Below, one piece after another: positions 1 through 64,000 of a DNA stretch of 64,000 bases (position 1 is its first letter; each line of letters begins with the position of its first letter). Made by a program: the position numbers and the translations under genes. Source of the DNA: Streptomyces sp. SDr-06 (GTDB taxonomy: Bacteria > Actinomycetota > Actinomycetes > Streptomycetales > Streptomycetaceae); contig NZ_QOLA01000001.1 in NCBI RefSeq assembly GCF_003324565.1, forward strand, positions 248,001-312,000, in the 5' to 3' direction. Below the pieces are notes generated by a model. The model was not told where the DNA came from and did no database searches. It was given only the letters and a program-made list of their open reading frames with translations.

Positions 1-1
1 C

Positions 2-934
2 GCGGACCCGACCGCCAATCCGGGGGCCGATCCGGCCGAGTTGGCCGCGTACGCCTCGGAGCTGCTGGGCGTCCGGCTGGACCCGGCCTCCGCCCGCCTG
101 GACGAGTCCGGCTGGGACTTCCAGGTCACGCACATCCTCGACACGCGGGGCGCCCCCTGGATCCTGCGGCGCCCCCGCCGCCCGGAGGCCGTGCGGCAAC
201 TGGCCGTGGAAGGCGAGGTGTTGGCAGCCGTACGGGACCGGGTGCCGGTGCCGGTGCCCGACTGGCGGCTGAGCACGCCCTGGCTCGTCGCCTACCCGCG
301 GCTGCCCGGGGAGCCTGCCGGAACGGAGGACCAGAACACCCTGGTCTACGAGTGGGCCATCGACCCGCTGGCGCATCCGGAGAAGTACCTCGTGCCGCTG
401 GCCCAGACCTTGGTCGCCGTGCACGCCACGCCGACCGGGGAGCTGGACCGGCTTGAGGAGACGGCGGCCACGACCCCCGACGGGATGCGCGCGGCGGTGG
501 CGGCCAGGCTGGCCCGGGCCTGCGCCGAACTGCGGCTGCCCCGCGCGCGGATCCGGCGCTGGCAGGCATGGCTGGACGACGACGCCCTGTGGCCCGACCG
601 GCTGGCCCTGGTCCACGGGGACGTCCACCCCGGGCACACCCTCGTCACCCGCCCGGCAGCCGGACCGCCCTGCCTGTCCGGGCTGCTCGACTGGGCCAAC
701 GCGGGCCTCGGAGACCCGGCAGCCGACTTCGTCGACCTGCTGTACGCGGGCGGGCCGCCCGTCCTCGACCGGCTGCTGGAGGCGTACCGGGCGGCGGGCG
801 GCGAGGTCCGGCCCACCCTGCGCGCGCACATCCTCGCCCGCGCCTCGTTCCTGTGGGTGCACGTGGCGCTACGCGGCCTGGACACCGGCCGCCCGGCGTG
901 GGTGCACACCGCCATGACCCGGCTCGCCGCATGA
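2..934 (+). CDS. Macrolide 2'-phosphotransferase-like kinase, 5' end outside window
   Basis: Aminoglycoside/macrolide phosphotransferase fold. The catalytic loop reads VHGDVHPGHTLV (an HGDxHxxH form of the Brenner motif), and the metal-binding GLLDW...GDPAADF follows about 25 residues later, as in Mph enzymes that phosphorylate the 2'-OH of macrolide desosamine with NTP. The frame is open to the left edge. The segment starting near 41 (TTG) already matches the family's N-terminal region, so the true start is probably just upstream of the window. Its stop overlaps the next start (ATGA at 931-934), so it leads a three-gene operon. Substrate is inferred from the family; a more general APH-type kinase is possible. 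Confidence 0.8.
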   Translation, partial: ADPTANPGADPAELAAYASELLGVRLDPASARLDESGWDFQVTHILDTRGAPWILRRPRRPEAVRQLAVEGEVLAAVRDRVPVPVPDWRLSTPWLVAYPRLPGEPAGTEDQNTLVYEWAIDPLAHPEKYLVPLAQTLVAVHATPTGELDRLEETAATTPDGMRAAVAARLARACAELRLPRARIRRWQAWLDDDALWPDRLALVHGDVHPGHTLVTRPAAGPPCLSGLLDWANAGLGDPAADFVDLLYAGGPPVLDRLLEAYRAAGGEVRPTLRAHILARASFLWVHVALRGLDTGRPAWVHTAMTRLAA

Positions 935-1743
935 AGGCGGCGACCACCGGCCGGACACCCAGCGGTGTCCGGTACGCGGTGCACGGCGTGGGAGCACCGG
1001 TGGTGCTGGTCGCGGGCAGCGGCGGATCCGGCGCGATCTGGGAGCACCACCAGGTGCCGGCGCTCACCGCCGCGGGCCACCAAGTGATCACCTTCGACCA
1101 CCGGATCCCGGCGGCCGGGCCGACCGCCGAGAAACTCGCGGGAGACGTAAGGGAGTTGACGGCCTCGCTCGACCTGCCACCCGTGCCGCTCGTCGGACAC
1201 TCGCTCGGCGCACTCGCCGTGCAGGAACTGCTGGTCACCGATCCGGCCATGGCCACCCGGGCGGTCCTGGCCGCGACACGTGGCCGACCCGACCCGGTGG
1301 GCGAAGCGCTGGCCCGGGCCGAACAGGAGCTGGCCGACACGGAGTTGCGGTTGCCCGCCGCGTACGAGGCATTCGTCAGGCTCACCCAGAACCTCTCCCC
1401 CAGGACCCTGGCCGACGAGGACGCGGCCGCGGAATGGCTGGACCTGTTCGAACTGTCCGCGCTCTCGGGCGGCGACGCCGTCCACCGCGCGCGGGCGCTG
1501 ACCCGCAACCGGCTGGCGGAATACGCGGCGATCACCACTCCACTGCTGGTGGTGGGGTTCGCCGACGATCTGCTGGCGCCCGCCGGGCTGGGCCGGGAGG
1601 TCGCCGAGGCGGTTCCCGGCGGCCGCTATCTGGAGCTGCCCGACTGTGGCCATCTCGGCTTCCTGGAGCGGCCCGCCGCCTTCAACCGAGCCGTCCTGGA
1701 CTTCCTCACCGACACCACCTCTGGAGGCCTCCGTGCCCGCTGA
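931..1743 (+). CDS. Alpha/beta-hydrolase fold protein
   Basis: A 270-residue soluble alpha/beta hydrolase. The nucleophile elbow is GHSLG (Ser near residue 91), the acid lies in VVGFADDLLAP and the catalytic His in DCGHLGFLE, so the triad looks complete. An oxyanion-hole stretch VAGSGGSG is near the N-terminus. The ATG overlaps the stop of the kinase gene upstream (ATGA), and the 3' end overlaps the next gene by 11 bases, so the three are probably co-translated. No signal peptide is visible. The substrate cannot be told; association with a macrolide kinase might suggest esterase-type detoxification, but that is only inference. Confidence 0.85.
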   Translation: MKAATTGRTPSGVRYAVHGVGAPVVLVAGSGGSGAIWEHHQVPALTAAGHQVITFDHRIPAAGPTAEKLAGDVRELTASLDLPPVPLVGHSLGALAVQELLVTDPAMATRAVLAATRGRPDPVGEALARAEQELADTELRLPAAYEAFVRLTQNLSPRTLADEDAAAEWLDLFELSALSGGDAVHRARALTRNRLAEYAAITTPLLVVGFADDLLAPAGLGREVAEAVPGGRYLELPDCGHLGFLERPAAFNRAVLDFLTDTTSGGLRAR

Positions 1744-2482
1744 CCCCGCCGCTCCCCTCGACCGGGTGCGCGTCGTCCACGTCGACGAGGAACCGCCCGC
1801 CTCGTGGTCCGCCGCCGTCTACCTCTGCGGGCCGACGCCCGCTGACGCCGGCCGCCCCTCCTGGCGACCGACCGCCGTTGCCGCTCTGCGCGCCGAGTGG
1901 TCGGGCGAGGGCACCCTCGTGGTGTTCGTCCCCGAGCCGTCGGCGGGCGGCGACTACCCGCCGTACGCGGACCAGGTCGCCTGGGAGGAGGAGGCGATGC
2001 GGCTCTCCGACGTGATCCTCTTCTGGATCCCCCGTGACATGGCTCGCCTGCCCGGACTCGTCTCGAACATCAAGTGGGGGGCCTGGTGCCGCTCGGGCCG
2101 GGCGGTCCTCGGGGCGCCGCCGCGGGCCGAGCGGATGGAGTACCTGCTGCACTTCGCCAAGGCCCTGCAAGTGCCGGTGGAGCGGACCGTCGAAGACACC
2201 GTACGGACGTCCCTGGACCGGGTGGGGCCGGGCGCCCTGCGCCTGGCCGGGGAGCGGGCCGTACCGCTGCCGGTATGGCGAACCGAACCGTTCCAGCGGT
2301 GGTACGCCGTCCGCACGGCGGCCGGGGAGCGGCTGCTGGACGCGCACGTCGAGTGGTACGGCCCGGCCGCGGGGGCGGCCCCGGCCGACTGGCTGCTGAC
2401 CGTGACGGTCGCTCCCGCCGACGGGTCGGCCCCCGTCGTCACCCGCCTGCTGGCGGCTCAGGGGCAGGGCATGCTCATGTAG
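1733..2482 (+). CDS. Nucleoside 2-deoxyribosyltransferase-like protein, probably C-terminally truncated
   Basis: A 249-residue protein starting at GTG 1733 behind GGAGG. Residues about 20-135 look like the nucleoside 2-deoxyribosyltransferase fold: YLCGPTP near the start, then YADQVAWEEEAM and the acidic/aromatic stretch DVILFWIPRD, followed by NIKWG. Related actinobacterial proteins that I recall continue into a NUDIX domain after the segment VWRTEPFQRWYAVRTAAG. Here that second part stops after about 75 residues, with the final codons lying antisense to the end of the convergent acetyltransferase gene. The last gene of the mph operon. Function uncertain. Confidence 0.65.
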   Translation: MPADPAAPLDRVRVVHVDEEPPASWSAAVYLCGPTPADAGRPSWRPTAVAALRAEWSGEGTLVVFVPEPSAGGDYPPYADQVAWEEEAMRLSDVILFWIPRDMARLPGLVSNIKWGAWCRSGRAVLGAPPRAERMEYLLHFAKALQVPVERTVEDTVRTSLDRVGPGALRLAGERAVPLPVWRTEPFQRWYAVRTAAGERLLDAHVEWYGPAAGAAPADWLLTVTVAPADGSAPVVTRLLAAQGQGMLM

Positions 2483-3015
2483 AGGGCCTGCTCACCGGCC
2501 GAGGGCGTGCCCTCGTACAGGGCCGTGTCCAGGCCGCAGAAGGCGAAGCCCATCCGCCGGTAGGCGCGGATGGCGGGGGCGTTGATGTTGGTGACCTCCA
2601 GCCAGATGTGCCCGGCGCCGCGTTCCTGCGCGAAGCCGACGGCGTGCTCCATCAGGGTGCGGCCGACACCCTGGCCGCGGTGGGTGGGCGAGACCTCGAT
2701 GTCCTCGATGGTCAGCCGCCGGTTCCACGGGTCGTAGGAGACGGCGGCGAAGCCGACCAGCTCGCCTCCGTCCAGCGCGACCCAGGTCCGGGCGTTCTCG
2801 TCTTCCGCGTCGTCCTCATCATCCGAGGACTCCTCCTCGGGGAAGACCTTGTGGATGGGCGGGTCCACCGGAACCTCGCGCATGCCGAACCCGTCCTCGG
2901 TGACGGTCACCTGGAACACGGAGTGCGTCGTGAAGGAGCCGTCGAGGGTCTCCATGGCCTTGGCGTCCTCGGGGCGGGCCAACCGGTACACCAGGGGCGC
3001 GTCGTCAACAGTCAT
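2458..3015 (-). CDS. sta: Streptothricin N-acetyltransferase (GNAT)
   Basis: A 185-residue GNAT protein. It has the acetyl-CoA-binding motif RGQGVGRTLM, the beta-bulge segment IWLEVTNINAPAIRAY and the C-terminal YRRMGFAFCGLDTALY, together with an acidic run of Glu/Asp around residues 60-73. This layout closely matches the STAT enzyme of Streptomyces lavendulae as I remember it, which acetylates the beta-lysine of streptothricin. The gene overlaps the upstream plus-strand gene tail to tail by 25 bases. No streptothricin biosynthetic gene is visible, so it is probably a stand-alone resistance gene. Confidence 0.85.
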   Translation of the reverse strand: MTVDDAPLVYRLARPEDAKAMETLDGSFTTHSVFQVTVTEDGFGMREVPVDPPIHKVFPEEESSDDEDDAEDENARTWVALDGGELVGFAAVSYDPWNRRLTIEDIEVSPTHRGQGVGRTLMEHAVGFAQERGAGHIWLEVTNINAPAIRAYRRMGFAFCGLDTALYEGTPSAGEQALYMSMPCP

Positions 3016-3140
3016 GACACGACCGTACGACCGGTCTGATCGGCATTGGCGAGTTTCGGCCGAGTGGGGAGCGGAGCGCGCGAGGTCACCACGCCCTTCG
3101 GTTCATCAGCCTTCAGGGGCTGTCCCGGGGCCAGTTGGGC

Positions 3141-3335
3141 CTACAACCCCAGGTCGAGCGCAAGGCACGAGTAGAACACCCAAGAGTCTTCGGCGTTGTA
3201 CGCGGCGATCCGCCCCCCGCTCCGCGTCGCTTCCGCTTCCTCGGTCATGTCCTCGAAGCGGATGCGCTCGGGCAGCCTGCCGTAGCGTGCGTGCCGCGCG
3301 GATTCCGCGCCATCGGTCGCGAGTTCCTCGTTCAT
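3141..3335 (-). CDS. Small hypothetical protein, 64 aa
   Basis: Begins at an ATG (3333-3335) behind GGGGAGAG with good spacing; a longer frame upstream has no support. It encodes a 64-residue soluble, Arg/Glu-rich protein with the stretch ARYGRLPERIRFEDMTEE in its first half and an aromatic C-terminus (SWVFYSCLALDLGL). I do not recognise a characterised domain. Similar short proteins occur in other streptomycetes to my recollection. No cysteine-pair or membrane signature suggests a role. Confidence 0.55.
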   Translation of the reverse strand: MNEELATDGAESARHARYGRLPERIRFEDMTEEAEATRSGGRIAAYNAEDSWVFYSCLALDLGL

Positions 3336-3717
3336 GATCGCTCTCCCCTTCGTACGCCTTGGTCGGCGCACCGCTGCAATCGGCGACGATGACAGCCTGC
3401 CCCCTCGCCAGTCACCGGTCAAGATGGTTACGCAATCATAGTGAGGCGGTCCGGGGTCACCCCACGGAAGCGACCTCGACCCCGGCGACGAGCGCTTCGG
3501 GGCGCCCCTGCCGAGGAGCAGGGCCCCTTGCCCCCCGCTACGCCCGGATGTCGGGCCGAGCCCCCCTATGAGGCATGAAGTGTATTCAAGTCACCTGCTT
3601 GACCGGTGACGTCGGTTGTGCGAGAGTCACGTCGCCAAGCCTCAGGCCCGCCCGTCACCGACGCGAGGTCGGCGACGGAACGGGTCACCGCAGGACGACG
3701 CACGACGGAGGACTCAG
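3336..3717. other. Intergenic region between divergent genes
   Basis: About 380 bases with no convincing gene. It must hold the promoters of the small minus-strand gene and of the Tat-exported hydrolase. A less GC-rich stretch at about 3421-3442 (GGTTACGCAATCATAGTGAG) is the only promoter-like sequence I can see. Confidence 0.5.
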
Positions 3718-4779
3718 ATGATCAACAGGCGCACTTTCAGCAAGGTCATGGGAATGGGCGCCGGGGCGGCGGCCGTGTCCGGCTTTCAGGCCCAGTCCTC
3801 CGCCGCGCCCGCCTCACCCCGGCCGGGCCGCGACTCCGCTCCCACCGTGCCCGAGATCGCACCCGGCACCCACACCGGGTTCCCGGAACTGCAACACGTC
3901 CGGGCGGGCGTCCTCGACATCGCCTACGCCGAACTCGGGCCGCCGCACGGCCCGGTGGTCCTCTGTCTGCACGGCTGGCCGTACGACATCCACAGCTTCG
4001 TGGACGTGGCCCCGCTCCTCGCCGACCTGGGGTACCGCGTCATCGTCCCCTACCTGCGCGGACACGGCGGGACCCGCTTCCTCTCACCCCGTACGCCCCG
4101 CACGGCGGAGCAGTCCGCCGTCGCGCTCGACATCATCGCCCTGATGGACGCCCTGAAGATCCACAAGGCGGTCGTCGCGGGCTTCGACTGGGGTTCCCGC
4201 ACCGCCGACATCATCGCCGCCCTGTGGCCCGAGCGCGTCAAGGCCCTTGTCTCCACAGGCGGTTACCTCATCACCAACGTCAAGGCGCAGCTGGAGCCCG
4301 CCGCCCCGGCCACGGAGCACACCTGGTGGTACCAGTGGTACTTCGCCAGCGAGCGCGGCAAGAAGGCCATGGAGAACCCCGAGTCCCGCGTCGCCCTCTG
4401 CCGCTATGTCTGGACCCTCGTCTCACCCAACTGGCACTTCGACGACGCCACTTTCGCGCGCACCGCGCAGGCCTTCCACAACGCCGACTACGCCGCGATC
4501 GTCCTCTACAACTACCGCTGGCGCATCGGCCTCATCGAGGGTGAACCCCGCTACGACCGCTACGAGCGGCTGCTGGCGGCGCAGCCTCCCATCCACGTGC
4601 CCACGCTCACTCTCGACGCCGCCCTCGACCCCTTCACGGCTCCCGGCGACGGTTCCGCCTACCGCCACCACTTCACCGGGCCCTACGAGCACCGCACCAT
4701 CGCGGACGTCGGCCACAACCTTCCGCAGGAGGCGCCCAGCGCCTTCGCCCAGGCCGTCGTCGACGCCGATCACCTCTGA
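3718..4779 (+). CDS. Tat-exported epoxide hydrolase/dehalogenase-type alpha/beta hydrolase
   Basis: A 353-residue protein starting at ATG 3718 (an upstream in-frame extension lacks an RBS). The N-terminus MINRRTFSKVMGMG is a twin-arginine signal followed by an Ala/Gly hydrophobic segment and an AAP cleavage region. The mature part has the oxyanion-hole motif HGWPYD and the nucleophile elbow GFDWGS, where the nucleophile is Asp rather than Ser, as in epoxide hydrolases and haloalkane dehalogenases. The acid/His pair lies in TLDAALDPF and DVGHNLPQE. Probably an extracytoplasmic epoxide hydrolase-like enzyme; substrate unknown. A strong terminator follows. Confidence 0.8.
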   Translation: MINRRTFSKVMGMGAGAAAVSGFQAQSSAAPASPRPGRDSAPTVPEIAPGTHTGFPELQHVRAGVLDIAYAELGPPHGPVVLCLHGWPYDIHSFVDVAPLLADLGYRVIVPYLRGHGGTRFLSPRTPRTAEQSAVALDIIALMDALKIHKAVVAGFDWGSRTADIIAALWPERVKALVSTGGYLITNVKAQLEPAAPATEHTWWYQWYFASERGKKAMENPESRVALCRYVWTLVSPNWHFDDATFARTAQAFHNADYAAIVLYNYRWRIGLIEGEPRYDRYERLLAAQPPIHVPTLTLDAALDPFTAPGDGSAYRHHFTGPYEHRTIADVGHNLPQEAPSAFAQAVVDADHL

Positions 4780-4791
4780 GCCAGGAGGGGC

Positions 4792-4816
4792 GCATCACCT
4801 GATGGACAGGTGATGC
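4792..4816 (+). terminator. Hairpin terminator after the Tat hydrolase gene
   Basis: GCATCACCTG (4792-4801) and CAGGTGATGC (4807-4816) form a perfect 10-bp stem with a 5-base loop, 12 bases after the stop codon. Confidence 0.75.
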
Positions 4817-5187
4817 ACCCTGGCTCGTCCCCGACCTCTTGGCCGCCCGCCGACCGCACGGGGATCGCTGCCACGACCGGTTCGAGCGTCGGTACGGGCA
4901 GTGGCGCCGGGTGCGCATCACCCTGGTCGTCGCGTCACACAGCCGCCCGACCCACGCACCCGTGCAGCGTGAACACGGCTGCTACGCTGCTTGCGATCTG
5001 AAACCGTGTGATCGAGGAGTCACAGACGTGGTGGGTGAAGACGACATCTCCGGGTGAGACCCGGATCTGACCGGCCACCGGACGGAGCTCAAGTGCCCTG
5101 CCGGAGTGGCCAGTTCGTCATACCCCTCATTCCCCACCCTGCCCAGGGCAGACGTCTGTCCGCCCGCGACTCCTCGAGGTCACCGCC
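4817..5187 (+). promoter_or_regulatory. Leader region of the ABC-F gene with a possible leader peptide and hairpin
   Basis: A 370-base untranslated region precedes the ABC-F gene. It contains a TACGCT -10-like box (4983-4988), then GAGGAG (5014-5019) spaced correctly before a GTG at 5028 that opens a 9-codon frame (MVGEDDISG) ending at TGA 5055-5057. A 7-bp hairpin (5049-5055 with 5059-5065) overlaps that stop. Many antibiotic-resistance ABC-F genes are known to be controlled by ribosome-mediated attenuation on short leader frames, so this is a plausible attenuator; it is inference from layout only. Confidence 0.35.
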
Positions 5188-6822
5188 ATGCCCGACGCCG
5201 CCATCGTCTGCTCCAACCTCTCCTTCGCCTGGCCCGACGACACCCCCGTCTTCACCGACCTGTCCTTCACCGTGGCCGCCGGCCGCACCGGACTCGTCGC
5301 CCCCAACGGCTCGGGCAAGAGCACCCTGCTCAGGCTGATCGCCGGTGAACTGAGGCCCGCCACCGGCTCCGTGCAGGTCGACGGGACAGTCGGCTACCTT
5401 CCGCAGAGCCTGCCCCTGACCGGCGACCTCACGGTCGGCGAGGTGCTCGGCGTCGCCGATGTGATCCGCGCCCTGGACGCCGTCGAGTCCGGCGACGTGA
5501 GCGAGGAGCACTTCACCACGATCGGTGACGACTGGGACATCGAGGAACGCACCCGCGCCCAGCTCGACCGCCTCGGCCTCACCGACCTCGCCCTGGACCG
5601 CAGCCTGAGCACGCTCAGCGGCGGACAGGTCGTCTCGCTGGGCCTGGCCGCCCAGCTGCTCCGGCGCCCCGACGTGCTGTTGCTCGACGAGCCGACCAAC
5701 AACCTCGATCTCCCTGCCCGGCACAGGCTCTACGACGTACTGACGGACTACACCGGCTGCCTGCTCCTGGTCAGCCACGACCGGGCCCTGCTCGACCGCA
5801 TGGAACGCGTCGCCGAGCTGAACGGCGGCGAACTGCGCCTGTACGGAGGCAACTTCACCGCCTACGAGGAGTCCGTGCGCGCCGAGCAGGAGGTCGCCGA
5901 GAAGAACATCCGCAACGCCGAGCAGGAGCTGAAGCGGGAGAAGCGGGAACTGCAGCAGGCCCGGGAGCGAGCCGATCGGCGCGCGAGCAACGCCGCCCGC
6001 AACCTCAAGAGCGCCGGTCTGCCCCGTATCTTCGCCGGCAACATGAAGCGCGGCGCGCAGGAGTCCGCGGGCCGGGCCGGGCAGATGCACGCGTCCCGGG
6101 TCAGCGAGGCCAAGGCCCGCCTCGACGAGGCCGGGCGGGCCCTGCGCGACGACCAGCGCATCACCCTGGACCTGCCCGAGACCCAGGTGCCCGCCGGCCG
6201 CGACCTCTTCCTCGGCGAGGGGATGCAAGTCCGCCTCGGGGGCCGGGCCGTGTTCGCGCCGGGCGGGGTCGGCCTGAGCGTGCGGGGCCCCGAGCGCATC
6301 GCGCTCACCGGGCCCAACGGTGCCGGCAAGTCCACCCTGATGCGTCTGGTCACCGGCGAACTCGCCCCGGACAGTGGGGAGATCAGGCGGAGCGACGGCC
6401 GCGTCGCCTACCTCTCCCAGCGTCTCGACCTGCTGGACCTGGACCGTACGGTGGCCGAGAACTTCGCCTCGTTCGCCCCGGAGCGCCCCGAGGCGGAACG
6501 GATGAATCTGCTCGCCCGCTTCCTCTTCCGCGGCGCCCGGGCACATCTGCCGGTCGGGGTGCTCTCCGGCGGTGAACGGCTGCGCGCCACCCTGGCCTGT
6601 GTGCTGTGCGCCGAACCGGCACCGCAGCTGCTCCTGCTCGACGAGCCGACCAACAACCTGGACCTGGTCAGCGTCGGTCAGCTGGAGAGCGCCCTCAACT
6701 CCTACCAGGGCGCGTTCATGGTGGTCAGCCACGACGAACGGTTCCTCGCCGAGATCGGGGTGGACCGGTGGCTGGGGCTGACCGACGGAACGCTCACGGA
6801 GACCGGAGCCCCACTGGCGTGA
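5188..6822 (+). CDS. ABC-F family ATPase (ribosome protection type)
   Basis: A 544-residue protein with two ATP-binding cassettes and no membrane segments. The first cassette has the P-loop APNGSGKST, signature LSGGQ and Walker B LLLDEPTNNLD. The second has GPNGAGKST, LSGGE and again LLLDEPTNNLD. Between them lies a charged Lys/Arg/Glu-rich interdomain linker of about 80 residues (residues 230-310), the part that reaches the ribosomal P/E region in antibiotic-resistance ABC-F proteins. It likely protects ribosomes from a macrolide-, lincosamide- or pleuromutilin-type drug, which would fit the nearby macrolide kinase. A housekeeping ABC-F role cannot be excluded. Confidence 0.88.
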   Translation: MPDAAIVCSNLSFAWPDDTPVFTDLSFTVAAGRTGLVAPNGSGKSTLLRLIAGELRPATGSVQVDGTVGYLPQSLPLTGDLTVGEVLGVADVIRALDAVESGDVSEEHFTTIGDDWDIEERTRAQLDRLGLTDLALDRSLSTLSGGQVVSLGLAAQLLRRPDVLLLDEPTNNLDLPARHRLYDVLTDYTGCLLLVSHDRALLDRMERVAELNGGELRLYGGNFTAYEESVRAEQEVAEKNIRNAEQELKREKRELQQARERADRRASNAARNLKSAGLPRIFAGNMKRGAQESAGRAGQMHASRVSEAKARLDEAGRALRDDQRITLDLPETQVPAGRDLFLGEGMQVRLGGRAVFAPGGVGLSVRGPERIALTGPNGAGKSTLMRLVTGELAPDSGEIRRSDGRVAYLSQRLDLLDLDRTVAENFASFAPERPEAERMNLLARFLFRGARAHLPVGVLSGGERLRATLACVLCAEPAPQLLLLDEPTNNLDLVSVGQLESALNSYQGAFMVVSHDERFLAEIGVDRWLGLTDGTLTETGAPLA

Positions 6823-6983
6823 GTCGCGGGTGACGGCCGGGGCTCGGGCGCCGGGTCGCGAACAGCCCTCCGGAGTGCGACCCGCCCTGCCCCCGACGCC
6901 CGCGCCCCGCCCCCCGAGCCGCCGTGCCCAGGGGGCGGGGGCGATTCTTGCGTTCCGCGCGAGTCACCTGTCAGGATGGTGAT

Positions 6984-7538
6984 GTGAACCTCGACCATGT
7001 CTTCGTCTGCGGGCACCCGGCCCTCGACTTCGCGGCCACCCTCCGTGCGCGCCGCTCGACACGGTTCGAGATGTTCGTGACGCCGGAGCGGCTGAACGCC
7101 TGGTACCTCAAGTCGGGGCTCGTGGACGCGATCACACCCGCCGACGGGCAGGACGTACGGGAGGCGCAAGCCCTGCGCGAGTCCCTCTACCGGCTGATCA
7201 CCAACCGGCGTCTCGGTGAGGAGTTCGACCGCGAGGCACTCGCCGTGGTCAACGGCGCCGCGCGCAAGGTACCGGTGACGCCGCAGCTCACCGTCGCGGG
7301 GCGGCACAACGAGGCGACCCCGGGGCAGGCTTTGGCCACCGTCGCGCGACAGGCCGTCGAACTGCTCAGCGGCGCGGACGCCCCCCTGCTGAAGGAGTGC
7401 GGCAACCCCGAGTGCACGCGGATCTACATCGATCGTTCGCGCGGCATGCGCCGCCAGTGGTGCGGCATGGAGTCCTGCGGCAACAAGATCAAGGCAGCCG
7501 CCTACCGCGCCCGGAAGAGGACGGCGGCCCCCGCGTAA
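6984..7538 (+). CDS. CGNR zinc-finger protein (ABATE/DUF1470 family)
   Basis: A 184-residue protein beginning at GTG 6984. The N-terminal stress-response ABATE-like domain starts with HPALDFAATL. The C-terminal CGNR zinc finger has CGNPECTRIYID and, 19 residues later, WCGMESCGNKIKAAAYR, giving the four zinc ligands and the CGN(K/R) motif that names the family. Members are usually putative transcription regulators. It stands about 160 bases downstream of the ABC-F gene and 97 bases before a DUF899 gene, so it could regulate either neighbour. Confidence 0.85.
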   Translation: MNLDHVFVCGHPALDFAATLRARRSTRFEMFVTPERLNAWYLKSGLVDAITPADGQDVREAQALRESLYRLITNRRLGEEFDREALAVVNGAARKVPVTPQLTVAGRHNEATPGQALATVARQAVELLSGADAPLLKECGNPECTRIYIDRSRGMRRQWCGMESCGNKIKAAAYRARKRTAAPA

Positions 7539-7635
7539 TCGGCGCCCCGGCCTCCGGGGGCGGACGAGCGATGAGTTTGGTGGCCGGGCGCGGTCTACCT
7601 CCTACGAGCCGTCCGTCGTGAACCTCGGAGGAACC

Positions 7636-8343
7636 ATGACCCCCCAGGCACTACCGCCCGTCGTCGACGCCAAGACCTGGCAGCGCGAGCTGGATGAGTT
7701 GCGCGCGAAGGAGAAGGCCGTCACCCGGCAGCTCGACGCCGTCGCCGCCGAGCGCCGCAGGCTGCCGATGGTCGAGATGCCGGACTACACGCTCGACGGC
7801 GAGGACGGACCGGTCCGGCTGGCCGAGGTCTTCGGCGACAAGACCCAGCTGATCGTCTACAACCACATGTGGTTCCCCGGCGAGAAGTGGCAGTGCCCGG
7901 GCTGTACGGGGTACACCTCCCAGTTCACCCGCCTGGAGTTCCTGGCCGCCTACGACGCGCGGTTCGTCATCGTCACCCAGGGACCGATCGACGAGGCACT
8001 CGCCTACAAGCGGCGGGTAGGCAACAAGATGACCTGGTACTCCACCGCGAACAGCCCGTTCGGCGCCGATGTCGGCGCGGGACCCGGAGAGGGGTTCGCG
8101 GTCAACGTGTTCCTGCGGGACGGTGACACCGTCTACCGCACCTGGCACACCACCGGCCGGGGCACCGAGCAGCTCAGCCACACCTTCCCCCTGATCGACC
8201 TGCTGCCCTACGGTCGCCAGGAGGCTTGGCAGGACTCCCCCGAGGGCTGGCCGCAGTCGCCGACCTACAGCCGGTGGACGCGCTCCGAGGACATCGCCGC
8301 GCTCTACGGACCGGATGCGAAGCCGGAAGCGCGCGAGAACTGA
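7636..8343 (+). CDS. DUF899 thioredoxin-fold protein
   Basis: A 235-residue protein starting at ATG 7636 behind GGAGG. It begins with a coiled-coil-like N-terminus (residues 10-45), followed by the DUF899 thioredoxin-like domain. The signature stretch MWFPGEKWQCPGCTGY carries a CPGC pair at the redox position, and WSTANSPFGADVG-like and FLRDGDTVYRTWHTTGRG segments follow. Members are predicted oxidoreductases of unknown substrate. A hairpin terminator lies just downstream. Confidence 0.85.
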   Translation: MTPQALPPVVDAKTWQRELDELRAKEKAVTRQLDAVAAERRRLPMVEMPDYTLDGEDGPVRLAEVFGDKTQLIVYNHMWFPGEKWQCPGCTGYTSQFTRLEFLAAYDARFVIVTQGPIDEALAYKRRVGNKMTWYSTANSPFGADVGAGPGEGFAVNVFLRDGDTVYRTWHTTGRGTEQLSHTFPLIDLLPYGRQEAWQDSPEGWPQSPTYSRWTRSEDIAALYGPDAKPEAREN

Positions 8344-8357
8344 GTTCCCCGGCAGAA

Positions 8358-8400
8358 GTGAAGGCGCCCGACGGTGCGGTTTCCCGTCCGGCGCCTTCAC
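8358..8400 (+). terminator. Hairpin terminator after the DUF899 gene
   Basis: GTGAAGGCGCC (8358-8368) pairs with GGCGCCTTCAC (8390-8400). The stem can extend inward through a CGACGG/CCGTC pairing with one mismatch. Confidence 0.75.
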
Positions 8401-8907
8401 CTTTCGCCGACTCCCCCCGGCCGGGGCGGCGGTGCCCGCTCCGACAGGGCCTCGAACAGCCGTCGCCCAGCCTTACGCCCGAACTGGCCCCCGCCTCCGG
8501 CCGGATTGTGCCGCCATGGTGACACCGGGGCCCCCGTGTCGTGGCCCGAGCCGACGAGCGGTGACGGCGGCGAGCGAGCTCCGCTCGGCCCGGACGAACC
8601 GCGCGGCCTGGGCCTACGAGGATTTGGACACGCCTCGACAGGCCGACCGCGACGGCCACAGCGGGTCCGCACGCCCCTCGGGAGCCGAAGTCGGTCATGA
8701 CTGGATTCGTTCGGTTCCGCCGCAAACATCGCGCGGGCGCGATCATCGTATCGAGCTAATGTCGCCCACTTCCCTTGGTCCGGGGGGCGAACCGGCCGTT
8801 AGTGTCCTTCTGGCTCTGGACGGATTCCGCTTCGTACCCCCCTTCCTCCTCCTGCCGGTGGCGTCCACCCACGCCGACCACCGCACCGACCAAGGAGAGC
8901 TCGCCCG
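8401..8907. other. Intergenic region upstream of the 2-MIB operon
   Basis: About 500 bases with no convincing gene on either strand. The last 200 bases presumably hold the operon promoter; candidate elements are TTGGTC (8775-8780) with TTAGTG (8799-8804), and the less GC-rich stretch around 8743-8762. The RBS AAGGAGAG sits before the encapsulin ATG. Confidence 0.5.
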
Positions 8908-10320
8908 ATGACTGTTGACTCGAGCCCCGAAGCTCGACTCGAACCACCACGACAATCCAGCCTGAGCACGGCGGCCGCACGCAACCTCGCCACCACGGCC
9001 AAGTCCGCCCCGCAGATGCAGGAGATCAGCTCTCGCTGGCTGCTGCGGATGCTCCCCTGGGTGGAGACCAAGGGCGGCGTCTACCGGGTGAACCGCCGCC
9101 TCACCTACACCGTCGGCGACGGGAAGGTGGACTTCGTGCAGGACGGTGCCGACGTCCGCGTCATCCCGCGCGAACTCGGTGAACTGGCCCTGCTGCGTGG
9201 CTTCGACGACATCGAGGTGCTGACCGCCCTCGCCGACCGGTGCGTCCAGCGCGACTTCCGCGGCGGTGAGACGCTGGTCGAGCGCGGCGCCCCCGCGGAC
9301 CGGCTGCACCTGATCGCCCACGGCCGCGTCGGGCAGACCACCGTCGGCGCGTACGGTGACGAACTCGCCCTGGACGTGCTCGCCGACGGCGACCGCTTCG
9401 GGGAGCAGGCCCTGCTGGACGAGGGCGCCCGCTGGGAGCACACCGTCACCGCCGAGACCTCGGGCACCCTGCTCACCCTGTCCCGGGCCGACTTCGCGGC
9501 CGTGGCCGCCCATGCGCCGGGCCTGCGGGACCATGTCGAAACGTTCAGGTCGCTCCCCCGGCAGCGGCAGAACCACCGGGGCGAGGCCGAGATCGCGATG
9601 TCGGCCGGCCACAAGGGCGAGCATGCGCTGCCCGGCGCGTTCGTCGACTACGAGCTCAGGCCGCGTGAGTACGAACTCTCCGCCGCGCAGACCATTCTGC
9701 GGGTCCACACGAGGGTGGCCGACCTCTACAACGGGCCGATGAACCAGACCAAGGAGCAACTCAGGCTCACCATCGAGGCGTTGCGTGAGCGCCAGGAGCA
9801 CGAGCTCATCAACAACCGCGAGTTCGGCCTGCTCCACAACGCGGACTTCAAGCAGCGCATCCAGCCGCGCTCCGGCCCGCCGACTCCGGACGACATGGAC
9901 GAGCTCCTCTGTCGTCGTCGCGGTGCCAAGTTCTACCTGGCGCACCCCAGGACGATCGCGGCGATCGGGCGGGAGTTCAACGCGCGCGGTCTGCACCCTG
10001 CCCAGGTCGAGCGCTGCGGCGAGCTGGTCCAGGCGTGGCGCGGGGTCCCGATCCTGCCCTGCGACAAGATTCCCATCACGCCGGAGAAGACCAGCTCGAT
10101 CCTCATCATGCGGACCGGCGAGGACGACCAGGGCGTCATCGGCCTGCGCCAGACCGGACTGCCGGACGAGTACGAACCGGGCCTTTCGGTGCGCTTCATG
10201 GGCATCAACGAGCAGGCGATGACCTCCTACCTAGTCAGCACCTACTACTCCGCCGCCATCCTCGTGCCGGACGCCTGCGGCGTGCTGGAGAACGTGCAGA
10301 TCGCCCGCCGGCCGCGGTAG
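8908..10320 (+). CDS. Family 2B encapsulin shell protein with cyclic-nucleotide-binding domain (EshA-like)
   Basis: A 470-residue protein that forms the shell of a nanocompartment. Residues about 1-90 and 215-470 match the HK97-type shell fold of family 2 encapsulins (for example the stretch [23 protein letters not shown] near residue 40 and [18 protein letters not shown] near the C-terminus). Residues about 95-210 are an inserted cNMP-binding beta-barrel ([17 protein letters not shown], then [11 protein letters not shown], the phosphate-binding cassette region), which defines subfamily 2B. The gene leads the 2-MIB operon; its expected cargo is the terpene cyclase encoded next. Homologous to EshA of S. 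griseus and to the gene beside the 2-MIB synthase in S. coelicolor. Confidence 0.92.
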
Positions 10321-10426
10321 TCCACCCGGCCCGAAGCCGCATCGCGTGACGCCCCGCAGCCCCCGGGGTCCCTCGCGCGTGCCCGAAACACCTGGGCCAC
10401 CTGCCCATCCCACCAAGGAGTCCTGG

Positions 10427-11719
10427 ATGCCCGCCCCTGAGCTGACGCCTCCGCAGTCGAGCCTGCCCGAGGCCGCGTCCCACTTCGGGGCGCATGTCCT
10501 CGCCGGTGCCGCGGCCCGCGCCCGCGACATCGCCGCCGCCACCGGCGGCCCGCCGAGTACGGCCACGCTGCCAGCGCCGCCGAGCCCCGAGGCCCCGGCG
10601 GTGGATGTGCCGGCCCCTCGTATCGGCCTCGACCGCATCCTGCGGGGGCCCAGTGGGCTGGGCACGGCGGGCCTGCGCCTGGTGCTGAGGGAAGAAGAGC
10701 AGCCCACGCCGCCCGCGCCTCCCGAGCCGTCGCCACCGGAAGGCGTACCGATCCCGGGCCTCTACCACCACCCGGTACCCGAGCCCGACCCGGTGCGGGT
10801 CGAGGAGGTGAGCCGCAGGATCAAGGCCTGGGCGATGGACGAGGTCTCCCTCTACCCCGAGGACTGGGAGGAACAGTTCGACGGGTTCTCCGTGGGGCGC
10901 TACATGGTCGGCTGCCATCCCGACGCGCCCACCATCGACCACCTGATGCTCGCGACCCGGCTGATGGTCGCCGAGAACGCGGTGGACGACTGCTACTGCG
11001 AGGACCACGGCGGCTCGCCCGTCGGCCTCGGCGAACGGCTGCTGCTCGCCCACACCGCACTCGATCCCCTGCACACGACGCAGGAGTACCAGCCCCAGTG
11101 GGCCGAGTCGCTCCACTCGGACGCCCCGCGGCGCGCGTACCGCTCCGCCATGGAGTACTTCGCCCAGGCGGCGACCGCCTCGCAGACCGACCGCTTCCGG
11201 CACGACATGGCCCGGCTGCACATGGGGTATCTCGCCGAAGCCGCCTGGGCCCAGCTGGACCGCGTCCCGGAGGTGTGGGAGTACCTGGCGATGCGCCAGT
11301 TCAACAACTTCCGCCCCTGCCCCACCATCACCGACACCGTGGGCGGCTACGAACTGCCCGCGGACCTGCACGCGCAACCCGCCATGCAGAGGGTCATCGC
11401 ACTCGCGGGCAACGCGACGACCATCGTGAACGACCTCTACTCCTACACCAAGGAACTCGACGCCCCCGGGCGGCACTTGAACCTGCCCGTCGTGATCGCG
11501 GAACGGGAGGGCCTCTCCGACCGGGAGGCCTATCTGAAGGCGGTCGAGGTCCACAACGACCTCATGCACGACTTCGAGACCGAAGCGGCCGCTCTGGCCG
11601 CCGAGTGTCCCGTCCCCAGTGTGCAGCGTTTCCTGCGCGGCGTGGCCGCATGGGTCGACGGCAACCACCACTGGCACCGCACCAACACCTATCGCTACAG
11701 CCTGCCGGACTTCTGGTAG
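10427..11719 (+). CDS. tpc: 2-methylisoborneol synthase (class I terpene cyclase)
   Basis: A 430-residue protein starting at ATG 10427 behind AAGGAG. It cyclises 2-methylgeranyl diphosphate to 2-methylisoborneol, an earthy-muddy odorant. Residues 1-110 are Pro/Ala-rich and probably disordered; in this family such N-terminal regions direct loading into the family 2B encapsulin. The catalytic domain has the Asp-rich metal motif DDCYCED (residues 187-193), diagnostic for 2-MIB synthases, and the NSE triad N335-D-L-Y-S339-Y-T-K-E343. It lies between the shell gene and the methyltransferase that makes its substrate. Confidence 0.95.
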   Translation: MPAPELTPPQSSLPEAASHFGAHVLAGAAARARDIAAATGGPPSTATLPAPPSPEAPAVDVPAPRIGLDRILRGPSGLGTAGLRLVLREEEQPTPPAPPEPSPPEGVPIPGLYHHPVPEPDPVRVEEVSRRIKAWAMDEVSLYPEDWEEQFDGFSVGRYMVGCHPDAPTIDHLMLATRLMVAENAVDDCYCEDHGGSPVGLGERLLLAHTALDPLHTTQEYQPQWAESLHSDAPRRAYRSAMEYFAQAATASQTDRFRHDMARLHMGYLAEAAWAQLDRVPEVWEYLAMRQFNNFRPCPTITDTVGGYELPADLHAQPAMQRVIALAGNATTIVNDLYSYTKELDAPGRHLNLPVVIAEREGLSDREAYLKAVEVHNDLMHDFETEAAALAAECPVPSVQRFLRGVAAWVDGNHHWHRTNTYRYSLPDFW

Positions 11720-11724
11720 GAAGA

Positions 11725-12624
11725 ATGGAATCATCTGTGACCAGCACCGAACTCACCGCCACCTCCAACGGCGCCTCCCTCTTCATCCCCGGCCCCGCGA
11801 CGCCCTACCAGGGGGACATCGCGCGCTACTGGGACGGGGAGGCCCGGCCGGTGAACCTGCGTCTCGGCGATGTCGACGGTCTCTACCACCACCACTACGG
11901 CATCGGTGCCGTCGACCACGCCGCGCTCGGTGACGCCGATGACAGCGAGAGCGAGAAGAAGCTGATCAGCGAGCTGCACCGGCTGGAGTCGGCGCAGGCC
12001 GAGGTCCTCCTGGGGCACCTCGGCGACATCGTGCCGGACGACACCCTGGTGGACGCGGGCTGTGGCCGCGGCGGCTCGATGGTGATGGCGCACCAGCGCT
12101 TCGGGTGCAAGGTGGAAGGTGTCACCCTGTCGGCCAAGCAGGCCGACTTCGCCAACCGGCGCGCCACCGAGCTCCGCATCCAGGACCACGTCCGCGCCCG
12201 CGTCTGCAACATGCTCTCGATGCCCTTCGACACGGGGCAGGCCGCGGCCTCGTGGAACAACGAGTCGAGCATGTACGTCGACCTGCACGACCTGTTCGCC
12301 GAACACTCCCGCATCCTCCGGGTGGGTGGCCGCTACGTGACCATCACCGGCTGCTGGAACCCCCGGTACGGGCAGCCCTCGAAGTGGGTCTCACAGATCA
12401 ACGCGCACTTCGAGTGCAACATCCACTCGCGTCGCGAGTACCTGCGGGCCATGGCCGACAACCGCCTGGTGCCCCAGGCCGTCATCGACCTCACCCCCGA
12501 CACCCTGCCCTACTGGGAGTTGCGGGCCACGTCGTCGCTCGTCACGGGCATCGAGGAGGCGTTCATCAACTCCTACCGCGACGGTTCGTTCCAGTACGTC
12601 CTCATCGCGGCCGACCGCGTCTGA
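11725..12624 (+). CDS. Geranyl diphosphate 2-C-methyltransferase
   Basis: A 299-residue SAM-dependent methyltransferase that methylates GPP at C2 to feed the 2-MIB synthase. It has the SAM motif VDAGCGRGGSM (about residue 111) and the family stretches YWDGEARPVNLRLGDVDG and ITGCWNPRYGQPSKWV. The C-terminus (WELRATSSLVTGIE) matches the S. coelicolor enzyme as I recall it. The ATG at 11725 follows the upstream stop by 5 bases; AGGAAG is very close to it, so GTG 11737 is an alternative start. Last gene of the operon, followed by a terminator. Confidence 0.93.
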   Translation: MESSVTSTELTATSNGASLFIPGPATPYQGDIARYWDGEARPVNLRLGDVDGLYHHHYGIGAVDHAALGDADDSESEKKLISELHRLESAQAEVLLGHLGDIVPDDTLVDAGCGRGGSMVMAHQRFGCKVEGVTLSAKQADFANRRATELRIQDHVRARVCNMLSMPFDTGQAAASWNNESSMYVDLHDLFAEHSRILRVGGRYVTITGCWNPRYGQPSKWVSQINAHFECNIHSRREYLRAMADNRLVPQAVIDLTPDTLPYWELRATSSLVTGIEEAFINSYRDGSFQYVLIAADRV

Positions 12625-12645
12625 CCACCCGTCCTCGGCCCGTAC

Positions 12646-12697
12646 CTGAAAGCCGCCTCGGCGCCTGGAACCACTCGGGCACGGAGACGGCTTTCAG
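12646..12697 (+). terminator. Hairpin terminator of the 2-MIB operon
   Basis: CTGAAAGCCG (12646-12655) pairs perfectly with CGGCTTTCAG (12688-12697), 21 bases after the methyltransferase stop and before the convergent hypothetical gene. Confidence 0.75.
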
Positions 12698-12711
12698 CCG
12701 CCGCAACCAGC

Positions 12712-13395
12712 TCAACTGCCGTGACTGCTCAACTCGTTTGACGCAACGTCAGGTGACTCACCGTCACCCGCCAGGCCCGTGAGGTCGAGAGCACGCAGCA
12801 TGGGCGGCAGTTCCCACAGGTCGTCCTCGGACGCGGCGACCAGCGATTCCAGCGCCCCCGGGGTCAGCTCATGGCGTTCCGCTCGGGCCAGGACGGCGTC
12901 CCCACCGCAGTCGCCCTGCCCCAGCCCCAGGGACCGCACGACGTCGTCCCGGTCGACGAAGCGGTTCATGCCGCAGTCGAGACCGTCGTCGTCGAGGCTC
13001 TCCGGGTACGGGGCGCGCGACCAGGCACCGTTCTCGTACCAGTAGACGCAGCCGAGTTCATACCCGTCGAGCAGACGGCGGAGCTTGGCGTACGGCAGCC
13101 AGTCCGGGGCGCCGGCCAGCATGTCGATCGGCGGCTTGTGCCATTTGACGCCGCTCGACTCGTCCTCGCCGTAGAGCACGAACCGGCCCTCGCCCATCCT
13201 GGCCAGGGTCCACCACGTACTGCCGCAGTCGTCGAGATGGAGACCGCCCTCGTCGATCCAGCACCCTGTGCGGTGCACCGGCGGTGTCTCCTCGCCCTCC
13301 TCCGTCGCCTCAAGGACCGCCAGCAGCCCCCACCGCGCCCAGAGGATCTCCGGCGTCGGCAGGTCGCCGGGCAGGCCCGGACGGTGCATCGTCAT
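12712..13395 (-). CDS. Hypothetical protein, 227 aa
   Basis: A soluble acidic protein with many Trp/Asp/Glu residues, for example STWWTLARMGEGRFVLYGED and VYWYENGAWSRAPYPESL. No domain is recognised with certainty. The style resembles streptomycete proteins of unknown function that may bind partner proteins. Start at 13395; an ATG at 13389 is equally possible. It converges on the 2-MIB operon terminator and stands divergent from the NarK gene. Confidence 0.65.
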   Translation of the reverse strand: MTMHRPGLPGDLPTPEILWARWGLLAVLEATEEGEETPPVHRTGCWIDEGGLHLDDCGSTWWTLARMGEGRFVLYGEDESSGVKWHKPPIDMLAGAPDWLPYAKLRRLLDGYELGCVYWYENGAWSRAPYPESLDDDGLDCGMNRFVDRDDVVRSLGLGQGDCGGDAVLARAERHELTPGALESLVAASEDDLWELPPMLRALDLTGLAGDGESPDVASNELSSHGS

Positions 13396-13547
13396 TCCAT
13401 ACCCCCGTGGGAAGGTGTCGCCATGTACCCGGCCGAGCCTAGTGGGGCCGTGGCCCTGTCCGGACCGGCGGCGGGGGTATCCAAGGAGGTCCCCCGTACG
13501 GCGCAGTCCGGCGCGCCCCGCCGGATCCGAACACCTTGACTGGGGGC

Positions 13548-14828
13548 GTGGACACCCATAGGAAGCCTGGGGACGCCCCCACGAAGCCTTCTGTCGCCGC
13601 GTACCGCAATCTGGTCATGGCCACCGTCGGGTTCACGCTCACGTTCTGGGCGTGGGACCTGATCGCCCCCCTGGCCGGTGACTACAAGGACCGGCTGCAT
13701 CTCAGTTCGTTCCAGCAGTCCTTGCTCGTGGCGGTCCCGGTGCTCGTCGGGTCGGTCGGCCGGATCCCGGTGGGCGCGCTCACCGACCGGTACGGCGCGA
13801 AGCTGATGTTCCCGCTGATGTCCGCGCTCACCATCGTGCCGGTGCTCCTGCTGATCCCGGCGCGCGACAGCTACGGCCTGATGCTCGTCGTCGGCTTCTT
13901 CCTGGGCCTGGGCGGCACGACCTTCGCGATCGGCATTCCGCTGGTCAACTCCTGGTTCCCGCCCAGCAAACGGGGCTTCGCGCTCGGCGTGTTCGGGATG
14001 GGCATGGGCGGTGTGGCGCTGTCCGGGTACCTCACCCCGAGGATCGCCAAGCACGGTTACCACCTGCCCTTCCTCGTCGTGGCGGTGGCCCTCGCCGGGT
14101 ACGCGGTGCTGGCCGTGCTGTTGATCACGGACCGGCCCGACCGGCCCGTCCCGACCGCGTCGCTGGGTTCACGGCTGGGGCAGGCGGGCCGCCTGCGGGT
14201 GACCTGGGAACTGTCCGCGCTGTACGCGATCGGGTTCGGCGGCATCGTCGCGTTCGGCGTGTACCTGCCCACCTACCTCAAGACCTGGTACCAGCTGTCG
14301 CCGACCGACGCGGGCTCCAAGGCGGCGGGCTTCGCCCTGGCCACCGTGGTCTTCCGGCCGATCGGCGGCTGGCTCTCGGACCGCGTCCACCCGGCGCTGG
14401 TCACGGCCGGCGCGCTCGGCCTGGTCGCCCTGCTCGCCATCGTGCAGGCCTTCGATCCCACGCTGTATCCCGGCGGCACCATCGCCCTGCTGTGCATGGG
14501 CGCCGGTCTGGGCACGGCCAGCGGCAGCGTCTTCGCCCTCGTCTCCCAGGTGACGCCCCAGCCCCAAGTGGGCAGCGTGACCGGCATCGTGGGAGCGATG
14601 GGCGGCCTCGGCGGCTTCGTACCGCCGCTGGTCATGGGTGCCATCTACAGCGCGAAGGACTCGTACTCGATCGGGTTCATGCTCCTGTCCGACCTCGCGC
14701 TCGCCGGGTGCGTGTACGCGTACACCCGCATGCGGACCAGCCGTCCCGTGGCTGAGGAGCCCCTCAGCGCGGGGACGTCCCCGGCCGCGCGCGGGGATGC
14801 CGCGACCGGGCCACGGCCACTGCGCTGA
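13548..14828 (+). CDS. narK: NarK-family MFS transporter (nitrate/nitrite type)
   Basis: About 426 residues with twelve predicted membrane segments. The MFS loop 2-3 motif is GRIPVGALTDRYG, and the family stretch GFFLGLGGTTFAIGIPLVNSWFPPSKRG contains the Gly-rich signature of nitrate/nitrite porters. It probably imports nitrate or exports nitrite across the cytoplasmic membrane. The start is uncertain: GTG 13548 was chosen; TTG 13536 in the same frame is an alternative and neither has a well-spaced RBS. The 3' end overlaps the convergent lnt-like gene by 65 bases. No nitrate reductase genes are in the window. Confidence 0.82.
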   Translation: MDTHRKPGDAPTKPSVAAYRNLVMATVGFTLTFWAWDLIAPLAGDYKDRLHLSSFQQSLLVAVPVLVGSVGRIPVGALTDRYGAKLMFPLMSALTIVPVLLLIPARDSYGLMLVVGFFLGLGGTTFAIGIPLVNSWFPPSKRGFALGVFGMGMGGVALSGYLTPRIAKHGYHLPFLVVAVALAGYAVLAVLLITDRPDRPVPTASLGSRLGQAGRLRVTWELSALYAIGFGGIVAFGVYLPTYLKTWYQLSPTDAGSKAAGFALATVVFRPIGGWLSDRVHPALVTAGALGLVALLAIVQAFDPTLYPGGTIALLCMGAGLGTASGSVFALVSQVTPQPQVGSVTGIVGAMGGLGGFVPPLVMGAIYSAKDSYSIGFMLLSDLALAGCVYAYTRMRTSRPVAEEPLSAGTSPAARGDAATGPRPLR

Positions 14829-16365
14829 GCCCGGCCAGACCGGCCACGCACAGCCAGGCGAACGTGTCGCCGATGCGGTCGTAGACGGTGGTCACCCCGT
14901 GCGTGGGCACCAAGGCGACCATGGTCTGGCGCGGCGTGGTGAAGTAGTCGGCGGTGGCGAGGACACGGCCCTGGTGGTCGTAGGCGGTCGAGACGCCCTG
15001 CGCGTCCTGACGCACCAGTGAGTAGCCGCCCTCGATGGCGCGCAGGCTCGCCTTCGCGGTGTGCGCGCCGCCGTACTCCTTCCAGTCGGCCGACGGTACG
15101 AGCATGATGTCGGCCCTGGTCCGCATCATGGCGGGGAAGTCGGCGTCGTAGCAGATGACGTTGGCGATCCGGCCGTACGGGGTGTCGGCGACGGGCACCC
15201 GGCCGTCGCCGGGGGTGTACTTCTCCGAGCCGGGGATGGGGTGGGCCTTCTGGTAGGTCCACAGCACGTTGCCCCGCGGGTCGATCAGCATCGCTTCGTC
15301 CCGGCCGTAGGCGGGCGCCGTGGTGCTGTAGACACGGACCCCGATCTCCAGGTAGACACCCGACCGGCGGGCCTGGTCCCGGGCGGCCGCGAGGGCTTCG
15401 GACGCGTGGGACTCCTGGACCCTGAGAGCCTCTTCGGGCCAGACCACGATCTTCGCTCCGGCCGCGGCCTCGCGCTCGGTGGCGGCCAGCAGGTCGTTCT
15501 CGACGGCGGTCATCGCGGGCTCCACCGCCGGGGCCGGTGCGGCGGCGATGTCCGCCGGGCCGCCGCTGATGCGCCCGAGCGCGGCCTGGAGGGACGCGGT
15601 CACGGCCCGGCTGGGGCTCACGCCGGCGATCCGCACGCTCTCGCCCCCCGCCGGGCTGAGGGCGAGCCGGGCTCCGCCGGCCAGCAGGACGCTCAGCAGG
15701 ACAGCGCCGTAGACCAGACCGCCGCGCCACGACGGGCGCTCCCAGATCCGGTTGACGGTGCTGGCGAAGTAGGCGATCAGGAAGCCGATCCCCCAGGGGC
15801 CCGTGACCGAGACGAGCTGGAGGAGGGGGAGGTCGCCGTACTGGGTGACGGCCAGGCACCCGTACGCCGTGCCGAGCGGGGTCACCGTGGTGATCAGGAA
15901 CTCGCTTGCCGCGAGGGCGGCGGGGAAGCCGAGGGCCGCCCACGCGGGGCGCAGCCGGGTGACGAGCAGCCGGTCGGCCAGGAACGGCAGGGTCTGCAGG
16001 GCGGCGAGACCGATCGCGCCCGCCACAGCGACGGGGTTGAAGCCGAGCGCCGACTCCTGGACCCAGAAGACGGCCGCGATGATGTGGGCCAGCCAGATCC
16101 ACAGCGTGCCGGTCCACATCCGGCTGAGGCGGGAGAAGCGCAGCAGGAGCACCGGGAAGATCCAGGCGGCCGCCGCGATGTCCCACCGGCCGCCCACCGC
16201 GAACAGCATGGTGGCCGTGCCGAGCGCGAGGAACACCCAGCGGGCCGCGGTCCTTGAACTTCCTTGACGGGCAGGGGGGTTGACCGCCGTGTCCACGGCG
16301 CCGGGCGGTTGCTCCATCGTGCTGAGGCGCCCGGTGGACCGTGGTGGCGGGGGGATTTTCGTCAT
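14764..16365 (-). CDS. lnt: Apolipoprotein N-acyltransferase-like protein
   Basis: A protein of about 533 residues. Its N-terminal half has six to seven membrane segments (residues about 40-240), and its C-terminal half a nitrilase-superfamily domain. The catalytic triad is visible as Glu in VVWPEEAL, Lys in the KAHPIPGSEKY segment and Cys in NVICYDADFP. This is the Lnt architecture, which N-acylates the N-terminal cysteine of lipoproteins at the outer face of the membrane. The start is uncertain: ATG 16365 or 16317, neither with a clear RBS. Streptomycetes usually carry more than one Lnt paralogue. Confidence 0.85.
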   Translation of the reverse strand: MTKIPPPPRSTGRLSTMEQPPGAVDTAVNPPARQGSSRTAARWVFLALGTATMLFAVGGRWDIAAAAWIFPVLLLRFSRLSRMWTGTLWIWLAHIIAAVFWVQESALGFNPVAVAGAIGLAALQTLPFLADRLLVTRLRPAWAALGFPAALAASEFLITTVTPLGTAYGCLAVTQYGDLPLLQLVSVTGPWGIGFLIAYFASTVNRIWERPSWRGGLVYGAVLLSVLLAGGARLALSPAGGESVRIAGVSPSRAVTASLQAALGRISGGPADIAAAPAPAVEPAMTAVENDLLAATEREAAAGAKIVVWPEEALRVQESHASEALAAARDQARRSGVYLEIGVRVYSTTAPAYGRDEAMLIDPRGNVLWTYQKAHPIPGSEKYTPGDGRVPVADTPYGRIANVICYDADFPAMMRTRADIMLVPSADWKEYGGAHTAKASLRAIEGGYSLVRQDAQGVSTAYDHQGRVLATADYFTTPRQTMVALVPTHGVTTVYDRIGDTFAWLCVAGLAGLSAVAVARSRHPRARPGTSPR

Positions 16366-16501
16366 GGGAAGGACGCTAGGCGGGTGCCTCGGCGGGGCAC
16401 GTCCGTCTGCGCGGTGATCCCCCGCCGGGCCGCGCAACTATCGATGCGCGCCCTACGGACGATCCGGCGCGCTGCGCCGTTCGTCTAGCCTGACGACCGA
16501 G

Positions 16502-17743
16502 ATGGTGAACGACAGGAAAGCCGGGCCACAAGCCGCGCGGCGATGGATGACCGACCGGCCGCGCCTGACGGATGTCGCGCTGGGCGGTGGCCTCACGCTG
16601 TTCGACATGGTCACCGTGGCGGCCCGCACCCCGCAGCCCGGGGCCCTGGGGGTGGCCCTGTGGGGAGCGCAGACGGTTCCGCTGCTGTGGCGGCGGACGC
16701 GTCCGCGGGCCGTCCTCACGGCGATGACCTGCCTCTACGTGGCCTTCCAGGTGCTCAGTCCGATTCAGGGCCGCATACCGGGCCCGTTCCTGCTCATGAT
16801 CGGCGTGTACGCGGTGGCCCGCTACGCGCCGGTCCGCACCAGCGTCGCGGGAACCCTGCTGTGCCTCGGGGCGGTCACCGCGACCGACGCCCTCACCGGG
16901 CACTGGGAGCCTGTGCGCCTCGGGTCGCTGGAGCCGATCAGCGCCATGACCTTCGTCTTCTTCTTCGCGCTCGCCTGGCTGCTGGGGTGCGGCAGGCGCA
17001 GGATCGGCGCCGACGCGGAACGACTGCGGGACCTCAACCGGAGTCTGCGGGCCGAGCGCGAGCTCAACGCCCGGCAGGCGGTGGTCACCGAGCGCGCCCG
17101 CATCGCCCGTGATCTGCACGATGTGGTGGCGCACCACGTGAGCGCCATCGCCGTGCAGGCCCGGGCCGCCGAGGACCTGATGGCGGACGCCCCGGCCGAA
17201 ACCGGCTCCTCCTCCACCGTGCGGGCGGCGGAGTGCGCCGGGCTCATCGCGCGGACCGCCGACACCGCGCTCATCGAGATGCGGCGCGTCCTGGGACTGC
17301 TCTCGTTCCGGGACGGGGAGCCGGCGCCCGAGCCGTCCCTGGACCACCTCGAACCGCTCATCGGCGCCGCGGCGACGGCCGGATGCCGGGTCACCTATGT
17401 GTCGGAGGTCGGGGCACGGACCGCGCCGCCCGCCGGGATGCGGATCTCGGCCTACCGGCTCGTCCAGGAGGCGCTGACGAATGTGATCAAGCACGCCGGG
17501 CCCGTCGCCGTGCGGGTCACGGTGGGCGGCGACGCATCCCGCCTCACGATCGAGGTGGAGAACGACCCGCCGCCGCCGGGCCACGTCCGCGTTCCCGGGT
17601 CGGGGCACGGGCTCATCGGCATGCGCGAGCGCGTGGCGGCCTTCGACGGTGAGCTGGCGGCCGGGCCGCGCGAGGACGGCGGCTGGCGGCTGCGGGCCGT
17701 CCTCCACGCGCGGGCCCCTCGACCGGTGGAGGCAGGCGCGTGA
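16502..17743 (+). CDS. NarL-type sensor histidine kinase
   Basis: A 413-residue membrane kinase. About four to five hydrophobic segments in residues 25-165 form a membrane-embedded sensor with little extracellular loop, followed by a coiled-coil. The HisKA_3 motif is ARIARDLHDVVAHHVSAI (phospho-acceptor His near residue 206). The HATPase region has an N-box-like EALTNVIKHA and the G box GSGHGLIGMRERV. It is translationally coupled to the response regulator that follows (GTGA overlap at 17740-17743). The signal is unknown. Confidence 0.9.
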   Translation: MVNDRKAGPQAARRWMTDRPRLTDVALGGGLTLFDMVTVAARTPQPGALGVALWGAQTVPLLWRRTRPRAVLTAMTCLYVAFQVLSPIQGRIPGPFLLMIGVYAVARYAPVRTSVAGTLLCLGAVTATDALTGHWEPVRLGSLEPISAMTFVFFFALAWLLGCGRRRIGADAERLRDLNRSLRAERELNARQAVVTERARIARDLHDVVAHHVSAIAVQARAAEDLMADAPAETGSSSTVRAAECAGLIARTADTALIEMRRVLGLLSFRDGEPAPEPSLDHLEPLIGAAATAGCRVTYVSEVGARTAPPAGMRISAYRLVQEALTNVIKHAGPVAVRVTVGGDASRLTIEVENDPPPPGHVRVPGSGHGLIGMRERVAAFDGELAAGPREDGGWRLRAVLHARAPRPVEAGA

Positions 17744-18480
17744 GCGTTCGGGTGCTGGTCGTCGACGACCAGGAGATGGTGCGCACCGGGCTCCGCCTGG
17801 TCATCGACCGCCGTGCGGATCTGTCGGTCGTCGGGGAGGCCGCCGAAGGGGAGCAGGCCGTGGCCCGCGCCGTCGAACTCCGGCCGGACGTCGTGCTCAT
17901 GGACGTCCGCATGCCCGGCGTGACCGGGGTGGAGGCCACCCGGCGCATCACCCACTGCTGGCCCGGGCCGGGCCCCGCGCCGCGGGTCCTCGTGCTCACC
18001 ACGTTCGACCTGGACGAGTACGTCCATGCCGCGCTGCGGGCCGGGGCCGTGGGCTTCCTCCTGAAGAACAGCCCGCCCGACCAGCTCGCCCAGGCCATCC
18101 GCGCGACGGCCGCGGGTGAGGCGGTGCTCGCTCCGAGCGTGACGCGCCGCCTCATCGACACGGTCACCGCACTGCCGCCCGCGCTGCTGCCCCACGCGCC
18201 GGCCCCCGCCCTGCGCGAGGGCGAGCTCGCGCGGGTGCTGACGGAGCGCGAACTCCACGTACTCGTGCTGGTCGCGCGGGGGCTGTCCAACGGGCAGATC
18301 GCCACGGCCCTCGGCCTCACCGAGGGGAACGTGAAGAGTCGCGTCAACCGCGTCCTTACCCGCCTCGGCCTGGAGAACCGGGTGCAGGCGGCGCTGCTCG
18401 CCCACCAGGAAGGGCTGGCCGCGACCGTGCGGATGCCGCGCCTGACCGATGCCGAGCAACACGGGCCCGGCCCGTCCTGA
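17740..18480 (+). CDS. NarL/LuxR-type response regulator
   Basis: A 246-residue regulator starting at GTG 17740. The receiver domain has the acidic pair VVDDQEM, the phospho-acceptor in VVLMDVRMPGVTG (Asp near residue 54), the switch Thr in VLVLTTFD and Lys in FLLKNS. The C-terminal LuxR helix-turn-helix is LTERELHVLVLVARGLSNGQ then IATALGLTEGNVKSRVNRVL. It pairs with the histidine kinase upstream. Targets cannot be told from the sequence. Confidence 0.92.
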   Translation: MSVRVLVVDDQEMVRTGLRLVIDRRADLSVVGEAAEGEQAVARAVELRPDVVLMDVRMPGVTGVEATRRITHCWPGPGPAPRVLVLTTFDLDEYVHAALRAGAVGFLLKNSPPDQLAQAIRATAAGEAVLAPSVTRRLIDTVTALPPALLPHAPAPALREGELARVLTERELHVLVLVARGLSNGQIATALGLTEGNVKSRVNRVLTRLGLENRVQAALLAHQEGLAATVRMPRLTDAEQHGPGPS

Positions 18481-18536
18481 CGGAGCGCGGGCCCCTCTCG
18501 CGGGGCCGCGCGGGGACGCGAGCGCGCCGCGGCGGC

Positions 18537-20585
18537 TCAGCCGGTCGGCTCCAGCTCAGGCGGCAGGGGCCGGCTGTGGACGATGTCCAGGCCGGAGACC
18601 GCCCGGGTCAGCACCACGTACAGCCGGTGCAGGCCGCGCTTCTCGGCTGCCGCGATCTCGGCCGGTTCGACCACTACCACGTGGTCGTATTCCAGGCCCT
18701 TGGCGAGCGTGGCGGGCAGCACCGTGAGCCGCTCCCCGACGGCCGGGCCGAGGTCCGCCGCGGCGAGGGCGGCGCTCAGTGCGGGCACGTCGCGGTCGGC
18801 GGCGATCACCCCGACCGAACCCTCCCGGCCCAGCGCCGACCGCACCGCGTCGGTCACCGCACCGGCGAGCTCGTGCGGCCCGAGGGCCCAGTGGTAGGTC
18901 AACTGCCCGTCCCTGCGCAGGGATTGACCCGACGGTACGTCCACGTCGAGGGCGGGGAGCAGTTGGTTGGCCAGTTCCACGATCGCGGCGGGCACCCGGA
19001 ACCCTGTCGTGAGCGGGACGACCACGGCGTGCGGCTTGCCCAGATGGGCGAGCTGCCCGGCCCATTCCCGGGCAGCCCAGGGCGTAGTGCCCTGGGCCAG
19101 GTCACCGAGCACCGTCAGGGAACCGAACGCCGCGCGCCGGGCGATCGCCCGGCACTGCATCGGGGACAGGTCCTGTGCCTCGTCGACGACGATGTGCCCG
19201 TACCCCTCGGGGTGCTCGATCAGGCCCGCCACCTCGTCCAGCAGTACCAGATCGGCCGCCGACCACTTCGAGGACTTCCAGGAACGCGGAGGCTTCGCCC
19301 ACACGAGCGCCTTCTGCTCATCGGGGTCGAGGAGGCCCTCGGCCGCGGTGGCCAGCGCGTCGGGATCGGTGAACAGCTCGGCCAGCACCTCTTCCGGCTT
19401 CACCTTCGGCCAGACCGCGTCGACGAACTCCGTCACCGGCCGCGTCCGGGTGATCTTCTGGAGCCATGTGTTGTTCATGGGTCCGGCCCGCCGTTCCGCC
19501 TGGAGCTGGATCGCCCGGACCGCCCGGCTGCGCACCCGCTCCCTCCCGATGGCGTACGGCGGCGCCTCGGCCCGCACCGCCGCGACGATCGACGCGAGCT
19601 CCGCCCTGGAGACGCGCCAGGTGTACGAACCCTCGCGCAGGGCGATGGAGTTGACGGGTTGTGCGACCCGGCCGTACAGGGCCCGGCGCAGCACCTCCGC
19701 CATCCGCACGTCGTGTTTGACGACCGCCGCCGCCGGTGCGTCGACGGCCCGCACCTCGCGGCCGCGGGTGCCGCGCACGATCTCCTCCTCGACGGTCGTC
19801 TGGCGGATGTCGCTCTCGCCGAGCGCGGGGAGGACTTCGCAGACGTAGGAGAGGAAGGTGCGGTTGGGGCCGAGCACCAGCAGACCGCGGCGCTGGATGC
19901 GCTGGGGATAGGTGTAGAGGAGGTACGCCGCGCGGTGCAGGCCGACGGCGGTCTTGCCGGTGCCGGGGGCGCCCTGGACGCAGATGGACTCGGCCAGGTC
20001 GGACCGTACGAGGTCATCCTGGTCGGGCTGGATGGTGGCCGCGATGTCGCGCATGGGCCCGACGCGGGGCCGCTCGATCTCGCCGGCGAGTATCGCGCCA
20101 ACACCCCTCGCCTCCCCCGCCGTCAGGCGCTCGTCCTCCAGGCCGGTCAGGTCCTCGGCGGCCCCCGTGCTTCCCTGCGCCCAGCCGAACCTGCGCCGGA
20201 CCTCCACGCCCTGCGGGTCGCGGGCACTGGCCTGGTAGAAGCAGCGGGAGACCGGGGCCCGCCAGTCGACCACGAGCGGCGGGGCCGAGGGGTGTTCGCT
20301 GATGCGGCGGCGGCCGATGTGGTAGCTCTGGCCGGCATGGTCGCCGTCGGCCGACGCGTCGAAGCCCAGTCGGCCGAAGAACAGCGGCCCCTCCGGCATC
20401 TCTCTCAACTCCTTGGCCCAGCTGCGGAGTTGGTAGCCGAGCACTTCGGCGTCGGCGCCGGAGGCGAAGGCGTTCTCGCCGATGACGACGCGGTGTCCGG
20501 CGCCTTCCGTCATCGCGGCCAGGGCGGCGCGGCAGGCGTTGTGGTAGGTCCGCTCCTGGTCCAGTGCGCGGTCGAGTGACTTCAT
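18537..20585 (-). CDS. HelD/HelR-like UvrD-type helicase associated with RNA polymerase
   Basis: A 682-residue superfamily 1 ATPase. The N-terminal arm is a coiled-coil beginning with SLDRALDQERTYHNACRAAL. Walker A is QGAPGTGKTAVG (residues about 204-214), Walker B/motif II HIVVDEAQDLSPMQ, and motif VI VVLTRAV. The arm plus the split 1A domain match HelD proteins, which displace stalled RNA polymerase; the Streptomyces paralogue HelR confers rifamycin tolerance. I see no rifamycin-associated element upstream. The gene is preceded on the same strand by a TetR gene, with repeats between them. Confidence 0.87.
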   Translation of the reverse strand: MKSLDRALDQERTYHNACRAALAAMTEGAGHRVVIGENAFASGADAEVLGYQLRSWAKELREMPEGPLFFGRLGFDASADGDHAGQSYHIGRRRISEHPSAPPLVVDWRAPVSRCFYQASARDPQGVEVRRRFGWAQGSTGAAEDLTGLEDERLTAGEARGVGAILAGEIERPRVGPMRDIAATIQPDQDDLVRSDLAESICVQGAPGTGKTAVGLHRAAYLLYTYPQRIQRRGLLVLGPNRTFLSYVCEVLPALGESDIRQTTVEEEIVRGTRGREVRAVDAPAAAVVKHDVRMAEVLRRALYGRVAQPVNSIALREGSYTWRVSRAELASIVAAVRAEAPPYAIGRERVRSRAVRAIQLQAERRAGPMNNTWLQKITRTRPVTEFVDAVWPKVKPEEVLAELFTDPDALATAAEGLLDPDEQKALVWAKPPRSWKSSKWSAADLVLLDEVAGLIEHPEGYGHIVVDEAQDLSPMQCRAIARRAAFGSLTVLGDLAQGTTPWAAREWAGQLAHLGKPHAVVVPLTTGFRVPAAIVELANQLLPALDVDVPSGQSLRRDGQLTYHWALGPHELAGAVTDAVRSALGREGSVGVIAADRDVPALSAALAAADLGPAVGERLTVLPATLAKGLEYDHVVVVEPAEIAAAEKRGLHRLYVVLTRAVSGLDIVHSRPLPPELEPTG

Positions 20586-20602
20586 GCAGACCAGAATAAC
20601 GC

Positions 20603-20630
20603 AACCCGGTTACATTTTTAACTCGGTAAC
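20603..20630 (-). promoter_or_regulatory. Repeats between the TetR and helicase genes, candidate operator
   Basis: AACCCGGTTAC (20603-20613) and AACTCGGTAAC (20620-20630) are 9/11-identical direct repeats 17 bases apart. They also give an inverted GTTAC/GTAAC pair, a common TetR operator theme. They lie 18-45 bases before the helicase ATG in an unusually AT-rich spot. Confidence 0.4.
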
Positions 20631-20680
20631 GAACGAGCGGTGCCGCGCTCACCCCTCGTCAGTGGCGCAGGCGGAGACGG

Positions 20681-21316
20681 TCAGCGCCGCGCTCCCCCGT
20701 ATGCGGCGCCGAGACCCTCCGCCAGCTGCGCGAACGCCTGGTCCGCCGCCGCCAGCGACTCCCCGTACAGCGCCCGCTCGCTCTCCCCCGCCTCGATCCG
20801 GCGCCAGTTCTCCTCCGCCAGGATCCGGCGGACGGCGATGATCTGCCCGGCCGCGATTCGCGCGCCCAGCCCGCCACCGAGCTCGGCGGCCAACGCCCCC
20901 TCGGAGCGCTCCTGGTACCCGTACAAGCGGGCCACCAGGCTGGGCGTGCCGTAGAGGAGGCCGTAGTAGGCGCGCACGTGGGGGTTGTCGCAGAGCCCGG
21001 TGACCGGGTCGCGGCGCTCCAGTCCCGCCCGGAAGTGCGCGTGCAGGGCGGGCAGCGGCGCGACCCCCTCGGCCCGGCCCGCGGCGACGACGCGGGCGGC
21101 CTCGTCCTCGTGGTCGGCGAACCTGTGCAGGACGAGGTCCTCCTTGGCGGGGAAGTACCGGAACAGGGTCGGCTTGGAGATCCCGGCGGCCGCCGCGACC
21201 TCCGCGACGGAGACCTTGTCGAAGCCGCGCTCCAGGAACAGCGCGATCGCCGTCTCCGACACCGCCTGGTACGTCTGCTGCCTCTTGCGCTCCCGCAAAC
21301 CCATCTCGCTACCCAT
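20681..21316 (-). CDS. TetR-family transcriptional regulator
   Basis: A 211-residue regulator. Residues about 8-60 are the TetR DNA-binding domain (RKRQQTYQAVSETAIALFLE, then VSVAEVAAAAGISKPTLFRYF). The C-terminal ligand-binding domain has no recognisable ligand signature. The start is 21316, with an alternative ATG at 21304. It lies 95 bases upstream of the HelD-like gene on the same strand, so it may control that gene through the repeats between them, or control itself. Confidence 0.9.
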   Translation of the reverse strand: MGSEMGLRERKRQQTYQAVSETAIALFLERGFDKVSVAEVAAAAGISKPTLFRYFPAKEDLVLHRFADHEDEAARVVAAGRAEGVAPLPALHAHFRAGLERRDPVTGLCDNPHVRAYYGLLYGTPSLVARLYGYQERSEGALAAELGGGLGARIAAGQIIAVRRILAEENWRRIEAGESERALYGESLAAADQAFAQLAEGLGAAYGGARR

Positions 21317-21430
21317 GGGACGAGCCTACGTGGCCCCGCCCGCGGCGCCGCCCCGCCCGGCAGCCACGGGCTTGTCAGCGTCGTGAGACGAGCGCGCGTC
21401 GCGAAACCACGGATCGGTAGGCTCCGAGGC

Positions 21431-22054
21431 ATGGGTGTGGACATGACGGTGTTGATCGCGGACTGGTCGTGGCTGGAGCGGGTCCCGCCCCGGGACCGTC
21501 TTCCCCGCCTGCGCGAGGCCTGGTACGCGGACGAGACGGGGCTGTGGGACTACGACGTGCCGAGCGTGGAGGGCGATTGGTCGTGGCCGCGTGGCGACAA
21601 TGCTTCCTTCTTCGCCCTGTACGAGTTCCGCCGCACCCTGGGTTCGTACAAGCCGCACTTCTGGGCGGGCGAGCGGTGGGAAGCGGTCCGCGACCACGCC
21701 AAGCCGGTGATCCGGACCGACTTGGACACGCTGCTGCTCGGCCTGTTCTGGCAGGGCTCCTGCACCGGGGTCGAGCCCCCGGACCCGACCGCCGACTTCT
21801 TCGGCGACGACCCCGGGACCGCCTACGGCAAGTTGGTCTCACAGCCGCCGGACGGGGTGCGCGAACTGGCCTCGACATGGGAGCGCCTGGCCCCCCGACT
21901 CGACGCACTGCGCCCCGACTTCACGCGGCACGCCGCGAGCCCCGACGGCTGGATCCCCGATTTCGACGCGTTCGCCGGACTCCTCGAGGACTGGGGCCGC
22001 GTCCTGACCGAGGCCGCCCAACGGGGCTGGGGCGTGGTGGGACTGAAGGAGTAG
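21431..22054 (+). CDS. Hypothetical protein, 207 aa
   Basis: A soluble, Trp-rich protein starting at ATG 21431 (ATG 21443 possible). It opens with ADWSWLERVPPRDRLPRLRE and contains GDWSWPRGDNASFFALYEFR. No catalytic motif or characterised domain is recognised. It is transcribed divergently from the TetR gene 115 bases away and so could share its regulation. Confidence 0.65.
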   Translation: MGVDMTVLIADWSWLERVPPRDRLPRLREAWYADETGLWDYDVPSVEGDWSWPRGDNASFFALYEFRRTLGSYKPHFWAGERWEAVRDHAKPVIRTDLDTLLLGLFWQGSCTGVEPPDPTADFFGDDPGTAYGKLVSQPPDGVRELASTWERLAPRLDALRPDFTRHAASPDGWIPDFDAFAGLLEDWGRVLTEAAQRGWGVVGLKE

Positions 22055-22130
22055 GGCCGACGTCCCCGGACCCATGGCCCGCACCCCGGCGACCCGCCAG
22101 GACGGACCGGCCGGGGTTCGCCGACATCAC

Positions 22131-22259
22131 TCAGCGGAAGTCGTGAACCATCTGAATCCTGCCGACGATGTGGACGTTGAACTCGTCGAGTTCCTCCGCC
22201 ACGCGACTGCGAGCCGTCTCCAGGAGGGTCCGGTGCTGATCGGCCTCGTGCGTCCGGGG
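22131..22259 (-). pseudogene. Possible C-terminal remnant of a protein-coding gene, in frame after the aldo/keto reductase stop
   Basis: Immediately after the reductase TGA the same frame reads 42 further residues before TGA. They include ADQHRTLLETARSRVAEELD and a tail FNVHIVGRIQMVHDFR, a helical, well-formed composition unlike spurious GC-rich translations. There is no convincing start codon or RBS (GTG 22200 is the only internal candidate). It may be the 3' remnant of another gene. Identity unknown. Confidence 0.3.
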
Positions 22260-23120
22260 TCAGGCTGCGTCGAGTTCCGCGAGTTCCTCCTTCGTCAGCT
22301 CCAGGTCGGCTGCCGCGGCCGAGTCGCGGGCGGTCTCGGGGCGGGTCGAACCCGGGATCGGGATGACCCGCGGCGACCGGGACAACTCCCAGGCCAGGGC
22401 GACTTGTTGGGGGCTTGTGCCGTGCTCGGCGGCGACCCGGGCGAAGGCCGTGTGGGAGGAACCCAGCGCGCCCGCGCGGGAGATGCCACCCAGGGGGCTG
22501 TACGCCAGGAAGGCGATGCCCAGCTCCGTGCACAGCCGCGGCTGCGGCCCACTGTCACGTACGGCCGGGGAGAAGTTGTTCTGCACCGACACCAGCCGCT
22601 CGCCCAGGACCGCATGCGCCGCGCGCAGCTGGTCGACACTCACGTTCGAGATGCCGACCGCACGGATGCTGCCCTCTTCGTACAGCTCACGCAGAGCGCC
22701 CACCGACTCGGCGTACGGCACCTCCGGGTCCGGGGTGTGCAGTTGGTACAGGCCGATGGAGTCGCCGCCCAGGCGCCGGAGCGAGCCCTCGCAGGCGGCG
22801 CGCAAGGTCGCGGGATCGCCCTTGTAGAACCACGATCCGTCCGCCGCGCGCGCCGCCCCGCCCTTCGTGCCGACCAGCACACCCGAGGTGTCACCCCCGT
22901 ACGAGGCGAGCGCGCGGGCGATCAGGGACTCGTTGTGTCCGGTCTCGGAGGCGTTGAGGCAGTACGCCATCGCCGTGTCGATGAAGGAGATCCCGGCGTC
23001 GAGCGCGGCATGCACGGTCGCGACGGCACGCTTCTCGTCCGGTCGCCCCTCGATGGACAGCGGCATCCCACCCAGTCCGATGGCGCCGACGCTCACGGTG
23101 CCGATGCGGCGACTGTGCAT
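22260..23120 (-). CDS. Aldo/keto reductase
   Basis: A 286-residue NADPH-dependent oxidoreductase with the AKR (beta/alpha)8 barrel. The catalytic tetrad is visible: Asp and Tyr in FIDTAMAYCLN, Lys in LVGTKGG and His in YQLHTPDPEVP. The NADP phosphate-binding C-terminal signature IPIPGSTRPE is present. The substrate is not predictable. The frame after its stop codon continues for 42 coding-like codons (see 22131-22259). Divergent from the gene cluster to the right and convergent with the hypothetical gene at 21431. Confidence 0.88.
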   Translation of the reverse strand: MHSRRIGTVSVGAIGLGGMPLSIEGRPDEKRAVATVHAALDAGISFIDTAMAYCLNASETGHNESLIARALASYGGDTSGVLVGTKGGAARAADGSWFYKGDPATLRAACEGSLRRLGGDSIGLYQLHTPDPEVPYAESVGALRELYEEGSIRAVGISNVSVDQLRAAHAVLGERLVSVQNNFSPAVRDSGPQPRLCTELGIAFLAYSPLGGISRAGALGSSHTAFARVAAEHGTSPQQVALAWELSRSPRVIPIPGSTRPETARDSAAAADLELTKEELAELDAA

Positions 23121-23167
23121 GTCCTACCCCCCGGGGTGGCTCGGTGCGACGCCCGCGACTCTACGCC

Positions 23168-23210
23168 CCGGGGCTCAATTCCACTGCCGCTGGCGGTAGT
23201 TGAGCCCCGG
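23168..23210 (-). terminator. Strong hairpin terminator after oleate hydratase
   Basis: CCGGGGCTCAA (23168-23178) pairs with TTGAGCCCCGG (23200-23210), and the interior CTGCCG/CGGTAG can extend the stem. It is 17 bases past the oleate hydratase stop and also lies upstream of the reductase gene. Confidence 0.75.
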
Positions 23211-23226
23211 CGGTATCGCGTCCCGC

Positions 23227-24795
23227 TCAGCGTCGGTGAAGGGTTTCGAGTGCTTCCACGAGGACCCGGGGGTTGTGCTGCCCCTTGTAGACGGGCGGGG
23301 GCTGCTTGTCCAGGTTCAAGAGCCCGGCCACGGCGGTCCACGCGGTGCGTACCGAGTACTCGACCGTGAACACCACATCGTCGGGGACCTCGGCGTACTG
23401 GCCGATGAAGGCGAGGTTGGTCGACCCCTCGGGCACGACCTGGGGCCGGTCGCCTTGGGAGCGCACGAGGAACTGACTGGTGATGTACGGCATCAGCGCC
23501 GGGATGACGATCGAGTTCTCCAGGATCTGCGGGCCCTGCTCGAAGCGCAGGTGCTGGAGCACCTCGTCCAGGATCTCCGCGCCGGTGCACTGCGCCATGG
23601 TCTTCTCGACGAAGTCGCCCTTCTTGTCGGGGAACAGGGCGTAGCCCCACCAGACGAAGGTGTCGGCGGGCTGATCGCGGAAGTGCGGCTGGTGGTTGAG
23701 GACGATCGTCAGCAGCCAGCTGGAGTCCTTGAACGTGATCAGGCCGCCCTTGCCCGCCTCGCTGCCGCTGAACTCCTGCATCAGCTTGAAGAAGGTGGGG
23801 TCCTTGGTGGTCACCGTGAAGGACTCCCAGGTGGAGTCCTTCACGAAGGTGTCGAACACCGCCGGATTGCCCAGCCGGCCCGGCCGCTTGGCGGCGAGGG
23901 TCTCCCACAGCTTCCAGGAGCCGCTGGAACCGGAGGTGTCCAGGGCGGGGACGGTGTCGGTGGACCCCAGCGTGGAGTTGGCCGTCATCGAGCCGTTGGT
24001 GACCATGACCAGGTCGTCGGGGCCCACCGCGATGTCCTCGCTGCGCCCGCCTCTGGTCCAGGTGAGGGAGGTGGCGGTGAGTCCGTCCCCGTCGGCCAGC
24101 CGCACATCGGTGACCCGGGTCCCGAGCTGGAGCGTCACGCCCTGGTCGGTCAGCCACTTCAGCAGGGGGCGCACGATCGAGTCGAACTGGTTGAACCGGG
24201 TGCGGTAGATCCCCGACATGCTGTCGAACGTCTTGAAGAGATGCACGAAGCGATTCAGGTAGCGACGGAACTCGATCGCGCTGTGCCAGGGCTCGAAGGC
24301 GAACGTGGTGCACCACATCCACCAGAAGTTGATGGTGAAGAACTCCGGGCTGAAGCAGTCCGTGATCCGCTTGCCGTCCAGCTGGCGCTCGGGCGTGGCT
24401 ACGCATTTCACCAGTTCCAGGCGGTCCCGCTCGGAGAAGCCCATCGAGTGCGAGGCGACCACCTTGCCGGTCGCGTCGACCAGCCGGGCGTGGTCGTCCC
24501 ACGCGAAGTCGTCGTGGAAGGCGAAGGTGTCCTCCGTGACGGACTTCGACGGATCGTCCAGGGAGGGGATCGAGCTCAGCAGGTCGTAGGTGCAGTCGAA
24601 GTGGATCTCGAACATGCGGCCGCCGCGCATGGTGTAACCGGTCTCCGGCGAACCGGCCGCGTCCAGGCTTCCGCCCTCCCGGTCCTGCTCCTCGAGGAGG
24701 ACGATGTCCGGTCCGGCGAACCCGCCGTCCCGAATCAGGAACGCCGCCGCCGACAGCGCCGCGATGCCACTTCCCACCAGGTACGCCTTCGCCAC
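23227..24795 (-). CDS. ohyA: Oleate hydratase (FAD-dependent, MCRA family)
   Basis: A 522-residue flavoenzyme that adds water across the cis-9 double bond of oleate to give 10-hydroxystearate. The GTG start (24793-24795) follows AAGGAGAG; the longer upstream frame is unsupported. The FAD-binding Rossmann motif GSGIAALSAAAFLIRDG is at residues 7-23, followed by LLEEQDREGGSLDAAG. The active-site stretch RGGRMFEIHFDCTYDLL holds the catalytic Glu. The C-terminus (FIGQYAEVPDDVVFTVEYSV) is typical. It is transcribed alone, with its own terminator. Confidence 0.92.
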   Translation of the reverse strand: MAKAYLVGSGIAALSAAAFLIRDGGFAGPDIVLLEEQDREGGSLDAAGSPETGYTMRGGRMFEIHFDCTYDLLSSIPSLDDPSKSVTEDTFAFHDDFAWDDHARLVDATGKVVASHSMGFSERDRLELVKCVATPERQLDGKRITDCFSPEFFTINFWWMWCTTFAFEPWHSAIEFRRYLNRFVHLFKTFDSMSGIYRTRFNQFDSIVRPLLKWLTDQGVTLQLGTRVTDVRLADGDGLTATSLTWTRGGRSEDIAVGPDDLVMVTNGSMTANSTLGSTDTVPALDTSGSSGSWKLWETLAAKRPGRLGNPAVFDTFVKDSTWESFTVTTKDPTFFKLMQEFSGSEAGKGGLITFKDSSWLLTIVLNHQPHFRDQPADTFVWWGYALFPDKKGDFVEKTMAQCTGAEILDEVLQHLRFEQGPQILENSIVIPALMPYITSQFLVRSQGDRPQVVPEGSTNLAFIGQYAEVPDDVVFTVEYSVRTAWTAVAGLLNLDKQPPPVYKGQHNPRVLVEALETLHRR

Positions 24796-25130
24796 GATCC
24801 GCTCTCCTTCGTCAGGGCTGGGAACCCTGGTCTCCGCTCCGGTCCCGGAGCGCCCGCTCCGGCCCGGCCGGGGAGCCGAGGTTGCGACCCCCTGACCAGA
24901 GACCGGTCCCGGCTCCTGACGATAGGTGATATGCGAGGAATGCGCCCTTCGGTCTCTGTGTGCGGACCGCCCCTCGCGGGTCCCGGCCCTTGGGCAGAGA
25001 CGCCGGAGAGACATGCCGGGCCGGTCGCGTCCCTGCCTCGCCCGCCGAGCCTGGGCGAAAACCCGCTGCGTACGAGCCCATTGGCCCTCCTATACTCGTG
25101 CGAGCTCAAGGAAGACCGGAGGTGGGGGCA
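24796..25130. promoter_or_regulatory. Divergent promoter region with a widely spaced inverted repeat
   Basis: This region separates the oleate hydratase and DIP1984 genes. CAGAGACCG (24897-24905) and CGGTCTCTG (24950-24958) are perfect inverted 9-mers flanking a less GC-rich stretch with TATC-type -10 candidates for the minus-strand gene. TATACT at 25091-25096 is a good -10 box for the plus-strand gene. No gene is seen. Confidence 0.45.
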
Positions 25131-25601
25131 GTGAAGCTTGCGGAGGCGCTGGCCGAACGCGCGGAGGCTACGCGTCGCGTGGAGCAGCTGCGGGCGCGCG
25201 TCGTCAGCAGTGCGCGGTACCAGGAGGGGGAGACTCCCGCCGAGGACGCCGCTCAGCTGCTGGCCGAGGTCGGCGAGGTGCTGGGCGGGCTCGAAGCACT
25301 CATCCGGCGGATCAACCGGACCAACGCCGCCGTGGACATGGGCCCCGACGGCACCCTCACCGACGCGCTCGCGCGCCGGGACGTCCTGCGGTTGCGACAC
25401 GCGGTGATCACCGCGGCGGCGGACGCGGCGGCTGGTTCGGGCGAGCGCGGCTACGGCCGACAGCTCCGGTCCGAACTGGTGATGCTCGCCGCGCTCCCGG
25501 TCGCGGAACTGCGCGCCCAGGCCGACGCCATCGCCCGGGAGATCCGCGAGGTCGATGTGCGGATCCAGCGCACGAACTGGGAGGCGGACCTCCTGGACTG
25601 A
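25131..25601 (+). CDS. DIP1984-family protein
   Basis: A 156-residue helical protein starting at GTG 25131 behind GGAGG. It has the family pattern: an N-terminal KLAEALAERAEA helix, the stretch IRRINRTNAA followed by TLTDALARRDVLRLRH, and the C-terminal IREVDVRIQRTNWEADLLD. Related proteins were once named septicolysin-like, but the function is unknown. Monocistronic as far as can be seen. Confidence 0.87.
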   Translation: MKLAEALAERAEATRRVEQLRARVVSSARYQEGETPAEDAAQLLAEVGEVLGGLEALIRRINRTNAAVDMGPDGTLTDALARRDVLRLRHAVITAAADAAAGSGERGYGRQLRSELVMLAALPVAELRAQADAIAREIREVDVRIQRTNWEADLLD

Positions 25602-25992
25602 CCGGGTCCGGCGGACCGGAACGATGTGGAGCAGGTAGCTGCTCCGGAGGCGTGCACACACCGGGAGTCGGCGGTTTCCGGCTCACTTCTTGGCGCGTGG
25701 AGAGCAACGCGGGGTTCGACTCCCCATCAACAGCGCAGCTCAGCACGGCGTACAGGTAAAGGTGCACAGCGCACAGCACATCACCACGTGCAGATCCGGA
25801 GCGGCGAGGGCGGGTTCGGGGCTTTCCACATCATTTGCAGGTCACACCAGGCGCTGCCCGGCGATCATCCGTCGGGCTCGCTGCCGCCTCCGTGTACGCA
25901 CGGAAAACCGCCTCCGTGCGCAAGGCCCGGCGGTGCCCTGGCGGCGTCGGCGCCACCCCCGCCGTCGCGGCCCGCGCGGTCGGTGTGCCTCG
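25602..25992. other. Intergenic region with a tRNA T-arm-like sequence
   Basis: About 390 bases without a convincing gene. The sequence GGGGTTCGACTCCCC near 25710-25724 looks exactly like a tRNA T-arm, but no matching acceptor, D or anticodon arms can be built around it. It may be a decayed integration site or chance. Confidence 0.4.
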
Positions 25993-26367
25993 TCAGATGC
26001 GCCAGGCGCGGATCCGGTCGGCGGCCTGATAGACGCTCACCTTCCCGGCCTGGATGTCGCGTACGAGATCCACCATCGCGCCGTACGGCGGGTCGATGCC
26101 CTCTCCGGACGCGTACATGTAGGCGGCCGTCACCTGGCAGGCGTAGAGGCTGTTGCGGTGCGGCAGCGGTTGCAGGCGCACCAGGGTGTGCAGCAGGGCC
26201 GCCGCGCGCCAGGAGGGTTCCGGGTCGGCGGTGGCGGGGCGGGGGATGCGGGTCTTGTGGCGGGCGACGGCGGCGACCAGGGCAGAGTAGTCGGCGACGC
26301 TCACGTCTTCCGGGACAGCCTGCTCCTGGACGTCCAGGAGCCACGGGACGTCGATGTAGAGGACCAT
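25993..26367 (-). CDS. Doc/Fic-like toxin component with degenerate Fic motif
   Basis: A 124-residue protein resembling streptomycete Fic/Doc-family toxin components: YIDVPWLLDVQEQAVPE at the N-terminus and WRAAALLHTLVRL before the active-site region. The canonical Fic motif HPFx(D/E)(A/G)N(G/K)R is here QPLPHRNSL (residues 66-74). The catalytic His is Gln and the terminal Arg is Leu, while Pro67 and Asn72 remain. It is translationally coupled to the antitoxin gene upstream by an ATGA overlap. Whether it still modifies a target, or acts by another chemistry, is unclear. Confidence 0.75.
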   Translation of the reverse strand: MVLYIDVPWLLDVQEQAVPEDVSVADYSALVAAVARHKTRIPRPATADPEPSWRAAALLHTLVRLQPLPHRNSLYACQVTAAYMYASGEGIDPPYGAMVDLVRDIQAGKVSVYQAADRIRAWRI

Positions 26368-26606
26368 CAGGCGGCGTCCACCCCCTCACTGCGCGCGCTT
26401 GGCGGCGCCTCGTCGGGGAAGGCCTCGTCGAACTCGGCGCGCTGCTGTTCTCCCCAGGAGAGCGCGTAGCGGACGAACTGCAGGCGCTGCTGCTCGCGCA
26501 GGGGCAGGTCGTGGACGTACTGCTTGAGGGATTTTCCGTCGGCGGCCGCGGCGGCCCGGACCGCTTCCAGCTCCTCGTCGGTGAAGGTGATGTTCAAGGA
26601 CGGCAT
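26367..26606 (-). CDS. Ribbon-helix-helix-type antitoxin
   Basis: A 79-residue protein. Its first half (LNITFTDEELEAVRAAAAAD then GKSLKQYVHDL) is a CopG/Arc-like ribbon-helix-helix fold: a short beta-strand followed by two helices that bind operator DNA as a dimer. The acidic C-terminal half would wrap and neutralise the toxin encoded downstream. The start codon lies about 10 bases after a TAGGTA -10-like box with no clear RBS, so the mRNA may be leaderless. Confidence 0.78.
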   Translation of the reverse strand: MPSLNITFTDEELEAVRAAAAADGKSLKQYVHDLPLREQQRLQFVRYALSWGEQQRAEFDEAFPDEAPPSARSEGVDAA

Positions 26607-26613
26607 GGTTCGA

Positions 26614-26632
26614 TGGTACCTAGTTGGTACCT
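26614..26632 (-). promoter_or_regulatory. Toxin-antitoxin operator: repeated GGTACC
   Basis: TGGTACCT occurs twice, 11 bases apart (26614-26621 and 26625-26632), each containing the palindrome GGTACC. One helical turn of spacing directly at the antitoxin promoter is what a ribbon-helix-helix autorepressor would bind. Confidence 0.55.
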
Positions 26633-26808
26633 GCTCGGCTATGGGCCGGGGCGAAGTGCCTGTTCTCGCAGGTCATAGGCGTATGCGAGGGCCGGGCACG
26701 CCCGGGAGACCGAGCGGGGCGGGGGCGGGCCCGGCCGGTCGGTCACATCTGCGCGGCGCGATCCGTCAAGGCGGTGGAAGCACGATGCGAACCACTGAGG
26801 AGATGGTC

Positions 26809-27315
26809 ATGGAAACTCGCTCGATCACCGCGGAAGTACCGATGGAGCCGCGCATGTCCGAGGACCCCGCACAGCTCGTTCCCGAGCTGGCTCAGGTGTC
26901 GGCGGCCCTGTTCAAGGTCACCGGCAACGGCTCGGTGCCCCGTTCCACCATCAGTCTGGTCCAGCTGCGTGCGGGGCAGATTGTCGGCAGCACCTATCTG
27001 ACCGTGCTCCACACGGGCTTCCTGCGCAAGGCCGGGGAGTCGCAGGAGCGGATCACCTCGGTGGCGTCCTGGCAGGATTCGCCCTACTTCACCGCCGCCG
27101 AACGCGCGGCGCTGGCGCTCGTGGAGGCGGTGCTCCAGCCCGCCGGCCACGGCGAGCGCGTCCCGGACGAGCTCTACGCCCGGGCGGCCGAGCACTACGA
27201 GCCCAAGGCGCTGGCCACCTTGATGTTCGCGATCGGACAGGTCAACTTCTTCATCGCCGTGGCCCTCATCGCCAAGCCGGTGCCTGGCCGGTCGTTCACC
27301 GATCCCTGGAACTGA
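26809..27315 (+). CDS. AhpD/carboxymuconolactone decarboxylase-fold protein lacking the CxxC pair
   Basis: A 168-residue protein starting at ATG 26809, six bases after GAGGAG (in-frame upstream ATGs at 26785 and 26803 are weaker). The AhpD-like core is clear: SLVQLRAGQIVG, then LHTGFLRKAGES and WQDSPYFTAAERAALALVEA. Canonical members read GCxxCxxxH at the active site, with both Cys used for peroxidase/disulfide chemistry. Here the positions are Ser61 and Leu64, with His68 kept. It is therefore unlikely to be an alkylhydroperoxidase. Followed by a very strong terminator. Confidence 0.82.
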   Translation: METRSITAEVPMEPRMSEDPAQLVPELAQVSAALFKVTGNGSVPRSTISLVQLRAGQIVGSTYLTVLHTGFLRKAGESQERITSVASWQDSPYFTAAERAALALVEAVLQPAGHGERVPDELYARAAEHYEPKALATLMFAIGQVNFFIAVALIAKPVPGRSFTDPWN

Positions 27316-27331
27316 CGCGTCGCCCGAGCGG

Positions 27332-27378
27332 ACGCCCCGGCTCCCTCATGGTGTGCTGCCATGAGGGAGCCGGGGCGT
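27332..27378. terminator. Perfect 20-bp bidirectional terminator
   Basis: The arms 27332-27351 and 27359-27378 are perfect 20-bp inverted repeats around the loop TGTGCTG. The element separates the plus-strand AhpD-like gene from the convergent MFS gene. Confidence 0.9.
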
Positions 27379-27430
27379 GCGCGCCCGAACCGGTCGGCGC
27401 GGTAGCGGGTGTCGTGCGGGCGTGAGGTGG

Positions 27431-28918
27431 TCAGACGGCCGGGAGAGTGGTGGCGTCCGGGGTGGTGTCGCGGGCCGGCGCCATGGTCGTGCGGGGCCGC
27501 CGGTCGGGTGCGCGCAACAGTACGGCCGCCACGGCGAAGGCCGCGGCGAGCAGCCCGGCGCCGACCGCGAAGGCGAGGTGGTAGCCGCCGGTCAGCGCCT
27601 CCGACCGGCTTCTTCCGTGAGCGAGCAGGGTGTTGGTGCGGGACGCGGCCAGCGTGGACAGCACCGCCACCCCCAGGGCCATGCCGATCTGCTGGGTGGT
27701 GTTGAAGACGCCCGAGGCGAGCCCCGAGTCCTCCTCGCCCGCGCCGGACATGCCGAGCGTGGTCAGCGCGGGCAGGGCGAGACCGAAACCGGCCGCGAGC
27801 AGCATCACCGGCAGGAGGTCCCTGACGTAGTCGGCGTGTACGGGGACCCGGGCGAGCAGTCCGAGAACGCCGACCAGCAGAGCGATTCCGGTGAGCAGCA
27901 CCGGGCGTTCGCCGAAGCGTGCGTTGAGGCGGGCGGAGACGCCGAGGGACACCGCGCCGATGATGCCCGCGGCAGGGAGCATGGCAAGGCCGGTCCGGGT
28001 CGCGTCGTACCCGAGCACCCGCTGCAGGTAGAAGGCGACGAGGATCTGGAAGGAGAACAGCGCGGCCACCATGAGCATTTGGACCAGGTTGGCCCCCGAG
28101 ACGCTGCGCGAACGGAAGATCCGCAGCGGCATGAGCGGGGTCCTCGCGGTGGCCTGGCGCGCGAGGAACGCGGCGAGCAGTACGGCGGCGAGCATGCTCA
28201 GAACGAGCGTGCGGGCCGAAGTCCAGCCGTACTCCTCGGCCTTGACGATGGCGTAGATACCGACCATCAGGCCCGCGGTGACGAGCAGCGCACCGAGGGC
28301 GTCGGCTCCGGCCTTGAGGCCGAGTCCCCGGTCGGCGGGCAGCACCCGGCGCGCGAGGGTGAGGACCGCGAGCCCGAACGGCAGGTTGATGAAGAAGATC
28401 CAGTGCCAGCTCAGGGCGTCGGTGAGGACGCCGCCGAGCACCTGCCCGATGGAGGCTCCGGCCGCTCCGGTGAAGCTGAACACGGCGATGGCCCGGGCGC
28501 GTTGACGTGGTTCGGTGAACAGCGTCACCAGGATGCCGAGGCCGACCGACGAGGCCATCGCGCTGCCGACGCCCTGCAGGAACCGGGCGGCGAGCAGCAC
28601 CGCGGGGGAGGTGGCCACGCCTGCGAGGAGCGAGGCCGCGGTGAACACCGCCGTGCCGGACAGGAACATCCGCCGCCGCCCCACCAGGTCGCCGAGCCTG
28701 CCGGAGAGCAGCAGCAGACTACCGAACGCGATCAGGTACGCGTTGACGACCCAGCCGAGCCCCGCGGGCGAGAAGCCGAGGTCGTTCTGGATGGCCGGCA
28801 TGGCCACGGTCACGATGCTGCCGTCGAGGACGACCATCAGCAGACTCGTGGCGATGACGCCGAGGGCGAGCCACTGCGAGCGGGGTCTTCTGGATGAAGG
28901 AGCGGAAGTGGCAGACAT
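27431..28918 (-). CDS. MFS multidrug efflux transporter, DHA2 (EmrB/QacA) type
   Basis: A 495-residue protein with fourteen predicted membrane segments, starting at ATG 28918 behind AGGAGAG. Motif A is GRLGDLVGRRRMFLSG, and motif C-like Gly/Pro patterns (GQVLGGVLTDALSWHWIFFINLPFG) match drug:proton antiporters of the DHA2 family. The divergence motif LDGSIVTVAMPAIQ is in helix 1. The upstream MarR gene on the same strand is the likely regulator. Substrate unknown; export of a drug or a self-made metabolite is the usual role. Confidence 0.92.
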   Translation of the reverse strand: MSATSAPSSRRPRSQWLALGVIATSLLMVVLDGSIVTVAMPAIQNDLGFSPAGLGWVVNAYLIAFGSLLLLSGRLGDLVGRRRMFLSGTAVFTAASLLAGVATSPAVLLAARFLQGVGSAMASSVGLGILVTLFTEPRQRARAIAVFSFTGAAGASIGQVLGGVLTDALSWHWIFFINLPFGLAVLTLARRVLPADRGLGLKAGADALGALLVTAGLMVGIYAIVKAEEYGWTSARTLVLSMLAAVLLAAFLARQATARTPLMPLRIFRSRSVSGANLVQMLMVAALFSFQILVAFYLQRVLGYDATRTGLAMLPAAGIIGAVSLGVSARLNARFGERPVLLTGIALLVGVLGLLARVPVHADYVRDLLPVMLLAAGFGLALPALTTLGMSGAGEEDSGLASGVFNTTQQIGMALGVAVLSTLAASRTNTLLAHGRSRSEALTGGYHLAFAVGAGLLAAAFAVAAVLLRAPDRRPRTTMAPARDTTPDATTLPAV

Positions 28919-28950
28919 GCGGTCTCTCCTGTCCGTTGGCGACAGGTGAG

Positions 28951-28987
28951 ACACTAACAGATAGTTTTGTTGTAGACGATTTACTTC
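28951..28987 (-). promoter_or_regulatory. AT-rich promoter/operator region of the MFS gene
   Basis: A strikingly AT-rich stretch (acactaacagatagttttg and beyond) between the MarR and MFS genes. It contains an imperfect CTAACA/TGTTGTAG dyad. It is a plausible MarR operator overlapping the MFS promoter. Confidence 0.35.
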
Positions 28988-29006
28988 GGTCTGACTTCTC
29001 TCTCGG

Positions 29007-29495
29007 TCACTTCGCCCCCTGCCGGGCCCGGCGCGCCGGGCGGGGTGACTCCGCCGGAACGGCCAAGTGCCCCTCGACGAGCCCGTTCAGGGCGCGCAGG
29101 AGCACGCTCCGGTCCCCCTCGGAGAGACTCGCCAAAGCCTCCGCGTGCACACCGTCGACGATCTTCTGACTGCGGCGCGCGACCCGGGCCCCCTCCTCGG
29201 TGACGGCGATGATGCGCGCCCGGCGGTCCGTGCTGGACGGACGGCGTTCGGCGAGCCCCGCCGCCTCGAGGGCGTCGACCGTCACCACCATCGTGGTCTT
29301 GTCCATGTCCCCGAGCTCGGCGAGCTGGGCCTGGGTCCGCTCCTCCCCCAGCGCGTGCACCAGCACGCAGTGCATGCGCGCCGTCAGCCCGATCTCGTCG
29401 AGCGCCGCCGCCATGCGGGTGCGCAGCACGTGGCTGGTGTGGTCCAGAAGGAAGGAGAGATCGGGGGCGGTGCGGGCGGGCGCCATGGCAGTCAT
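29007..29495 (-). CDS. MarR-family transcriptional regulator
   Basis: A 162-residue winged-helix regulator. The recognition region is TQAQLAELGDMDKTTMVVTVDALEAAG, read in segments (AQLAELGDMDKTTM then VTVDALEAAGLAERR), with the wing PSSTDRRARIIAVTEEG. The fold and size are typical of MarR dimers that release DNA on binding phenolic or cationic drugs. It lies 88 bases upstream of the efflux gene on the same strand and probably represses it. Confidence 0.9.
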   Translation of the reverse strand: MTAMAPARTAPDLSFLLDHTSHVLRTRMAAALDEIGLTARMHCVLVHALGEERTQAQLAELGDMDKTTMVVTVDALEAAGLAERRPSSTDRRARIIAVTEEGARVARRSQKIVDGVHAEALASLSEGDRSVLLRALNGLVEGHLAVPAESPRPARRARQGAK

Positions 29496-29614
29496 GTCCG
29501 CCAGAGTAGCAATTTCGTTCCGTGACAGATCATCCGGAAAGGGCTGTTCCGCGGGCGGGCTCGGCCGTCCCGCACGGTGCGGGGCGACGAACCGGGACCA
29601 CGCCGCGCGGGCCT

Positions 29615-29962
29615 CTACATCACCGGGTTCTCGATCAGGGTCACGCGGTTCCCGTCGGGGTCATGGACGGCGGCGAACCGCACCTGCTGGGAACCGGGCT
29701 GAACCTCCCCGACGACGATGCCCCGCCCCGCCAGCTCCGAGATCGCCCGGTCGAGATCGTCGACCACCAGGTTGAGCAGGGTCGACCCGGCGTGCTGCGG
29801 CGACTGGAAGACCGACACCCAGCCCGATGGGGCGACGTGCCAGTCCGCGAGCCCCGGCATCGGCCTCTTGTCGGCGGGCCTCCCCAGAAGTCGCTCGTAC
29901 CAGGCCACCGCGGGTTCCATCTCACTCACGGGCGCGACCGCGAGAACGTGGGTGAAAGCCAT
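29615..29962 (-). CDS. VOC-superfamily (glyoxalase/bleomycin resistance fold) protein
   Basis: A 115-residue single-domain protein starting at ATG 29962 behind AAGGA. It has the two betaalphabetabetabeta modules: FTHVLAVAPVSEMEPAVAWYERLLG in the first half (shown here in outline) and LLNLVVDDLDRAISELAGRG in the second. The ending VHDPDGNRVTLIENP is diagnostic. Family members include lyases, dioxygenases and drug-binding resistance proteins; nothing here decides between them. Confidence 0.85.
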   Translation of the reverse strand: MAFTHVLAVAPVSEMEPAVAWYERLLGRPADKRPMPGLADWHVAPSGWVSVFQSPQHAGSTLLNLVVDDLDRAISELAGRGIVVGEVQPGSQQVRFAAVHDPDGNRVTLIENPVM

Positions 29963-30176
29963 GTCCGGACATCCTTTCCCTGCGTTGTCACACCAGGACC
30001 CGCCGAAGCACCACCGGCCAGGTCCGGGAGACGAGTGCCACGCGTTCCCGCGTGCTCTTCTGACGACTCCACCCGTCGCGGAAACTCATCGCACGGCGGG
30101 GGGGGTCGCAGGGCGGAGATGGCTCTTCGTACCGTGGCAGACCGGCGCCCGCCGGTCGACGCATAGGGTCTCTGTC

Positions 30177-30656
30177 ATGATCAGTGACTGGCGTGCGGAC
30201 CGGATCGGAAGCGCTCTGCGCGGTGAGAACCCAACGGTGCTGCGGCGGTTGGGGGCAGGGTTCGCCGCGATCGGAGACGTGCAGTTCCTGCCCGGCTACT
30301 CCGTTCTGCTGGTGGACGATCCACAAGTGGAGCGGCTGTCCGACCTCCCCCGCGCCAAGCGGTTGGCCTTCCTCTCCGACATGGACGTGCTCGGCGAGGC
30401 CGTCGAGCGGGCCTGTCGACGGCTCGATCCGGCGTTCCGTCGGGTGAACCTGGAGATCCTGGGCAACACGGACGGGTTCCTGCACGCCCACGTATGGCCA
30501 CGCTTCGCATGGGAGCCGGACGACCTGGTACGCGTGCCGGTCTGGCTCTACCCCCATGGGCACTGGACGGACGAGCGTCATGCCCTGGCGCCACGGCACG
30601 ACGCGCTCCGGCTGGAGATCTCCGCGGAGCTGGACCGGCTGACCGCGCAGGCCTGA
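30177..30656 (+). CDS. HIT-like protein (diadenosine-polyphosphate hydrolase type)
   Basis: A 159-residue protein. The stretch VNLEILGNTDGFLHAHVWPR has the position of the HIT histidine triad, but only HAH is present and the third His is replaced (HAHVWPR). The segment LPGYSVLLVDDP matches the HIT-domain strand. A TAGGGT -10-like box at 30164-30169 lies only 8 bases before the ATG, and no RBS is seen, so the gene is probably translated from a leaderless mRNA. The hydrolase function is inferred from the fold and is uncertain given the incomplete triad. Confidence 0.75.
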   Translation: MISDWRADRIGSALRGENPTVLRRLGAGFAAIGDVQFLPGYSVLLVDDPQVERLSDLPRAKRLAFLSDMDVLGEAVERACRRLDPAFRRVNLEILGNTDGFLHAHVWPRFAWEPDDLVRVPVWLYPHGHWTDERHALAPRHDALRLEISAELDRLTAQA

Positions 30657-30670
30657 CGGCGTCCGGGTGA

Positions 30671-30688
30671 CGGGCACGGTCGTGCCCG
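30671..30688 (+). terminator. Short hairpin after the HIT-like gene
   Basis: CGGGCACG and CGTGCCCG form adjacent 8-bp arms with a 2-base centre, 14 bases past the stop codon. The tiny loop makes it a weak prediction. Confidence 0.4.
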
Positions 30689-30701
30689 CCCCGGCGCGCG
30701 C

Positions 30702-31436
30702 GTGAACGAGCGGGGGCCGCCCGCGCCCCTGGGCGGAATGCGCTTGTCCGCCGGTCTCGCGCCGCACTACCTTGCGGGCGTGGAACTCTTCTCGCTCGCC
30801 TGGGCCGCGTTGCGCACCACGGTCGCCGACCTGCCGGACCGGGAATTCCAGCAGCCGTCCGGGTGTGCGGGCTGGCTCGTACGGGACCTCGTGTGCCATC
30901 TCGTCATCGATGCGCAGGACGTGCTGATCACCCTGGTCACCCCCACCCGGGCGGAACCCACCGTGGACGCGGTGACCTACTGGAACGTCTCGCACCAACC
31001 GCCTGCCGGCGACGACCCGCTCGACGCGCTGATCGTCCGGCTGGCCACCGCGTACGAGGATCCGCGTCTGCTCAAGTTCCACTTGGACGACGTCGGCTCC
31101 GCCGCCGGACGGGCCGCCGAACTCGCCGACCCCACGGCCCGGGTCAGCACCCAGGACCAGGTGCTCACGGTGGGCGACTTCCTCACCGCGTACGTCCTGG
31201 AATGGACGCTGCACCACCTCGACCTCGTCGCCTGCCTCCCCGGGGCTCCCGGTCCGCCCGCCGAAGGCCTGGCCCGGTCCCGCGCGATGCTGGAATCCAT
31301 CGCGGGTGCCCCCTTCCCGGCCTCGTTCACCGACACCGACGCCCTGCTCATCGGCACCGGACGCCGGACACCGACCGACGCGGAGCGGGCCGAACTCGGT
31401 TCGCTGGCCGCCGCGTTGCCGTTCGTCGTCGGCTGA
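30702..31436 (+). CDS. Mycothiol-dependent maleylpyruvate isomerase-family protein (DinB-like fold)
   Basis: A 244-residue helical-bundle protein. The N-terminal MDMPI domain has SGCAGWLVRDLVCHLVIDAQ, with the first metal-ligand His, and the C-terminal part has YVLEWTLHHLDLVACLPG with the next His pair. The family uses mycothiol, the actinobacterial thiol, as cofactor in isomerase or transferase reactions. The start is uncertain: GTG 30702, ATG 30738 or GTG 30780. The reaction cannot be told. Confidence 0.82.
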   Translation: MNERGPPAPLGGMRLSAGLAPHYLAGVELFSLAWAALRTTVADLPDREFQQPSGCAGWLVRDLVCHLVIDAQDVLITLVTPTRAEPTVDAVTYWNVSHQPPAGDDPLDALIVRLATAYEDPRLLKFHLDDVGSAAGRAAELADPTARVSTQDQVLTVGDFLTAYVLEWTLHHLDLVACLPGAPGPPAEGLARSRAMLESIAGAPFPASFTDTDALLIGTGRRTPTDAERAELGSLAAALPFVVG

Positions 31437-31660
31437 CGTCACGCCGCCGAGGACTCTCCCAGCCTGGTTCCCGCGGCCTTCCCGCCGAGTCGCGCAACCG
31501 CGTCCTTGCGCGGGACCGTGGCGGCGCCCCGCGCTCGCCCGCCCGCGCGACGGCCGCCACGACCGGCACCCGTCCCCGGACTTGGCCCCCGCCGTAACGC
31601 GATATAACGTAAGTTCATTCGCAGGCGTCGAGGCGCCGCCCACGAGATCGGGATGGGGAC

Positions 31661-32293
31661 ATGTCGGGACAGACGCCGCCCACGGATCAGCCGAACGAAG
31701 CCGGTGGGCCGCCGCCCCTCAGGGCATCGCACGCCGACCGCGACCGGACCGTGGACATGCTGCGCGTCGCGGCCGGGGACGGCCTCCTCGATGCGGCCGA
31801 ACTCGACCAGCGCCTGGAGGTCGCGCTGACCGCCCGCACCCTGGACCAACTGGCCGGCCTCACCGCCGACCTGCCACCCCTGACGGCCGCTGACGGGCCC
31901 GCGGTGGAGGCGAAGGACGTCGTACGGATCGAGCAACAGGCCGGTTCGGTCCGCCGCGAAGGCCGTTGGGTGGTGCCGCGGCGGATGGAGCTCCAGGTGT
32001 CCTGGTGCGATGTGACGCTGGACTTCACCGATGCGGTGATCACGCGGGACACCCTGGACATCGAGATGAACATGCGCGGCGGAACCCTGCTCCTGGTGAC
32101 CGGGCCGGGCGTCGTGGTGAACACCGACTCCCTGTCGATGAACTTCTCCAAGGGCGCGGTCCCCGCCGCCGGGGATCCCGCGACGCCGCCCAGGCTCCGG
32201 GTGGAGCTGACCGGCGGCTTCGCCTACGGCCGGATCAAGGTGCGGACGCCCCGAAGGACCTTCGGGCAGTGGCTGCTCCGCAGACCCGTCTGA
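31661..32293 (+). CDS. DUF1707 SHOCT-like domain protein
   Basis: A 210-residue protein with the DUF1707 domain at residues 22-75: LRASHADRDRTVDMLRVAAG then GLLDAAELDQRLEVALTART. The C-terminal part (residues 95-210) is beta-rich, with VSWCDVTLDFTDAVITRDTL, like the DUF4097/LiaF-type beta-helix seen behind DUF1707. No membrane segment is present. LiaF-like associations suggest a link to envelope stress, which would fit the VanJ/CseBC-like genes downstream, but that is inference. Confidence 0.82.
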   Translation: MSGQTPPTDQPNEAGGPPPLRASHADRDRTVDMLRVAAGDGLLDAAELDQRLEVALTARTLDQLAGLTADLPPLTAADGPAVEAKDVVRIEQQAGSVRREGRWVVPRRMELQVSWCDVTLDFTDAVITRDTLDIEMNMRGGTLLLVTGPGVVVNTDSLSMNFSKGAVPAAGDPATPPRLRVELTGGFAYGRIKVRTPRRTFGQWLLRRPV

Positions 32294-32468
32294 TGGCCAA
32301 CGCCGACCGCACGGACGAAGGGACACGAGGAGAGTGTCTGAAGCACGGCTGATACACATCCGCGCGGTGGTCGAAGCCTCGCGCTGACCAGCTGGAAGCC
32401 GTCCTTGCGAAGACTGGTGGACGTACCCGGGTCCGGTGTACGAGTCCTGACTTCGGGAGGCGGCCGAC

Positions 32469-33560
32469 ATGTCCACAGGTGCGAAGCGATCCATGGATGC
32501 CCCGCTTGACGGCGCTCCCTCCGTCGCGGACCCCACGAACCCACCCCCTCCGGGCGGCGCCCCAGGGCAAGGCGACCCATCTCGGCGGGGCGCCCTGTGG
32601 CGGCCCGCCACATGGGGGCGAGGCACATGGCGGGAGGGCACATGGCGGCGAGGGCGACTCATAGCCGGCTGCGCGCTGCTCTGCGCTCTGATCATGGCCC
32701 GCAACGACTTCGTTCCGAACGGCGTCGGCAACCTCGGCAGCCTGGCGCAGACGCTGCTGCCCTGGACGGGGCTGAGCGTGCTGATCCTGCTGGCGCTCGC
32801 GGTCGCCCGCCGCTCCGCACTCGGCACAGTCGCTGTCCTCGTCCCCGCCCTCGTCTGGTGTGCGCTGTTCGCCGGAACCCTCGTGGACAAGGGCTCGGGC
32901 GGCGGGAACCTGACCGTGGTCAGCCACAACGTGGACGAGGAGAACACCGACCCCGGCAGGACCGCCCGGGCCCTGGCCGCCTCGGGCGCCGACGTACTGG
33001 CACTGGAGGAGTTGCCCCGCCGGGCCACCGCGCGATCCACGTACGAACAGGAACTGGCCGCGGTCTACCCCTACTCGGCCGTGCGCGGCAGCGTCGGAGT
33101 GTGGAGCAAGCACCCGCTCACGGCGGTCGAGCCGCTGGAGATCATGCCCTGGACGCGGGCGCTGCGTGCCACGGTCGCCACGCCCGAGGGGCCCGTCGCC
33201 CTCTATGCCGCGCACCTCGCCTCGGTCCGGGTCCTGCCGACGTCCGGTTTCGCCACCGCGAGGCGCAACGAGTCGGCCGCGAAGCTGGCCGCGGCCGTGC
33301 GGGCCGAACCGCTGCCCCGGGTCCTCGTGGTGGGCGACTTCAACGGTTCGGCCGACGACTCGGCGCTGGACCCGCTGACCGGGCCGCTGCGTTCCGCGCA
33401 GCGGGAGGCGGGCAGCGGGTTCGGCTTCACCTGGCCCGCCGCCTTCCCACTGGTCCGCCTCGACCAGATCATGGTGAAGGGGATCACCCCGGCCTCCTCG
33501 TGGACCCTGCCGGACACCGGCAGCGACCACCTGCCCGTGGCGGCATCCCTGCGTATCTGA
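32469..33560 (+). CDS. vanJ: VanJ-like membrane-anchored endonuclease/exonuclease/phosphatase-family protein
   Basis: A 363-residue protein. A variable N-terminus with TWxxG repeats (residues 47-62) precedes three membrane segments (about residues 65-140), so the catalytic domain faces outward. The EEP domain has VVSHNVDEENTDPGRTARAL with the metal-binding Asn, LALEELPRR (Glu), VGDFNGSADDSALDPL (Asp/Asn) and the terminal SDHLPVAA (Asp-His pair). This arrangement matches S. coelicolor VanJ, a teicoplanin-resistance protein reported to dephosphorylate undecaprenyl pyrophosphate. It stands 103 bases upstream of a two-component system. Confidence 0.85.
   Translation: MSTGAKRSMDAPLDGAPSVADPTNPPPPGGAPGQGDPSRRGALWRPATWGRGTWREGTWRRGRLIAGCALLCALIMARNDFVPNGVGNLGSLAQTLLPWTGLSVLILLALAVARRSALGTVAVLVPALVWCALFAGTLVDKGSGGGNLTVVSHNVDEENTDPGRTARALAASGADVLALEELPRRATARSTYEQELAAVYPYSAVRGSVGVWSKHPLTAVEPLEIMPWTRALRATVATPEGPVALYAAHLASVRVLPTSGFATARRNESAAKLAAAVRAEPLPRVLVVGDFNGSADDSALDPLTGPLRSAQREAGSGFGFTWPAAFPLVRLDQIMVKGITPASSWTLPDTGSDHLPVAASLRI
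32609..32653 (+). repeat. Three 15-bp coding repeats (TWxxG)
   Basis: Three consecutive 15-bp units at 32609, 32624 and 32639, each starting CACATGG, encode TWGRG-TWREG-TWRRG in the cytoplasmic N-terminus of the VanJ-like protein. The in-frame length means expansion or contraction would be tolerated. Confidence 0.75.
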
Positions 33561-33663
33561 CGACCCGTCGCCTGACGGCCCCGCCCGGCTCCCGGTCGCC
33601 AGGACATCCCCTGACTACGATTCGATCATCAACCGGCACGAATGCTGCGAAGAAGGTGACCCC

Positions 33664-34389
33664 TTGCCTGGACCCGTGGTCCCGGACCCGGTCAGGGTGC
33701 TGGTCGTCGAGGACGACGCCGTCATCCGGCGCTCCGTCCAACTGGCCCTGGAGCGCTACGGGTACGAGGTGTCGGTCGCGGGCGACGGGCTCGACGGCCT
33801 GGAGGCCCACCGGGCCGGGAAGCACGATCTGCTGATCGTGGACGTGATGCTGCCGGGACTGGACGGCATCGGGCTGTGCCGGCGCATCCGCGAGGAGAGC
33901 CTCGTCCCGATCCTGATGATGTCCGCCCGCGGCGACGCCCTCGACGTGGTGGCCGGACTGGAGGCCGGGGCCGACGACTATGTGGTCAAGCCCGTCGACA
34001 TCGGCATCCTGGTGGCCCGCATCCGGACCCTGCTGCGGCGCGCCACCTTCGTCCCGGCTCCGGCGGAGGCGGCCGGTGGGCCCGGGCCGGAGGAAACGCC
34101 CGGCCTGCTCGTGTTCGGCGACCTGAGCATCGACACGCTCGGTCTCGGGGTGCGCCGGGGCGGTGCGCCCGTCCCGCTGACGCCCACGGAGCTGCGGCTG
34201 CTCCTGGCCTTCGCGGAGAACCCGGGCGTCGTGCTCGACCGGCGGCGCCTGCTGCGCGAGGTGTGGGACTACGGCTGGGAAGGCGACACCCGGGTCGTCG
34301 ACCTCTGCGTGGTGCGGCTGCGCAAGAAGATCGGCGCCGACCGCGTGGAGACCGTGCGCGGTTTCGGCTACAAGCTCGTGCGGACCTGA
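33664..34389 (+). CDS. OmpR-type response regulator, CseB-like
   Basis: A 241-residue regulator starting at TTG 33664 behind GAAGGTGA. The receiver domain has VLVVEDDAVIRRS, the phospho-acceptor Asp in LLIVDVMLPGLDG, and Lys in YVVKPVDIG. The C-terminal winged helix (LTPTELRLLLAFAENPG, then DTRVVDLCVVRLRKKIG and VRGFGYKLV) is OmpR/PhoB type. The wording of the receiver resembles CseB, which with the sigma factor SigE answers cell-envelope stress. It is followed 10 bases later by the kinase gene. Confidence 0.9.
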   Translation: MPGPVVPDPVRVLVVEDDAVIRRSVQLALERYGYEVSVAGDGLDGLEAHRAGKHDLLIVDVMLPGLDGIGLCRRIREESLVPILMMSARGDALDVVAGLEAGADDYVVKPVDIGILVARIRTLLRRATFVPAPAEAAGGPGPEETPGLLVFGDLSIDTLGLGVRRGGAPVPLTPTELRLLLAFAENPGVVLDRRRLLREVWDYGWEGDTRVVDLCVVRLRKKIGADRVETVRGFGYKLVRT

Positions 34390-34399
34390 GACGCCGGTC

Positions 34400-35644
34400 A
34401 TGGGATTCCTCAACCCCCGCGCCTTGCGCTGGAAGATCGCCGCACTGGCCGCGGCCGCCTGCTGCGCCGTCGCCGCCGTCATCGGTGTCCTCGTCCACAA
34501 CGCGACCGCGGAGCACGGGCGCCGGGCGGGAGAGGACCGGTCGGCCGCTCAACTGCGCTCCGCGGAACAGGAGTTCAGCCGTACCGGCACGAGGCCCGCG
34601 GCCGCCGACCTCGGGCCGGAGCGGGAGCTTCCGGCGCCCCTGCGGGACAAGCTGGCCGCCACGCACCCGTCTGACGCGTACGCCCTCTGGTACGACCAGC
34701 GGCCGCCGAACTGGTACTGGATGTGGGCCGCCGTACGGGTCGACGGCCAAGTCCTCTCCGTGCGGACGGACATGAGCGCCGAGGTGCGCAGCCTTCAGCT
34801 CCTGGACCGCAGCATCGTCAAGGCCGTCCTGCTCGCCCTCGTCTTCGTCGTGCCGCTCGCCGCGCTCGCCACCGAGCCGGTCAACCGGCGGCTGCGCCAC
34901 GGCGCCCGCACCGCGCGCCGGATCGCCGACGGGGACCTGGACGCGCGCATCGAGCCCTCCGGCCGGGCGCGTGACGAGATCACCGAGATGTCCGCCGCCA
35001 TGGACGCGATGGCCGCCACCCTCCAGCGGAGGCTGGAGTCGGAGAAGCGGTTCACCGCCGACGTCGCCCACGAGCTGCGCACCCCCATGATGGGCCTGGT
35101 CACCGCCGCGGGGCTGCTCCCGGGTCACGACGAGGCGGCGGACCTGGTCCGCGAGGAGGTGGCGAGGCTGCGCGGTCTGATCGACGACCTCCTGGAGATC
35201 TCCCGCCTCGACGCGGGAGCCGAGGAGGCCCGGTACGACGCGGTCCCGCTGGGCGAGTTGGTCACGGATGTGGTCCGCCGCGGCGGGACCGGCGCCGAGG
35301 TGCGGTTCGAGGCCCCGGGCGTCGTGGAGACCGATCCGCGCCGGGTGGAGCGGATCGTCACCAACCTCGTGGCCAACGCGCACCGGCACGGCGCGGCCCC
35401 CGTCGTGGTCACGGTCGCCGGGAGCCGGATCAGTGTGCGCGACCACGGTCCGGGGTTCCCCGCCGACCTGCTCGCCCACGGACCCCAGCGCTTCCGCACC
35501 GAGTCGGCCGAACGCGGTCACGGACACGGCCTCGGCCTGACCATCGCGGTCGGCCAGTCCGCGGTCCTCGGCGCCCGGCTGACGTTCGCCAACGCGCCGG
35601 AGGGCGGCGCGCTCGCCACCCTCGAACTCGCGGACGCGCCCTGA
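34400..35644 (+). CDS. OmpR-associated sensor histidine kinase, CseC-like
   Basis: A 414-residue kinase with a first membrane segment at residues 12-32, an extracytoplasmic sensor of about 105 residues and a second segment at 138-158. A HAMP domain follows (TARRIADGDLDARIEP), then the H box FTADVAHELRTPM, the N box NLVANAHRHG and the G boxes DHGPGFP and GHGHGLGLTIAVG. It is the partner of the response regulator just upstream. The VanJ-like gene in front suggests that it senses cell-wall antibiotic stress. Confidence 0.9.
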   Translation: MGFLNPRALRWKIAALAAAACCAVAAVIGVLVHNATAEHGRRAGEDRSAAQLRSAEQEFSRTGTRPAAADLGPERELPAPLRDKLAATHPSDAYALWYDQRPPNWYWMWAAVRVDGQVLSVRTDMSAEVRSLQLLDRSIVKAVLLALVFVVPLAALATEPVNRRLRHGARTARRIADGDLDARIEPSGRARDEITEMSAAMDAMAATLQRRLESEKRFTADVAHELRTPMMGLVTAAGLLPGHDEAADLVREEVARLRGLIDDLLEISRLDAGAEEARYDAVPLGELVTDVVRRGGTGAEVRFEAPGVVETDPRRVERIVTNLVANAHRHGAAPVVVTVAGSRISVRDHGPGFPADLLAHGPQRFRTESAERGHGHGLGLTIAVGQSAVLGARLTFANAPEGGALATLELADAP

Positions 35645-35648
35645 GAGT

Positions 35649-36512
35649 TCAGGCCAGCTTGGGCAGCAACAGCTCGATGTCCTGGGCGGACAGCTCGATC
35701 CCGAAGATGTCGGTGAGCACCTTGGGCACCTCGTGCGGCTCCAGCTCCCGGCTCTCGGGCGGCCCCGGCACGCCCGGCCTGACCGTGGTCAGGGTGCGGT
35801 GGTCCAGCAGGTGCAGCCGGTCGGGGTGGATGCGCTGCAGGAAGACGCGGTCGCTGAAGGCCGAGCGGGGGTGGGAGGCACCGAAGTGGTTGGAGACCTG
35901 GAGGTCGACCGGGTACTGGCGGTGGAGCGTGAAGGTGTGCCGGACCATCCACCCGTCGGCGGTGACCTCGGTGTGCGCGTCCGGCGACTCGCGCTTGCCC
36001 GCGGGCTGGTAGAGCGCCCACCCCTCCTCGCCCGGGGAGACCTCCTGCCGCCTCAGCCGGTACTCCCACACCCCGTCGGACACATCCGTCGCGTCGGTCA
36101 GCTCGATGAGGTCGAGCGGGCTCGATCCGAAGCCGATGTCGCTCAGCCAGCGCTTTCCCTCCAGCTCGACGATCACCATGGCATGCGTCTCGGGTCTGAT
36201 CCTGGTCGACCCCATCCGGACCCGGCCCTGGACGACGAAGAACGAGAACCCGAGACGTTCCAGGGCCGCCGCGTAGAGGGTGACGTGCTCGAAGCAGGTG
36301 CCGCCGCGCGGGTTGGCGACCAACTTGGCCTGGACGGAGGGGAGGTCGAGCGGCCGGTGTTTGCGGAGCACGGCTTCCAGGTTCTCCCACCGTACGGAGA
36401 GCACATGGGCCCGGTGCAGCGCGCGCAGCGTCGCCAGGGAGGGGGTGAGGTCCCCCGCGTAACCGAGGTGCGCCAGATAGGCGTCGAGGTCGAGGGCGTC
36501 GCCGTTCCACAT
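35649..36512 (-). CDS. nat: Arylamine N-acetyltransferase
   Basis: A 287-residue enzyme starting at ATG 36512 behind AAGGAGA. The catalytic triad is in place: Cys73 in RGGTCFEH, His110 in PETHAMVIVE and Asp125 in WLSDIGFGS. It transfers the acetyl group of acetyl-CoA to arylamines and hydrazines. In actinomycetes NAT homologues also act as amide synthases closing ansamycin polyketides (RifF type); no polyketide synthase is in the window, so a detoxifying role is more likely. It converges on the histidine kinase gene with only 4 bases between stops. Confidence 0.9.
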   Translation of the reverse strand: MWNGDALDLDAYLAHLGYAGDLTPSLATLRALHRAHVLSVRWENLEAVLRKHRPLDLPSVQAKLVANPRGGTCFEHVTLYAAALERLGFSFFVVQGRVRMGSTRIRPETHAMVIVELEGKRWLSDIGFGSSPLDLIELTDATDVSDGVWEYRLRRQEVSPGEEGWALYQPAGKRESPDAHTEVTADGWMVRHTFTLHRQYPVDLQVSNHFGASHPRSAFSDRVFLQRIHPDRLHLLDHRTLTTVRPGVPGPPESRELEPHEVPKVLTDIFGIELSAQDIELLLPKLA

Positions 36513-36707
36513 GGGGAGCGTCTCCTTGGTGTTGTCACGTCACGTACCGCGTTAAGCGATCTTCGCGGGGGTGCTATTCCACCCGGGCCATGATCCATCG
36601 CTTCCGGTCGGTGCCGGTGGGGGGCGGCCGGCGTTCCTCGTGACCGGCCCTGACGCGGGCACAGCCGGGTGTGCGAGACTTCCGGCCACTTCGTGAAGGG
36701 GGGCGCG

Positions 36708-37412
36708 ATGAGCGGCGGCGAAAAGACGCGCGGCGGGAAACGGCCGGCTGCGGCGGTACGGGGGCTCGGGCCGCGCGGCATGGCCCTGGCGTGGGCCGTC
36801 GTCGTGGTGGTGGCCACGGTGAGCACCCTCGGCCCCGCGCTGCTCGACTTCGGCCTGGGGGTCGTTTTCGGCCTCATCATGTTGATCGTCCTCTACGCCT
36901 GGGTGTTGCGCCACATCGCCTTCGGCAGCAGACCCGTACCGCGCTGGGCCCGGGTGACGTACTGGGTCGGCGGCGCCCTGATGGTCGTCGGCGCGGTGCA
37001 CGCGCCGGACGCCTTCTTGGCCCTCACCGGCAAGCAGGGGACGGCCACCATCGCGTACGCGTCGACGGAGACCGGGTCGCACGGCACGAAGTACCTCCAG
37101 TGCTGGGTCGACCTGCCGGACGGCAACACCGAGAAACTCCCCAGGACCGGCGCGTGTCCCGCTCCCCGAGGGGCGGCCCGGACCGTGGTCTATTCGCCGG
37201 GCGGCGTCGTGGCCCCGCTCCTCACGGCGAAGAGCGGCCTGCTGTGGTGGTGGGCGGCCGGCTTCCAGCTCGCGGGCCTCGCGATGCTGACCACCACCGC
37301 CGTTCTGACGGTCCACGACCCCGTCCGGGAGCGGCAGTTGGGGCGGGTGTCCACGGGACAGGCCAGGAAGCGGAGGCCCCAGGGGCCCTCGCGGTACCGG
37401 CGCGGCCACTGA
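36708..37412 (+). CDS. Hypothetical membrane protein, 234 aa
   Basis: Starts at ATG 36708 behind AAGGGGGG. It has four predicted membrane segments (about residues 26-44, 48-68, 78-98 and 180-203). Between segments 3 and 4 lies a small extracytoplasmic or cytosolic beta-domain (GTATIAYASTETGSHGTKYL) that resembles DUF3592-type regions. The C-terminus is Arg/Lys rich. No function can be assigned. Confidence 0.7.
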   Translation: MSGGEKTRGGKRPAAAVRGLGPRGMALAWAVVVVVATVSTLGPALLDFGLGVVFGLIMLIVLYAWVLRHIAFGSRPVPRWARVTYWVGGALMVVGAVHAPDAFLALTGKQGTATIAYASTETGSHGTKYLQCWVDLPDGNTEKLPRTGACPAPRGAARTVVYSPGGVVAPLLTAKSGLLWWWAAGFQLAGLAMLTTTAVLTVHDPVRERQLGRVSTGQARKRRPQGPSRYRRGH

Positions 37413-37719
37413 CGGAGCGCGCCTGGAGCGAGCCGGCCACACCAGGGAGGGGAAGCCCGGCGCGGCCCGACCCGCACGTTCAGCGTGCGCCTCACTTCCC
37501 CCGCTGCCAAGGGGTGTTGACGACAACGCGTAAGGAAAATCCTGCGGTATGGGACAGGAATGAGGCAGTCTGAAGGGTGGGGCGCATGTGACTACGCACC
37601 GCGACCGGCGCGGCTGCCCTTATGGACCCCCACCCATGATCATTTATCAAAACGCCTGGTCCGGAAGCTTGGCCGGGGGGTCATGGTGGCCACGTGGAGC
37701 GACTGGCAGGCTCCCGGAC
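37413..37719 (+). promoter_or_regulatory. Intergenic region upstream of the efflux adaptor
   Basis: About 300 bases without a credible gene. TTGACG at 37516-37521 and AT-richer stretches at 37528-37545 and around 37637-37651 are promoter-like; no clear -10 at a standard distance is evident. Confidence 0.35.
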
Positions 37720-39045
37720 ATGAAGGTCCTTCCGCGGCTCCATAAAGCCGTCCTGTTGAACTCGGCGCTCGGTGTAGTGCTCATCGCGGCCGTGGGCGGT
37801 GCTTACGCGGTGGTGAACTCCGGCGACACCTCCCGCCCCACGCGCACCGACACCCGTACGGCCGCCGTCTCCACGGGAAAGGTGCAGGCGACCGTCACCG
37901 GGGCCGGGCTGCTCACCTCGCCGAGCGACGCCGGGGTCAACTTCACCACCGGCGGGCAGCTGACCGAGGTCGAGGTCAAGGCCGGTGACAAGGTCACCAA
38001 GGGCCAGGTGCTCGCGAAGGTCGACGACACCGCGCCGCGCCAGGCGCTCGCCCAGGCCAAGACGGCGCTGGTGGCCGCCAAGGCGAACCTCGGCAGGGTG
38101 CAGGAGGGCCAGCCGGCCAGCCCACCGGCCGGTTCCGGCGGCAACCCGTCGGGCGCACCGAGCCACGCTCCGAGCCCGTCCGCGTCGGGCTCGACCACGC
38201 CCAGCCCGACCGCGAAGCCTTCGGATTCGCCCACCGCCACTCCCTCGCAGTCCACGAAGGCCGGGACCATCGCCGGGATATCGATGCGGAACGCCTCCTA
38301 CGTCGGCGTGGTGCCCGTCGCCAACCCGTCCGTGGACCCCAACCTCCTCATCCAGGCCCAGGCACAGGTCTCCCAGGCGCAGAGTGCGCTGGACACCGCG
38401 CAGCGCACGCTCGACGGCACGGTGCTGACCGCGCCGGTCGACGGCACGGTCGCCTCGGTGGCCGCCTCGGTCGGCCAGACGGTGACCGGCACGACCTACG
38501 CCGCCGGACCGGGCACCACGGCGGGTACGGCACCGGCCCCCGCCGTCACGGGCGGCACCTCCGCCGCGCCGACCGGCTTCATCGTGCTCACCAACCCGAC
38601 CGGGATGCAGGTCAAGGCCAATGTCTCGGAGGCCGACGCGCTCCGGCTCAAGCCCGGCCAGAACGCCACCGTGACCCTGACCGCGCAGTCGACCACCGTG
38701 CTCAACGCGAAGGTCCTCTCGGTCAGCACGCTCGCGGTCAACGGGGGTGTCGGCGCCGGGGCGCAGTACCCCGTGACGCTCGACCTCATGGGCCCGACGA
38801 AGGACCTGCACACCGGGCAGGGCGTCACCGTCCAGATCGTCGCGGGCGAGGCGTCCGACGCCCTGTTCGTGCCGACCGCGGCGTTGAGCGGCACCGGCAC
38901 CAAGCGCATGGTCACCGTGGTCGCGCAGGACGGCACCGCGCACCCCGCGGAGGTGACGGTGGGCGTCGAGAGCGACACCAACACCCAGATCACCAGCGGT
39001 CTGACGCAGGGTCAGAAGGTGCGGATCACCACCGTGGCTCCCTGA
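37720..39045 (+). CDS. HlyD/MacA-type efflux adaptor (membrane fusion protein)
   Basis: A 441-residue protein starting at ATG 37720. One N-terminal membrane anchor (residues 11-32) is followed by a split biotinyl-lipoyl domain: GQLTEVEVKAGDKVTKGQVL before and LTAPVDGTVASVAASVGQTV after a helical region. That region is interrupted by a low-complexity Pro/Ser/Thr insert (residues about 135-180). The beta-barrel and membrane-proximal domains follow (VKANVSEADALRLKPGQNAT). Such adaptors normally work with an ABC transporter (MacB type), but no ATPase or permease gene is adjacent; only a small membrane protein follows. Confidence 0.82.
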   Translation: MKVLPRLHKAVLLNSALGVVLIAAVGGAYAVVNSGDTSRPTRTDTRTAAVSTGKVQATVTGAGLLTSPSDAGVNFTTGGQLTEVEVKAGDKVTKGQVLAKVDDTAPRQALAQAKTALVAAKANLGRVQEGQPASPPAGSGGNPSGAPSHAPSPSASGSTTPSPTAKPSDSPTATPSQSTKAGTIAGISMRNASYVGVVPVANPSVDPNLLIQAQAQVSQAQSALDTAQRTLDGTVLTAPVDGTVASVAASVGQTVTGTTYAAGPGTTAGTAPAPAVTGGTSAAPTGFIVLTNPTGMQVKANVSEADALRLKPGQNATVTLTAQSTTVLNAKVLSVSTLAVNGGVGAGAQYPVTLDLMGPTKDLHTGQGVTVQIVAGEASDALFVPTAALSGTGTKRMVTVVAQDGTAHPAEVTVGVESDTNTQITSGLTQGQKVRITTVAP

Positions 39046-39161
39046 GCCCACGGTGACCCGGCCCGGCCGGACGCGCCGGCCACGGCCCCGCGCGCCGGAT
39101 CCACCGGGCCGTCACGGCCGCACCGCCCCCGCACCCACCAGGACAAGGGAGTACCCAAGAC

Positions 39162-39470
39162 ATGGTCCGAGACCGTGACGCGTTCACGAAGCCCGACGGC
39201 CAGGACCCCGCACCGGACGCCCCGGCGTCCGCCACCCCGCCCGTCCTCAACGCGGTGCCCGCCGGGGCGCCCGAGCCGACGGCCGCGGGCACCCAGCAGC
39301 TGCGGACCGCCCACGTCGTGGCGACACCGCCCGCACCGGACACCGAGACGAAGCGAGGCGGCACGCCGTGGCGCGAACTGCCGTGGCTGACGCTGCTCCT
39401 GGCCGTCGGCATCGTCGCGGCGCTGGCCTTCATCGCGGGTGTCCTGGTGGAGAAGCACCACCTCCAGTAG
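39162..39470 (+). CDS. Small single-pass membrane protein, 102 aa
   Basis: Starts at ATG 39162 behind AAGGGAG. Residues 1-70 are Pro/Ala-rich and probably disordered, and one membrane segment (residues 73-94, LPWLTLLLAVGIVAALAFIA) precedes the short tail VLVEKHHLQ. It lies 116 bases after the adaptor gene on the same strand and may be co-expressed with it. No known domain. Confidence 0.7.
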   Translation: MVRDRDAFTKPDGQDPAPDAPASATPPVLNAVPAGAPEPTAAGTQQLRTAHVVATPPAPDTETKRGGTPWRELPWLTLLLAVGIVAALAFIAGVLVEKHHLQ

Positions 39471-39483
39471 CGGGCGCGGCCGG

Positions 39484-40314
39484 TCAGGGGGCGATGGGCA
39501 GCCGGCGCTTGTGCTCGGTGAGGCGGTAGCGGTTGACGATCGTCTCGAAGGCCCGCGCGTCCACCGGCTTGCCCTCCAGGAAGTCGTCGATGTCGTCGTA
39601 GGTGACACCGAGGGCGTCCTCGTCGGCCTTGCCCGGGTCGAGGGTCTCCAGGTCGGCGGTGGGGGTCTTCCACACCAGTTCGGCGGGGGCGCCCAGGGCG
39701 TCCGCGACGGCTCGCACCCGCCGCTTGGTCAGACCCGTCAGCGGTACCAGGTCGGCCGCGCCGTCACCGAACTTGGTGAAGAACCCGGAGACCGCCTCGG
39801 CCGCGTGGTCGGTGCCGACCACCAGCCCGTTGTGCGCCCCGGCGACCGCGTACTGGGCGATCATGCGCTGGCGGGCCTTGATGTTGCCGTGCACGAAGTC
39901 CTGGTGGCCCTCGTCGCGGAAGCCCACCCCGGCGGCCAGCGCCGCCTGGAGCGCGGCGTCGCTCGCGGGCCTGATGTCCACGGTCAGCACGTGATCGGCG
40001 CGGATGAAGGCCAGCGCGACCTGGGCGTCGCGCTCGTCGGCCTGGACGCCGTAGGGCAGTCGCATCGCGTAGAACCGCGCCTCGTGTCCGGCGGCCCTGG
40101 CCCGCTCCACGGCGAGCTGGCACAGCCGGCCGGCCGTGGTGGAGTCGACACCGCCGCTGATGCCGAGGACGAGGGAGCGCAGACCGGTGGAGGTCAGCCG
40201 CTCGGCGAGGAAGGCCACCCGGCGCTCGATCTCCCGCTCGGCCTCGAAGATCTCGGCGACCTCCAGCTCCCGGGCGATCTCCTGCTGCAGGGCTATGGAC
40301 GCCGACTCGCTCAC
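39484..40314 (-). CDS. nadE: Ammonia-dependent NAD synthetase
   Basis: A 276-residue cytosolic enzyme that amidates nicotinic acid adenine dinucleotide to NAD with ATP and ammonia. The GTG start (40312-40314) has AAGGAG six bases upstream, giving a protein the size of E. coli NadE. The PP-loop signature [17 protein letters not shown] is at about residue 48. The family stretches [17 protein letters not shown] and [21 protein letters not shown] are intact, and KTPTADLE is near the end. No glutaminase domain, so it is the ammonia-using form. Confidence 0.95.
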
Positions 40315-40447
40315 GTCTGCTCCTTGTTCCGGTTTCACGGTGTTCATGCGGTGGATGTGCTGTCACGCCCACCCTAACCAAGCCGGTCCGGCGCGCCGGG
40401 CCCGGACCGATGTGCGCGAGTACACGGATCCCTCGCCGTACGCGCGC

Positions 40448-41017
40448 TCAGCCCTCGGCGTGGACCGTCCGCCTCTTCTTCAGGACGGCCGCGATCCTCC
40501 GGCACCAGTCCCGGTGCTCCTGCTCGAAGGCCAGGCCGCGCAGGCACGTCAGATAGGGGCCGACGCGCTCGCCGTGGAGCAGGAACTCCTCCTCGCTCGC
40601 CTCCCCTCTCAACTGCCGCAGCAGCGCGCCGAGCAGCTCGATCTTGGCATCGGCCGCGGCCGCCCGCTCCTCGAGCTGTTCGATCACCGGGGCGGTGCCG
40701 ATGCGGTCGGCGGTCTGGACCTTGACGAGCAGGTCGTCGCGGATGAAGGACGGCTTCGAGGCGGTGGCGGCGAAGTGCTCCAGCTCGGCGCGGCCCGCCT
40801 CGGTGACCCGGAAGAGCCGCTTGTTGGGACGGGTCTCCTGGACCACCTGGCGCCCGGCGACGAGCCCGTCCTTCTCCAGTTTGGTGAGCTCGGCGTAGAG
40901 CTGCTGGGGCAGGGCGTGCCAGAAGTTCGCGACGCCGATGTCGAACGCCTTGGCCAGTTGGTAGCCGCTGTACTCGCCGTCGAGCAGCGCGGCGAGCACG
41001 GCATGTCGCAGGGCCAT
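40448..41017 (-). CDS. PadR-family transcriptional regulator
   Basis: A 189-residue regulator. The N-terminal winged helix starts ALRHAVLAALLDGEYSGYQL and continues with ANFWHALPQQLYAELTKLEKDG and RLFRVTEAGRAELEHF, typical of PadR. The C-terminal part is a Glu/Arg-rich helical dimerisation domain (Vir-like C-terminus). It is divergent from a SnoaL-like gene, with a long perfect dyad between the two starts that is very likely its operator. Confidence 0.9.
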   Translation of the reverse strand: MALRHAVLAALLDGEYSGYQLAKAFDIGVANFWHALPQQLYAELTKLEKDGLVAGRQVVQETRPNKRLFRVTEAGRAELEHFAATASKPSFIRDDLLVKVQTADRIGTAPVIEQLEERAAAADAKIELLGALLRQLRGEASEEEFLLHGERVGPYLTCLRGLAFEQEHRDWCRRIAAVLKKRRTVHAEG

Positions 41018-41055
41018 CGCGGCTCCCCCTTCCCTTTCCTCGCCCTCCGCTGCAT

Positions 41056-41093
41056 CATACTCAAGGAATTGACTAGTCAGATTATTGAGTATG
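41056..41093. promoter_or_regulatory. 38-bp dyad, probable PadR operator
   Basis: CATACTCAA (41056-41064) and TTGAGTATG (41085-41093) are perfect inverted 9-mers. Exactly concentric with them is the palindrome TGACTAGTCA (41070-41079). The dyad sits between the divergent PadR and SnoaL-like starts and covers both promoter regions. Confidence 0.75.
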
Positions 41094-41106
41094 AGGAGGG
41101 GTTGTC

Positions 41107-41538
41107 ATGGAGACCGCCGATCGCTTCCGCGAGGCCGTGGAGAAGCGTGATCTCGCCGCGTTCGAGGACTTGTTCACCGAGGACGTCCGGCTGTACAGCC
41201 CGGTGAAGTTCGTCCCGTTCGAGGGCAGGCCCATGGTGCTCGGGCTCTTCGGAGTCCTGCTCCGCGTCTTCGAGGACCTGCGCTACATCGGGCGGTTCGA
41301 GGGCACGGCCGAGACCAGCACCGACGGCGAAGAGGCCCCGTCCGTGGTCCTGCCGTTCCGGGCCACCGTGGACGGCAAGCAGATCCACGGCATCGACCTG
41401 CTCCAGTTCGACGACGCGGGCCTGATCAAGGAGTTCACGGTGATGGTCCGCCCGCAGTCCGCCGTGCAGGCACTGGGCCAGGCGGTGCTGGCAGGGCTGG
41501 TGGCCGACGGACTCGCCCCCGCGCCCGCCGACCATTGA
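41107..41538 (+). CDS. SnoaL/NTF2-like fold protein
   Basis: A 143-residue protein starting at ATG 41107 behind GAGGAGG. The pattern is that of a SnoaL-like cone-shaped barrel: METADRFREAVEKRDLAAFE with the helix start, then DLFTEDVRLYSPVKFVPFEG and a final strand LIKEFTVMVRP. Members are cyclases, isomerases or small-molecule binding proteins. It is divergent from the PadR gene and probably repressed by it through the shared dyad. Confidence 0.82.
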   Translation: METADRFREAVEKRDLAAFEDLFTEDVRLYSPVKFVPFEGRPMVLGLFGVLLRVFEDLRYIGRFEGTAETSTDGEEAPSVVLPFRATVDGKQIHGIDLLQFDDAGLIKEFTVMVRPQSAVQALGQAVLAGLVADGLAPAPADH

Positions 41539-41557
41539 CCGGCGCGGCCCGGCCCCG

Positions 41558-42388
41558 CTATCCGGTCAGGGTCTGAGTGCCCAGGACCGCGAGGAGTTCG
41601 AGGCGCTCGGCGTCCTGGCTGCCGGGTTCGGCCGTGTAGATCATGATGCGGAGGTCGCTGCCCGCGACGCTCAGCAGGTCGCAGTCCAGGGTCACGGCCC
41701 CCACCTCGGGGTGGTCGACGGTCTTGCGGGACGCCTCGTGGTGGCCCACCGCTCCGCCGTCCCACAGCTCGGCGAACCGGTCGCTGTGCGCCCGCAGGTC
41801 GGCCACCAGCCGCCGAAGCCGCCGGTCCGCGGGATACCGCCGCAGCGCCGTACGCAGGTCGGCGACCACCGCGCTCTGCAGCGCGGCGCGTGACTGCGAG
41901 GAGTGGCGGACCCGGCCGCCCGGGCCGACGAAGGCGCGCCACGCGCCGTTGCGGTCCCGCCCCTGCCGCTCCCCCATCAGCGCCGTGTACAGCGGGTTGG
42001 CGAGCAGCAGCGTCCACGAGGCGTCGGAGACGGCGACGGGCGTGCCGCCCAGCCGGTCCAGCATCCGGTGCACGCTCGGCGTGATGTACGCGGGCACCGT
42101 GCCCTGCCCGGGCGGCACGAGCCCCGCGGCGTGGAACAGGTGCTCGCGTTCGGCGGCCGACAGCCGCAGCGCCCTCCCGAGGGCCTCGACGACCTGCTCC
42201 GACGGGTTGGCCGCCCGGCCCTGTTCCAGCCGGGTCACATAGTCGACCGAGATCCCCGCGAGCATCGCCAGCTCCTCGCGGCGCAGCCCGGCCGCGCGCC
42301 GATGCCCGCCGGTGGGCAGCCCGGCCGCCTCCGGGGCGACCCGGTCGCGCCAGTGCCGCACCATCCGTCCGAACTCCGTGCTCGCCAT
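41558..42388 (-). CDS. Helix-turn-helix regulator with MmyB-like ligand domain
   Basis: About 276 residues starting at ATG 42388 (42397 possible). The XRE-type helix-turn-helix is RRAAGLRREELAMLAGISVD then YVTRLEQGRAANPSEQV. The C-terminal MmyB-like PAS-type domain has VHRMLDRLGGTPVAVSDASW and LANPLYTALMG. This is a common streptomycete regulator family in which the gene usually controls a divergent oxidoreductase; here the divergent neighbour is an SDR gene. Confidence 0.9.
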   Translation of the reverse strand: MASTEFGRMVRHWRDRVAPEAAGLPTGGHRRAAGLRREELAMLAGISVDYVTRLEQGRAANPSEQVVEALGRALRLSAAEREHLFHAAGLVPPGQGTVPAYITPSVHRMLDRLGGTPVAVSDASWTLLLANPLYTALMGERQGRDRNGAWRAFVGPGGRVRHSSQSRAALQSAVVADLRTALRRYPADRRLRRLVADLRAHSDRFAELWDGGAVGHHEASRKTVDHPEVGAVTLDCDLLSVAGSDLRIMIYTAEPGSQDAERLELLAVLGTQTLTG

Positions 42389-42491
42389 GCCCCCCACTGT
42401 GCACCGTCGCCCGGGCGTCGTCCTGGTACTGGCAGTCCCAGGAAGCGGGGACTCCTGGCTGCCACCCGCCGCGCGCCGTCAGCATGGAGCC

Positions 42492-43199
42492 ATGACCACC
42501 ACACTGATCACCGGAGCGAACAAGGGTCTCGGTTTCGAGACCGCCCGGCGCCTCGTCGCCGCGGGCCACACCGTCTACCTCGGCAGCCGCGACGAGGAAC
42601 GCGGCCGGCTCGCCGCCGAGCGGCTCGGCGCGCGGACCGTACGGCTCGACGTCACCGACGACGCGTCGGTGCGGGCCGCGGTCGCGGTCATCGAGGCCGA
42701 CGGCGGTCTCGACGTCCTCGTCAACAACGCGGGGATCGAGGTCCGGGAGGCCGGGAACGCCGTGGTCGGGGCGGCCGACGCGACCGCCGACCACATGCGG
42801 CAGGTATTCGAGACCAACGTCTTCGGCACCGTCCGCGTCACCCACGCCTTCCTCCCGCTGCTGCGGCGTTCGGCCGCCCCCGTCATCGTGAACGTGAGCA
42901 GCGGCCTGGCCTCCCTCACCCAGGTCACCGACCCGTCCACACCGGCGTACGGATACCCGGGCGTCGCCTACCCGGCGTCGAAGACCGCGCTCAACATGAT
43001 CACCGTGCAGTACGCGAAGGCGTTCCCGGCCCTGCGGATCAACGCGGTGGAGCCCGGCTTCACCAGGACCGATCTGAACGGCAACACCGGCGTCCAGACC
43101 GTCGAGCAGGGCGCCGACATCATCGTCCGCATGGCCCAGACCGGTCCCGACGGCCCCACCGGCGGCTACTTCGACGCCAACGGCCCGCTCCCCTGGTAG
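42492..43199 (+). CDS. Short-chain dehydrogenase/reductase
   Basis: A 235-residue SDR starting at ATG 42492. The cofactor motif TGANKGLG is at residues 7-14, NNAG near residue 80 and the catalytic Ser/Tyr/Lys in VNVSSGLASL and YPASKTALN (YxxSK form). Preference for NADP(H) is suggested by SRDEERG after beta2. It is divergent from the MmyB-type regulator gene and probably controlled by it. Substrate unknown. Confidence 0.9.
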   Translation: MTTTLITGANKGLGFETARRLVAAGHTVYLGSRDEERGRLAAERLGARTVRLDVTDDASVRAAVAVIEADGGLDVLVNNAGIEVREAGNAVVGAADATADHMRQVFETNVFGTVRVTHAFLPLLRRSAAPVIVNVSSGLASLTQVTDPSTPAYGYPGVAYPASKTALNMITVQYAKAFPALRINAVEPGFTRTDLNGNTGVQTVEQGADIIVRMAQTGPDGPTGGYFDANGPLPW

Positions 43200-43327
43200 T
43201 CCGCCCGTGCCGGGCGCCGGGACGCGGCCGTCGCAATGCCCGCGTCGAGATGCCGGAGGGAGGGAGCTGTACGAGGGTGGGTACGCGGTCAGGCTGCTGG
43301 CCGTCCGGACCGAGGAGCCCGTGAACC

Positions 43328-43900
43328 ATGGAAACCAGACACGGCCGAAGTGAAGGCGGCCCGGGGCCTCGCGCCCAGGCCGCTCGCCCGGGTGCGACCG
43401 ACTCACGTGTGACGCTGCGGGTCAACGACGCCGACCACACCGTCGAGCTGGAGCACTGCACCACCCTTCTGGAGGTTCTGCGCGACAGCCTGGGCCTGAC
43501 CGGTTCGAAGAAGAGGTGCGACGACGGCCGGTGCGGGGCGTGCACGGTGCTGCTGGACGGTCGGCGGGTCAACAGCTGTCTGCTCCTGGCCGTTGCGCAG
43601 GAAGGACGAGAGGTCGTCACCGTGGAGGGACTCGCGGCCACCTCGGGAGCGCACCGCGACCTCCATCCCCTGCGGCGGCCCGCCGTCGACCGGGACGCCT
43701 TCCAGTGCGGCTACTGCACCCCCGACACCCCCGCCGGCGCCGGGATGGGCCAGCCCCCCGTCGTCACCGAGATGGAACTCCCCGAGGACCTCCCGGTACA
43801 ACTCAGCGCCGCCGAGATCCGGGAGCAGCTGAGCGGCAACCTGTGCCGGTGCGGGGCGTACCCGAGCAGGGCCGCGGAGACACAGGACGTGATCACATGA
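43328..43900 (+). CDS. 2Fe-2S subunit of a molybdenum hydroxylase (PaoA/YagT-like), divergent after cluster II
   Basis: A 190-residue protein carrying all eight cluster ligands: C64, C69, C72 and C84 (KKRCDDGRCGACTVLLDGRR with the last Cys four residues on), and C127, C130, C173 and C175 (FQCGYC and NLCRCGAYPS). It would pass electrons between a molybdopterin subunit and FAD. The stretch after CTP (residues 132-150) lacks the usual GQI motif near the cofactor and is Pro/Gly rich. The stop overlaps the FAD-subunit start (ATGA). Confidence 0.82.
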   Translation: METRHGRSEGGPGPRAQAARPGATDSRVTLRVNDADHTVELEHCTTLLEVLRDSLGLTGSKKRCDDGRCGACTVLLDGRRVNSCLLLAVAQEGREVVTVEGLAATSGAHRDLHPLRRPAVDRDAFQCGYCTPDTPAGAGMGQPPVVTEMELPEDLPVQLSAAEIREQLSGNLCRCGAYPSRAAETQDVIT

Positions 43901-44892
43901 AGCCGGTCGCCTATGTGTGCGCCCGGAACGTGGCGGAGGCGGCCGCCGCGCACGGCGGCCGTCCCGAAGCCCGCTATCTGGGCGGCGGCACCAACCTCGT
44001 GGACCTGATGCGGACCGGCGTCGAACGGCCCGACGTGCTCGTCGACATCACCCGGCTGCCCTTCGACCGCATCGAGGAGGAGGCGGACGGCTCGATACGG
44101 GTCGGGGCCACGGTACGCAACAGCGATCTGGCCACCCATCCGGCCGTCGCCGAGCGCTACCCCGTGCTGGCACAGGCGCTGCTGAGCGGGGCCTCGGGTC
44201 AGCTGCGCAACATGGCGACCACGGCGGGCAACCTCCTCCAGCGCACGCGGTGCGGCTACTTCCAGGACCTGTCCAGGCCCTGCAACAAGCGGGTTCCCGG
44301 CAGCGGCTGCGGTGCGCTGGAGGGCGTCAACCGCGAGCACGCGATCCTCGGCCACTCCCCCCACTGCGTGGCGACCCACCCCTCCGACCTGGCCGTGGCG
44401 CTGGCGGCACTCGACGCCCTGGTCGAGCTGGTGGGCCCCGGCGGAGCGCGGAGCGTCCCGGTGACCGAGTTCCACCGGCTGCCGCAGGACCGGCCCGAGC
44501 AGGACACGGTGATCCGGCCCGGCGAGCTCGTCACGGGCGTACTGCTGCCCCCGGTTGCGGCGGGCACCGTCTCCCGTTACCGCAAGGCGCGCGACCGGGC
44601 GTCGTACACCTTCGCGCTGGCGTCGGTCGCCGCCGTGGTGCGGCTGGACCACGGGGTGGTGCGGCACATCGCCGTCGCGTTCGGCGGCCTGGCACACCGG
44701 CCGTGGCGGGCCCGCGAGACCGAGGCCGCGCTGCTGGGCACCAAACCGGGCCCCGAGGCCGTCGAGCAGGCGGTGGAGGCGGAGCTGGCCCACGCCGTTC
44801 CGCTGCGGCACAACGGCTACAAGGTGGAGCTCGCCCGGGGCCTGGCCCAGGAGGTGCTCGGCTCACTGGCCACCGCGGGCCGCGGGACCTGA
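43897..44892 (+). CDS. FAD-binding subunit of a molybdenum hydroxylase (PaoB/YagS-like)
   Basis: A 331-residue protein with the FAD-binding motif YLGGGTNLVDLMR at about residue 28 and the second motif QLRNMATTAGNLLQRTRC. It also has the four-Cys pattern of the 4Fe-4S-containing PaoB type: RTRCGYF, RPCNKRVPGSGC and a Cys in GHSPHCVATHPSDLA. The C-terminal CO-dehydrogenase flavoprotein domain is complete. It is coupled to the 2Fe-2S subunit gene, but no molybdopterin-binding large subunit follows; the next gene is on the other strand. Confidence 0.87.
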   Translation: MKPVAYVCARNVAEAAAAHGGRPEARYLGGGTNLVDLMRTGVERPDVLVDITRLPFDRIEEEADGSIRVGATVRNSDLATHPAVAERYPVLAQALLSGASGQLRNMATTAGNLLQRTRCGYFQDLSRPCNKRVPGSGCGALEGVNREHAILGHSPHCVATHPSDLAVALAALDALVELVGPGGARSVPVTEFHRLPQDRPEQDTVIRPGELVTGVLLPPVAAGTVSRYRKARDRASYTFALASVAAVVRLDHGVVRHIAVAFGGLAHRPWRARETEAALLGTKPGPEAVEQAVEAELAHAVPLRHNGYKVELARGLAQEVLGSLATAGRGT

Positions 44893-44918
44893 ACGGCGCC
44901 GGGACGGACCGCCCCCGG

Positions 44919-45473
44919 CTACGCGGACCGCGCCCCGCGCCGTTCCACCTCGGTGGCCGTCATCGGGAAGGTGATGCTGTACACGTCGCCGACCCGCAGG
45001 TTGTCCGGGGTGCTGTACTCGCCGTAGGTGCCGACGACCGTGATGCCCACCTGCGCGCCGGGCTGCCAGTACGTCCGGTAGTAGGGGGCGTTGCACGAGT
45101 ATCCGGAAACCTCCACCAGGGGCACGCCGCGTCGCTCCAGGAGACGGCGCAGCTTCTCGAACCGGAGCCTGGGCGTGAACCGGCCGTACCGGGCACGGAG
45201 CGTCTTGTTCAGGAAGGCGGGATCGCGGTGGGCGAGCCGGTGTACCTGCACGGTGACGTGGTGCCCCGCCCAGGGGTCACTGGCGCGCGCACGGCTCCAG
45301 TAGAACTCGGCGAGCCCGTAGTCACGCCACATGTTCCCGCCGCCGAAGTCGTTCTCACCGAAGTCGGCGCCCAGCACCTCGGTGACCCGGTCGGGAGAGT
45401 CCGATGGGCTGAGGCCGAGCAGGGTCCCGTTGGTGACGACGTCCACGTAGAACGCCAGGGAGTACGGGGTCAA
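44919..45473 (-). CDS. Hypothetical protein, 184 aa
   Basis: Begins with TTG (45471-45473) preceded by AAGGAA at good spacing. A soluble Tyr/Arg-rich protein with LSPSDSPDRVTEVLGADFGE near the N-terminus and VEVSGYSCNAPYYRTYWQPG in the middle. The N-terminal wording resembles small proteins sometimes annotated as immunity or SMI1-like, but I cannot assign a family. It lies just downstream of tRNA-Trp on the same strand. Confidence 0.6.
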   Translation of the reverse strand: MTPYSLAFYVDVVTNGTLLGLSPSDSPDRVTEVLGADFGENDFGGGNMWRDYGLAEFYWSRARASDPWAGHHVTVQVHRLAHRDPAFLNKTLRARYGRFTPRLRFEKLRRLLERRGVPLVEVSGYSCNAPYYRTYWQPGAQVGITVVGTYGEYSTPDNLRVGDVYSITFPMTATEVERRGARSA

Positions 45474-45557
45474 CTACTGTTCCTTAAGGCGGGGTTGAGC
45501 GGGCCGACGGCATACCGGACACCGCTGGAGAGCCGCCCGGGCGTCCCGCCACAGCTG

Positions 45558-45632
45558 GCAGGGGTGGCAGGAATCGAACCTGCGGCATCCGGTTTTGGAG
45601 ACCGGCGCTCTGGCCAACTGAGCTACACCCCT
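45558..45632 (-). tRNA. tRNA-Trp (anticodon CCA)
   Basis: On the minus strand the acceptor stem AGGGGTG pairs with CACCCCT, with discriminator G. The D arm is GCTC...GAGC. The anticodon arm is CCGGT-CTCCAAA-ACCGG, placing CCA at 34-36, which reads UGG (Trp). The T arm is GCAGG-TTCGATT-CCTGC. All stems pair. CCA is not encoded. Confidence 0.96.
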
Positions 45633-45715
45633 TCGACAGGCGTCACCCTGCCACGTATGGCTCACCGTTCTCCACCACTTTTCCCGGCCCCTCCCAAGAG
45701 GGTCCCTCTCCTCGC

Positions 45716-46282
45716 CTACCGGGGTGTGATCGCCTGGACCCAGTCGTCCACGGTGAGCACGTCCGCCCACTGCGGAAACAGGTTCCCGATGAGGAACCGG
45801 TGCACCTCGGGGTCCAGGTCGAGGCAGGCGTCGCTCAGGACGGTGCGACCGAAGTCCAGGTCGTTGGCCTGGCACAGCGTGTGCAGCACCACCCCGCTGG
45901 TGGCGATGCCGCAGAGCACGAGGTGGTCGATGCCGCGCACCCTCAGGACCAGGTCGAGGTCGCTGCCCGAGAACGCGCTTCCGCGCCGCTTCGTCACCAC
46001 GATGTCGCCCGGCTCGGGCGCGATGGCCGGGTGGACCTCCGTGCCGGTCGCGTCTTCGCTGAAGAGCCCTGCCTCCACCGCGGCCGTGACCACCTTGTTG
46101 CGCGGGCTCACGTCGGGCTGTCCCGGCCGCAATGCGATGACCACGTAGATCACGGGCAGGCCCGCCGCACGGGCCCCGTCGATCGCCCGGCGAACGCCGG
46201 GCAGATACCCCGAGCCCTCCTGGTCGGCCAACTCCACGATGTCCCGCTGGACATCCATCACGAGCAGGGCGCTGTTCCCCAT
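45716..46282 (-). CDS. Isochorismatase-fold hydrolase lacking the catalytic Cys
   Basis: A 188-residue protein of the isochorismatase/cysteine hydrolase superfamily. The first catalytic position is Asp10 in LLVMDVQRD and the Lys is Lys98 in VVTKRRGSAF. The cis-peptide/nucleophile region reads CGIATSGVVLHT, so Val131 occupies the place where cysteine hydrolases have their nucleophile. Members without Cys exist, including true isochorismatases that use acid/base chemistry. The substrate is unknown. Confidence 0.82.
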   Translation of the reverse strand: MGNSALLVMDVQRDIVELADQEGSGYLPGVRRAIDGARAAGLPVIYVVIALRPGQPDVSPRNKVVTAAVEAGLFSEDATGTEVHPAIAPEPGDIVVTKRRGSAFSGSDLDLVLRVRGIDHLVLCGIATSGVVLHTLCQANDLDFGRTVLSDACLDLDPEVHRFLIGNLFPQWADVLTVDDWVQAITPR

Positions 46283-46497
46283 ACCTACCGTCCCGTCCCT
46301 TCCTCGGACCGCTCCCCCACCGGAAGCGCCGCCAAGTCACCCAGTAAATCAACAGGGTTGAGGTGAGGCGGAAGGGAGGCACTCCGCGAGACCCGCGACG
46401 GACGGGCCACCTCGCCGCCGTTGCCGAGGAGGGCGGACGCGCCGACCAGTACCGGTGGGATCTCCGGGACCGATCCGGCACGGCAGCTGACAGGTGG

Positions 46498-46713
46498 TCA
46501 GCTGCGGTAGTGGTCGGTCATCGTCGGCGGGGCGTTGTGGACCGCGAAGGTGCCGAAGGAGGTCCGGTCGCCGTGGGCCCGCATCCGGCTCTGCTGCTCG
46601 ATGAGGAGGCCGTCCGCGGTCTCGGTCGGGGTGTTTCCGCGCCGCAGCAGCTTGACGATCAGGAACACCGCCGCCGCGACGAGCAGGCCGACGAACACAT
46701 AGAGCGTGACCAC
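46498..46713 (-). CDS. Small single-pass membrane protein, 71 aa
   Basis: A 71-residue protein from GTG 46713, nine bases after GGAGGAG. One membrane segment in residues 4-24 (TLYVFVGLLVAAAVFLIVKL) precedes a positively charged stretch RRGNTP and a soluble tail ending PTMTDHYRS. No known domain. An isolated gene on the minus strand. Confidence 0.65.
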   Translation of the reverse strand: MVTLYVFVGLLVAAAVFLIVKLLRRGNTPTETADGLLIEQQSRMRAHGDRTSFGTFAVHNAPPTMTDHYRS

Positions 46714-47002
46714 GACTGTTCGCTCCTCCGTTGACCACGGCAGTGCCCGTGGGAGCCACATGATGGGGAGGAACCTCGGTAATGAGCGCCCCCTTCGGCG
46801 ATCCTACCGAGAGATCGGACGGCGCGACATGGTGGTGCACCATAACCGATGAACCCCCGTCGGTTCGCGGGCACGCGAACTGTTCAACTCGCCAAGCACC
46901 GGGGTGCGTAGGGTGCCAGGACGCGCGTCCGAAGGGGCGCGCCGCACGGAGGCCGCGCCACCCACAGCTGTCGCGGCGGGATGGGGAGAGAGGCGGTCAC
47001 CG

Positions 47003-47815
47003 GTGGAGTTCACGGCTTTCGACGCGAGCGAGCGGCGGATCTGGGCGGGGCGGGCCCAGGCGTACGCGGACGGCTTCGCCACGTTGTGCGCCCACCCGGT
47101 TCCCCGGCTGCTCGACGCCGCCCGGGTCAGACAGGGTGTGCGGGTACTGGATGTGGGGACCGGCACGGGCGCGGCCGCCGCCGCGGCATGTGAGCGCGGC
47201 GCGGCGGTGACCGGGGTCGATGCCGAGATCAGCATGGTCGAGCTGGCCGCCCGGGCCGTCCCGGCGGCCGAGATGCACTTGGCCGCTCTGCCTCAACTCC
47301 CCTTCTCCGACGGCATGTTCGACGCGGTGACGGGCAACTTCGTCCTCAACCACGTGGGCCGCCCCCAAGCCGCACTGGCCGAGCTGCGCCGCGTGGTGCG
47401 CCCGGGCGGCCGGCTCGCCGTCACGATCTGGGCCGCGCCCGCGGCGGCGGGGCAGACCCTGTTGGCCCGGGCCGTGGAGGCCGCGGGCGCGGTCCGGCCG
47501 TCCCACGTTCCGGCCCTGGCCCCCGGCGACGACTTCCCCCGCACCGAAAGGGGACTGGCCGACCTGATCACGTCGGTGGGCCTCAAGGACGTGGTCTGCG
47601 AGCGGCTCCACTGGGACCACCGCACACCGGCCGAGGAATGGTGGGGTGGCGCGGCGGCCGGGGTCGGCGCCATCGGGCAGACCCTGGCGAGCCAGCCGCA
47701 TCACACTGTGGCGGAGATCAAGCGCCACTTCGACCTCCTCAGCACCGAATTCGCCGACTCCACGGGCCAGTTGACCCTCCCCCACACCGCCCTGCTCGCC
47801 CACGCCCGGCGCTGA
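47003..47815 (+). CDS. Class I SAM-dependent methyltransferase
   Basis: A 270-residue protein from GTG 47003. Motif I is VRVLDVGTGTGAAAAAAC, the acidic loop is VTGVDAEISMVELA, and motif post-II/III LPFSDGMFDAVTGNFVLNHV with LRRVVRPGGRLAVTIW matches UbiE/COQ5-type methyltransferase_11. Small-molecule methylation is likely; the acceptor is unknown. Monocistronic. Confidence 0.88.
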   Translation: MEFTAFDASERRIWAGRAQAYADGFATLCAHPVPRLLDAARVRQGVRVLDVGTGTGAAAAAACERGAAVTGVDAEISMVELAARAVPAAEMHLAALPQLPFSDGMFDAVTGNFVLNHVGRPQAALAELRRVVRPGGRLAVTIWAAPAAAGQTLLARAVEAAGAVRPSHVPALAPGDDFPRTERGLADLITSVGLKDVVCERLHWDHRTPAEEWWGGAAAGVGAIGQTLASQPHHTVAEIKRHFDLLSTEFADSTGQLTLPHTALLAHARR

Positions 47816-48148
47816 CCGCCGCTCCCTGACGTAACGGCTCAGCGACCGGCGGGAGCGGAGCCGATGTCCACCACGCGGGCCCACGGGGGGCGCGTCGGGT
47901 ACATGGTCGGCGTTCCCCTCGTCCCACGACCGGGTGGCGCGGTGGCGCGGGAAAAGCCCCGCGCTGCTGGGCGCGGCGCCGCTCACCGCGGGCCCGCGTC
48001 CCGACCGGCCGTCCGGGTCATTCAGGTGGCGCGGCCGTACCGCTCGCCGAGGCGAGCCTTGATCGACTGGTAGCGGCTCATACCAGGGCATAAGGTCGAT
48101 TAGTGGACGTCAACGCCCACTGTCCCTCACGCGAGGGCAAGGTCCGCC
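47816..48148 (+). promoter_or_regulatory. Intergenic region upstream of the MFS transporter
   Basis: About 330 bases. TTGATC (48059-48064) is a -35-like box followed by TACCAG/CATAAG-type candidates around 48081-48096. A 19-codon frame on the minus strand (48022-48081, MSRYQSIKARLGERYGRAT) overlaps it but lacks an RBS. No gene is supported. Confidence 0.4.
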
Positions 48149-49699
48149 ATGACGAGTTCGCAGCCGACACCCACGACCGAGACCGCAGCCCCGGGCAGCA
48201 GAGGCGGCGGCAAGGGGATCGCGCTCCTGGTCATCGCCTCGTGCCAGTTGATGGTGGTGCTCGACGTCACCATCGTGAACATCGCCCTTCCGCACATCCA
48301 GAGCGCACTGCGCTTCTCGACCACCGGCCTGGCCTGGGTGGTCAGCGCCTATACCCTGACCTTCGGCGGGCTGCTCCTGTTGGGTGGCCGGACCGGCGAC
48401 ATCCTCGGCAGGCGCCGGGTCTTCATGTGCGGCGTGTTCCTCTTCGCGCTCGCCTCCCTGCTCGGCGGCCTGTCGCAGAACTCCGGCCAGTTGCTCGCGG
48501 CCCGCGCGGTCCAGGGCGTCGGCGGCGCGATCGCCTCGCCCACGGCGCTGGCCCTGATCACCACGACGTTCACCGAAGGACTTGAACGCAACCGGGCGTT
48601 CGGTGTCTTCGCCGCCGTCTCCGCGGGCGGCGGCGCGATCGGCCTGCTCGCGGGCGGCATGCTCGTCGAATGGCTCGACTGGCGCTGGGTGTTGTTCGTC
48701 AACGTGCCCATCGCCGTGCTCATCCTGCTGGCCACCCCGCGCCATATCCAGGAGTCGGAGCGCCATTCCGGCCACTTCGACCTCGCCGGGGCACTGACGT
48801 CCACGCTCGGCATGGTCGCGCTGGTCTACGGCTTCATCCGAGCTGCCCAGGAGGGCTGGCGCGACCCGTTCACGCTGGGGTCGTTCGCCGCCGCGGTCGT
48901 GTTCCTCTCCGTCTTCGTCCTGGTGGAGCGCCGCTCGCGGCAGCCGATCACCCCGCTGCACATGTTCGCCGACCGCAACCGCGCGGGCACGTACGGCATC
49001 ATGCTGAGCCTCGCCGCCGCCATCTTCGGCATGTTCTTCTTCCTCACCCTGTTCGTCCAGGACGTGCTCGGCTTCACCCCGCTCCGGGCCGGGCTCGCCT
49101 TCCTTCCGGTGAGCGCGATCATCGCGGTCGGCGCGGGCCTGGCCTCGCAGCTGCTGCCGCGCTACGGCCCCAAGCCCTTCATGGTGACGGGCGCGATCCT
49201 GGCCGCGGGCGGGCTGGCGTGGCTCACCCAGACGGACATCCACTCCACCTATGCGGGAAGCATCCTGGGCCCGATCCTCGTCTTCGGTCTGGGCATGGGC
49301 ATGAACTTCGTCTCGCTGACCCTCATGGCCGTCTCCGGCGTCCCCCCGCACGAGGCCGGTGCTGCGTCCGGCATGCTCAACGCCACGCAGCAGGTGGGTG
49401 GTTCGCTCGGCCTGTCCATCCTGGTGACGGTGTTCGGCACGGCCAGCCGGAACGAGGCGACCGACCAGATACCCAGGTTCCTGGGCCAGGCCGACCCGGC
49501 GCAGCGTCAGATGTTCCGGCGGACGGGGCAGCTTCCGCGGCCCTGGAGCGATCAGGTCCTCACGTCCGGAGTGTCCACGGCCTTCATCGTGGCCGCCATC
49601 TTCGCGGTGGTGGCCGCGCTGATCGCGCTGCTGGCGATCCAGGTGCGCCCCTCCGACCTCGAACGTCTTCAGGGCGCCCGGCCCACCCCCGGCCATTGA
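48149..49699 (+). CDS. MFS multidrug efflux transporter, DHA2 type
   Basis: A 516-residue protein with fourteen predicted membrane segments. Helix 1 holds the D1 motif LMVVLDVTIVNIALPHIQ, motif A is GGRTGDILGRRRVFM and the DHA2 stretch GLLAGGMLVEWLDWRWVLFV follows. A large drug:proton antiporter of EmrB/QacA type. No regulator is adjacent. It could export a metabolite made nearby, but nothing in the sequence links it to one. Confidence 0.92.
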   Translation: MTSSQPTPTTETAAPGSRGGGKGIALLVIASCQLMVVLDVTIVNIALPHIQSALRFSTTGLAWVVSAYTLTFGGLLLLGGRTGDILGRRRVFMCGVFLFALASLLGGLSQNSGQLLAARAVQGVGGAIASPTALALITTTFTEGLERNRAFGVFAAVSAGGGAIGLLAGGMLVEWLDWRWVLFVNVPIAVLILLATPRHIQESERHSGHFDLAGALTSTLGMVALVYGFIRAAQEGWRDPFTLGSFAAAVVFLSVFVLVERRSRQPITPLHMFADRNRAGTYGIMLSLAAAIFGMFFFLTLFVQDVLGFTPLRAGLAFLPVSAIIAVGAGLASQLLPRYGPKPFMVTGAILAAGGLAWLTQTDIHSTYAGSILGPILVFGLGMGMNFVSLTLMAVSGVPPHEAGAASGMLNATQQVGGSLGLSILVTVFGTASRNEATDQIPRFLGQADPAQRQMFRRTGQLPRPWSDQVLTSGVSTAFIVAAIFAVVAALIALLAIQVRPSDLERLQGARPTPGH

Positions 49700-49826
49700 A
49701 CCCCTGCCCCCGGCAGCTTCGGTCAGGCGCCCGGAGGCCTTCAGATGGCGGCTCCTCATGGACTGAGGCAGGGTGACGAGTAGTCACGGACAGTAATCGT
49801 GGACCGCTCGTCTGGAGGAGAACACC

Positions 49827-50270
49827 ATGAACGCTCGCAGGACCGCTCGCCGGGCCGTGGCCGCCGCCGCGCTCGTAGGCATCGGGGTGCTGACGGCCCC
49901 CGGAGCCTCGGCCCACACCCCTGGCGGGGGTGACGGACAGTGTGCGCACACCGGCGCCGCCGCGTCCTGCCCCAGCCGCCCGGAACCCGTGCGGGGACCG
50001 GCGGGAGCGGCCGGGACGGCGAAGGGCCCCCGCATCTTCCTCAGCCCCCAGATGACGGTCACGCCCGGCGCCTCCGAGACCGCCGTCGCCGGCTGCCCCG
50101 CCGGCACGGCGGTCACCGGTGGCGGCTTCCAGTACCGGGGCGGTGACTCCAGCGGTCTCTCCGTGGTGGCCTCGCACGCACTCGGCGACGCGTGGCACGT
50201 CACCATGACCAACACCGGCCCCGTCGACCGCGCCTTCCGCGCCCAGGTGATCTGTCTGCCGATGGGCTAG
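49827..50270 (+). CDS. Secreted hypothetical protein, 147 aa
   Basis: Starts at ATG 49827 behind GGAGGAG. A Sec signal peptide (MNARRTARRAVAAAALVGIG then an Ala-rich end ASA near residue 29) precedes a short Gly/Pro-rich linker. A domain with cysteines in AVAGCPAGTAVTGGGFQYRG and QVICLPMG follows, probably forming disulfides. The GCPAG...GGGF pattern recurs in other secreted streptomycete proteins I have seen. No enzymatic motif. Confidence 0.75.
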   Translation: MNARRTARRAVAAAALVGIGVLTAPGASAHTPGGGDGQCAHTGAAASCPSRPEPVRGPAGAAGTAKGPRIFLSPQMTVTPGASETAVAGCPAGTAVTGGGFQYRGGDSSGLSVVASHALGDAWHVTMTNTGPVDRAFRAQVICLPMG

Positions 50271-50504
50271 GCCACCCGAATCGCGGCGGACGGGACGGCC
50301 GGGTCACCGCTGTCCCAACTCGCTTACACAGAACGGCACTTCAACCCCCGCCTGGATGCACACCGGGGCGCCGGAGAGCGCGGTACCGCGCCGCCCGTGC
50401 TGCTTCGCGCCGGGTTCCGCGCCTGCGGGGTGGGGAGGATATTCGGGATCCGGGGACGACGAGAGCCCCACCCTCGGCCGATTTCCTTCCGGAGGTATCC
50501 CGCC

Positions 50505-51863
50505 GTGAGCACGACGCTTCCCGCGCGTACGGGAAAGGCCCCAGGAGCCTGGCCGCTGCTCGGTCACGCCTGGCAACTCCACGCACGCCCCTTGGAGTTC
50601 CTGTCCTCGCTCCCCGCCCACGGGGACCTCGTACGCATCGGAATGGGTCCCTGGCCGGCGTACGTGGTCTGTGAGCCCGGCGCGGCCCACCGCATGCTCA
50701 CCGACTCGCGTACCTTCGACAAGGGCGGGCCCTTCTTCGACAAGGCCCGGGTGCTCTTCGGCAGCAGCCTGCCGATGGCCGGCTGGCAGGAGCACCGCTG
50801 GCAGCGCCGCCAGATGCAGCCCGCCTTCCAGAGCGACCGGATCGAGCGGTACGCCGTGGTGATGGGCGAGGAGGTCGACCGCATGACCGGCCGCTGGCGG
50901 CCCGGCCTGCGCCTGGACGTCACCGCCGCGCTGACCACCCTGACCCTGCGCATCGTCACCCGCAGCGTGCTCGCCGCCGAAGCCCAGGACGAGGCCGTCG
51001 CCGAGGTCCAGCAGAGCCTGCACACCGTCATCGACGGCATCTACCAGCGGGTGATGCTGCCCCTGGGCCCGCTGTACCGGCTGCCCACCCCGGCCAATCG
51101 CCGCTACCGCCGCGCCTGCGACCGGCTGCACCGGGCCATCGACGGCATCGTCGCCGACCGCCGCGCGGCACCGGGCGGCGACGACCTGGTCTCCATGCTG
51201 CTGGCCGCGCACGACGACGACACCGGCGAGCCGATGAGCGACGTGGACATCCGGGACCAGCTCATGGTCATGATCGGTGCCGGGTTCGAAACGACCGCCA
51301 ACAGTCTGGCGTTCGCCCTGTGGCTGCTCAGCCAGCACCCGGAGGCCGAGGCACAGGTGCACGCCGAGGTCGACCGGACGCTGGCCGGACGCACCGCCAC
51401 CACCGGCGACCTCGACGGCCTGCAGTACACCCGCCGTGTCATCAACGAGGTCCTGCGCCTGTATCCGGCGGGCTGGTTCTTCACCCGCGTCACCACCGCC
51501 GACACCACCCTCGCCGGGAGCCACCTCCCGAAGGGCACCGCTCTCCTCTACAGCGCCTACCTCCTCCACCACCGTCCCGAGCTGTTCCCGGACCCGGATC
51601 GGTTCGACCCCGACCGCTGGGCCACCCAGAGCGCCGACACGCTGCCCCGGGGCGCGCTGGTCCCCTTCGGCGGCGGAAACCGCAAGTGCATCGGCGACCA
51701 GTTCGCCCTCATCGAGATGACGCTGGCCCTGGCCACGGTCTGCTCCCGCTGGTCCCTGCACCCCGACCCCGGCAGCACCATGACCGTCCAGGTCCGGGGC
51801 ACCCTCGGCCCCGGCCCCCTGACCATGACCTGCCGGCCCCGCGGCACGTCGGCCGACGGCTGA
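50505..51863 (+). CDS. Cytochrome P450
   Basis: A 452-residue P450 starting at GTG 50505 behind GGAGG. The I-helix oxygen-activation motif is GAGFETTA (258-265), the K-helix ExxR is E315-V-L-R318, and the heme-binding loop is FGGGNRKCIG with Cys395 as iron ligand. The layout is that of long-type bacterial P450s (CYP102/183-like) that hydroxylate lipids or terpenes. No redox partner or terpene cyclase is adjacent. The next gene is decayed. Confidence 0.92.
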   Translation: MSTTLPARTGKAPGAWPLLGHAWQLHARPLEFLSSLPAHGDLVRIGMGPWPAYVVCEPGAAHRMLTDSRTFDKGGPFFDKARVLFGSSLPMAGWQEHRWQRRQMQPAFQSDRIERYAVVMGEEVDRMTGRWRPGLRLDVTAALTTLTLRIVTRSVLAAEAQDEAVAEVQQSLHTVIDGIYQRVMLPLGPLYRLPTPANRRYRRACDRLHRAIDGIVADRRAAPGGDDLVSMLLAAHDDDTGEPMSDVDIRDQLMVMIGAGFETTANSLAFALWLLSQHPEAEAQVHAEVDRTLAGRTATTGDLDGLQYTRRVINEVLRLYPAGWFFTRVTTADTTLAGSHLPKGTALLYSAYLLHHRPELFPDPDRFDPDRWATQSADTLPRGALVPFGGGNRKCIGDQFALIEMTLALATVCSRWSLHPDPGSTMTVQVRGTLGPGPLTMTCRPRGTSADG

Positions 51864-51987
51864 ACCCCGCGCCCACCAGCCCCACCGGCTCGGCCGCGAA
51901 CCGGAATCGGAACCGCCCCCCACCCCTCGCCGTCCTTCAGCGCGTGATCACCACGAACGGTGGCGAGGGATCCTGGGCCTCGGGCTC

Positions 51988-52660
51988 TTGAGCGTGAAGG
52001 TCTTACGTGCAGGCACCGACGAGCGCCGCCCGGTCACGGCCCGAGTCGCCCGAGGACGTCTTCAGGCACACGCTGTCGTTCGCCACCTTCGCCCAGGCGC
52101 CCGACAGACGGCGCACCGAGGCCTGGCGCTCCTGCTGGCCCCCGCGTTCTTCGGCGCCGACCAGTTCGGCGCCAAGCGGGTGGATCATGCTGGGCCCGCT
52201 GTCCGTGCAGCCCGGCGAGTTCGTGAAGATCATGATCGCGGGGTTCTTCGCGGGCTACCTCGCGGTCAACCGCGATGCGCCGGTCCTGTCCGGGCGGCGC
52301 GTCCTCGGCATGCGGCTGCCGCCCGGCCGCCGGCTCGGCCCGATCGCGGCGATCTGGGCCCCTTCGGCAAGCTGCTCGCCACCGCAATGGCCGGCGCCCT
52401 GGTGCTCCAGGTGTTCGTCGTCACGGGGGGCGGCACGGGGCTGATTTCCCTCACCGGAAAGGCGCTGCCGTTCCTCGCGAAGGGCGGCTCCTCCCTGGTG
52501 GCCAACTGGCTGATGGTCGCCCTCTTCCGCATCAGCGACAGCGCCCAGCGGCGCCGCGAGCCGGTGCCGCCCCCGCACTCCCGCTGGTCCAGGACGCCTT
52601 CGGAGGCGGACGACCAGGCCCGTACCGCCCGGAACCATGAGGTGTCCATGCCGCGTCCAC
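51988..52660 (+). pseudogene. Decayed FtsW/RodA-type peptidoglycan polymerase gene
   Basis: Pieces of a SEDS-family membrane protein appear in two frames. One frame reads LALLLAPAFFGADQFGAKR. The next frame continues with WIMLGPLSVQPGEFVKIMIA and GFFAGYLAVNRDAPVLSGRR, the SEDS core. The first frame then resumes with FVVTGGGTGLISLTGKALPF and GGSSLVANWLMVALFRISD, the C-terminal signature. A one-base insertion in GGG at about 52178-52180 explains the first shift. The central part between LGPI and the C-terminal helices is missing. Not functional as it stands. Confidence 0.7.
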
Positions 52661-52703
52661 CCCTGTGGTCACGTCACACACCGTTCCCAGGAGGGGAAAC
52701 AGC

Positions 52704-53339
52704 ATGGTCGACCCGGGCAGCACGTACCCGCCCAACCAGCGCCGCAAGAAAGGGGGATGCCTCCCCGCCCTGGTGATTCTCGCGGTGATCCTGGGTCTCG
52801 GCTTCGGCGCGTCCAAGCTCTTCGGCCACGACAGCTCGTCCACATCCGCTTCGCACGACAGCGGGGGGTGGAAGGTGGGTGACTGTGGAGGGCCCGACCC
52901 CGACGACGCGCCGAACGGCTACAAGCCGCTCGCCTGTGACGCGTCGGGCGCCACCTTCAAGGCCCTTGACGTGCAGGGCGCCAGTTTCATGCCGGACGCC
53001 ATCCAGTGTCCGGCCGGCACCGACCTCATCGTCCAGGTGAGCGTCAGTTACGGCAAGAAGAGCAAGGGCGGCGGCATCCCCTCCAAGACGATCTGCGGAC
53101 GCAACCTCTCCGCCAGCCACCCAGGCGATCCCGGCGCCGGCGGCGGCCAGTTGGTCAAGGGCGACTGCGTCACGTCCACGGCGAAGGAAGTCCCCTGCGC
53201 CTCGGCGGGCGCGGGGGCGTACAAGGTGCTCGACCTCACCAAGGAGACGTCGCAGTGCCCGGCGGGAACCACCGAGCCCATGCGCCTGACCATGGCCCTC
53301 GGCCGGCCCTACGACGTGATCTGCGCGGCGAAGCAGTGA
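52704..53339 (+). CDS. Membrane-anchored secreted protein, LppU-like, 211 aa
   Basis: Starts at ATG 52704 behind AGGAGGGG. A short cytoplasmic Arg/Lys stretch is followed by one membrane segment (residues 18-37, CLPALVILAVILGLGFGASK) and a Ser-rich linker. Two repeats of a small extracytoplasmic domain follow, each with a GDC start and a PLAC or PCA motif (for example WKVGDCGGPDP and VKGDCVTSTAKEVPC). Six Cys suggest disulfides. Similar to LppU-type proteins of streptomycetes. Function unknown. Confidence 0.75.
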   Translation: MVDPGSTYPPNQRRKKGGCLPALVILAVILGLGFGASKLFGHDSSSTSASHDSGGWKVGDCGGPDPDDAPNGYKPLACDASGATFKALDVQGASFMPDAIQCPAGTDLIVQVSVSYGKKSKGGGIPSKTICGRNLSASHPGDPGAGGGQLVKGDCVTSTAKEVPCASAGAGAYKVLDLTKETSQCPAGTTEPMRLTMALGRPYDVICAAKQ

Positions 53340-53356
53340 CGGGCCGCCGCCAGTAG

Positions 53357-53393
53357 CCCTGCCCCTGCGGCTACTTCAGCCGCAGGGGCAGGG
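53357..53393. terminator. Perfect 16-bp hairpin shared by convergent genes
   Basis: CCCTGCCCCTGCGGCT (53357-53372) and AGCCGCAGGGGCAGGG (53378-53393) pair perfectly around ACTTC. The stop codon and last codons of the P450 gene at 53371 lie inside it, so the terminator is built into the coding end. Confidence 0.88.
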
Positions 53394-54570
53394 AGAGCAG
53401 GCCGCGATGGCGGGGGTTGGCCTGCCACCGCGCCTCGTGGTCCTCGCTCAGCCGCAGCCCGGGGTGGCGGGTCAAGAGGTGCCTGAAGGCGATCTCGGCC
53501 TGGAGGCGGGCCAGCGGAGCACCCAGGCAGTGGTGGATGCCGTGGCCGAAGGCGAGGTGCCGGGTGGCGTCCTGCCGGCCGATGTCGAACCGGTCGGGGT
53601 CGGCGAACACCCGGGGATCGCGGTTGGCACCGAGCAGCGAGACCTGTACGAACTCGCCCTCCCCGATGGCCGCGCCCCCGGCCATGACGGGTTCGGCGGC
53701 GTAGCGCAACGACGCGAGGCCCGAGGGGGATTCGTAGCGCAGGATCTCCTCGACGGCACCCGGCAGGAGCGTCAGGTCGGCCCGCAGCGCGGCGAGTTGA
53801 TCGGGATGGGCAAGCAGGGTGTAGATACCGTTGGCGATCAGGTTGACCGTGGTCTGGTGGCCCGCGACGACCAGGAGGAAGGCCATCGAGGTGATCTCGT
53901 CCTCGGTCAGCGCCTCCTCGCCCTCCTCGTCCGCCCGGAGCAGCGCGGACAGCAGACCGTCGTCGGGCCGTTCGCGTTTGAGGACGAGCAGCGCGCGAAG
54001 GTAGGCGGCCATGGACTCGGCCGTGAACACCGACACCTCGCCGTCGCCCTGGCCGCCGTCGAGCGTGTTGCCCCGGATCCGCAACGCCTCGTGGTCGGCG
54101 TCGGACGCGCCGAAGAGGTCGAACATCACGGCCAGCGGCAACGGCAGCGCGAACTCGCTGATCAGCTCGGCCTCGTCCCGGCCCTCCCACGCGTCGAGCA
54201 ACCCGGTCACATGGGCTTCGATCATGGGGCGCAGGGCTGCCGTGCGGTGGGCGGTGAACGCCTTCTGGACGAGCTTGCGCAGCCGGGTGTGGTCCGGCGG
54301 ATCGGAGTTGAGCATGTGGGTGAACAGGGCACGGCCGGGGCCCTGGGTGAGGCCTACGTGGCGGCCGAACCTCTCCACCGCCCCGCCCTTGGCGAGCCGC
54401 CGGTCGGCCAGCAGCCGCTTCGCCTCGGCGTAGGAGGTGACGACCCAGCCCTCGACCGGGGCCGGACCCGGGTACCGGGCCTGGCGCACCCCGCCCTTTT
54501 CGCGCCACTGCCGGTAGGTGGCGTGGGCGTCATCGTAGAAGGACGGATCGAGTGTCTCGATGTCAGACAT
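53371..54570 (-). CDS. Cytochrome P450, second P450 of the WYFWY peptide cluster
   Basis: A 399-residue class I bacterial P450 from ATG 54570. The I-helix motif is AGHQTT (236-241), ExxR is E275-I-L-R278 and the heme loop is FGHGIHHCLG with Cys348. Its start overlaps the upstream P450 stop by 8 bases, so translation is coupled. With the short precursor gene it forms a three-gene minus-strand unit. It may add a second cross-link or a hydroxylation to the peptide. It could also be an unrelated tailoring P450 recruited to the operon. Confidence 0.92.
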   Translation of the reverse strand: MSDIETLDPSFYDDAHATYRQWREKGGVRQARYPGPAPVEGWVVTSYAEAKRLLADRRLAKGGAVERFGRHVGLTQGPGRALFTHMLNSDPPDHTRLRKLVQKAFTAHRTAALRPMIEAHVTGLLDAWEGRDEAELISEFALPLPLAVMFDLFGASDADHEALRIRGNTLDGGQGDGEVSVFTAESMAAYLRALLVLKRERPDDGLLSALLRADEEGEEALTEDEITSMAFLLVVAGHQTTVNLIANGIYTLLAHPDQLAALRADLTLLPGAVEEILRYESPSGLASLRYAAEPVMAGGAAIGEGEFVQVSLLGANRDPRVFADPDRFDIGRQDATRHLAFGHGIHHCLGAPLARLQAEIAFRHLLTRHPGLRLSEDHEARWQANPRHRGLLSLPLRLK

Positions 54571-55630
54571 GGCGCACCTTGCTCCGGTGGCCGACATGGA
54601 CGGTCTTCACACCCAGGAGCCCCACCAGGGGTACGTCGGCGGACCGCTGCCCCGGGGCGACCACGAGGCCGGTGCGGCGGATGTGGTCGAGGAGGAGTTC
54701 GGCGAGCGGCATGACCATGTGGCGGCCCCAGCACCGTTCCGAGACGTGCCCGAACGGCATGTATCCGGGGGTGTTGTCCGGGTCGAGGCCCTCCCACCGC
54801 TGCGGGCGGAACTCGTTCGGGGCCTCCCACAGGGCGGGGTCGCGGTGGGTGAGGAGCGGCAGCATGAGGAGGTCGTCCTCGGGCCCGATGCGGTCGTCGA
54901 GGGCGGGGTATTCGGGCGACCGGTTGCGCAGGAGGTTCCAGGACGGAGGGAGCAGCCGCATCGCCTCGTACAGGATGTCCCGGTTGGAGACGTCGTCGGC
55001 GAACGGCGAGCCGAGCCACAGGGCGTTCGCGACGAGGGTGGAGACGGTGAAGCAGACCGGGGCGGCCGCGCGGCGGTAGATGCCCATCGCGTAGCGCCGG
55101 TCGTCGTAGCTGCGCGCCTCGGCGAACAGGTTGGCCAGGTGCGTGAGATGGGGCCCCGGCGCGGGCCGGCGGGGCAGCGCCGCCCCGGCCACGATGGTGG
55201 TCCAGGTGAGCCGGGGGTCGATCTCCAGCGTGCGCGACATGAGGACGCGCAGCCGGTACGGGTCGTCGCGCAGGACCAGGCCGCTCAGGAACCGGTGCCC
55301 CGTGATCGGCCACGGCCCCGACAGGTCCGTCGACTCCGGCAGCGGGTTCGGCTGTTCGAGCGCGGCGCGGACGTCCTTGCCGACCGTGCGCATCACCGAG
55401 GACGCCTCCGTCTTGGAGATCGACCGGCCGTGCAGGGGCTTGAAGGTGGGGCGCTCGGTCTCCGTCGCCCGCCTCGCGCCCAGGACGCGGTCGGAGAGTT
55501 CCGCACCGGCGATGCCGATGGTGTCGGGTTCGAGGCGTACGAGGTCCTTGCCGAGGTGCTCGTCCAGCAAGGCCTGGAGGCGCGGGGCGAATACCGTGGT
55601 GCGACGGGGGCGGGTCAAGGCGGGTGGCAT
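54563..55630 (-). CDS. Cytochrome P450 adjacent to the WYFWY precursor, probable peptide-crosslinking enzyme
   Basis: A 355-residue P450-fold protein from ATG 55630 (GGAG nine bases upstream; the longer frame starts inside a hairpin). The K-helix ExxR is E222-A-M-R225, the meander FRPQRW (274-279) and the heme ligand Cys300 in FGHVSERCWG. The loop lacks the usual Gly four residues before Cys, and no acid/alcohol pair is visible in the I-helix. That is common in P450s that act on carrier-bound or peptide substrates. In atropopeptide clusters the P450 next to the precursor makes the C-C and C-N aryl bonds. Confidence 0.88.
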   Translation of the reverse strand: MPPALTRPRRTTVFAPRLQALLDEHLGKDLVRLEPDTIGIAGAELSDRVLGARRATETERPTFKPLHGRSISKTEASSVMRTVGKDVRAALEQPNPLPESTDLSGPWPITGHRFLSGLVLRDDPYRLRVLMSRTLEIDPRLTWTTIVAGAALPRRPAPGPHLTHLANLFAEARSYDDRRYAMGIYRRAAAPVCFTVSTLVANALWLGSPFADDVSNRDILYEAMRLLPPSWNLLRNRSPEYPALDDRIGPEDDLLMLPLLTHRDPALWEAPNEFRPQRWEGLDPDNTPGYMPFGHVSERCWGRHMVMPLAELLLDHIRRTGLVVAPGQRSADVPLVGLLGVKTVHVGHRSKVRHV

Positions 55631-55659
55631 ACGGAGAGCTCCGGAAAATGAAATGCGGA

Positions 55660-55714
55660 GGGCCCGCACACGCAGCTGACCGGAATTCAGTCGGCCTGCG
55701 TTGTGTGCGGGCCC
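55660..55714 (-). terminator. Stem-loop between the precursor peptide gene and the P450 genes
   Basis: GGGCCCGCACACGCAG (55660-55675) pairs with CTGCG...GTGTGCGGGCCC (55696-55714) with a small bulge, 17 bases past the precursor stop. Such partial terminators between precursor and enzyme genes keep precursor transcripts in excess. Confidence 0.7.
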
Positions 55715-55730
55715 GGGATTGGCCTTCGGC

Positions 55731-55823
55731 TTAGTACCAGAAGTACCAGGCGGCCTGCTTCAGGCTGGGCTCGCTCTTCTTGACCGGACCACGGGCGCGC
55801 AGGGCGGCAATAATCTTCGCCAT
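55731..55823 (-). CDS. RiPP precursor peptide, atropopeptide (tryptorubin) type, core AWYFWY
   Basis: A 30-codon gene too short for routine calling. ATG (55821-55823) follows AGGAAGGGA at good spacing; TAA is at 55731-55733. The leader is basic and helical (MAKIIAALRARGPVKKSEPS) and ends LKQ. The C-terminus is AAWYFWY with no follower. The tryptorubin A core, ribosomally made and cross-linked by one P450, is AWYIWY at the C-terminus of its precursor; here Ile is Phe. Two P450 genes follow directly. The exact cleavage site (before A25 or A24) is inference. Confidence 0.85.
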   Translation of the reverse strand: MAKIIAALRARGPVKKSEPSLKQAAWYFWY

Positions 55824-56181
55824 GATGGATCCCTTCCTCTCATGCATATCCGAATGTGAACTGCGGTACCGGGCGCGGCAATTCCGTCACCTGGGGGTAA
55901 CGAAATGGCCATCGCCGACCGCTGAGGGGAAGTGAAGCTGGCCGCGACGAGCGTTGTCAATGGCTGCGCATTTCTTTGCCCGAATGAACCTTGGAGCCCC
56001 TGGGGAACCTCTCGCAAACATTCATTGTGGTGATTCGGAAAACGCTGCCCGAACGGTCATGGGGGCGTGCCCGGATATACCTTTCGACGCCTGTGCGGCC
56101 CTGCTAGCAAGGGAATCCACAGGTAGGCTGAAGGCCGCTCCGGCTTCGAGACCCACGAGTACCAACGAGTGAGGACGCCCC
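55824..56181. promoter_or_regulatory. Divergent intergenic region upstream of the RiPP precursor
   Basis: About 360 bases, noticeably more AT-rich than its surroundings at 55835-56060. It should hold the precursor promoter; ATATGC (minus strand, near 55842-55848) is a possible -10 element. A 72-codon plus-strand frame (55954-56172) with a TTG start has no RBS and is not supported. Confidence 0.4.
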
Positions 56182-56433
56182 GTGCGCTGCCCGGTCTGCT
56201 CGTCCCGGCCCTTCCCCTGCCGGGGAAACCTGGCCCCGGGGAGCGCCCCGCCGCCCGGTTGCCCGCTGACCCGCGAGGAGCGGGCCGTGCGCGTCGAGCG
56301 CCGCGAGCGCCTCCTTGACCTCAGGGCACAACCGGAGTGGAACCAGGGCCGCCGCAGGGGGCGCGGCAGCCGGCTCGGCGTCCTCGCCTGGGCCGTGCTC
56401 GCCCTGGTCGTCCTCGTACTCTTCCTGCTGTGA
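56182..56433 (+). CDS. Small tail-anchored membrane protein, 83 aa
   Basis: Starts at GTG 56182 with GTGAGGACG upstream. The N-terminus has a MRCPVCSSRPFPCRG-type cysteine knuckle (CxxC and two further Cys), an Arg/Glu-rich helix in the middle, and a hydrophobic C-terminal segment (residues 66-83, GVLAWAVLALVVLVLFLL). It may be a zinc-knuckle tail-anchored protein. No family recognised. Divergent from the RiPP unit; a functional link is not shown. Confidence 0.5.
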   Translation: MRCPVCSSRPFPCRGNLAPGSAPPPGCPLTREERAVRVERRERLLDLRAQPEWNQGRRRGRGSRLGVLAWAVLALVVLVLFLL

Positions 56434-56502
56434 GCGGGCGGGCTCCCGGCTGCCGCCCGCCCGCAGAGCCGCAGGAGGCCTGCCTCGGCGCCTGGATCGG
56501 CG

Positions 56503-57486
56503 TCAGGCGCGCAATGCGGACAGCAGCATCGGCAGGGACCTGGCCAACTCGCGCTGCCAGTAGGGCCATTCATGGATGCCGGGGCCGTAGAAATCGGTCA
56601 CGGCCGGGCTGCCGAGGGCACGCAGGCGGGCGGCGAGGGCCCGGTTCTGCTGCTCGAAGAAGGCCTCGCTCGGATCCTTGGCGCCGGGCGGGTCGAACGG
56701 GTCGGCCTTGCCGTTCCCGCAGGACAGGAAGATCGGCAGCCCGCGCAGCGAGTCGGCCTGGACGGTGGGGTCGTGCGCGGCCCACACCGAGCGCTGACGC
56801 ACCGGATCGCCCCAGATGGCATACGGATCGACGCCCACCTGCCGGTCGAGGTTCAGGAACCACTGGGGCCCGAACCCGCCGGGCACCTGGAGCAGCGGGT
56901 GCACGGTTCCGCTGTAGGAGGCGACGGCCCGGAAGAGGCCGGGGTGGTGGGCGGCGTACGAGAGGGCGCCGAAGCCTCCCATCGACAGGCCCGCCGCGAC
57001 GCGCCGTCCGCCCGCGCCGTAGCCGCGCTCGACGATCTGCTTGACCTCGCCGAGGTGGAAGGTCTCCCAGCGGGGCGCGCCGCCCTTGCCGTAATTCCAC
57101 CAGTTGCTGTACCAGCCCGCCGCCCCGGCCTCCGGCATCACGACCAACACATGGCGCAATTGCGGGAGTTGGGCGACGTCCGTGTACTTCGTCCAGTCGG
57201 CGTAGCCTCCGCAGCAGCCGTGCAGCAGCCACAGCGTAGGCCAGTCGTGCCGGCCGGGCGACCAGCCGTCCGGGGTGAGCAGGCGCACGTGCGCGGTCGT
57301 GCCCAGGGCCGGGGAGTCGATGGTGAGATCCAGCTGACGGGGGCCGACATGCCGTTCGGCGACGACCCGCGCTCCGTCGTCGGCCCGTACGGGCCGGTCC
57401 TGCGCATGGCCGGTGCCGCCCGCGAGGGTACTGGCGAGGACCGCGAGCAGGAACGTGACGAGTGTGACGACCGGTACGCGACGCAT
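56503..57486 (-). CDS. Secreted esterase, esterase D/antigen 85 (mycolyltransferase-like) fold
   Basis: A 327-residue protein from ATG 57486. A Sec signal peptide (MRRVPVVTLVTFLLAVLAST, Ala-rich cut near residue 28) precedes the alpha/beta-hydrolase domain. The oxyanion region is WLLHGCCGGYADW, the nucleophile elbow GLSMGGFGAL (Ser), and the C-terminal His is in GPGIHEWPYWQ. Proteins of this fold include antigen 85 and various secreted esterases. In Streptomyces, which lacks mycolates, a secreted esterase is most likely. Confidence 0.88.
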   Translation of the reverse strand: MRRVPVVTLVTFLLAVLASTLAGGTGHAQDRPVRADDGARVVAERHVGPRQLDLTIDSPALGTTAHVRLLTPDGWSPGRHDWPTLWLLHGCCGGYADWTKYTDVAQLPQLRHVLVVMPEAGAAGWYSNWWNYGKGGAPRWETFHLGEVKQIVERGYGAGGRRVAAGLSMGGFGALSYAAHHPGLFRAVASYSGTVHPLLQVPGGFGPQWFLNLDRQVGVDPYAIWGDPVRQRSVWAAHDPTVQADSLRGLPIFLSCGNGKADPFDPPGAKDPSEAFFEQQNRALAARLRALGSPAVTDFYGPGIHEWPYWQRELARSLPMLLSALRA

Positions 57487-57528
57487 CCCGACCCCTTTGT
57501 GTGAGCCCCAGGCTCTGTTGGCACCACC

Positions 57529-57552
57529 GAGCCGTCCGGTGTCCGACGGCTC
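57529..57552 (-). terminator. Second hairpin between the condensation-domain and esterase genes
   Basis: GAGCCGTC (57529-57536) and GACGGCTC (57545-57552) pair perfectly with an 8-base loop. Confidence 0.55.
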
Positions 57553-57604
57553 CAACGGTTTACCAGCCACACCGCTGTGCGCGCGAGAGGCGCTCCCGGC
57601 CCAA

Positions 57605-57638
57605 CCGTGGGTTCACCACGTGTGGACCGAACCCACGG
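57605..57638 (-). terminator. Hairpin terminator after the condensation-domain gene
   Basis: CCGTGGGTTC (57605-57614) and GAACCCACGG (57629-57638) form a perfect 10-bp stem, 42 bases past the stop on the minus strand. Confidence 0.75.
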
Positions 57639-57680
57639 AGCGCCACTCCACAGGGGGGCCGTCGCCACTGCGGCCGGGAC

Positions 57681-59156
57681 TCAGAGGGTCAGCCGGGTCG
57701 TTTCGCTGCTCGGCCTGGGCGCCGGAACCGCGCGCTCCCCGGGTGCGCGCAGCGGGGTGGGCCGCACGCGGCCGCTGCGAGCGACCGTGGTGATCAGCTC
57801 CCGCAGCTGTTCCACATAGCGATGGATGTTCTTGTGTGCGATCGCCGTGTCCGGGTAGCGGATGGCCAGGTGCAGCCCCCCGTGCAGGCGGGTGAACCAG
57901 GCACACACCTGGTCCCCGTAGGAGACCCTGAGCATGGCGTACGCCTTCTGCTCGTCCCACTGCCGGGCCCCCGGGATGTCCCGTGCGTCGACGAACGACA
58001 CGATCGAGTAGAGATCGGGGGACGTCGGGCGGAAGTCCGAGCCGAGCAGACGCAGCACGCGGGCGATCGGCAGATGGGCGAGGGACTTGTTGGCCCGCAG
58101 CGCGCCGTGGACCATCGTGAGGGCGTCGTCGAAGCCCAGCGCCCGCGCCACCGGGATCTCGATCGGCGCACCGCCGACGTACCAGCCCACCGAGTCCGCC
58201 CAGCGTGACTTGGCCCGGGTGTGGAGGGGCACCACGGTGCGGTAGACGGGTTCGCCGCCGATGTCGTGCACGATGAGGCTGGTCGCCGCCAGGATGCCCA
58301 CCTGGCCGCCGCCGAACGGCCGGCAGTACGCGGAGAACGTGGCGGCGTCGGCGTCGTCCACCAGCATCTCGTACAGGAGCTTCTGCTCCGGCAGCCTGCC
58401 GCCGGGTTCGAGGCCCAGGTCCACCGGGAAGGCGGGCAGCCTGCCGTCGCAGCGGGTGATGAACTCCCGCCAGCGCGCAACGATCGCGTGCGTGTCGTCG
58501 ACCTGGTCCGCGCTGGCGCGCTCGATCTCGCAGAAGTCGACATAGCTGCCGACCGGCGCCGCCTCCTCGCTCAGCCCCGCGATCCGCGCGGAGTAGAGCG
58601 CGTGGATCTCGGAGGGGATGCGCTGGATCGAGTACGCGTCGACGTTGCTGTGGTCGAACGCCATGTACACACTGGTGGACTCGTCCCTGGCCACCGCCGT
58701 GTACAGGAAGTTCGGCCAGCCGAGAGCATCCGCCGCCACATCGAAACGGTCCTGGAGATGGTGGCTCAGCTCCTCCCCGTCCGCGAAGTCGCCCACGACG
58801 TCCCGTCGCAGTGCCACGGCGTCGGGCGCGGCCGTGAACCGGCGCATCTCGTCACCGACCCAGCGGAAACCGCTGCGCAGCGTCTCGTGCCGCAGCGTCC
58901 AGGTACGCAGCGCCTCTTCCAGGGCGTCGAGGTCGACGGGCCCGGAGATGTCGAACGCGGCGCCGAGCCAGGTCGGCACGAACAGGCCGTCCCGGCGCAC
59001 CGAACGGGCCGTCCGGATGTGTGATTCCTGCACATAGGCGGGAGGCCGGGAGTCATCGGGCTGGCTTGTGGCCGCCTCGACCATGGCGGGGTCAAGACTC
59101 CACTCGACCAGCCGTCCGGGACGGACCTCGCAGCCGTGAATGTCGGTAATTCGCAC
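57681..59156 (-). CDS. Stand-alone condensation-domain (PapA/WES-like acyltransferase) protein
   Basis: A 491-residue protein starting at GTG 59156 behind GAAGGGAAG. It has the two-lobe condensation-domain fold. The N-lobe begins FDISGPVDLDALEEALRTWT, and the active-site motif is AFDHSNVDAYS, an HxxxD core as in PapA5-type acyltransferases rather than the full HHxxxDG of NRPS C domains. The C-lobe has SVGWYVGGAPIEIPV. No NRPS or acyl carrier gene is adjacent. Likely transfers an acyl or aminoacyl group to an unknown acceptor; a role in modifying a peptide made nearby is only a possibility. Confidence 0.85.
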   Translation of the reverse strand: MRITDIHGCEVRPGRLVEWSLDPAMVEAATSQPDDSRPPAYVQESHIRTARSVRRDGLFVPTWLGAAFDISGPVDLDALEEALRTWTLRHETLRSGFRWVGDEMRRFTAAPDAVALRRDVVGDFADGEELSHHLQDRFDVAADALGWPNFLYTAVARDESTSVYMAFDHSNVDAYSIQRIPSEIHALYSARIAGLSEEAAPVGSYVDFCEIERASADQVDDTHAIVARWREFITRCDGRLPAFPVDLGLEPGGRLPEQKLLYEMLVDDADAATFSAYCRPFGGGQVGILAATSLIVHDIGGEPVYRTVVPLHTRAKSRWADSVGWYVGGAPIEIPVARALGFDDALTMVHGALRANKSLAHLPIARVLRLLGSDFRPTSPDLYSIVSFVDARDIPGARQWDEQKAYAMLRVSYGDQVCAWFTRLHGGLHLAIRYPDTAIAHKNIHRYVEQLRELITTVARSGRVRPTPLRAPGERAVPAPRPSSETTRLTL

Positions 59157-59760
59157 GGGAGTCTTCCCTTCACAAGCTGTCGGGGAGCGCGGGCGGGCAG
59201 CAGGCCGAGGGGGCCGGATCCGCCGCGGGGGCACGCCCGCGCGGGCCGGTCCTCCGGGCCGCCTCCGGGGAACCCGCCGGGCAGAGGGCGCGATGCGGGC
59301 GGGCACGTACGTCCGCGTGTTCCCGGGGCCTGTCCCGGGGCGGGCGTGCCGCAGCGAACCGGTCAAGGGCCGTTCCGCCGGAGCGGACGCTCTTCAGGGG
59401 GCCCGTGAACCCCCCTGCCTGTACACGGAGTTCATCCCGTTCGCGCCCCCGTCCCCGTTGCGCGATGGGGCCAACGCCCGGGGAGGGGCGCGCCGTTCGC
59501 GGAGCCGATCGGGGCGGGAAGGCGGCAGCCGCGTACCGCAGCTCAGGAAATACGGTCATGCGGTGACCAACGCGCGATGAGCGCTCTCGGGCACGCAAAT
59601 CCACCCCATCGAGTCGCGTGCGCCACCCCGCGCGCCATCACGCCCCGGACGCGCCCCGCCGCTCCCCCGCCGCCGAGGGCCCCCTACGACGGCGAACTGA
59701 CCACGCGCCCAAGCGCCTTGCTCCCCTCGCGCGGTGGGGGGCGGAGGAAGGCGGCGGGAG
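59157..59760. other. Long GC-rich intergenic region
   Basis: About 600 bases with only spurious frames, none having an RBS or protein-like composition. The stretch next to 59157 holds the promoter of the condensation-domain gene; I see no repeat or RNA structure that stands out. Confidence 0.5.
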
Positions 59761-60132
59761 TCAGCCGGTCTTCGGCACCGTCGGCGTCGTCGGGGTCGTC
59801 GGCTTGGCCTGCGCCACGTCACTCTTGACCGTGGAGGCGATCTCCTTCAGCATCGCCTCCACCTCCTTCTTGATGGTGGCGACGTCCGTGTCCACTTCCT
59901 TCTTCGTGTCCGCGACGTCCTTCTTCTCGTCCGCGATGAGCTGGTTGATCTCCTTCATCATCTGGGCCAGCTCGGTCTTGAGGTCGTCACCGACCCGGCC
60001 GTCCGCCGGCGCGGGCGGCGCCACCGGGGCGGACACGGTGGGCGGCTGATCGGCGGCGAAGGCAGGGGCTGCGGTACTGGCGGCGAGAGCGCCGCACAGG
60101 GCGATCGCGGCGACGGTGGCACAACGGCGCAT
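59761..60132 (-). CDS. Secreted coiled-coil protein, 123 aa
   Basis: A Sec signal peptide (MRRCATVAAIALCGALAAST, then APAFA cleavage near residue 27) precedes a long amphipathic helix (residues 50-108: LKTELAQMMKEINQLIADEK and KKEVDTDVATIKKEVEAMLK), with regular heptads of Lys/Glu/Asp. A Pro/Thr tail ends VPKTG. The tail resembles a sortase LPxTG motif, but no hydrophobic segment or basic tail follows, so cell-wall anchoring is not expected. Function unknown; a soluble secreted coiled-coil is what can be said. Confidence 0.8.
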   Translation of the reverse strand: MRRCATVAAIALCGALAASTAAPAFAADQPPTVSAPVAPPAPADGRVGDDLKTELAQMMKEINQLIADEKKDVADTKKEVDTDVATIKKEVEAMLKEIASTVKSDVAQAKPTTPTTPTVPKTG

Positions 60133-60253
60133 GAACGCTCCTCATCGGATGGACGGCATGGAGAGGTCACCCCACTCTTGATCCACTCTTCGGCACCCCC
60201 GGCGGGACGGCCAGCCGGCCTTGCCGAACGAGTGAGCCGGGGCAGGCACTCAC

Positions 60254-60312
60254 GTGGGGCCGCCCCATGTGCGGCCGCCCCATGTGGGGCCGCCCATGTG
60301 GGGCCGCTCCAT
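60254..60312 (+). repeat. Four tandem 15-bp repeats upstream of the NUDIX gene
   Basis: GTGGGGCCGCCCCAT-type units at 60254, 60269, 60284 (14 bp) and 60298, each with the palindromic core GGGGCCGCCCC. They sit 33 bases before the NUDIX start codon, in the leader region. Confidence 0.8.
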
Positions 60313-60344
60313 GCACCTCGCGCCCCGTAGGAGAGGATCGGCGC

Positions 60345-60842
60345 ATGGGTGAACAGGTGGAGCGGGTCGACGAGCACGATCGCGTCCTGGGCGTCGTCGA
60401 GCGCGCCGAAGCGGTGCGGCAGAAGTGGCTGTACCGCATGGCCATGGTGTTGTGCCGCGATGCGAGCGGCCGCTATCTGGTGCACCGGCGCCCCGAGCAC
60501 AGCTCACGGTTCCCCGGCGAGTACAGCTGGCTGGTGGCCGGAGCGGTGAACGTGGGCGAATCCTACGAGGACGCGGCACGCCGGGAACTGCGCGAGGAGC
60601 TCGGGGTCGCGGCGGCCGAGGTGCGGCCCCTCTTCACGTTCCTGTGCGACGGCGAGCTCAGCCCGTACTGGTTCGCGGTGTACGAGACCGTGGTGGCGGA
60701 GGCGGAGGTCGTGCCGGACGCGGCCGAAGTCGCCTGGCACGGCTGGCTGACCCAGGACGAGCTGGGGACGGCGATGGCGAGCTGGAAGTTCGTCTCGGAC
60801 AGCCGGGACGCATACGCCCGTTACCGCACCCTGACCCACTGA
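60345..60842 (+). CDS. NUDIX hydrolase (isopentenyl-diphosphate isomerase-like group)
   Basis: A 165-residue enzyme from ATG 60345, with AGGAGAGG upstream. The NUDIX box GAVNVGESYEDAARRELREE then LG is complete (Gx5Ex7REUxEExGU). The start RVDEHDRVLGVVERAEAVRQ and HRRPEHSSRFPGEYSW match the IPP-isomerase-like group of NUDIX hydrolases (YfcD type). It hydrolyses a nucleoside diphosphate-linked compound; the substrate is not known. Terminator downstream. Confidence 0.9.
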   Translation: MGEQVERVDEHDRVLGVVERAEAVRQKWLYRMAMVLCRDASGRYLVHRRPEHSSRFPGEYSWLVAGAVNVGESYEDAARRELREELGVAAAEVRPLFTFLCDGELSPYWFAVYETVVAEAEVVPDAAEVAWHGWLTQDELGTAMASWKFVSDSRDAYARYRTLTH

Positions 60843-60843
60843 A

Positions 60844-60882
60844 AGGGCCGGGAACTCTGGACCACCCAGAACTCCCGGCCCT
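60844..60882 (+). terminator. Hairpin terminator after the NUDIX gene
   Basis: AGGGCCGGGAACTCTGG (60844-60860) pairs with CCAGAACTCCCGGCCCT (60866-60882), with two central mismatches, right after the stop codon. Confidence 0.8.
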
Positions 60883-60964
60883 CCCGGACCCCCAGGGCCT
60901 TCCCGGCCCTCGTCGAGCTTCCTCAGTGCCTGAGGTCCTTCAGCTCCTTGGGGGTGCTCCCGTG

Positions 60965-61252
60965 TCAGGGACGGTTCACCCGGCCCGCCACCGCGTGACC
61001 GATCAGCAGGTAGACGACGGCGGGCAGCCCGTAGTTGACCACCGTGCGCCACGCGTCGGACCTGATGTTGAACATGTCGCGCGACCAGCCCGAGAGCCAG
61101 TCCGCCGCGTGCCGGACCCACGACACGACGTCGTTGGCCGTGTTGGCGTTCATGAGGAAGAAGGCGATCCACAGGATCAGGATCAGTGCCGTCACGTCCG
61201 CGATGATGAGGATGCCGGTCGCCGCGGGATTGCCGCCATAGCGCCTGGACAT
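60965..61252 (-). CDS. Small membrane protein, 95 aa (third gene of membrane operon)
   Basis: Starts at ATG 61252, six bases after AAGGAG. Two membrane segments (about residues 13-34, TGILIIADVTALILILWIAF, and residues 69-88) flank a short amphipathic loop with AADWLSGWSRDMFNIRSDAW. Last gene of a conserved-looking minus-strand trio with the two genes upstream. No domain recognised. Confidence 0.72.
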   Translation of the reverse strand: MSRRYGGNPAATGILIIADVTALILILWIAFFLMNANTANDVVSWVRHAADWLSGWSRDMFNIRSDAWRTVVNYGLPAVVYLLIGHAVAGRVNRP

Positions 61253-61351
61253 GTCCAACTCCTTGCCTCTACTGGTGCGTTGAGTGTCTGGACCGTGGAA
61301 CCTTCTGGTGGTGCGGGGGCGCGCCCGTCCGAAGCCGGGGGGTGTCGGGGG

Positions 61352-61903
61352 TCATAGGCTGAGCAGACGCTCCGCGAGGCGGCGGTACTCACGCAGCGCC
61401 ATGCGCAGGTCCTCCGTGGCCGTCCCGCCGGACGCGTCCTTCCAGGACGAGCGCATCGTGTCCCGCCGCTGTTCGAGGCTCCGCACGAGCTGCTCGGTGA
61501 GGGCGTCGACCACCGAGGCGGCCTCCTTCACGGCGGAACGAGGCTCGTCCACGAAGCCGCCGACCGCGTGCTGGATCCTGAGCTGCAACTTCTCCCGGTC
61601 CTGCTGCGCCAGCACCCTGTCGGCCTCCGCGTCGCCCTCGGGCACGGCCTCCCGTGCGGGCCGGCCGGAGTCGGGCCGGTCCGACCCGAGGTCGATGGAC
61701 ACACCCTGAGCTGCGGCGGGCCGCTCAGCCAGGGGCCGGACGGGCACACCCTGCTCCGGTACGCGCCCTTCGGACCCGGGGCGACCCGTCAGGGGCCGGT
61801 CGGGCCGGGGCTGCTCGGTCAGGGGCTGCTGGGCTGCGGACCGGTCGGCCAGGGGCTGATCGGGTACGGGCTGCCCGGACTGGGGTCGCTCCGCCTGGGT
61901 CAT
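61352..61903 (-). CDS. Hypothetical protein, 183 aa (second gene of membrane operon)
   Basis: Its ATG overlaps the upstream stop (ATGA). Residues 1-90 are a Pro/Gln/Arg low-complexity region with repeats of the kind PLxxRP/PLTEQP. Residues 95-183 form a helical domain (QQDREKLQLRIQHAVGGFVD and EDLRMALREYRRLAERLLSL). It looks cytosolic and may bind the membrane proteins encoded beside it. Unknown function. Confidence 0.7.
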   Translation of the reverse strand: MTQAERPQSGQPVPDQPLADRSAAQQPLTEQPRPDRPLTGRPGSEGRVPEQGVPVRPLAERPAAAQGVSIDLGSDRPDSGRPAREAVPEGDAEADRVLAQQDREKLQLRIQHAVGGFVDEPRSAVKEAASVVDALTEQLVRSLEQRRDTMRSSWKDASGGTATEDLRMALREYRRLAERLLSL

Positions 61904-62532
61904 GACTGACTCCCTCGCGCGATGTCGCCGTGCCGCATGCCGCCGCGGAACGCGTGCCGGCCGCTTCGGGGCTCCGTGCCCCCGGACTTGCCTCCTCGGC
62001 GTTCCCCGGTCAGCACCGCGAAGAACTCGTGGGCCTGCACGAGGGTTTCCCGCAGCTCTTCCGTGCTGGGCTCATGCCCGTTCGCGCCGTGCGCCACGCC
62101 ACGTATGCGGCGGTAGCCGTCGAGGTGCTGGGGATGGTGCACCGAGAGGGCGGCCAGCTGCTCCTCCGCGGAGCCGTCCGGGAAGCCGCGCTCCTGCGCG
62201 AGCCGGCCGAGCAACGCCTCGGCGTGGGCGACCGCGCGGGTGGGCGAGTCGACGAACTCCTCCTGCACGCGGGCCCATTGGACGGAGTAGCGACTGCGCT
62301 CCTCGGGCGTAGGAGGCTCGACCTTCAGGTTTCCGTACCGCCGGACCCGCTCGTCCAGGTCCTTCTCGGCGGCTTTGACGTCGCCGTCGTGCTGGGCGAC
62401 GGTCCGGTCGTACTCCGGCCCGAAGCGGCGGCGCAGCCCGCTGCCCCGCCGGGCGAGGACCGTTCCGAGAACCGCCGCCACGACCACGATCACCGCGACG
62501 GCTATGAGGATGATGAGGACACCACTGGACAT
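61900..62532 (-). CDS. Single-pass membrane protein, 210 aa (first gene of membrane operon)
   Basis: Starts at ATG 62532 behind GAAGG. One N-terminal membrane segment (residues 4-26, GVLIILIAVAVIVVVAAVLG) precedes an Arg patch RRGSGLRRRFG. A cytosolic helical domain follows, with QHDGDVKAAEKDLDERVRRY and a later ELRETLVQAHEFFAVLTGER. It is translationally coupled to the next gene. The trio recurs in other streptomycetes to my recollection, but no function is known to me. Confidence 0.75.
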   Translation of the reverse strand: MSSGVLIILIAVAVIVVVAAVLGTVLARRGSGLRRRFGPEYDRTVAQHDGDVKAAEKDLDERVRRYGNLKVEPPTPEERSRYSVQWARVQEEFVDSPTRAVAHAEALLGRLAQERGFPDGSAEEQLAALSVHHPQHLDGYRRIRGVAHGANGHEPSTEELRETLVQAHEFFAVLTGERRGGKSGGTEPRSGRHAFRGGMRHGDIARGSQS

Positions 62533-62737
62533 GGCCTGCCTTCCCGTCGGTGAACGGCCCGCACCACGGGCCGTCCTGATGCGAGTAGGCGCGAGAAGGC
62601 CGGATAAACGCGGTATCCGGCGAGCTCCTTTCCCCGCGGGACCGGGGCGGCGTTCACCCCATCGGGTCACGCGATTTTCCCCCGGGGCCCGGGGCGGAGA
62701 GGCTGTGATGGTCATCCCTCACATACAGGAGGAAATC

Positions 62738-62977
62738 GTGCGTATTCGCACCGCTCTCGTCGCAAGCGTCCTGGCCGCCACCGCCGTGATAGGCAGCGCC
62801 GGAGCCGCTGCCGCGGACCCGGAGCCGCCGACCGGCGTGGCCAAGGACTCCCCCGGGGTCGTCTCCGGCAATGTGATCCAGATTCCTGTCGACATCCCGG
62901 TCAACGTGTGCGGCGACACCATCGACATCATCGGCCTGCTCAACCCGTCCTCCAACAACACCTGCCACTCGAGCTGA
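62738..62977 (+). CDS. Short chaplin
   Basis: A 79-residue secreted protein from GTG 62738 behind AGGAGG. The signal peptide (RIRTALVASVLAATAVIGS, Ala-rich cleavage near residue 26) is followed by the chaplin domain: SPGVVSGNVIQIPVDIPVNV then CGDTIDIIGLLNPSSNNTC. Cys58 and Cys76 would form the intramolecular disulfide. Short chaplins assemble into amyloid-like films that lower surface tension and coat aerial hyphae and spores. Monocistronic, with a terminator downstream. Confidence 0.95.
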   Translation: MRIRTALVASVLAATAVIGSAGAAAADPEPPTGVAKDSPGVVSGNVIQIPVDIPVNVCGDTIDIIGLLNPSSNNTCHSS

Positions 62978-63000
62978 TCTTCGGCTCCGCCACACCCCGT

Positions 63001-63031
63001 CGCCCCGGAACCTCGGTCTGGTTCCGGGGCG
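63001..63031 (+). terminator. Hairpin terminator after the chaplin gene
   Basis: CGCCCCGGAACC (63001-63012) pairs perfectly with GGTTCCGGGGCG (63020-63031) around a 7-base loop. Confidence 0.85.
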
Positions 63032-63070
63032 GTTGGGCGCCGTCAGCCACCCTTGAGCACCGTCGCTGAC

Positions 63071-64000
63071 CTAGCCGAGGAGCAACGCCGCCTCCCAGCC
63101 GAGGACTTCGGGCTCCATCGCGAGGCCCGCACCTCCCTCGACGTAGGTGTGGAGAGCCAACGCCGCCCCGGCCTCCCCATCCAGAAAACCCGCCCCACCT
63201 GCCGGATCATGGCTCACCAACTGGCCCGCCAGGTAGGGAAGTTGTCCGGCCATCTCCGCGTCCTCCAGGTCGTACGCCATGCGTGCGGCGATGTGCAGCA
63301 GGCCTCCGGTGCCGTGGCAGAGGCCCCTTCCCTCCAGGGCCCGGGGACCGCTCGGGCGCGCGAGTGTCGCGCGCAGTGAGCGGGCGGCCGACTCCCGCCA
63401 GCCCCGCTCGTTCAGCGCGCGTCCCGCCAGGAACAGGGCGCGTGCGACACCGGGTGGGCCGTAGCACCACGCGTCTCGCGTCGGCGGGTTCGGGGAGCGC
63501 TCGCCGCCGAGCTCGTCCTCGGCCCGCACGGCGAGCGGCCAATACGTTCCCTGGGCTCCCTCGCGCGCCTGCCGGATCAGCCACCCGGCGACCCGCCCGA
63601 TCGCCTCCTCCTGGCCCCGCACACGGACGCCCTGCTCGTGCGCGACGGCGAGGAGGGCGAGCGGGCCCGGAATGCCGTGCGCCAGGCCGAGGTTGAGGTG
63701 CCCCTTGGGGTAGTCCGGGCTCGGGCCCCGCGGTCCGGGGGCGTCCGCCGTCCACCAGCCGGGCAGGGTGCCGTGCGCGGTGACGGCCGGTTCGGCGAGG
63801 TCGACCAGGGCCTCCAGGCACTCCCGCACCGCGGGGCCGTGCGGATCGAGCGCGAGGAGCAGCCGGGCGAGGCCCGACAGTCCCGAGACCGTGTCGTACA
63901 GGTGTGACGGCGCGCCGGTGCCCGCGGCCCGTCTGGCCCGCAGGGCACGTGCCCGGAGCAGGGCGGCCCCGGCGACGCGCGGCGTGAGGGCGTCCAGGAG
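63071..64000 (-). CDS. LanC-like lanthionine synthetase, 5' part beyond window
   Basis: At least 310 codons, open to the right edge (upstream residues read LYDTVSGLSGLARLLLALD, a LanC-type GLSG motif). The zinc-binding motifs are visible: the Cys in WCYGPPG and the Cys-His pair in GLCHGTGGLLHIA, arranged as in LanC cyclases. GLAHGIPGPLALLA gives the conserved His/Gly motif. LanC adds peptide thiols to dehydroamino acids to form lanthionine rings in class I lanthipeptides. The dehydratase (LanB) and precursor would be expected upstream, to the right of the window. Confidence 0.88.
   Translation of the reverse strand, partial: LLDALTPRVAGAALLRARALRARRAAGTGAPSHLYDTVSGLSGLARLLLALDPHGPAVRECLEALVDLAEPAVTAHGTLPGWWTADAPGPRGPSPDYPKGHLNLGLAHGIPGPLALLAVAHEQGVRVRGQEEAIGRVAGWLIRQAREGAQGTYWPLAVRAEDELGGERSPNPPTRDAWCYGPPGVARALFLAGRALNERGWRESAARSLRATLARPSGPRALEGRGLCHGTGGLLHIAARMAYDLEDAEMAGQLPYLAGQLVSHDPAGGAGFLDGEAGAALALHTYVEGGAGLAMEPEVLGWEAALLLG

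What the first reader, a model, noticed from the sequence alone, without database searches (positions are those of the whole stretch)
53371..55823. Compact atropopeptide-like RiPP cluster: a 30-aa precursor ending in AAWYFWY plus two cytochrome P450s
Seen: a short minus-strand gene with a good RBS, a basic leader and an extreme C-terminus of six aromatic/alanine residues, followed by a stem-loop and two overlapping P450 genes, all within 2.5 kb. Known: tryptorubin A and the other atropopeptides are made from precursors whose C-terminal core (AWYIWY in tryptorubin) is cross-linked by a P450 encoded next door. Inferred: this cluster makes an AWYFWY-core atropopeptide, possibly new because of the Phe and because a second P450 is fused into the operon.
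Basis: partly seen in the sequence, partly recalled or inferred. Interest (0 to 1): 0.93.

Follow-up and report, generated by a model that had tools for sequence, protein, structure and literature searches.

The report
Two-P450 atropopeptide cluster with AWYFWY core
Three adjacent bacterial genes encode a 30-residue peptide ending in AWYFWY and two cytochrome P450 enzymes that are predicted to staple its aromatic rings into a rigid cage, making this a likely new member of a recently described family of peptide natural products.

Summary
The minus-strand cluster is a 30-aa precursor (PSLK anchor, core AWYFWY), a 355-aa P450 (B1) of the atropopeptide-modifying kind, and a 399-aa P450 (B2) overlapping B1 by 8 nt. 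The nearest described system is the laurentirubin (lau) cluster: precursor, family P450, and a second P450 credited with a Trp-O-Tyr aryl ether. Window B2 falls in one clade with S. laurentii and MMG1121 P450s (59-64% identity). AWYFWY is not new: 19 of 106 distinct loci with a readable core have it, 15 of them with an intact adjacent B2; MMG1121, named in the defining paper, has both. New as far as I could check: (1) this B2 clade has Gln in place of the conserved I-helix acid; (2) a strong hairpin between the precursor and B1 genes recurs across the family; (3) Phe at core position 4 goes with B2, but too few independent contrasts exist to prove it; (4) this subclade's leaders score below NCBI's tryptorubin cut-off. 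Predicted product: AWYFWY minus 6 H, [M+H]+ 929.362, or 858.325 without Ala.

The parts
55831..55840 (-). Ribosome-binding site AGAGGAAGGG of the precursor gene
   Evidence: sequence; 7 nt before ATG
55731..55823 (-). Precursor gene A, MAKIIAALRARGPVKKSEPSLKQAAWYFWY
   Evidence: NF038372 tryptorubin_fam 24.7 bits, below cut-off 33; homologous ORFs in 79 of 80 loci
55758..55769 (-). PSLK leader anchor motif (residues 19-22)
   Evidence: sequence; motif list of PMC11450843
55734..55751 (-). Core AWYFWY (residues 25-30)
   Evidence: same core in 18 other distinct loci
55660..55714 (-). Hairpin in the A-B1 spacer, 12-bp outer stem GGGCCCGCACAC/GTGTGCGGGCCC; proposed attenuator or processing site
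54563..55630 (-). P450 B1 (355 aa), atropopeptide-modifying type; heme motif FGHVSERCWGRH
53371..54570 (-). P450 B2 (399 aa), LauB2-like; I-helix AGHQTT with Gln239, heme motif FGHGIHHCLG

Best explanation
This cluster of a 30-residue precursor gene and two cytochrome P450 genes is predicted to make a Phe4 analogue of laurentirubin, an atropopeptide likely cross-linked by four bonds. Likely steps: the leader and its PSLK anchor dock the precursor on B1; B1 joins the core AWYFWY as in tryptorubin (Trp2-Trp5 C-C, Trp2-Tyr3 C-N, Trp5-backbone C-N; net -4 H); B2 then closes an aryl ether between Trp5 and Tyr6 (net -6 H in all); host proteases remove the leader and often Ala1. The hairpin after the precursor gene likely lowers expression of the P450s relative to the precursor. 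Shown here: the genes and their intact frames, the sequence relationships, the AGHQTT signature and the predicted hairpin. Inferred by analogy with the lau work: every chemical step and their order. Phe4 is expected to be a bystander.
For: All three criteria of the published family definition (class P450, KSLK-type motif, Trp2) are met by sequence. B1 is 71% identical to the P450 of MMG1121, which PMC11450843 names as found by AtropoFinder. The unit A-B1-B2 is shared without the wider context by L005 and L007-L009. Window B2 lies in one supported clade with S. laurentii and MMG1121 P450s, and all 20 intact adjacent B2s carry AGHQ(T/S)T. In the lau cluster A+B1 gave tryptorubin B and A+B1+B2 laurentirubin B (PMC11450843). 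The mass arithmetic used here (895.3773, 824.3402) matches the reported lau ions 895.3760 and 824.3401.
Against: No product was seen. The precursor scores below NCBI's cut-off. B2's nearest solved structures are ordinary macrolide-type P450s. The S. laurentii proteins were found without genomic context and I do not know that one of them is LauB2; the paper gives LauB2 as 28% identical to TryB, which I could not repeat. The core is AWYFWY here and, by formula, AWYIWY in lau; PMC11450843 shows that similar P450s can give different bridge patterns (varsorubins), so the bond set is not certain.
Confidence: 0.72

Rival explanations
1. Same family and same B1 chemistry, but B2 hydroxylates or otherwise oxidises the tryptorubin-like intermediate instead of closing an ether.
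For: B2's best PDB matches are hydroxylases such as PikC and a P450 hydroxylase, 5cje; bacterial P450s of this kind mostly hydroxylate (general knowledge).
Against: It sits in one clade with the S. laurentii and MMG1121 P450s, and LauB2 gives a net loss of two H, not a gain of O; the I-helix acid is replaced by Gln throughout that clade.
Confidence: 0.15
2. B1 installs only one bond (a scabrirubin- or cihunamide-like monocycle) and B2 adds a second, so the product is simpler than laurentirubin.
For: Some atropopeptide P450s give one bond, and one BGC gives several patterns (PMC11450843).
Against: B1 belongs to the subtree that also holds the MMG1121 P450, and the lau pathway, which the paper matched to MMG1121, makes three bonds with B1 alone.
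Confidence: 0.1
3. Coincidence: the short ORF is not a gene and the two P450s serve another pathway (for example with the esterase, condensation-domain protein or third P450 nearby).
For: No Pfam hit for the 30-aa ORF; a third P450 gene lies 1.5 kb away.
Against: 79 of 80 B1 relatives have such an ORF upstream; the WYFWY-stop pattern occurs in 8 of 392 genomes, all with B1, reversed control 0; L005 and L007-L009 share just these three genes with the window.
Confidence: 0.02

Closest known systems
Laurentirubin (lau) cluster of Streptomyces laurentii (PMC11450843)
   Same: Precursor + family P450 + second P450; S. laurentii proteins 59-62% identical to B2.
   Different: Core by formula AWYIWY in lau, AWYFWY here; leader here of the divergent PSLK subclade. 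LauA/B1/B2 sequences themselves were not held.
Streptomyces sp. MMG1121 cluster (L079), named in PMC11450843 but not expressed
   Same: AWYFWY core, B1 71% and B2 64% identical.
   Different: Canonical leader MKLLFALRNKVSAQKSLKAS (59.7 bits to NF038372) against 24.7 here; different hairpin sequence.
Clusters in Streptomyces WM6378, CB01201, ASQP_92, xanthochromogenes JCM 4612 and NBC_00083 (L001-L005)
   Same: AWYFWY; B1 91-94%, B2 82-86% identical; L001-L004 share the wider gene context.
   Different: Leaders of 26-35 aa (30 here). No product found in the searches made.
Tryptorubin A and the minimal two-gene atropopeptide clusters
   Same: Leader anchor, Trp2 core, one family P450 (introduction of PMC11450843 read).
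   Different: No second P450; tryptorubin core AWYIWY.

Membership tests
Atropopeptides (definition of PMC11450843) | Atropopeptide class-defining P450 | tested here: met
   B1 71% identical to the MMG1121 P450 and in one tree with 105 other loci; heme motif FGHxxERCWGRH fixed in 105-106 of 106 rows at its invariant positions. AtropoFinder itself was not run; TryB was not held.
Atropopeptides (definition of PMC11450843) | KSLK-type leader motif (list includes PSLK) | tested here: met
   PSLK at residues 19-22; list.
Atropopeptides (definition of PMC11450843) | Trp at core position 2 | tested here: met
   AWYFWY.
Atropopeptides (definition of PMC11450843) | Cross-linked product | not testable with these tools
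   Needs expression and LC-MS/NMR.
NCBIfam NF038372 tryptorubin family RiPP precursor | Score at or above 33 bits | tested here: not met
   24.7 bits; 4 other precursors of the subclade 23.9-30.1, 5 canonical precursors 50.1-59.7. NCBI's model would not name this subclade; it is not filed as NF038372.
lau-type (two-P450) atropopeptide clusters | Second P450 of the LauB2 kind directly downstream of B1 | tested here: met
   8-nt overlap; one clade with S. laurentii P0067, P0072-P0074 and MMG1121 P0047. That a held S. laurentii protein is LauB2 itself was not shown.
lau-type (two-P450) atropopeptide clusters | Trp-O-Tyr aryl ether in the product | not testable with these tools
   Needs expression and NMR.

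The most novel reading that the evidence does not exclude
The second P450s of atropopeptide clusters are one dedicated enzyme clade, marked by Gln in place of the oxygen-activating acid of the I-helix, that closes Trp-O-Tyr ethers on an already caged hexapeptide; they co-evolve with Phe at core position 4, and the family's operons are tuned by a hairpin between the precursor and P450 genes that is kept in shape but not in sequence.
Probability: 0.35. Interest if true: 0.55.

Novelty: new member of a known kind. Interest (0 to 1): 0.4.

Why it matters
It is an intact 2.5-kb source of a predicted Phe4-laurentirubin, with close relatives for testing what the second P450 does. The AGHQ(T/S)T signature would let LauB2-type enzymes be told from ordinary P450s by sequence, and raises a testable question: does loss of the acid of the acid-alcohol pair favour cross-linking over hydroxylation? 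The B2 remnants (L029, L102/L149) and B2-less AWYFWY loci (L028, L088/L148) are natural contrasts.

Tried and rejected
Chance ORF: rejected. Phe core as novel: rejected, 19 of 106 loci. Second P450 as novel: rejected (PMC11450843). Phe4-B2 co-evolution as proven: not accepted. Raw counts are strong: intact adjacent B2 in 15 of 19 AWYFWY loci against 5 of 85 others whose downstream side is long enough to see (2 more are contig-edge unknowns); in the survey of 392 genomes 5 of 8 AWYFWY genomes against 1 of 38 other B1 genomes, Fisher p 0.0002 (the Fisher line printed for the loci used 5 of 87). On the tree, where the two edge unknowns were scored as B2-less and remnants as B2, only 4 independent contrasts in Phe exist (6 on all branches): B2 goes the same way in 3.0, the other way in 0.2, median p 0.25; taking 7 contrasts in B2, Phe goes the same way in 3.4, the other way in 0.2, no difference in 3.4. 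Rfam: two hits below gathering score, both on the other strand, taken as chance. Promoter scan: none found. G121 (Streptomyces specialis by its contig length and protein, P0095): a 57% B2-like P450, no B1 in the genome at E <= 1e-80, AGHETT, no W..W/Y-ending precursor-like ORF found near it in 19 kb; outside the Gln clade. A search for papers linking precursor hairpins and P450 RiPPs found none holding all five terms. Rows dropped: L075 (B1 cut by the contig, no precursor) from cores and tree; L075 and L077 (430-nt spacer, two precursors) from the hairpin survey; P0099 and P0100 (330 and 293 aa) from the B2 tree; 20 of 127 loci merged as having the same B1.

Full report
OBSERVATION. On the minus strand the window reads: AGAGGAAGGG, 7 nt, ATG (55823), MAKIIAALRARGPVKKSEPSLKQAAWYFWY, stop; a 100-nt spacer holding a hairpin with a 12-bp outer stem (55714-55660); a 355-aa P450 (B1, 55630-54563); and a 399-aa P450 (B2, 54570-53371) whose start overlaps B1's stop by 8 nt. 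Both P450s match Pfam PF00067.

IS IT REAL. The genome scan with B1 found 86 relatives, 80 kept; 79 of the 80 have a precursor-like ORF just upstream (the miss, L075, has a truncated B1). In 392 genomes drawn from the window's genus B1 (E <= 1e-80) is in 46, and the pattern for WYFWY-stop in 8, all of which hold B1; the reversed pattern gave 0. In DNA comparison (loci reach 6 kb either side, matches over 150 nt, L001-L010 listed) L001-L004 match the window across most of the region, while L007-L009 match only 53367-55790 and L005 53368-56114 plus one 69% stretch elsewhere, so A-B1-B2 behaves as a unit. L006 matches A and B1 only and has no B2 hit. Of 127 loci (80 + 46 + window) 107 distinct B1 remain after merging, 106 with a readable core.

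FAMILY. From PMC11450843 I read the introduction, parts 1-2 of 4 of the results, all of its lau section, the conclusion, part of the reference list and found passages. It defines atropopeptides by the class P450, a KSLK-type leader motif (PSLK is on its list) and Trp at core position 2. All three are met by sequence. NCBI's precursor model NF038372 gives 24.7 bits against a cut-off of 33; four other precursors of the same subclade give 23.9-30.1 and five canonical ones 50.1-59.7. So this subclade, with leaders of 26-38 aa and an insert of varying length before KKSEPSLKQ, is a divergent leader type that NCBI's model does not name. In 106 aligned B1 rows the heme motif is FGHxxERCWGRH with every non-x position the same in 105 or 106 rows; the stretch where I place the I-helix by position reads AAPVCFT and has no acid-alcohol pair (the placement is inference).

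SECOND P450. Intact adjacent B2 genes occur in 20 of 106 distinct loci (15 AWYFWY, 4 AWYIWY, 1 AWYVWY), remnants in 2 (both AWYFWY: L029 keeps the C-terminal part, L102/L149 the N-terminal part); B2-like genes on the other strand upstream occur in 2 (L069, L071), where my pattern did not find the AGH motif; 2 loci end too soon to tell. In the protein database (944 hits at E <= 1e-90, the best 120 listed and used) S. laurentii proteins P0067 and P0072-P0074 are 59-62% and MMG1121's P0047 64% identical. In a tree of 119 of these, 88 rows form a supported clade and all 88 have Gln in the acid position of the I-helix motif (83 AGHQTT or GGHQTT, 5 AGHQST); the 30 rows on the other side all have Glu or Asp; the one row between them, P0097, has no motif that my patterns could read. 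The 20 intact adjacent B2s read AGHQTT (18) or AGHQST (2: L012, L015). The acid-alcohol pair passes protons for oxygen activation (PMC9112060, passages read). That Gln here favours radical cross-linking is my inference; other coupling P450s with altered pairs (CYP121, CYP158A2) are recalled, not checked. In the main text of PMC11450843 the words glutamine, hairpin, stem-loop, terminator, attenuat- and intergenic do not occur; that is the whole of my search for these points in print, besides, whose listings showed nothing on them.

MECHANISM. In PMC11450843 lauA+lauB1 gave tryptorubin B, lauA+lauB2 no atropopeptide, and the whole cluster laurentirubin B with a Trp-2/Tyr-2 ether. By this precedent B1 here would make the -4 H cage and B2 the ether. 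Masses are; the same arithmetic on AWYIWY and WYIWY at -6 H gives 895.3773 and 824.3402, against the reported 895.3760 and 824.3401. PMC12352619 (abstract, introduction and one results section read) shows that the KSLK region and more of the leader matter for one such P450, ScaB. I saw no protease gene between or beside the three genes; the paper says that a ubiquitous protease is believed to free tryptorubin.

HAIRPIN. Over 79 loci (window and L001-L080 less L075 and L077) the precursor-B1 spacer has mean folding z -2.67, 52 of 79 below -2, against -0.47 (10 of 79) for equal lengths upstream of the precursor and -0.09 (3 of 79) inside B1 (60 shuffles for spacers, 25 for controls; a few spacers, such as those of L005 and L006, run into the B1 gene because B1 was taken from its aligned start). 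The loci are related, so the Wilcoxon p values (1e-11, 4e-13) overstate. The stem sequence differs between subclades (for example L079, L020). Within the window's subclade (11 rows, 10 distinct) 95.8% of cells pair, 8 of 12 pairs never vary and 3 change on both sides, each in a single row; 1-3 of 500 shuffles reach four of the five measures but 157 of 500 reach the fifth, and slid versions score up to 0.074 against 0.093 in covariation. So covariation support is slight; the folding excess is the stronger evidence. A role as attenuator or processing site is inferred. The 100-fold gain from a ribosome-binding site added before svaB shows that P450 expression can limit yield.

PHE4 AND B2. The raw association is strong, but the tree needs only 6 changes of Phe and 7 of B2 and gives 4 independent contrasts, so shared ancestry can explain it. 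Two AWYFWY loci lack B2 altogether (L028, L088/L148). All 5 SWYIWY loci lack B2; not pursued.

VERDICT. A well-formed new member of the lau-type atropopeptides with a predicted new product; ordinary in kind, with a few testable regularities around it.

Noticed in passing
window 48149-49699 (+), 50397-51863 (+), 56503-57570 (-), 57681-59366 (-): Neighbours: an MFS transporter, a third full-length P450 (250 bits), a putative esterase, and a protein with a weak lone condensation domain (39.9 bits), by Pfam. One search suggests they belong to the chromosomal context, not the cluster.
   Followed up: partly
L031, L039, L059, L072, L073: All 5 distinct loci with core SWYIWY lack B2, two of these lineages beside B2-bearing ones in the B1 tree.
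   Followed up: no
L029:7043-7666 and L149:4618-5034: B2 remnants: a C-terminal piece and an N-terminal piece, both beside AWYFWY precursors.
   Followed up: partly
L010, upstream of 6001: Precursor MAKKIREAIFGARSFKRVAWYHWY has RSFK in place of a KSLK-type motif, beside a B1 78% identical to the window's.
   Followed up: no
L069:4455-5629 (-): Kutzneria sp. 744: a B2-like P450 reading in two frames on the opposite strand upstream of the precursor (52% and 61% identical pieces).
   Followed up: no
L077: Xanthomonas sp. GPE 39 has two precursor-like ORFs, ending SWPHWY and AWEGYISY; the paper reports clusters with two precursors.
   Followed up: no
window 53299-53394 (+): Match to the sodF sRNA family below its gathering score (33.6 against 46 bits, E 0.011), across the 3' end of B2 on the other strand; probably chance.
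   Followed up: no
L147:8983-10167 (-): A 57% B2-like P450 with the ordinary AGHETT motif in a genome without B1.
   Followed up: partly
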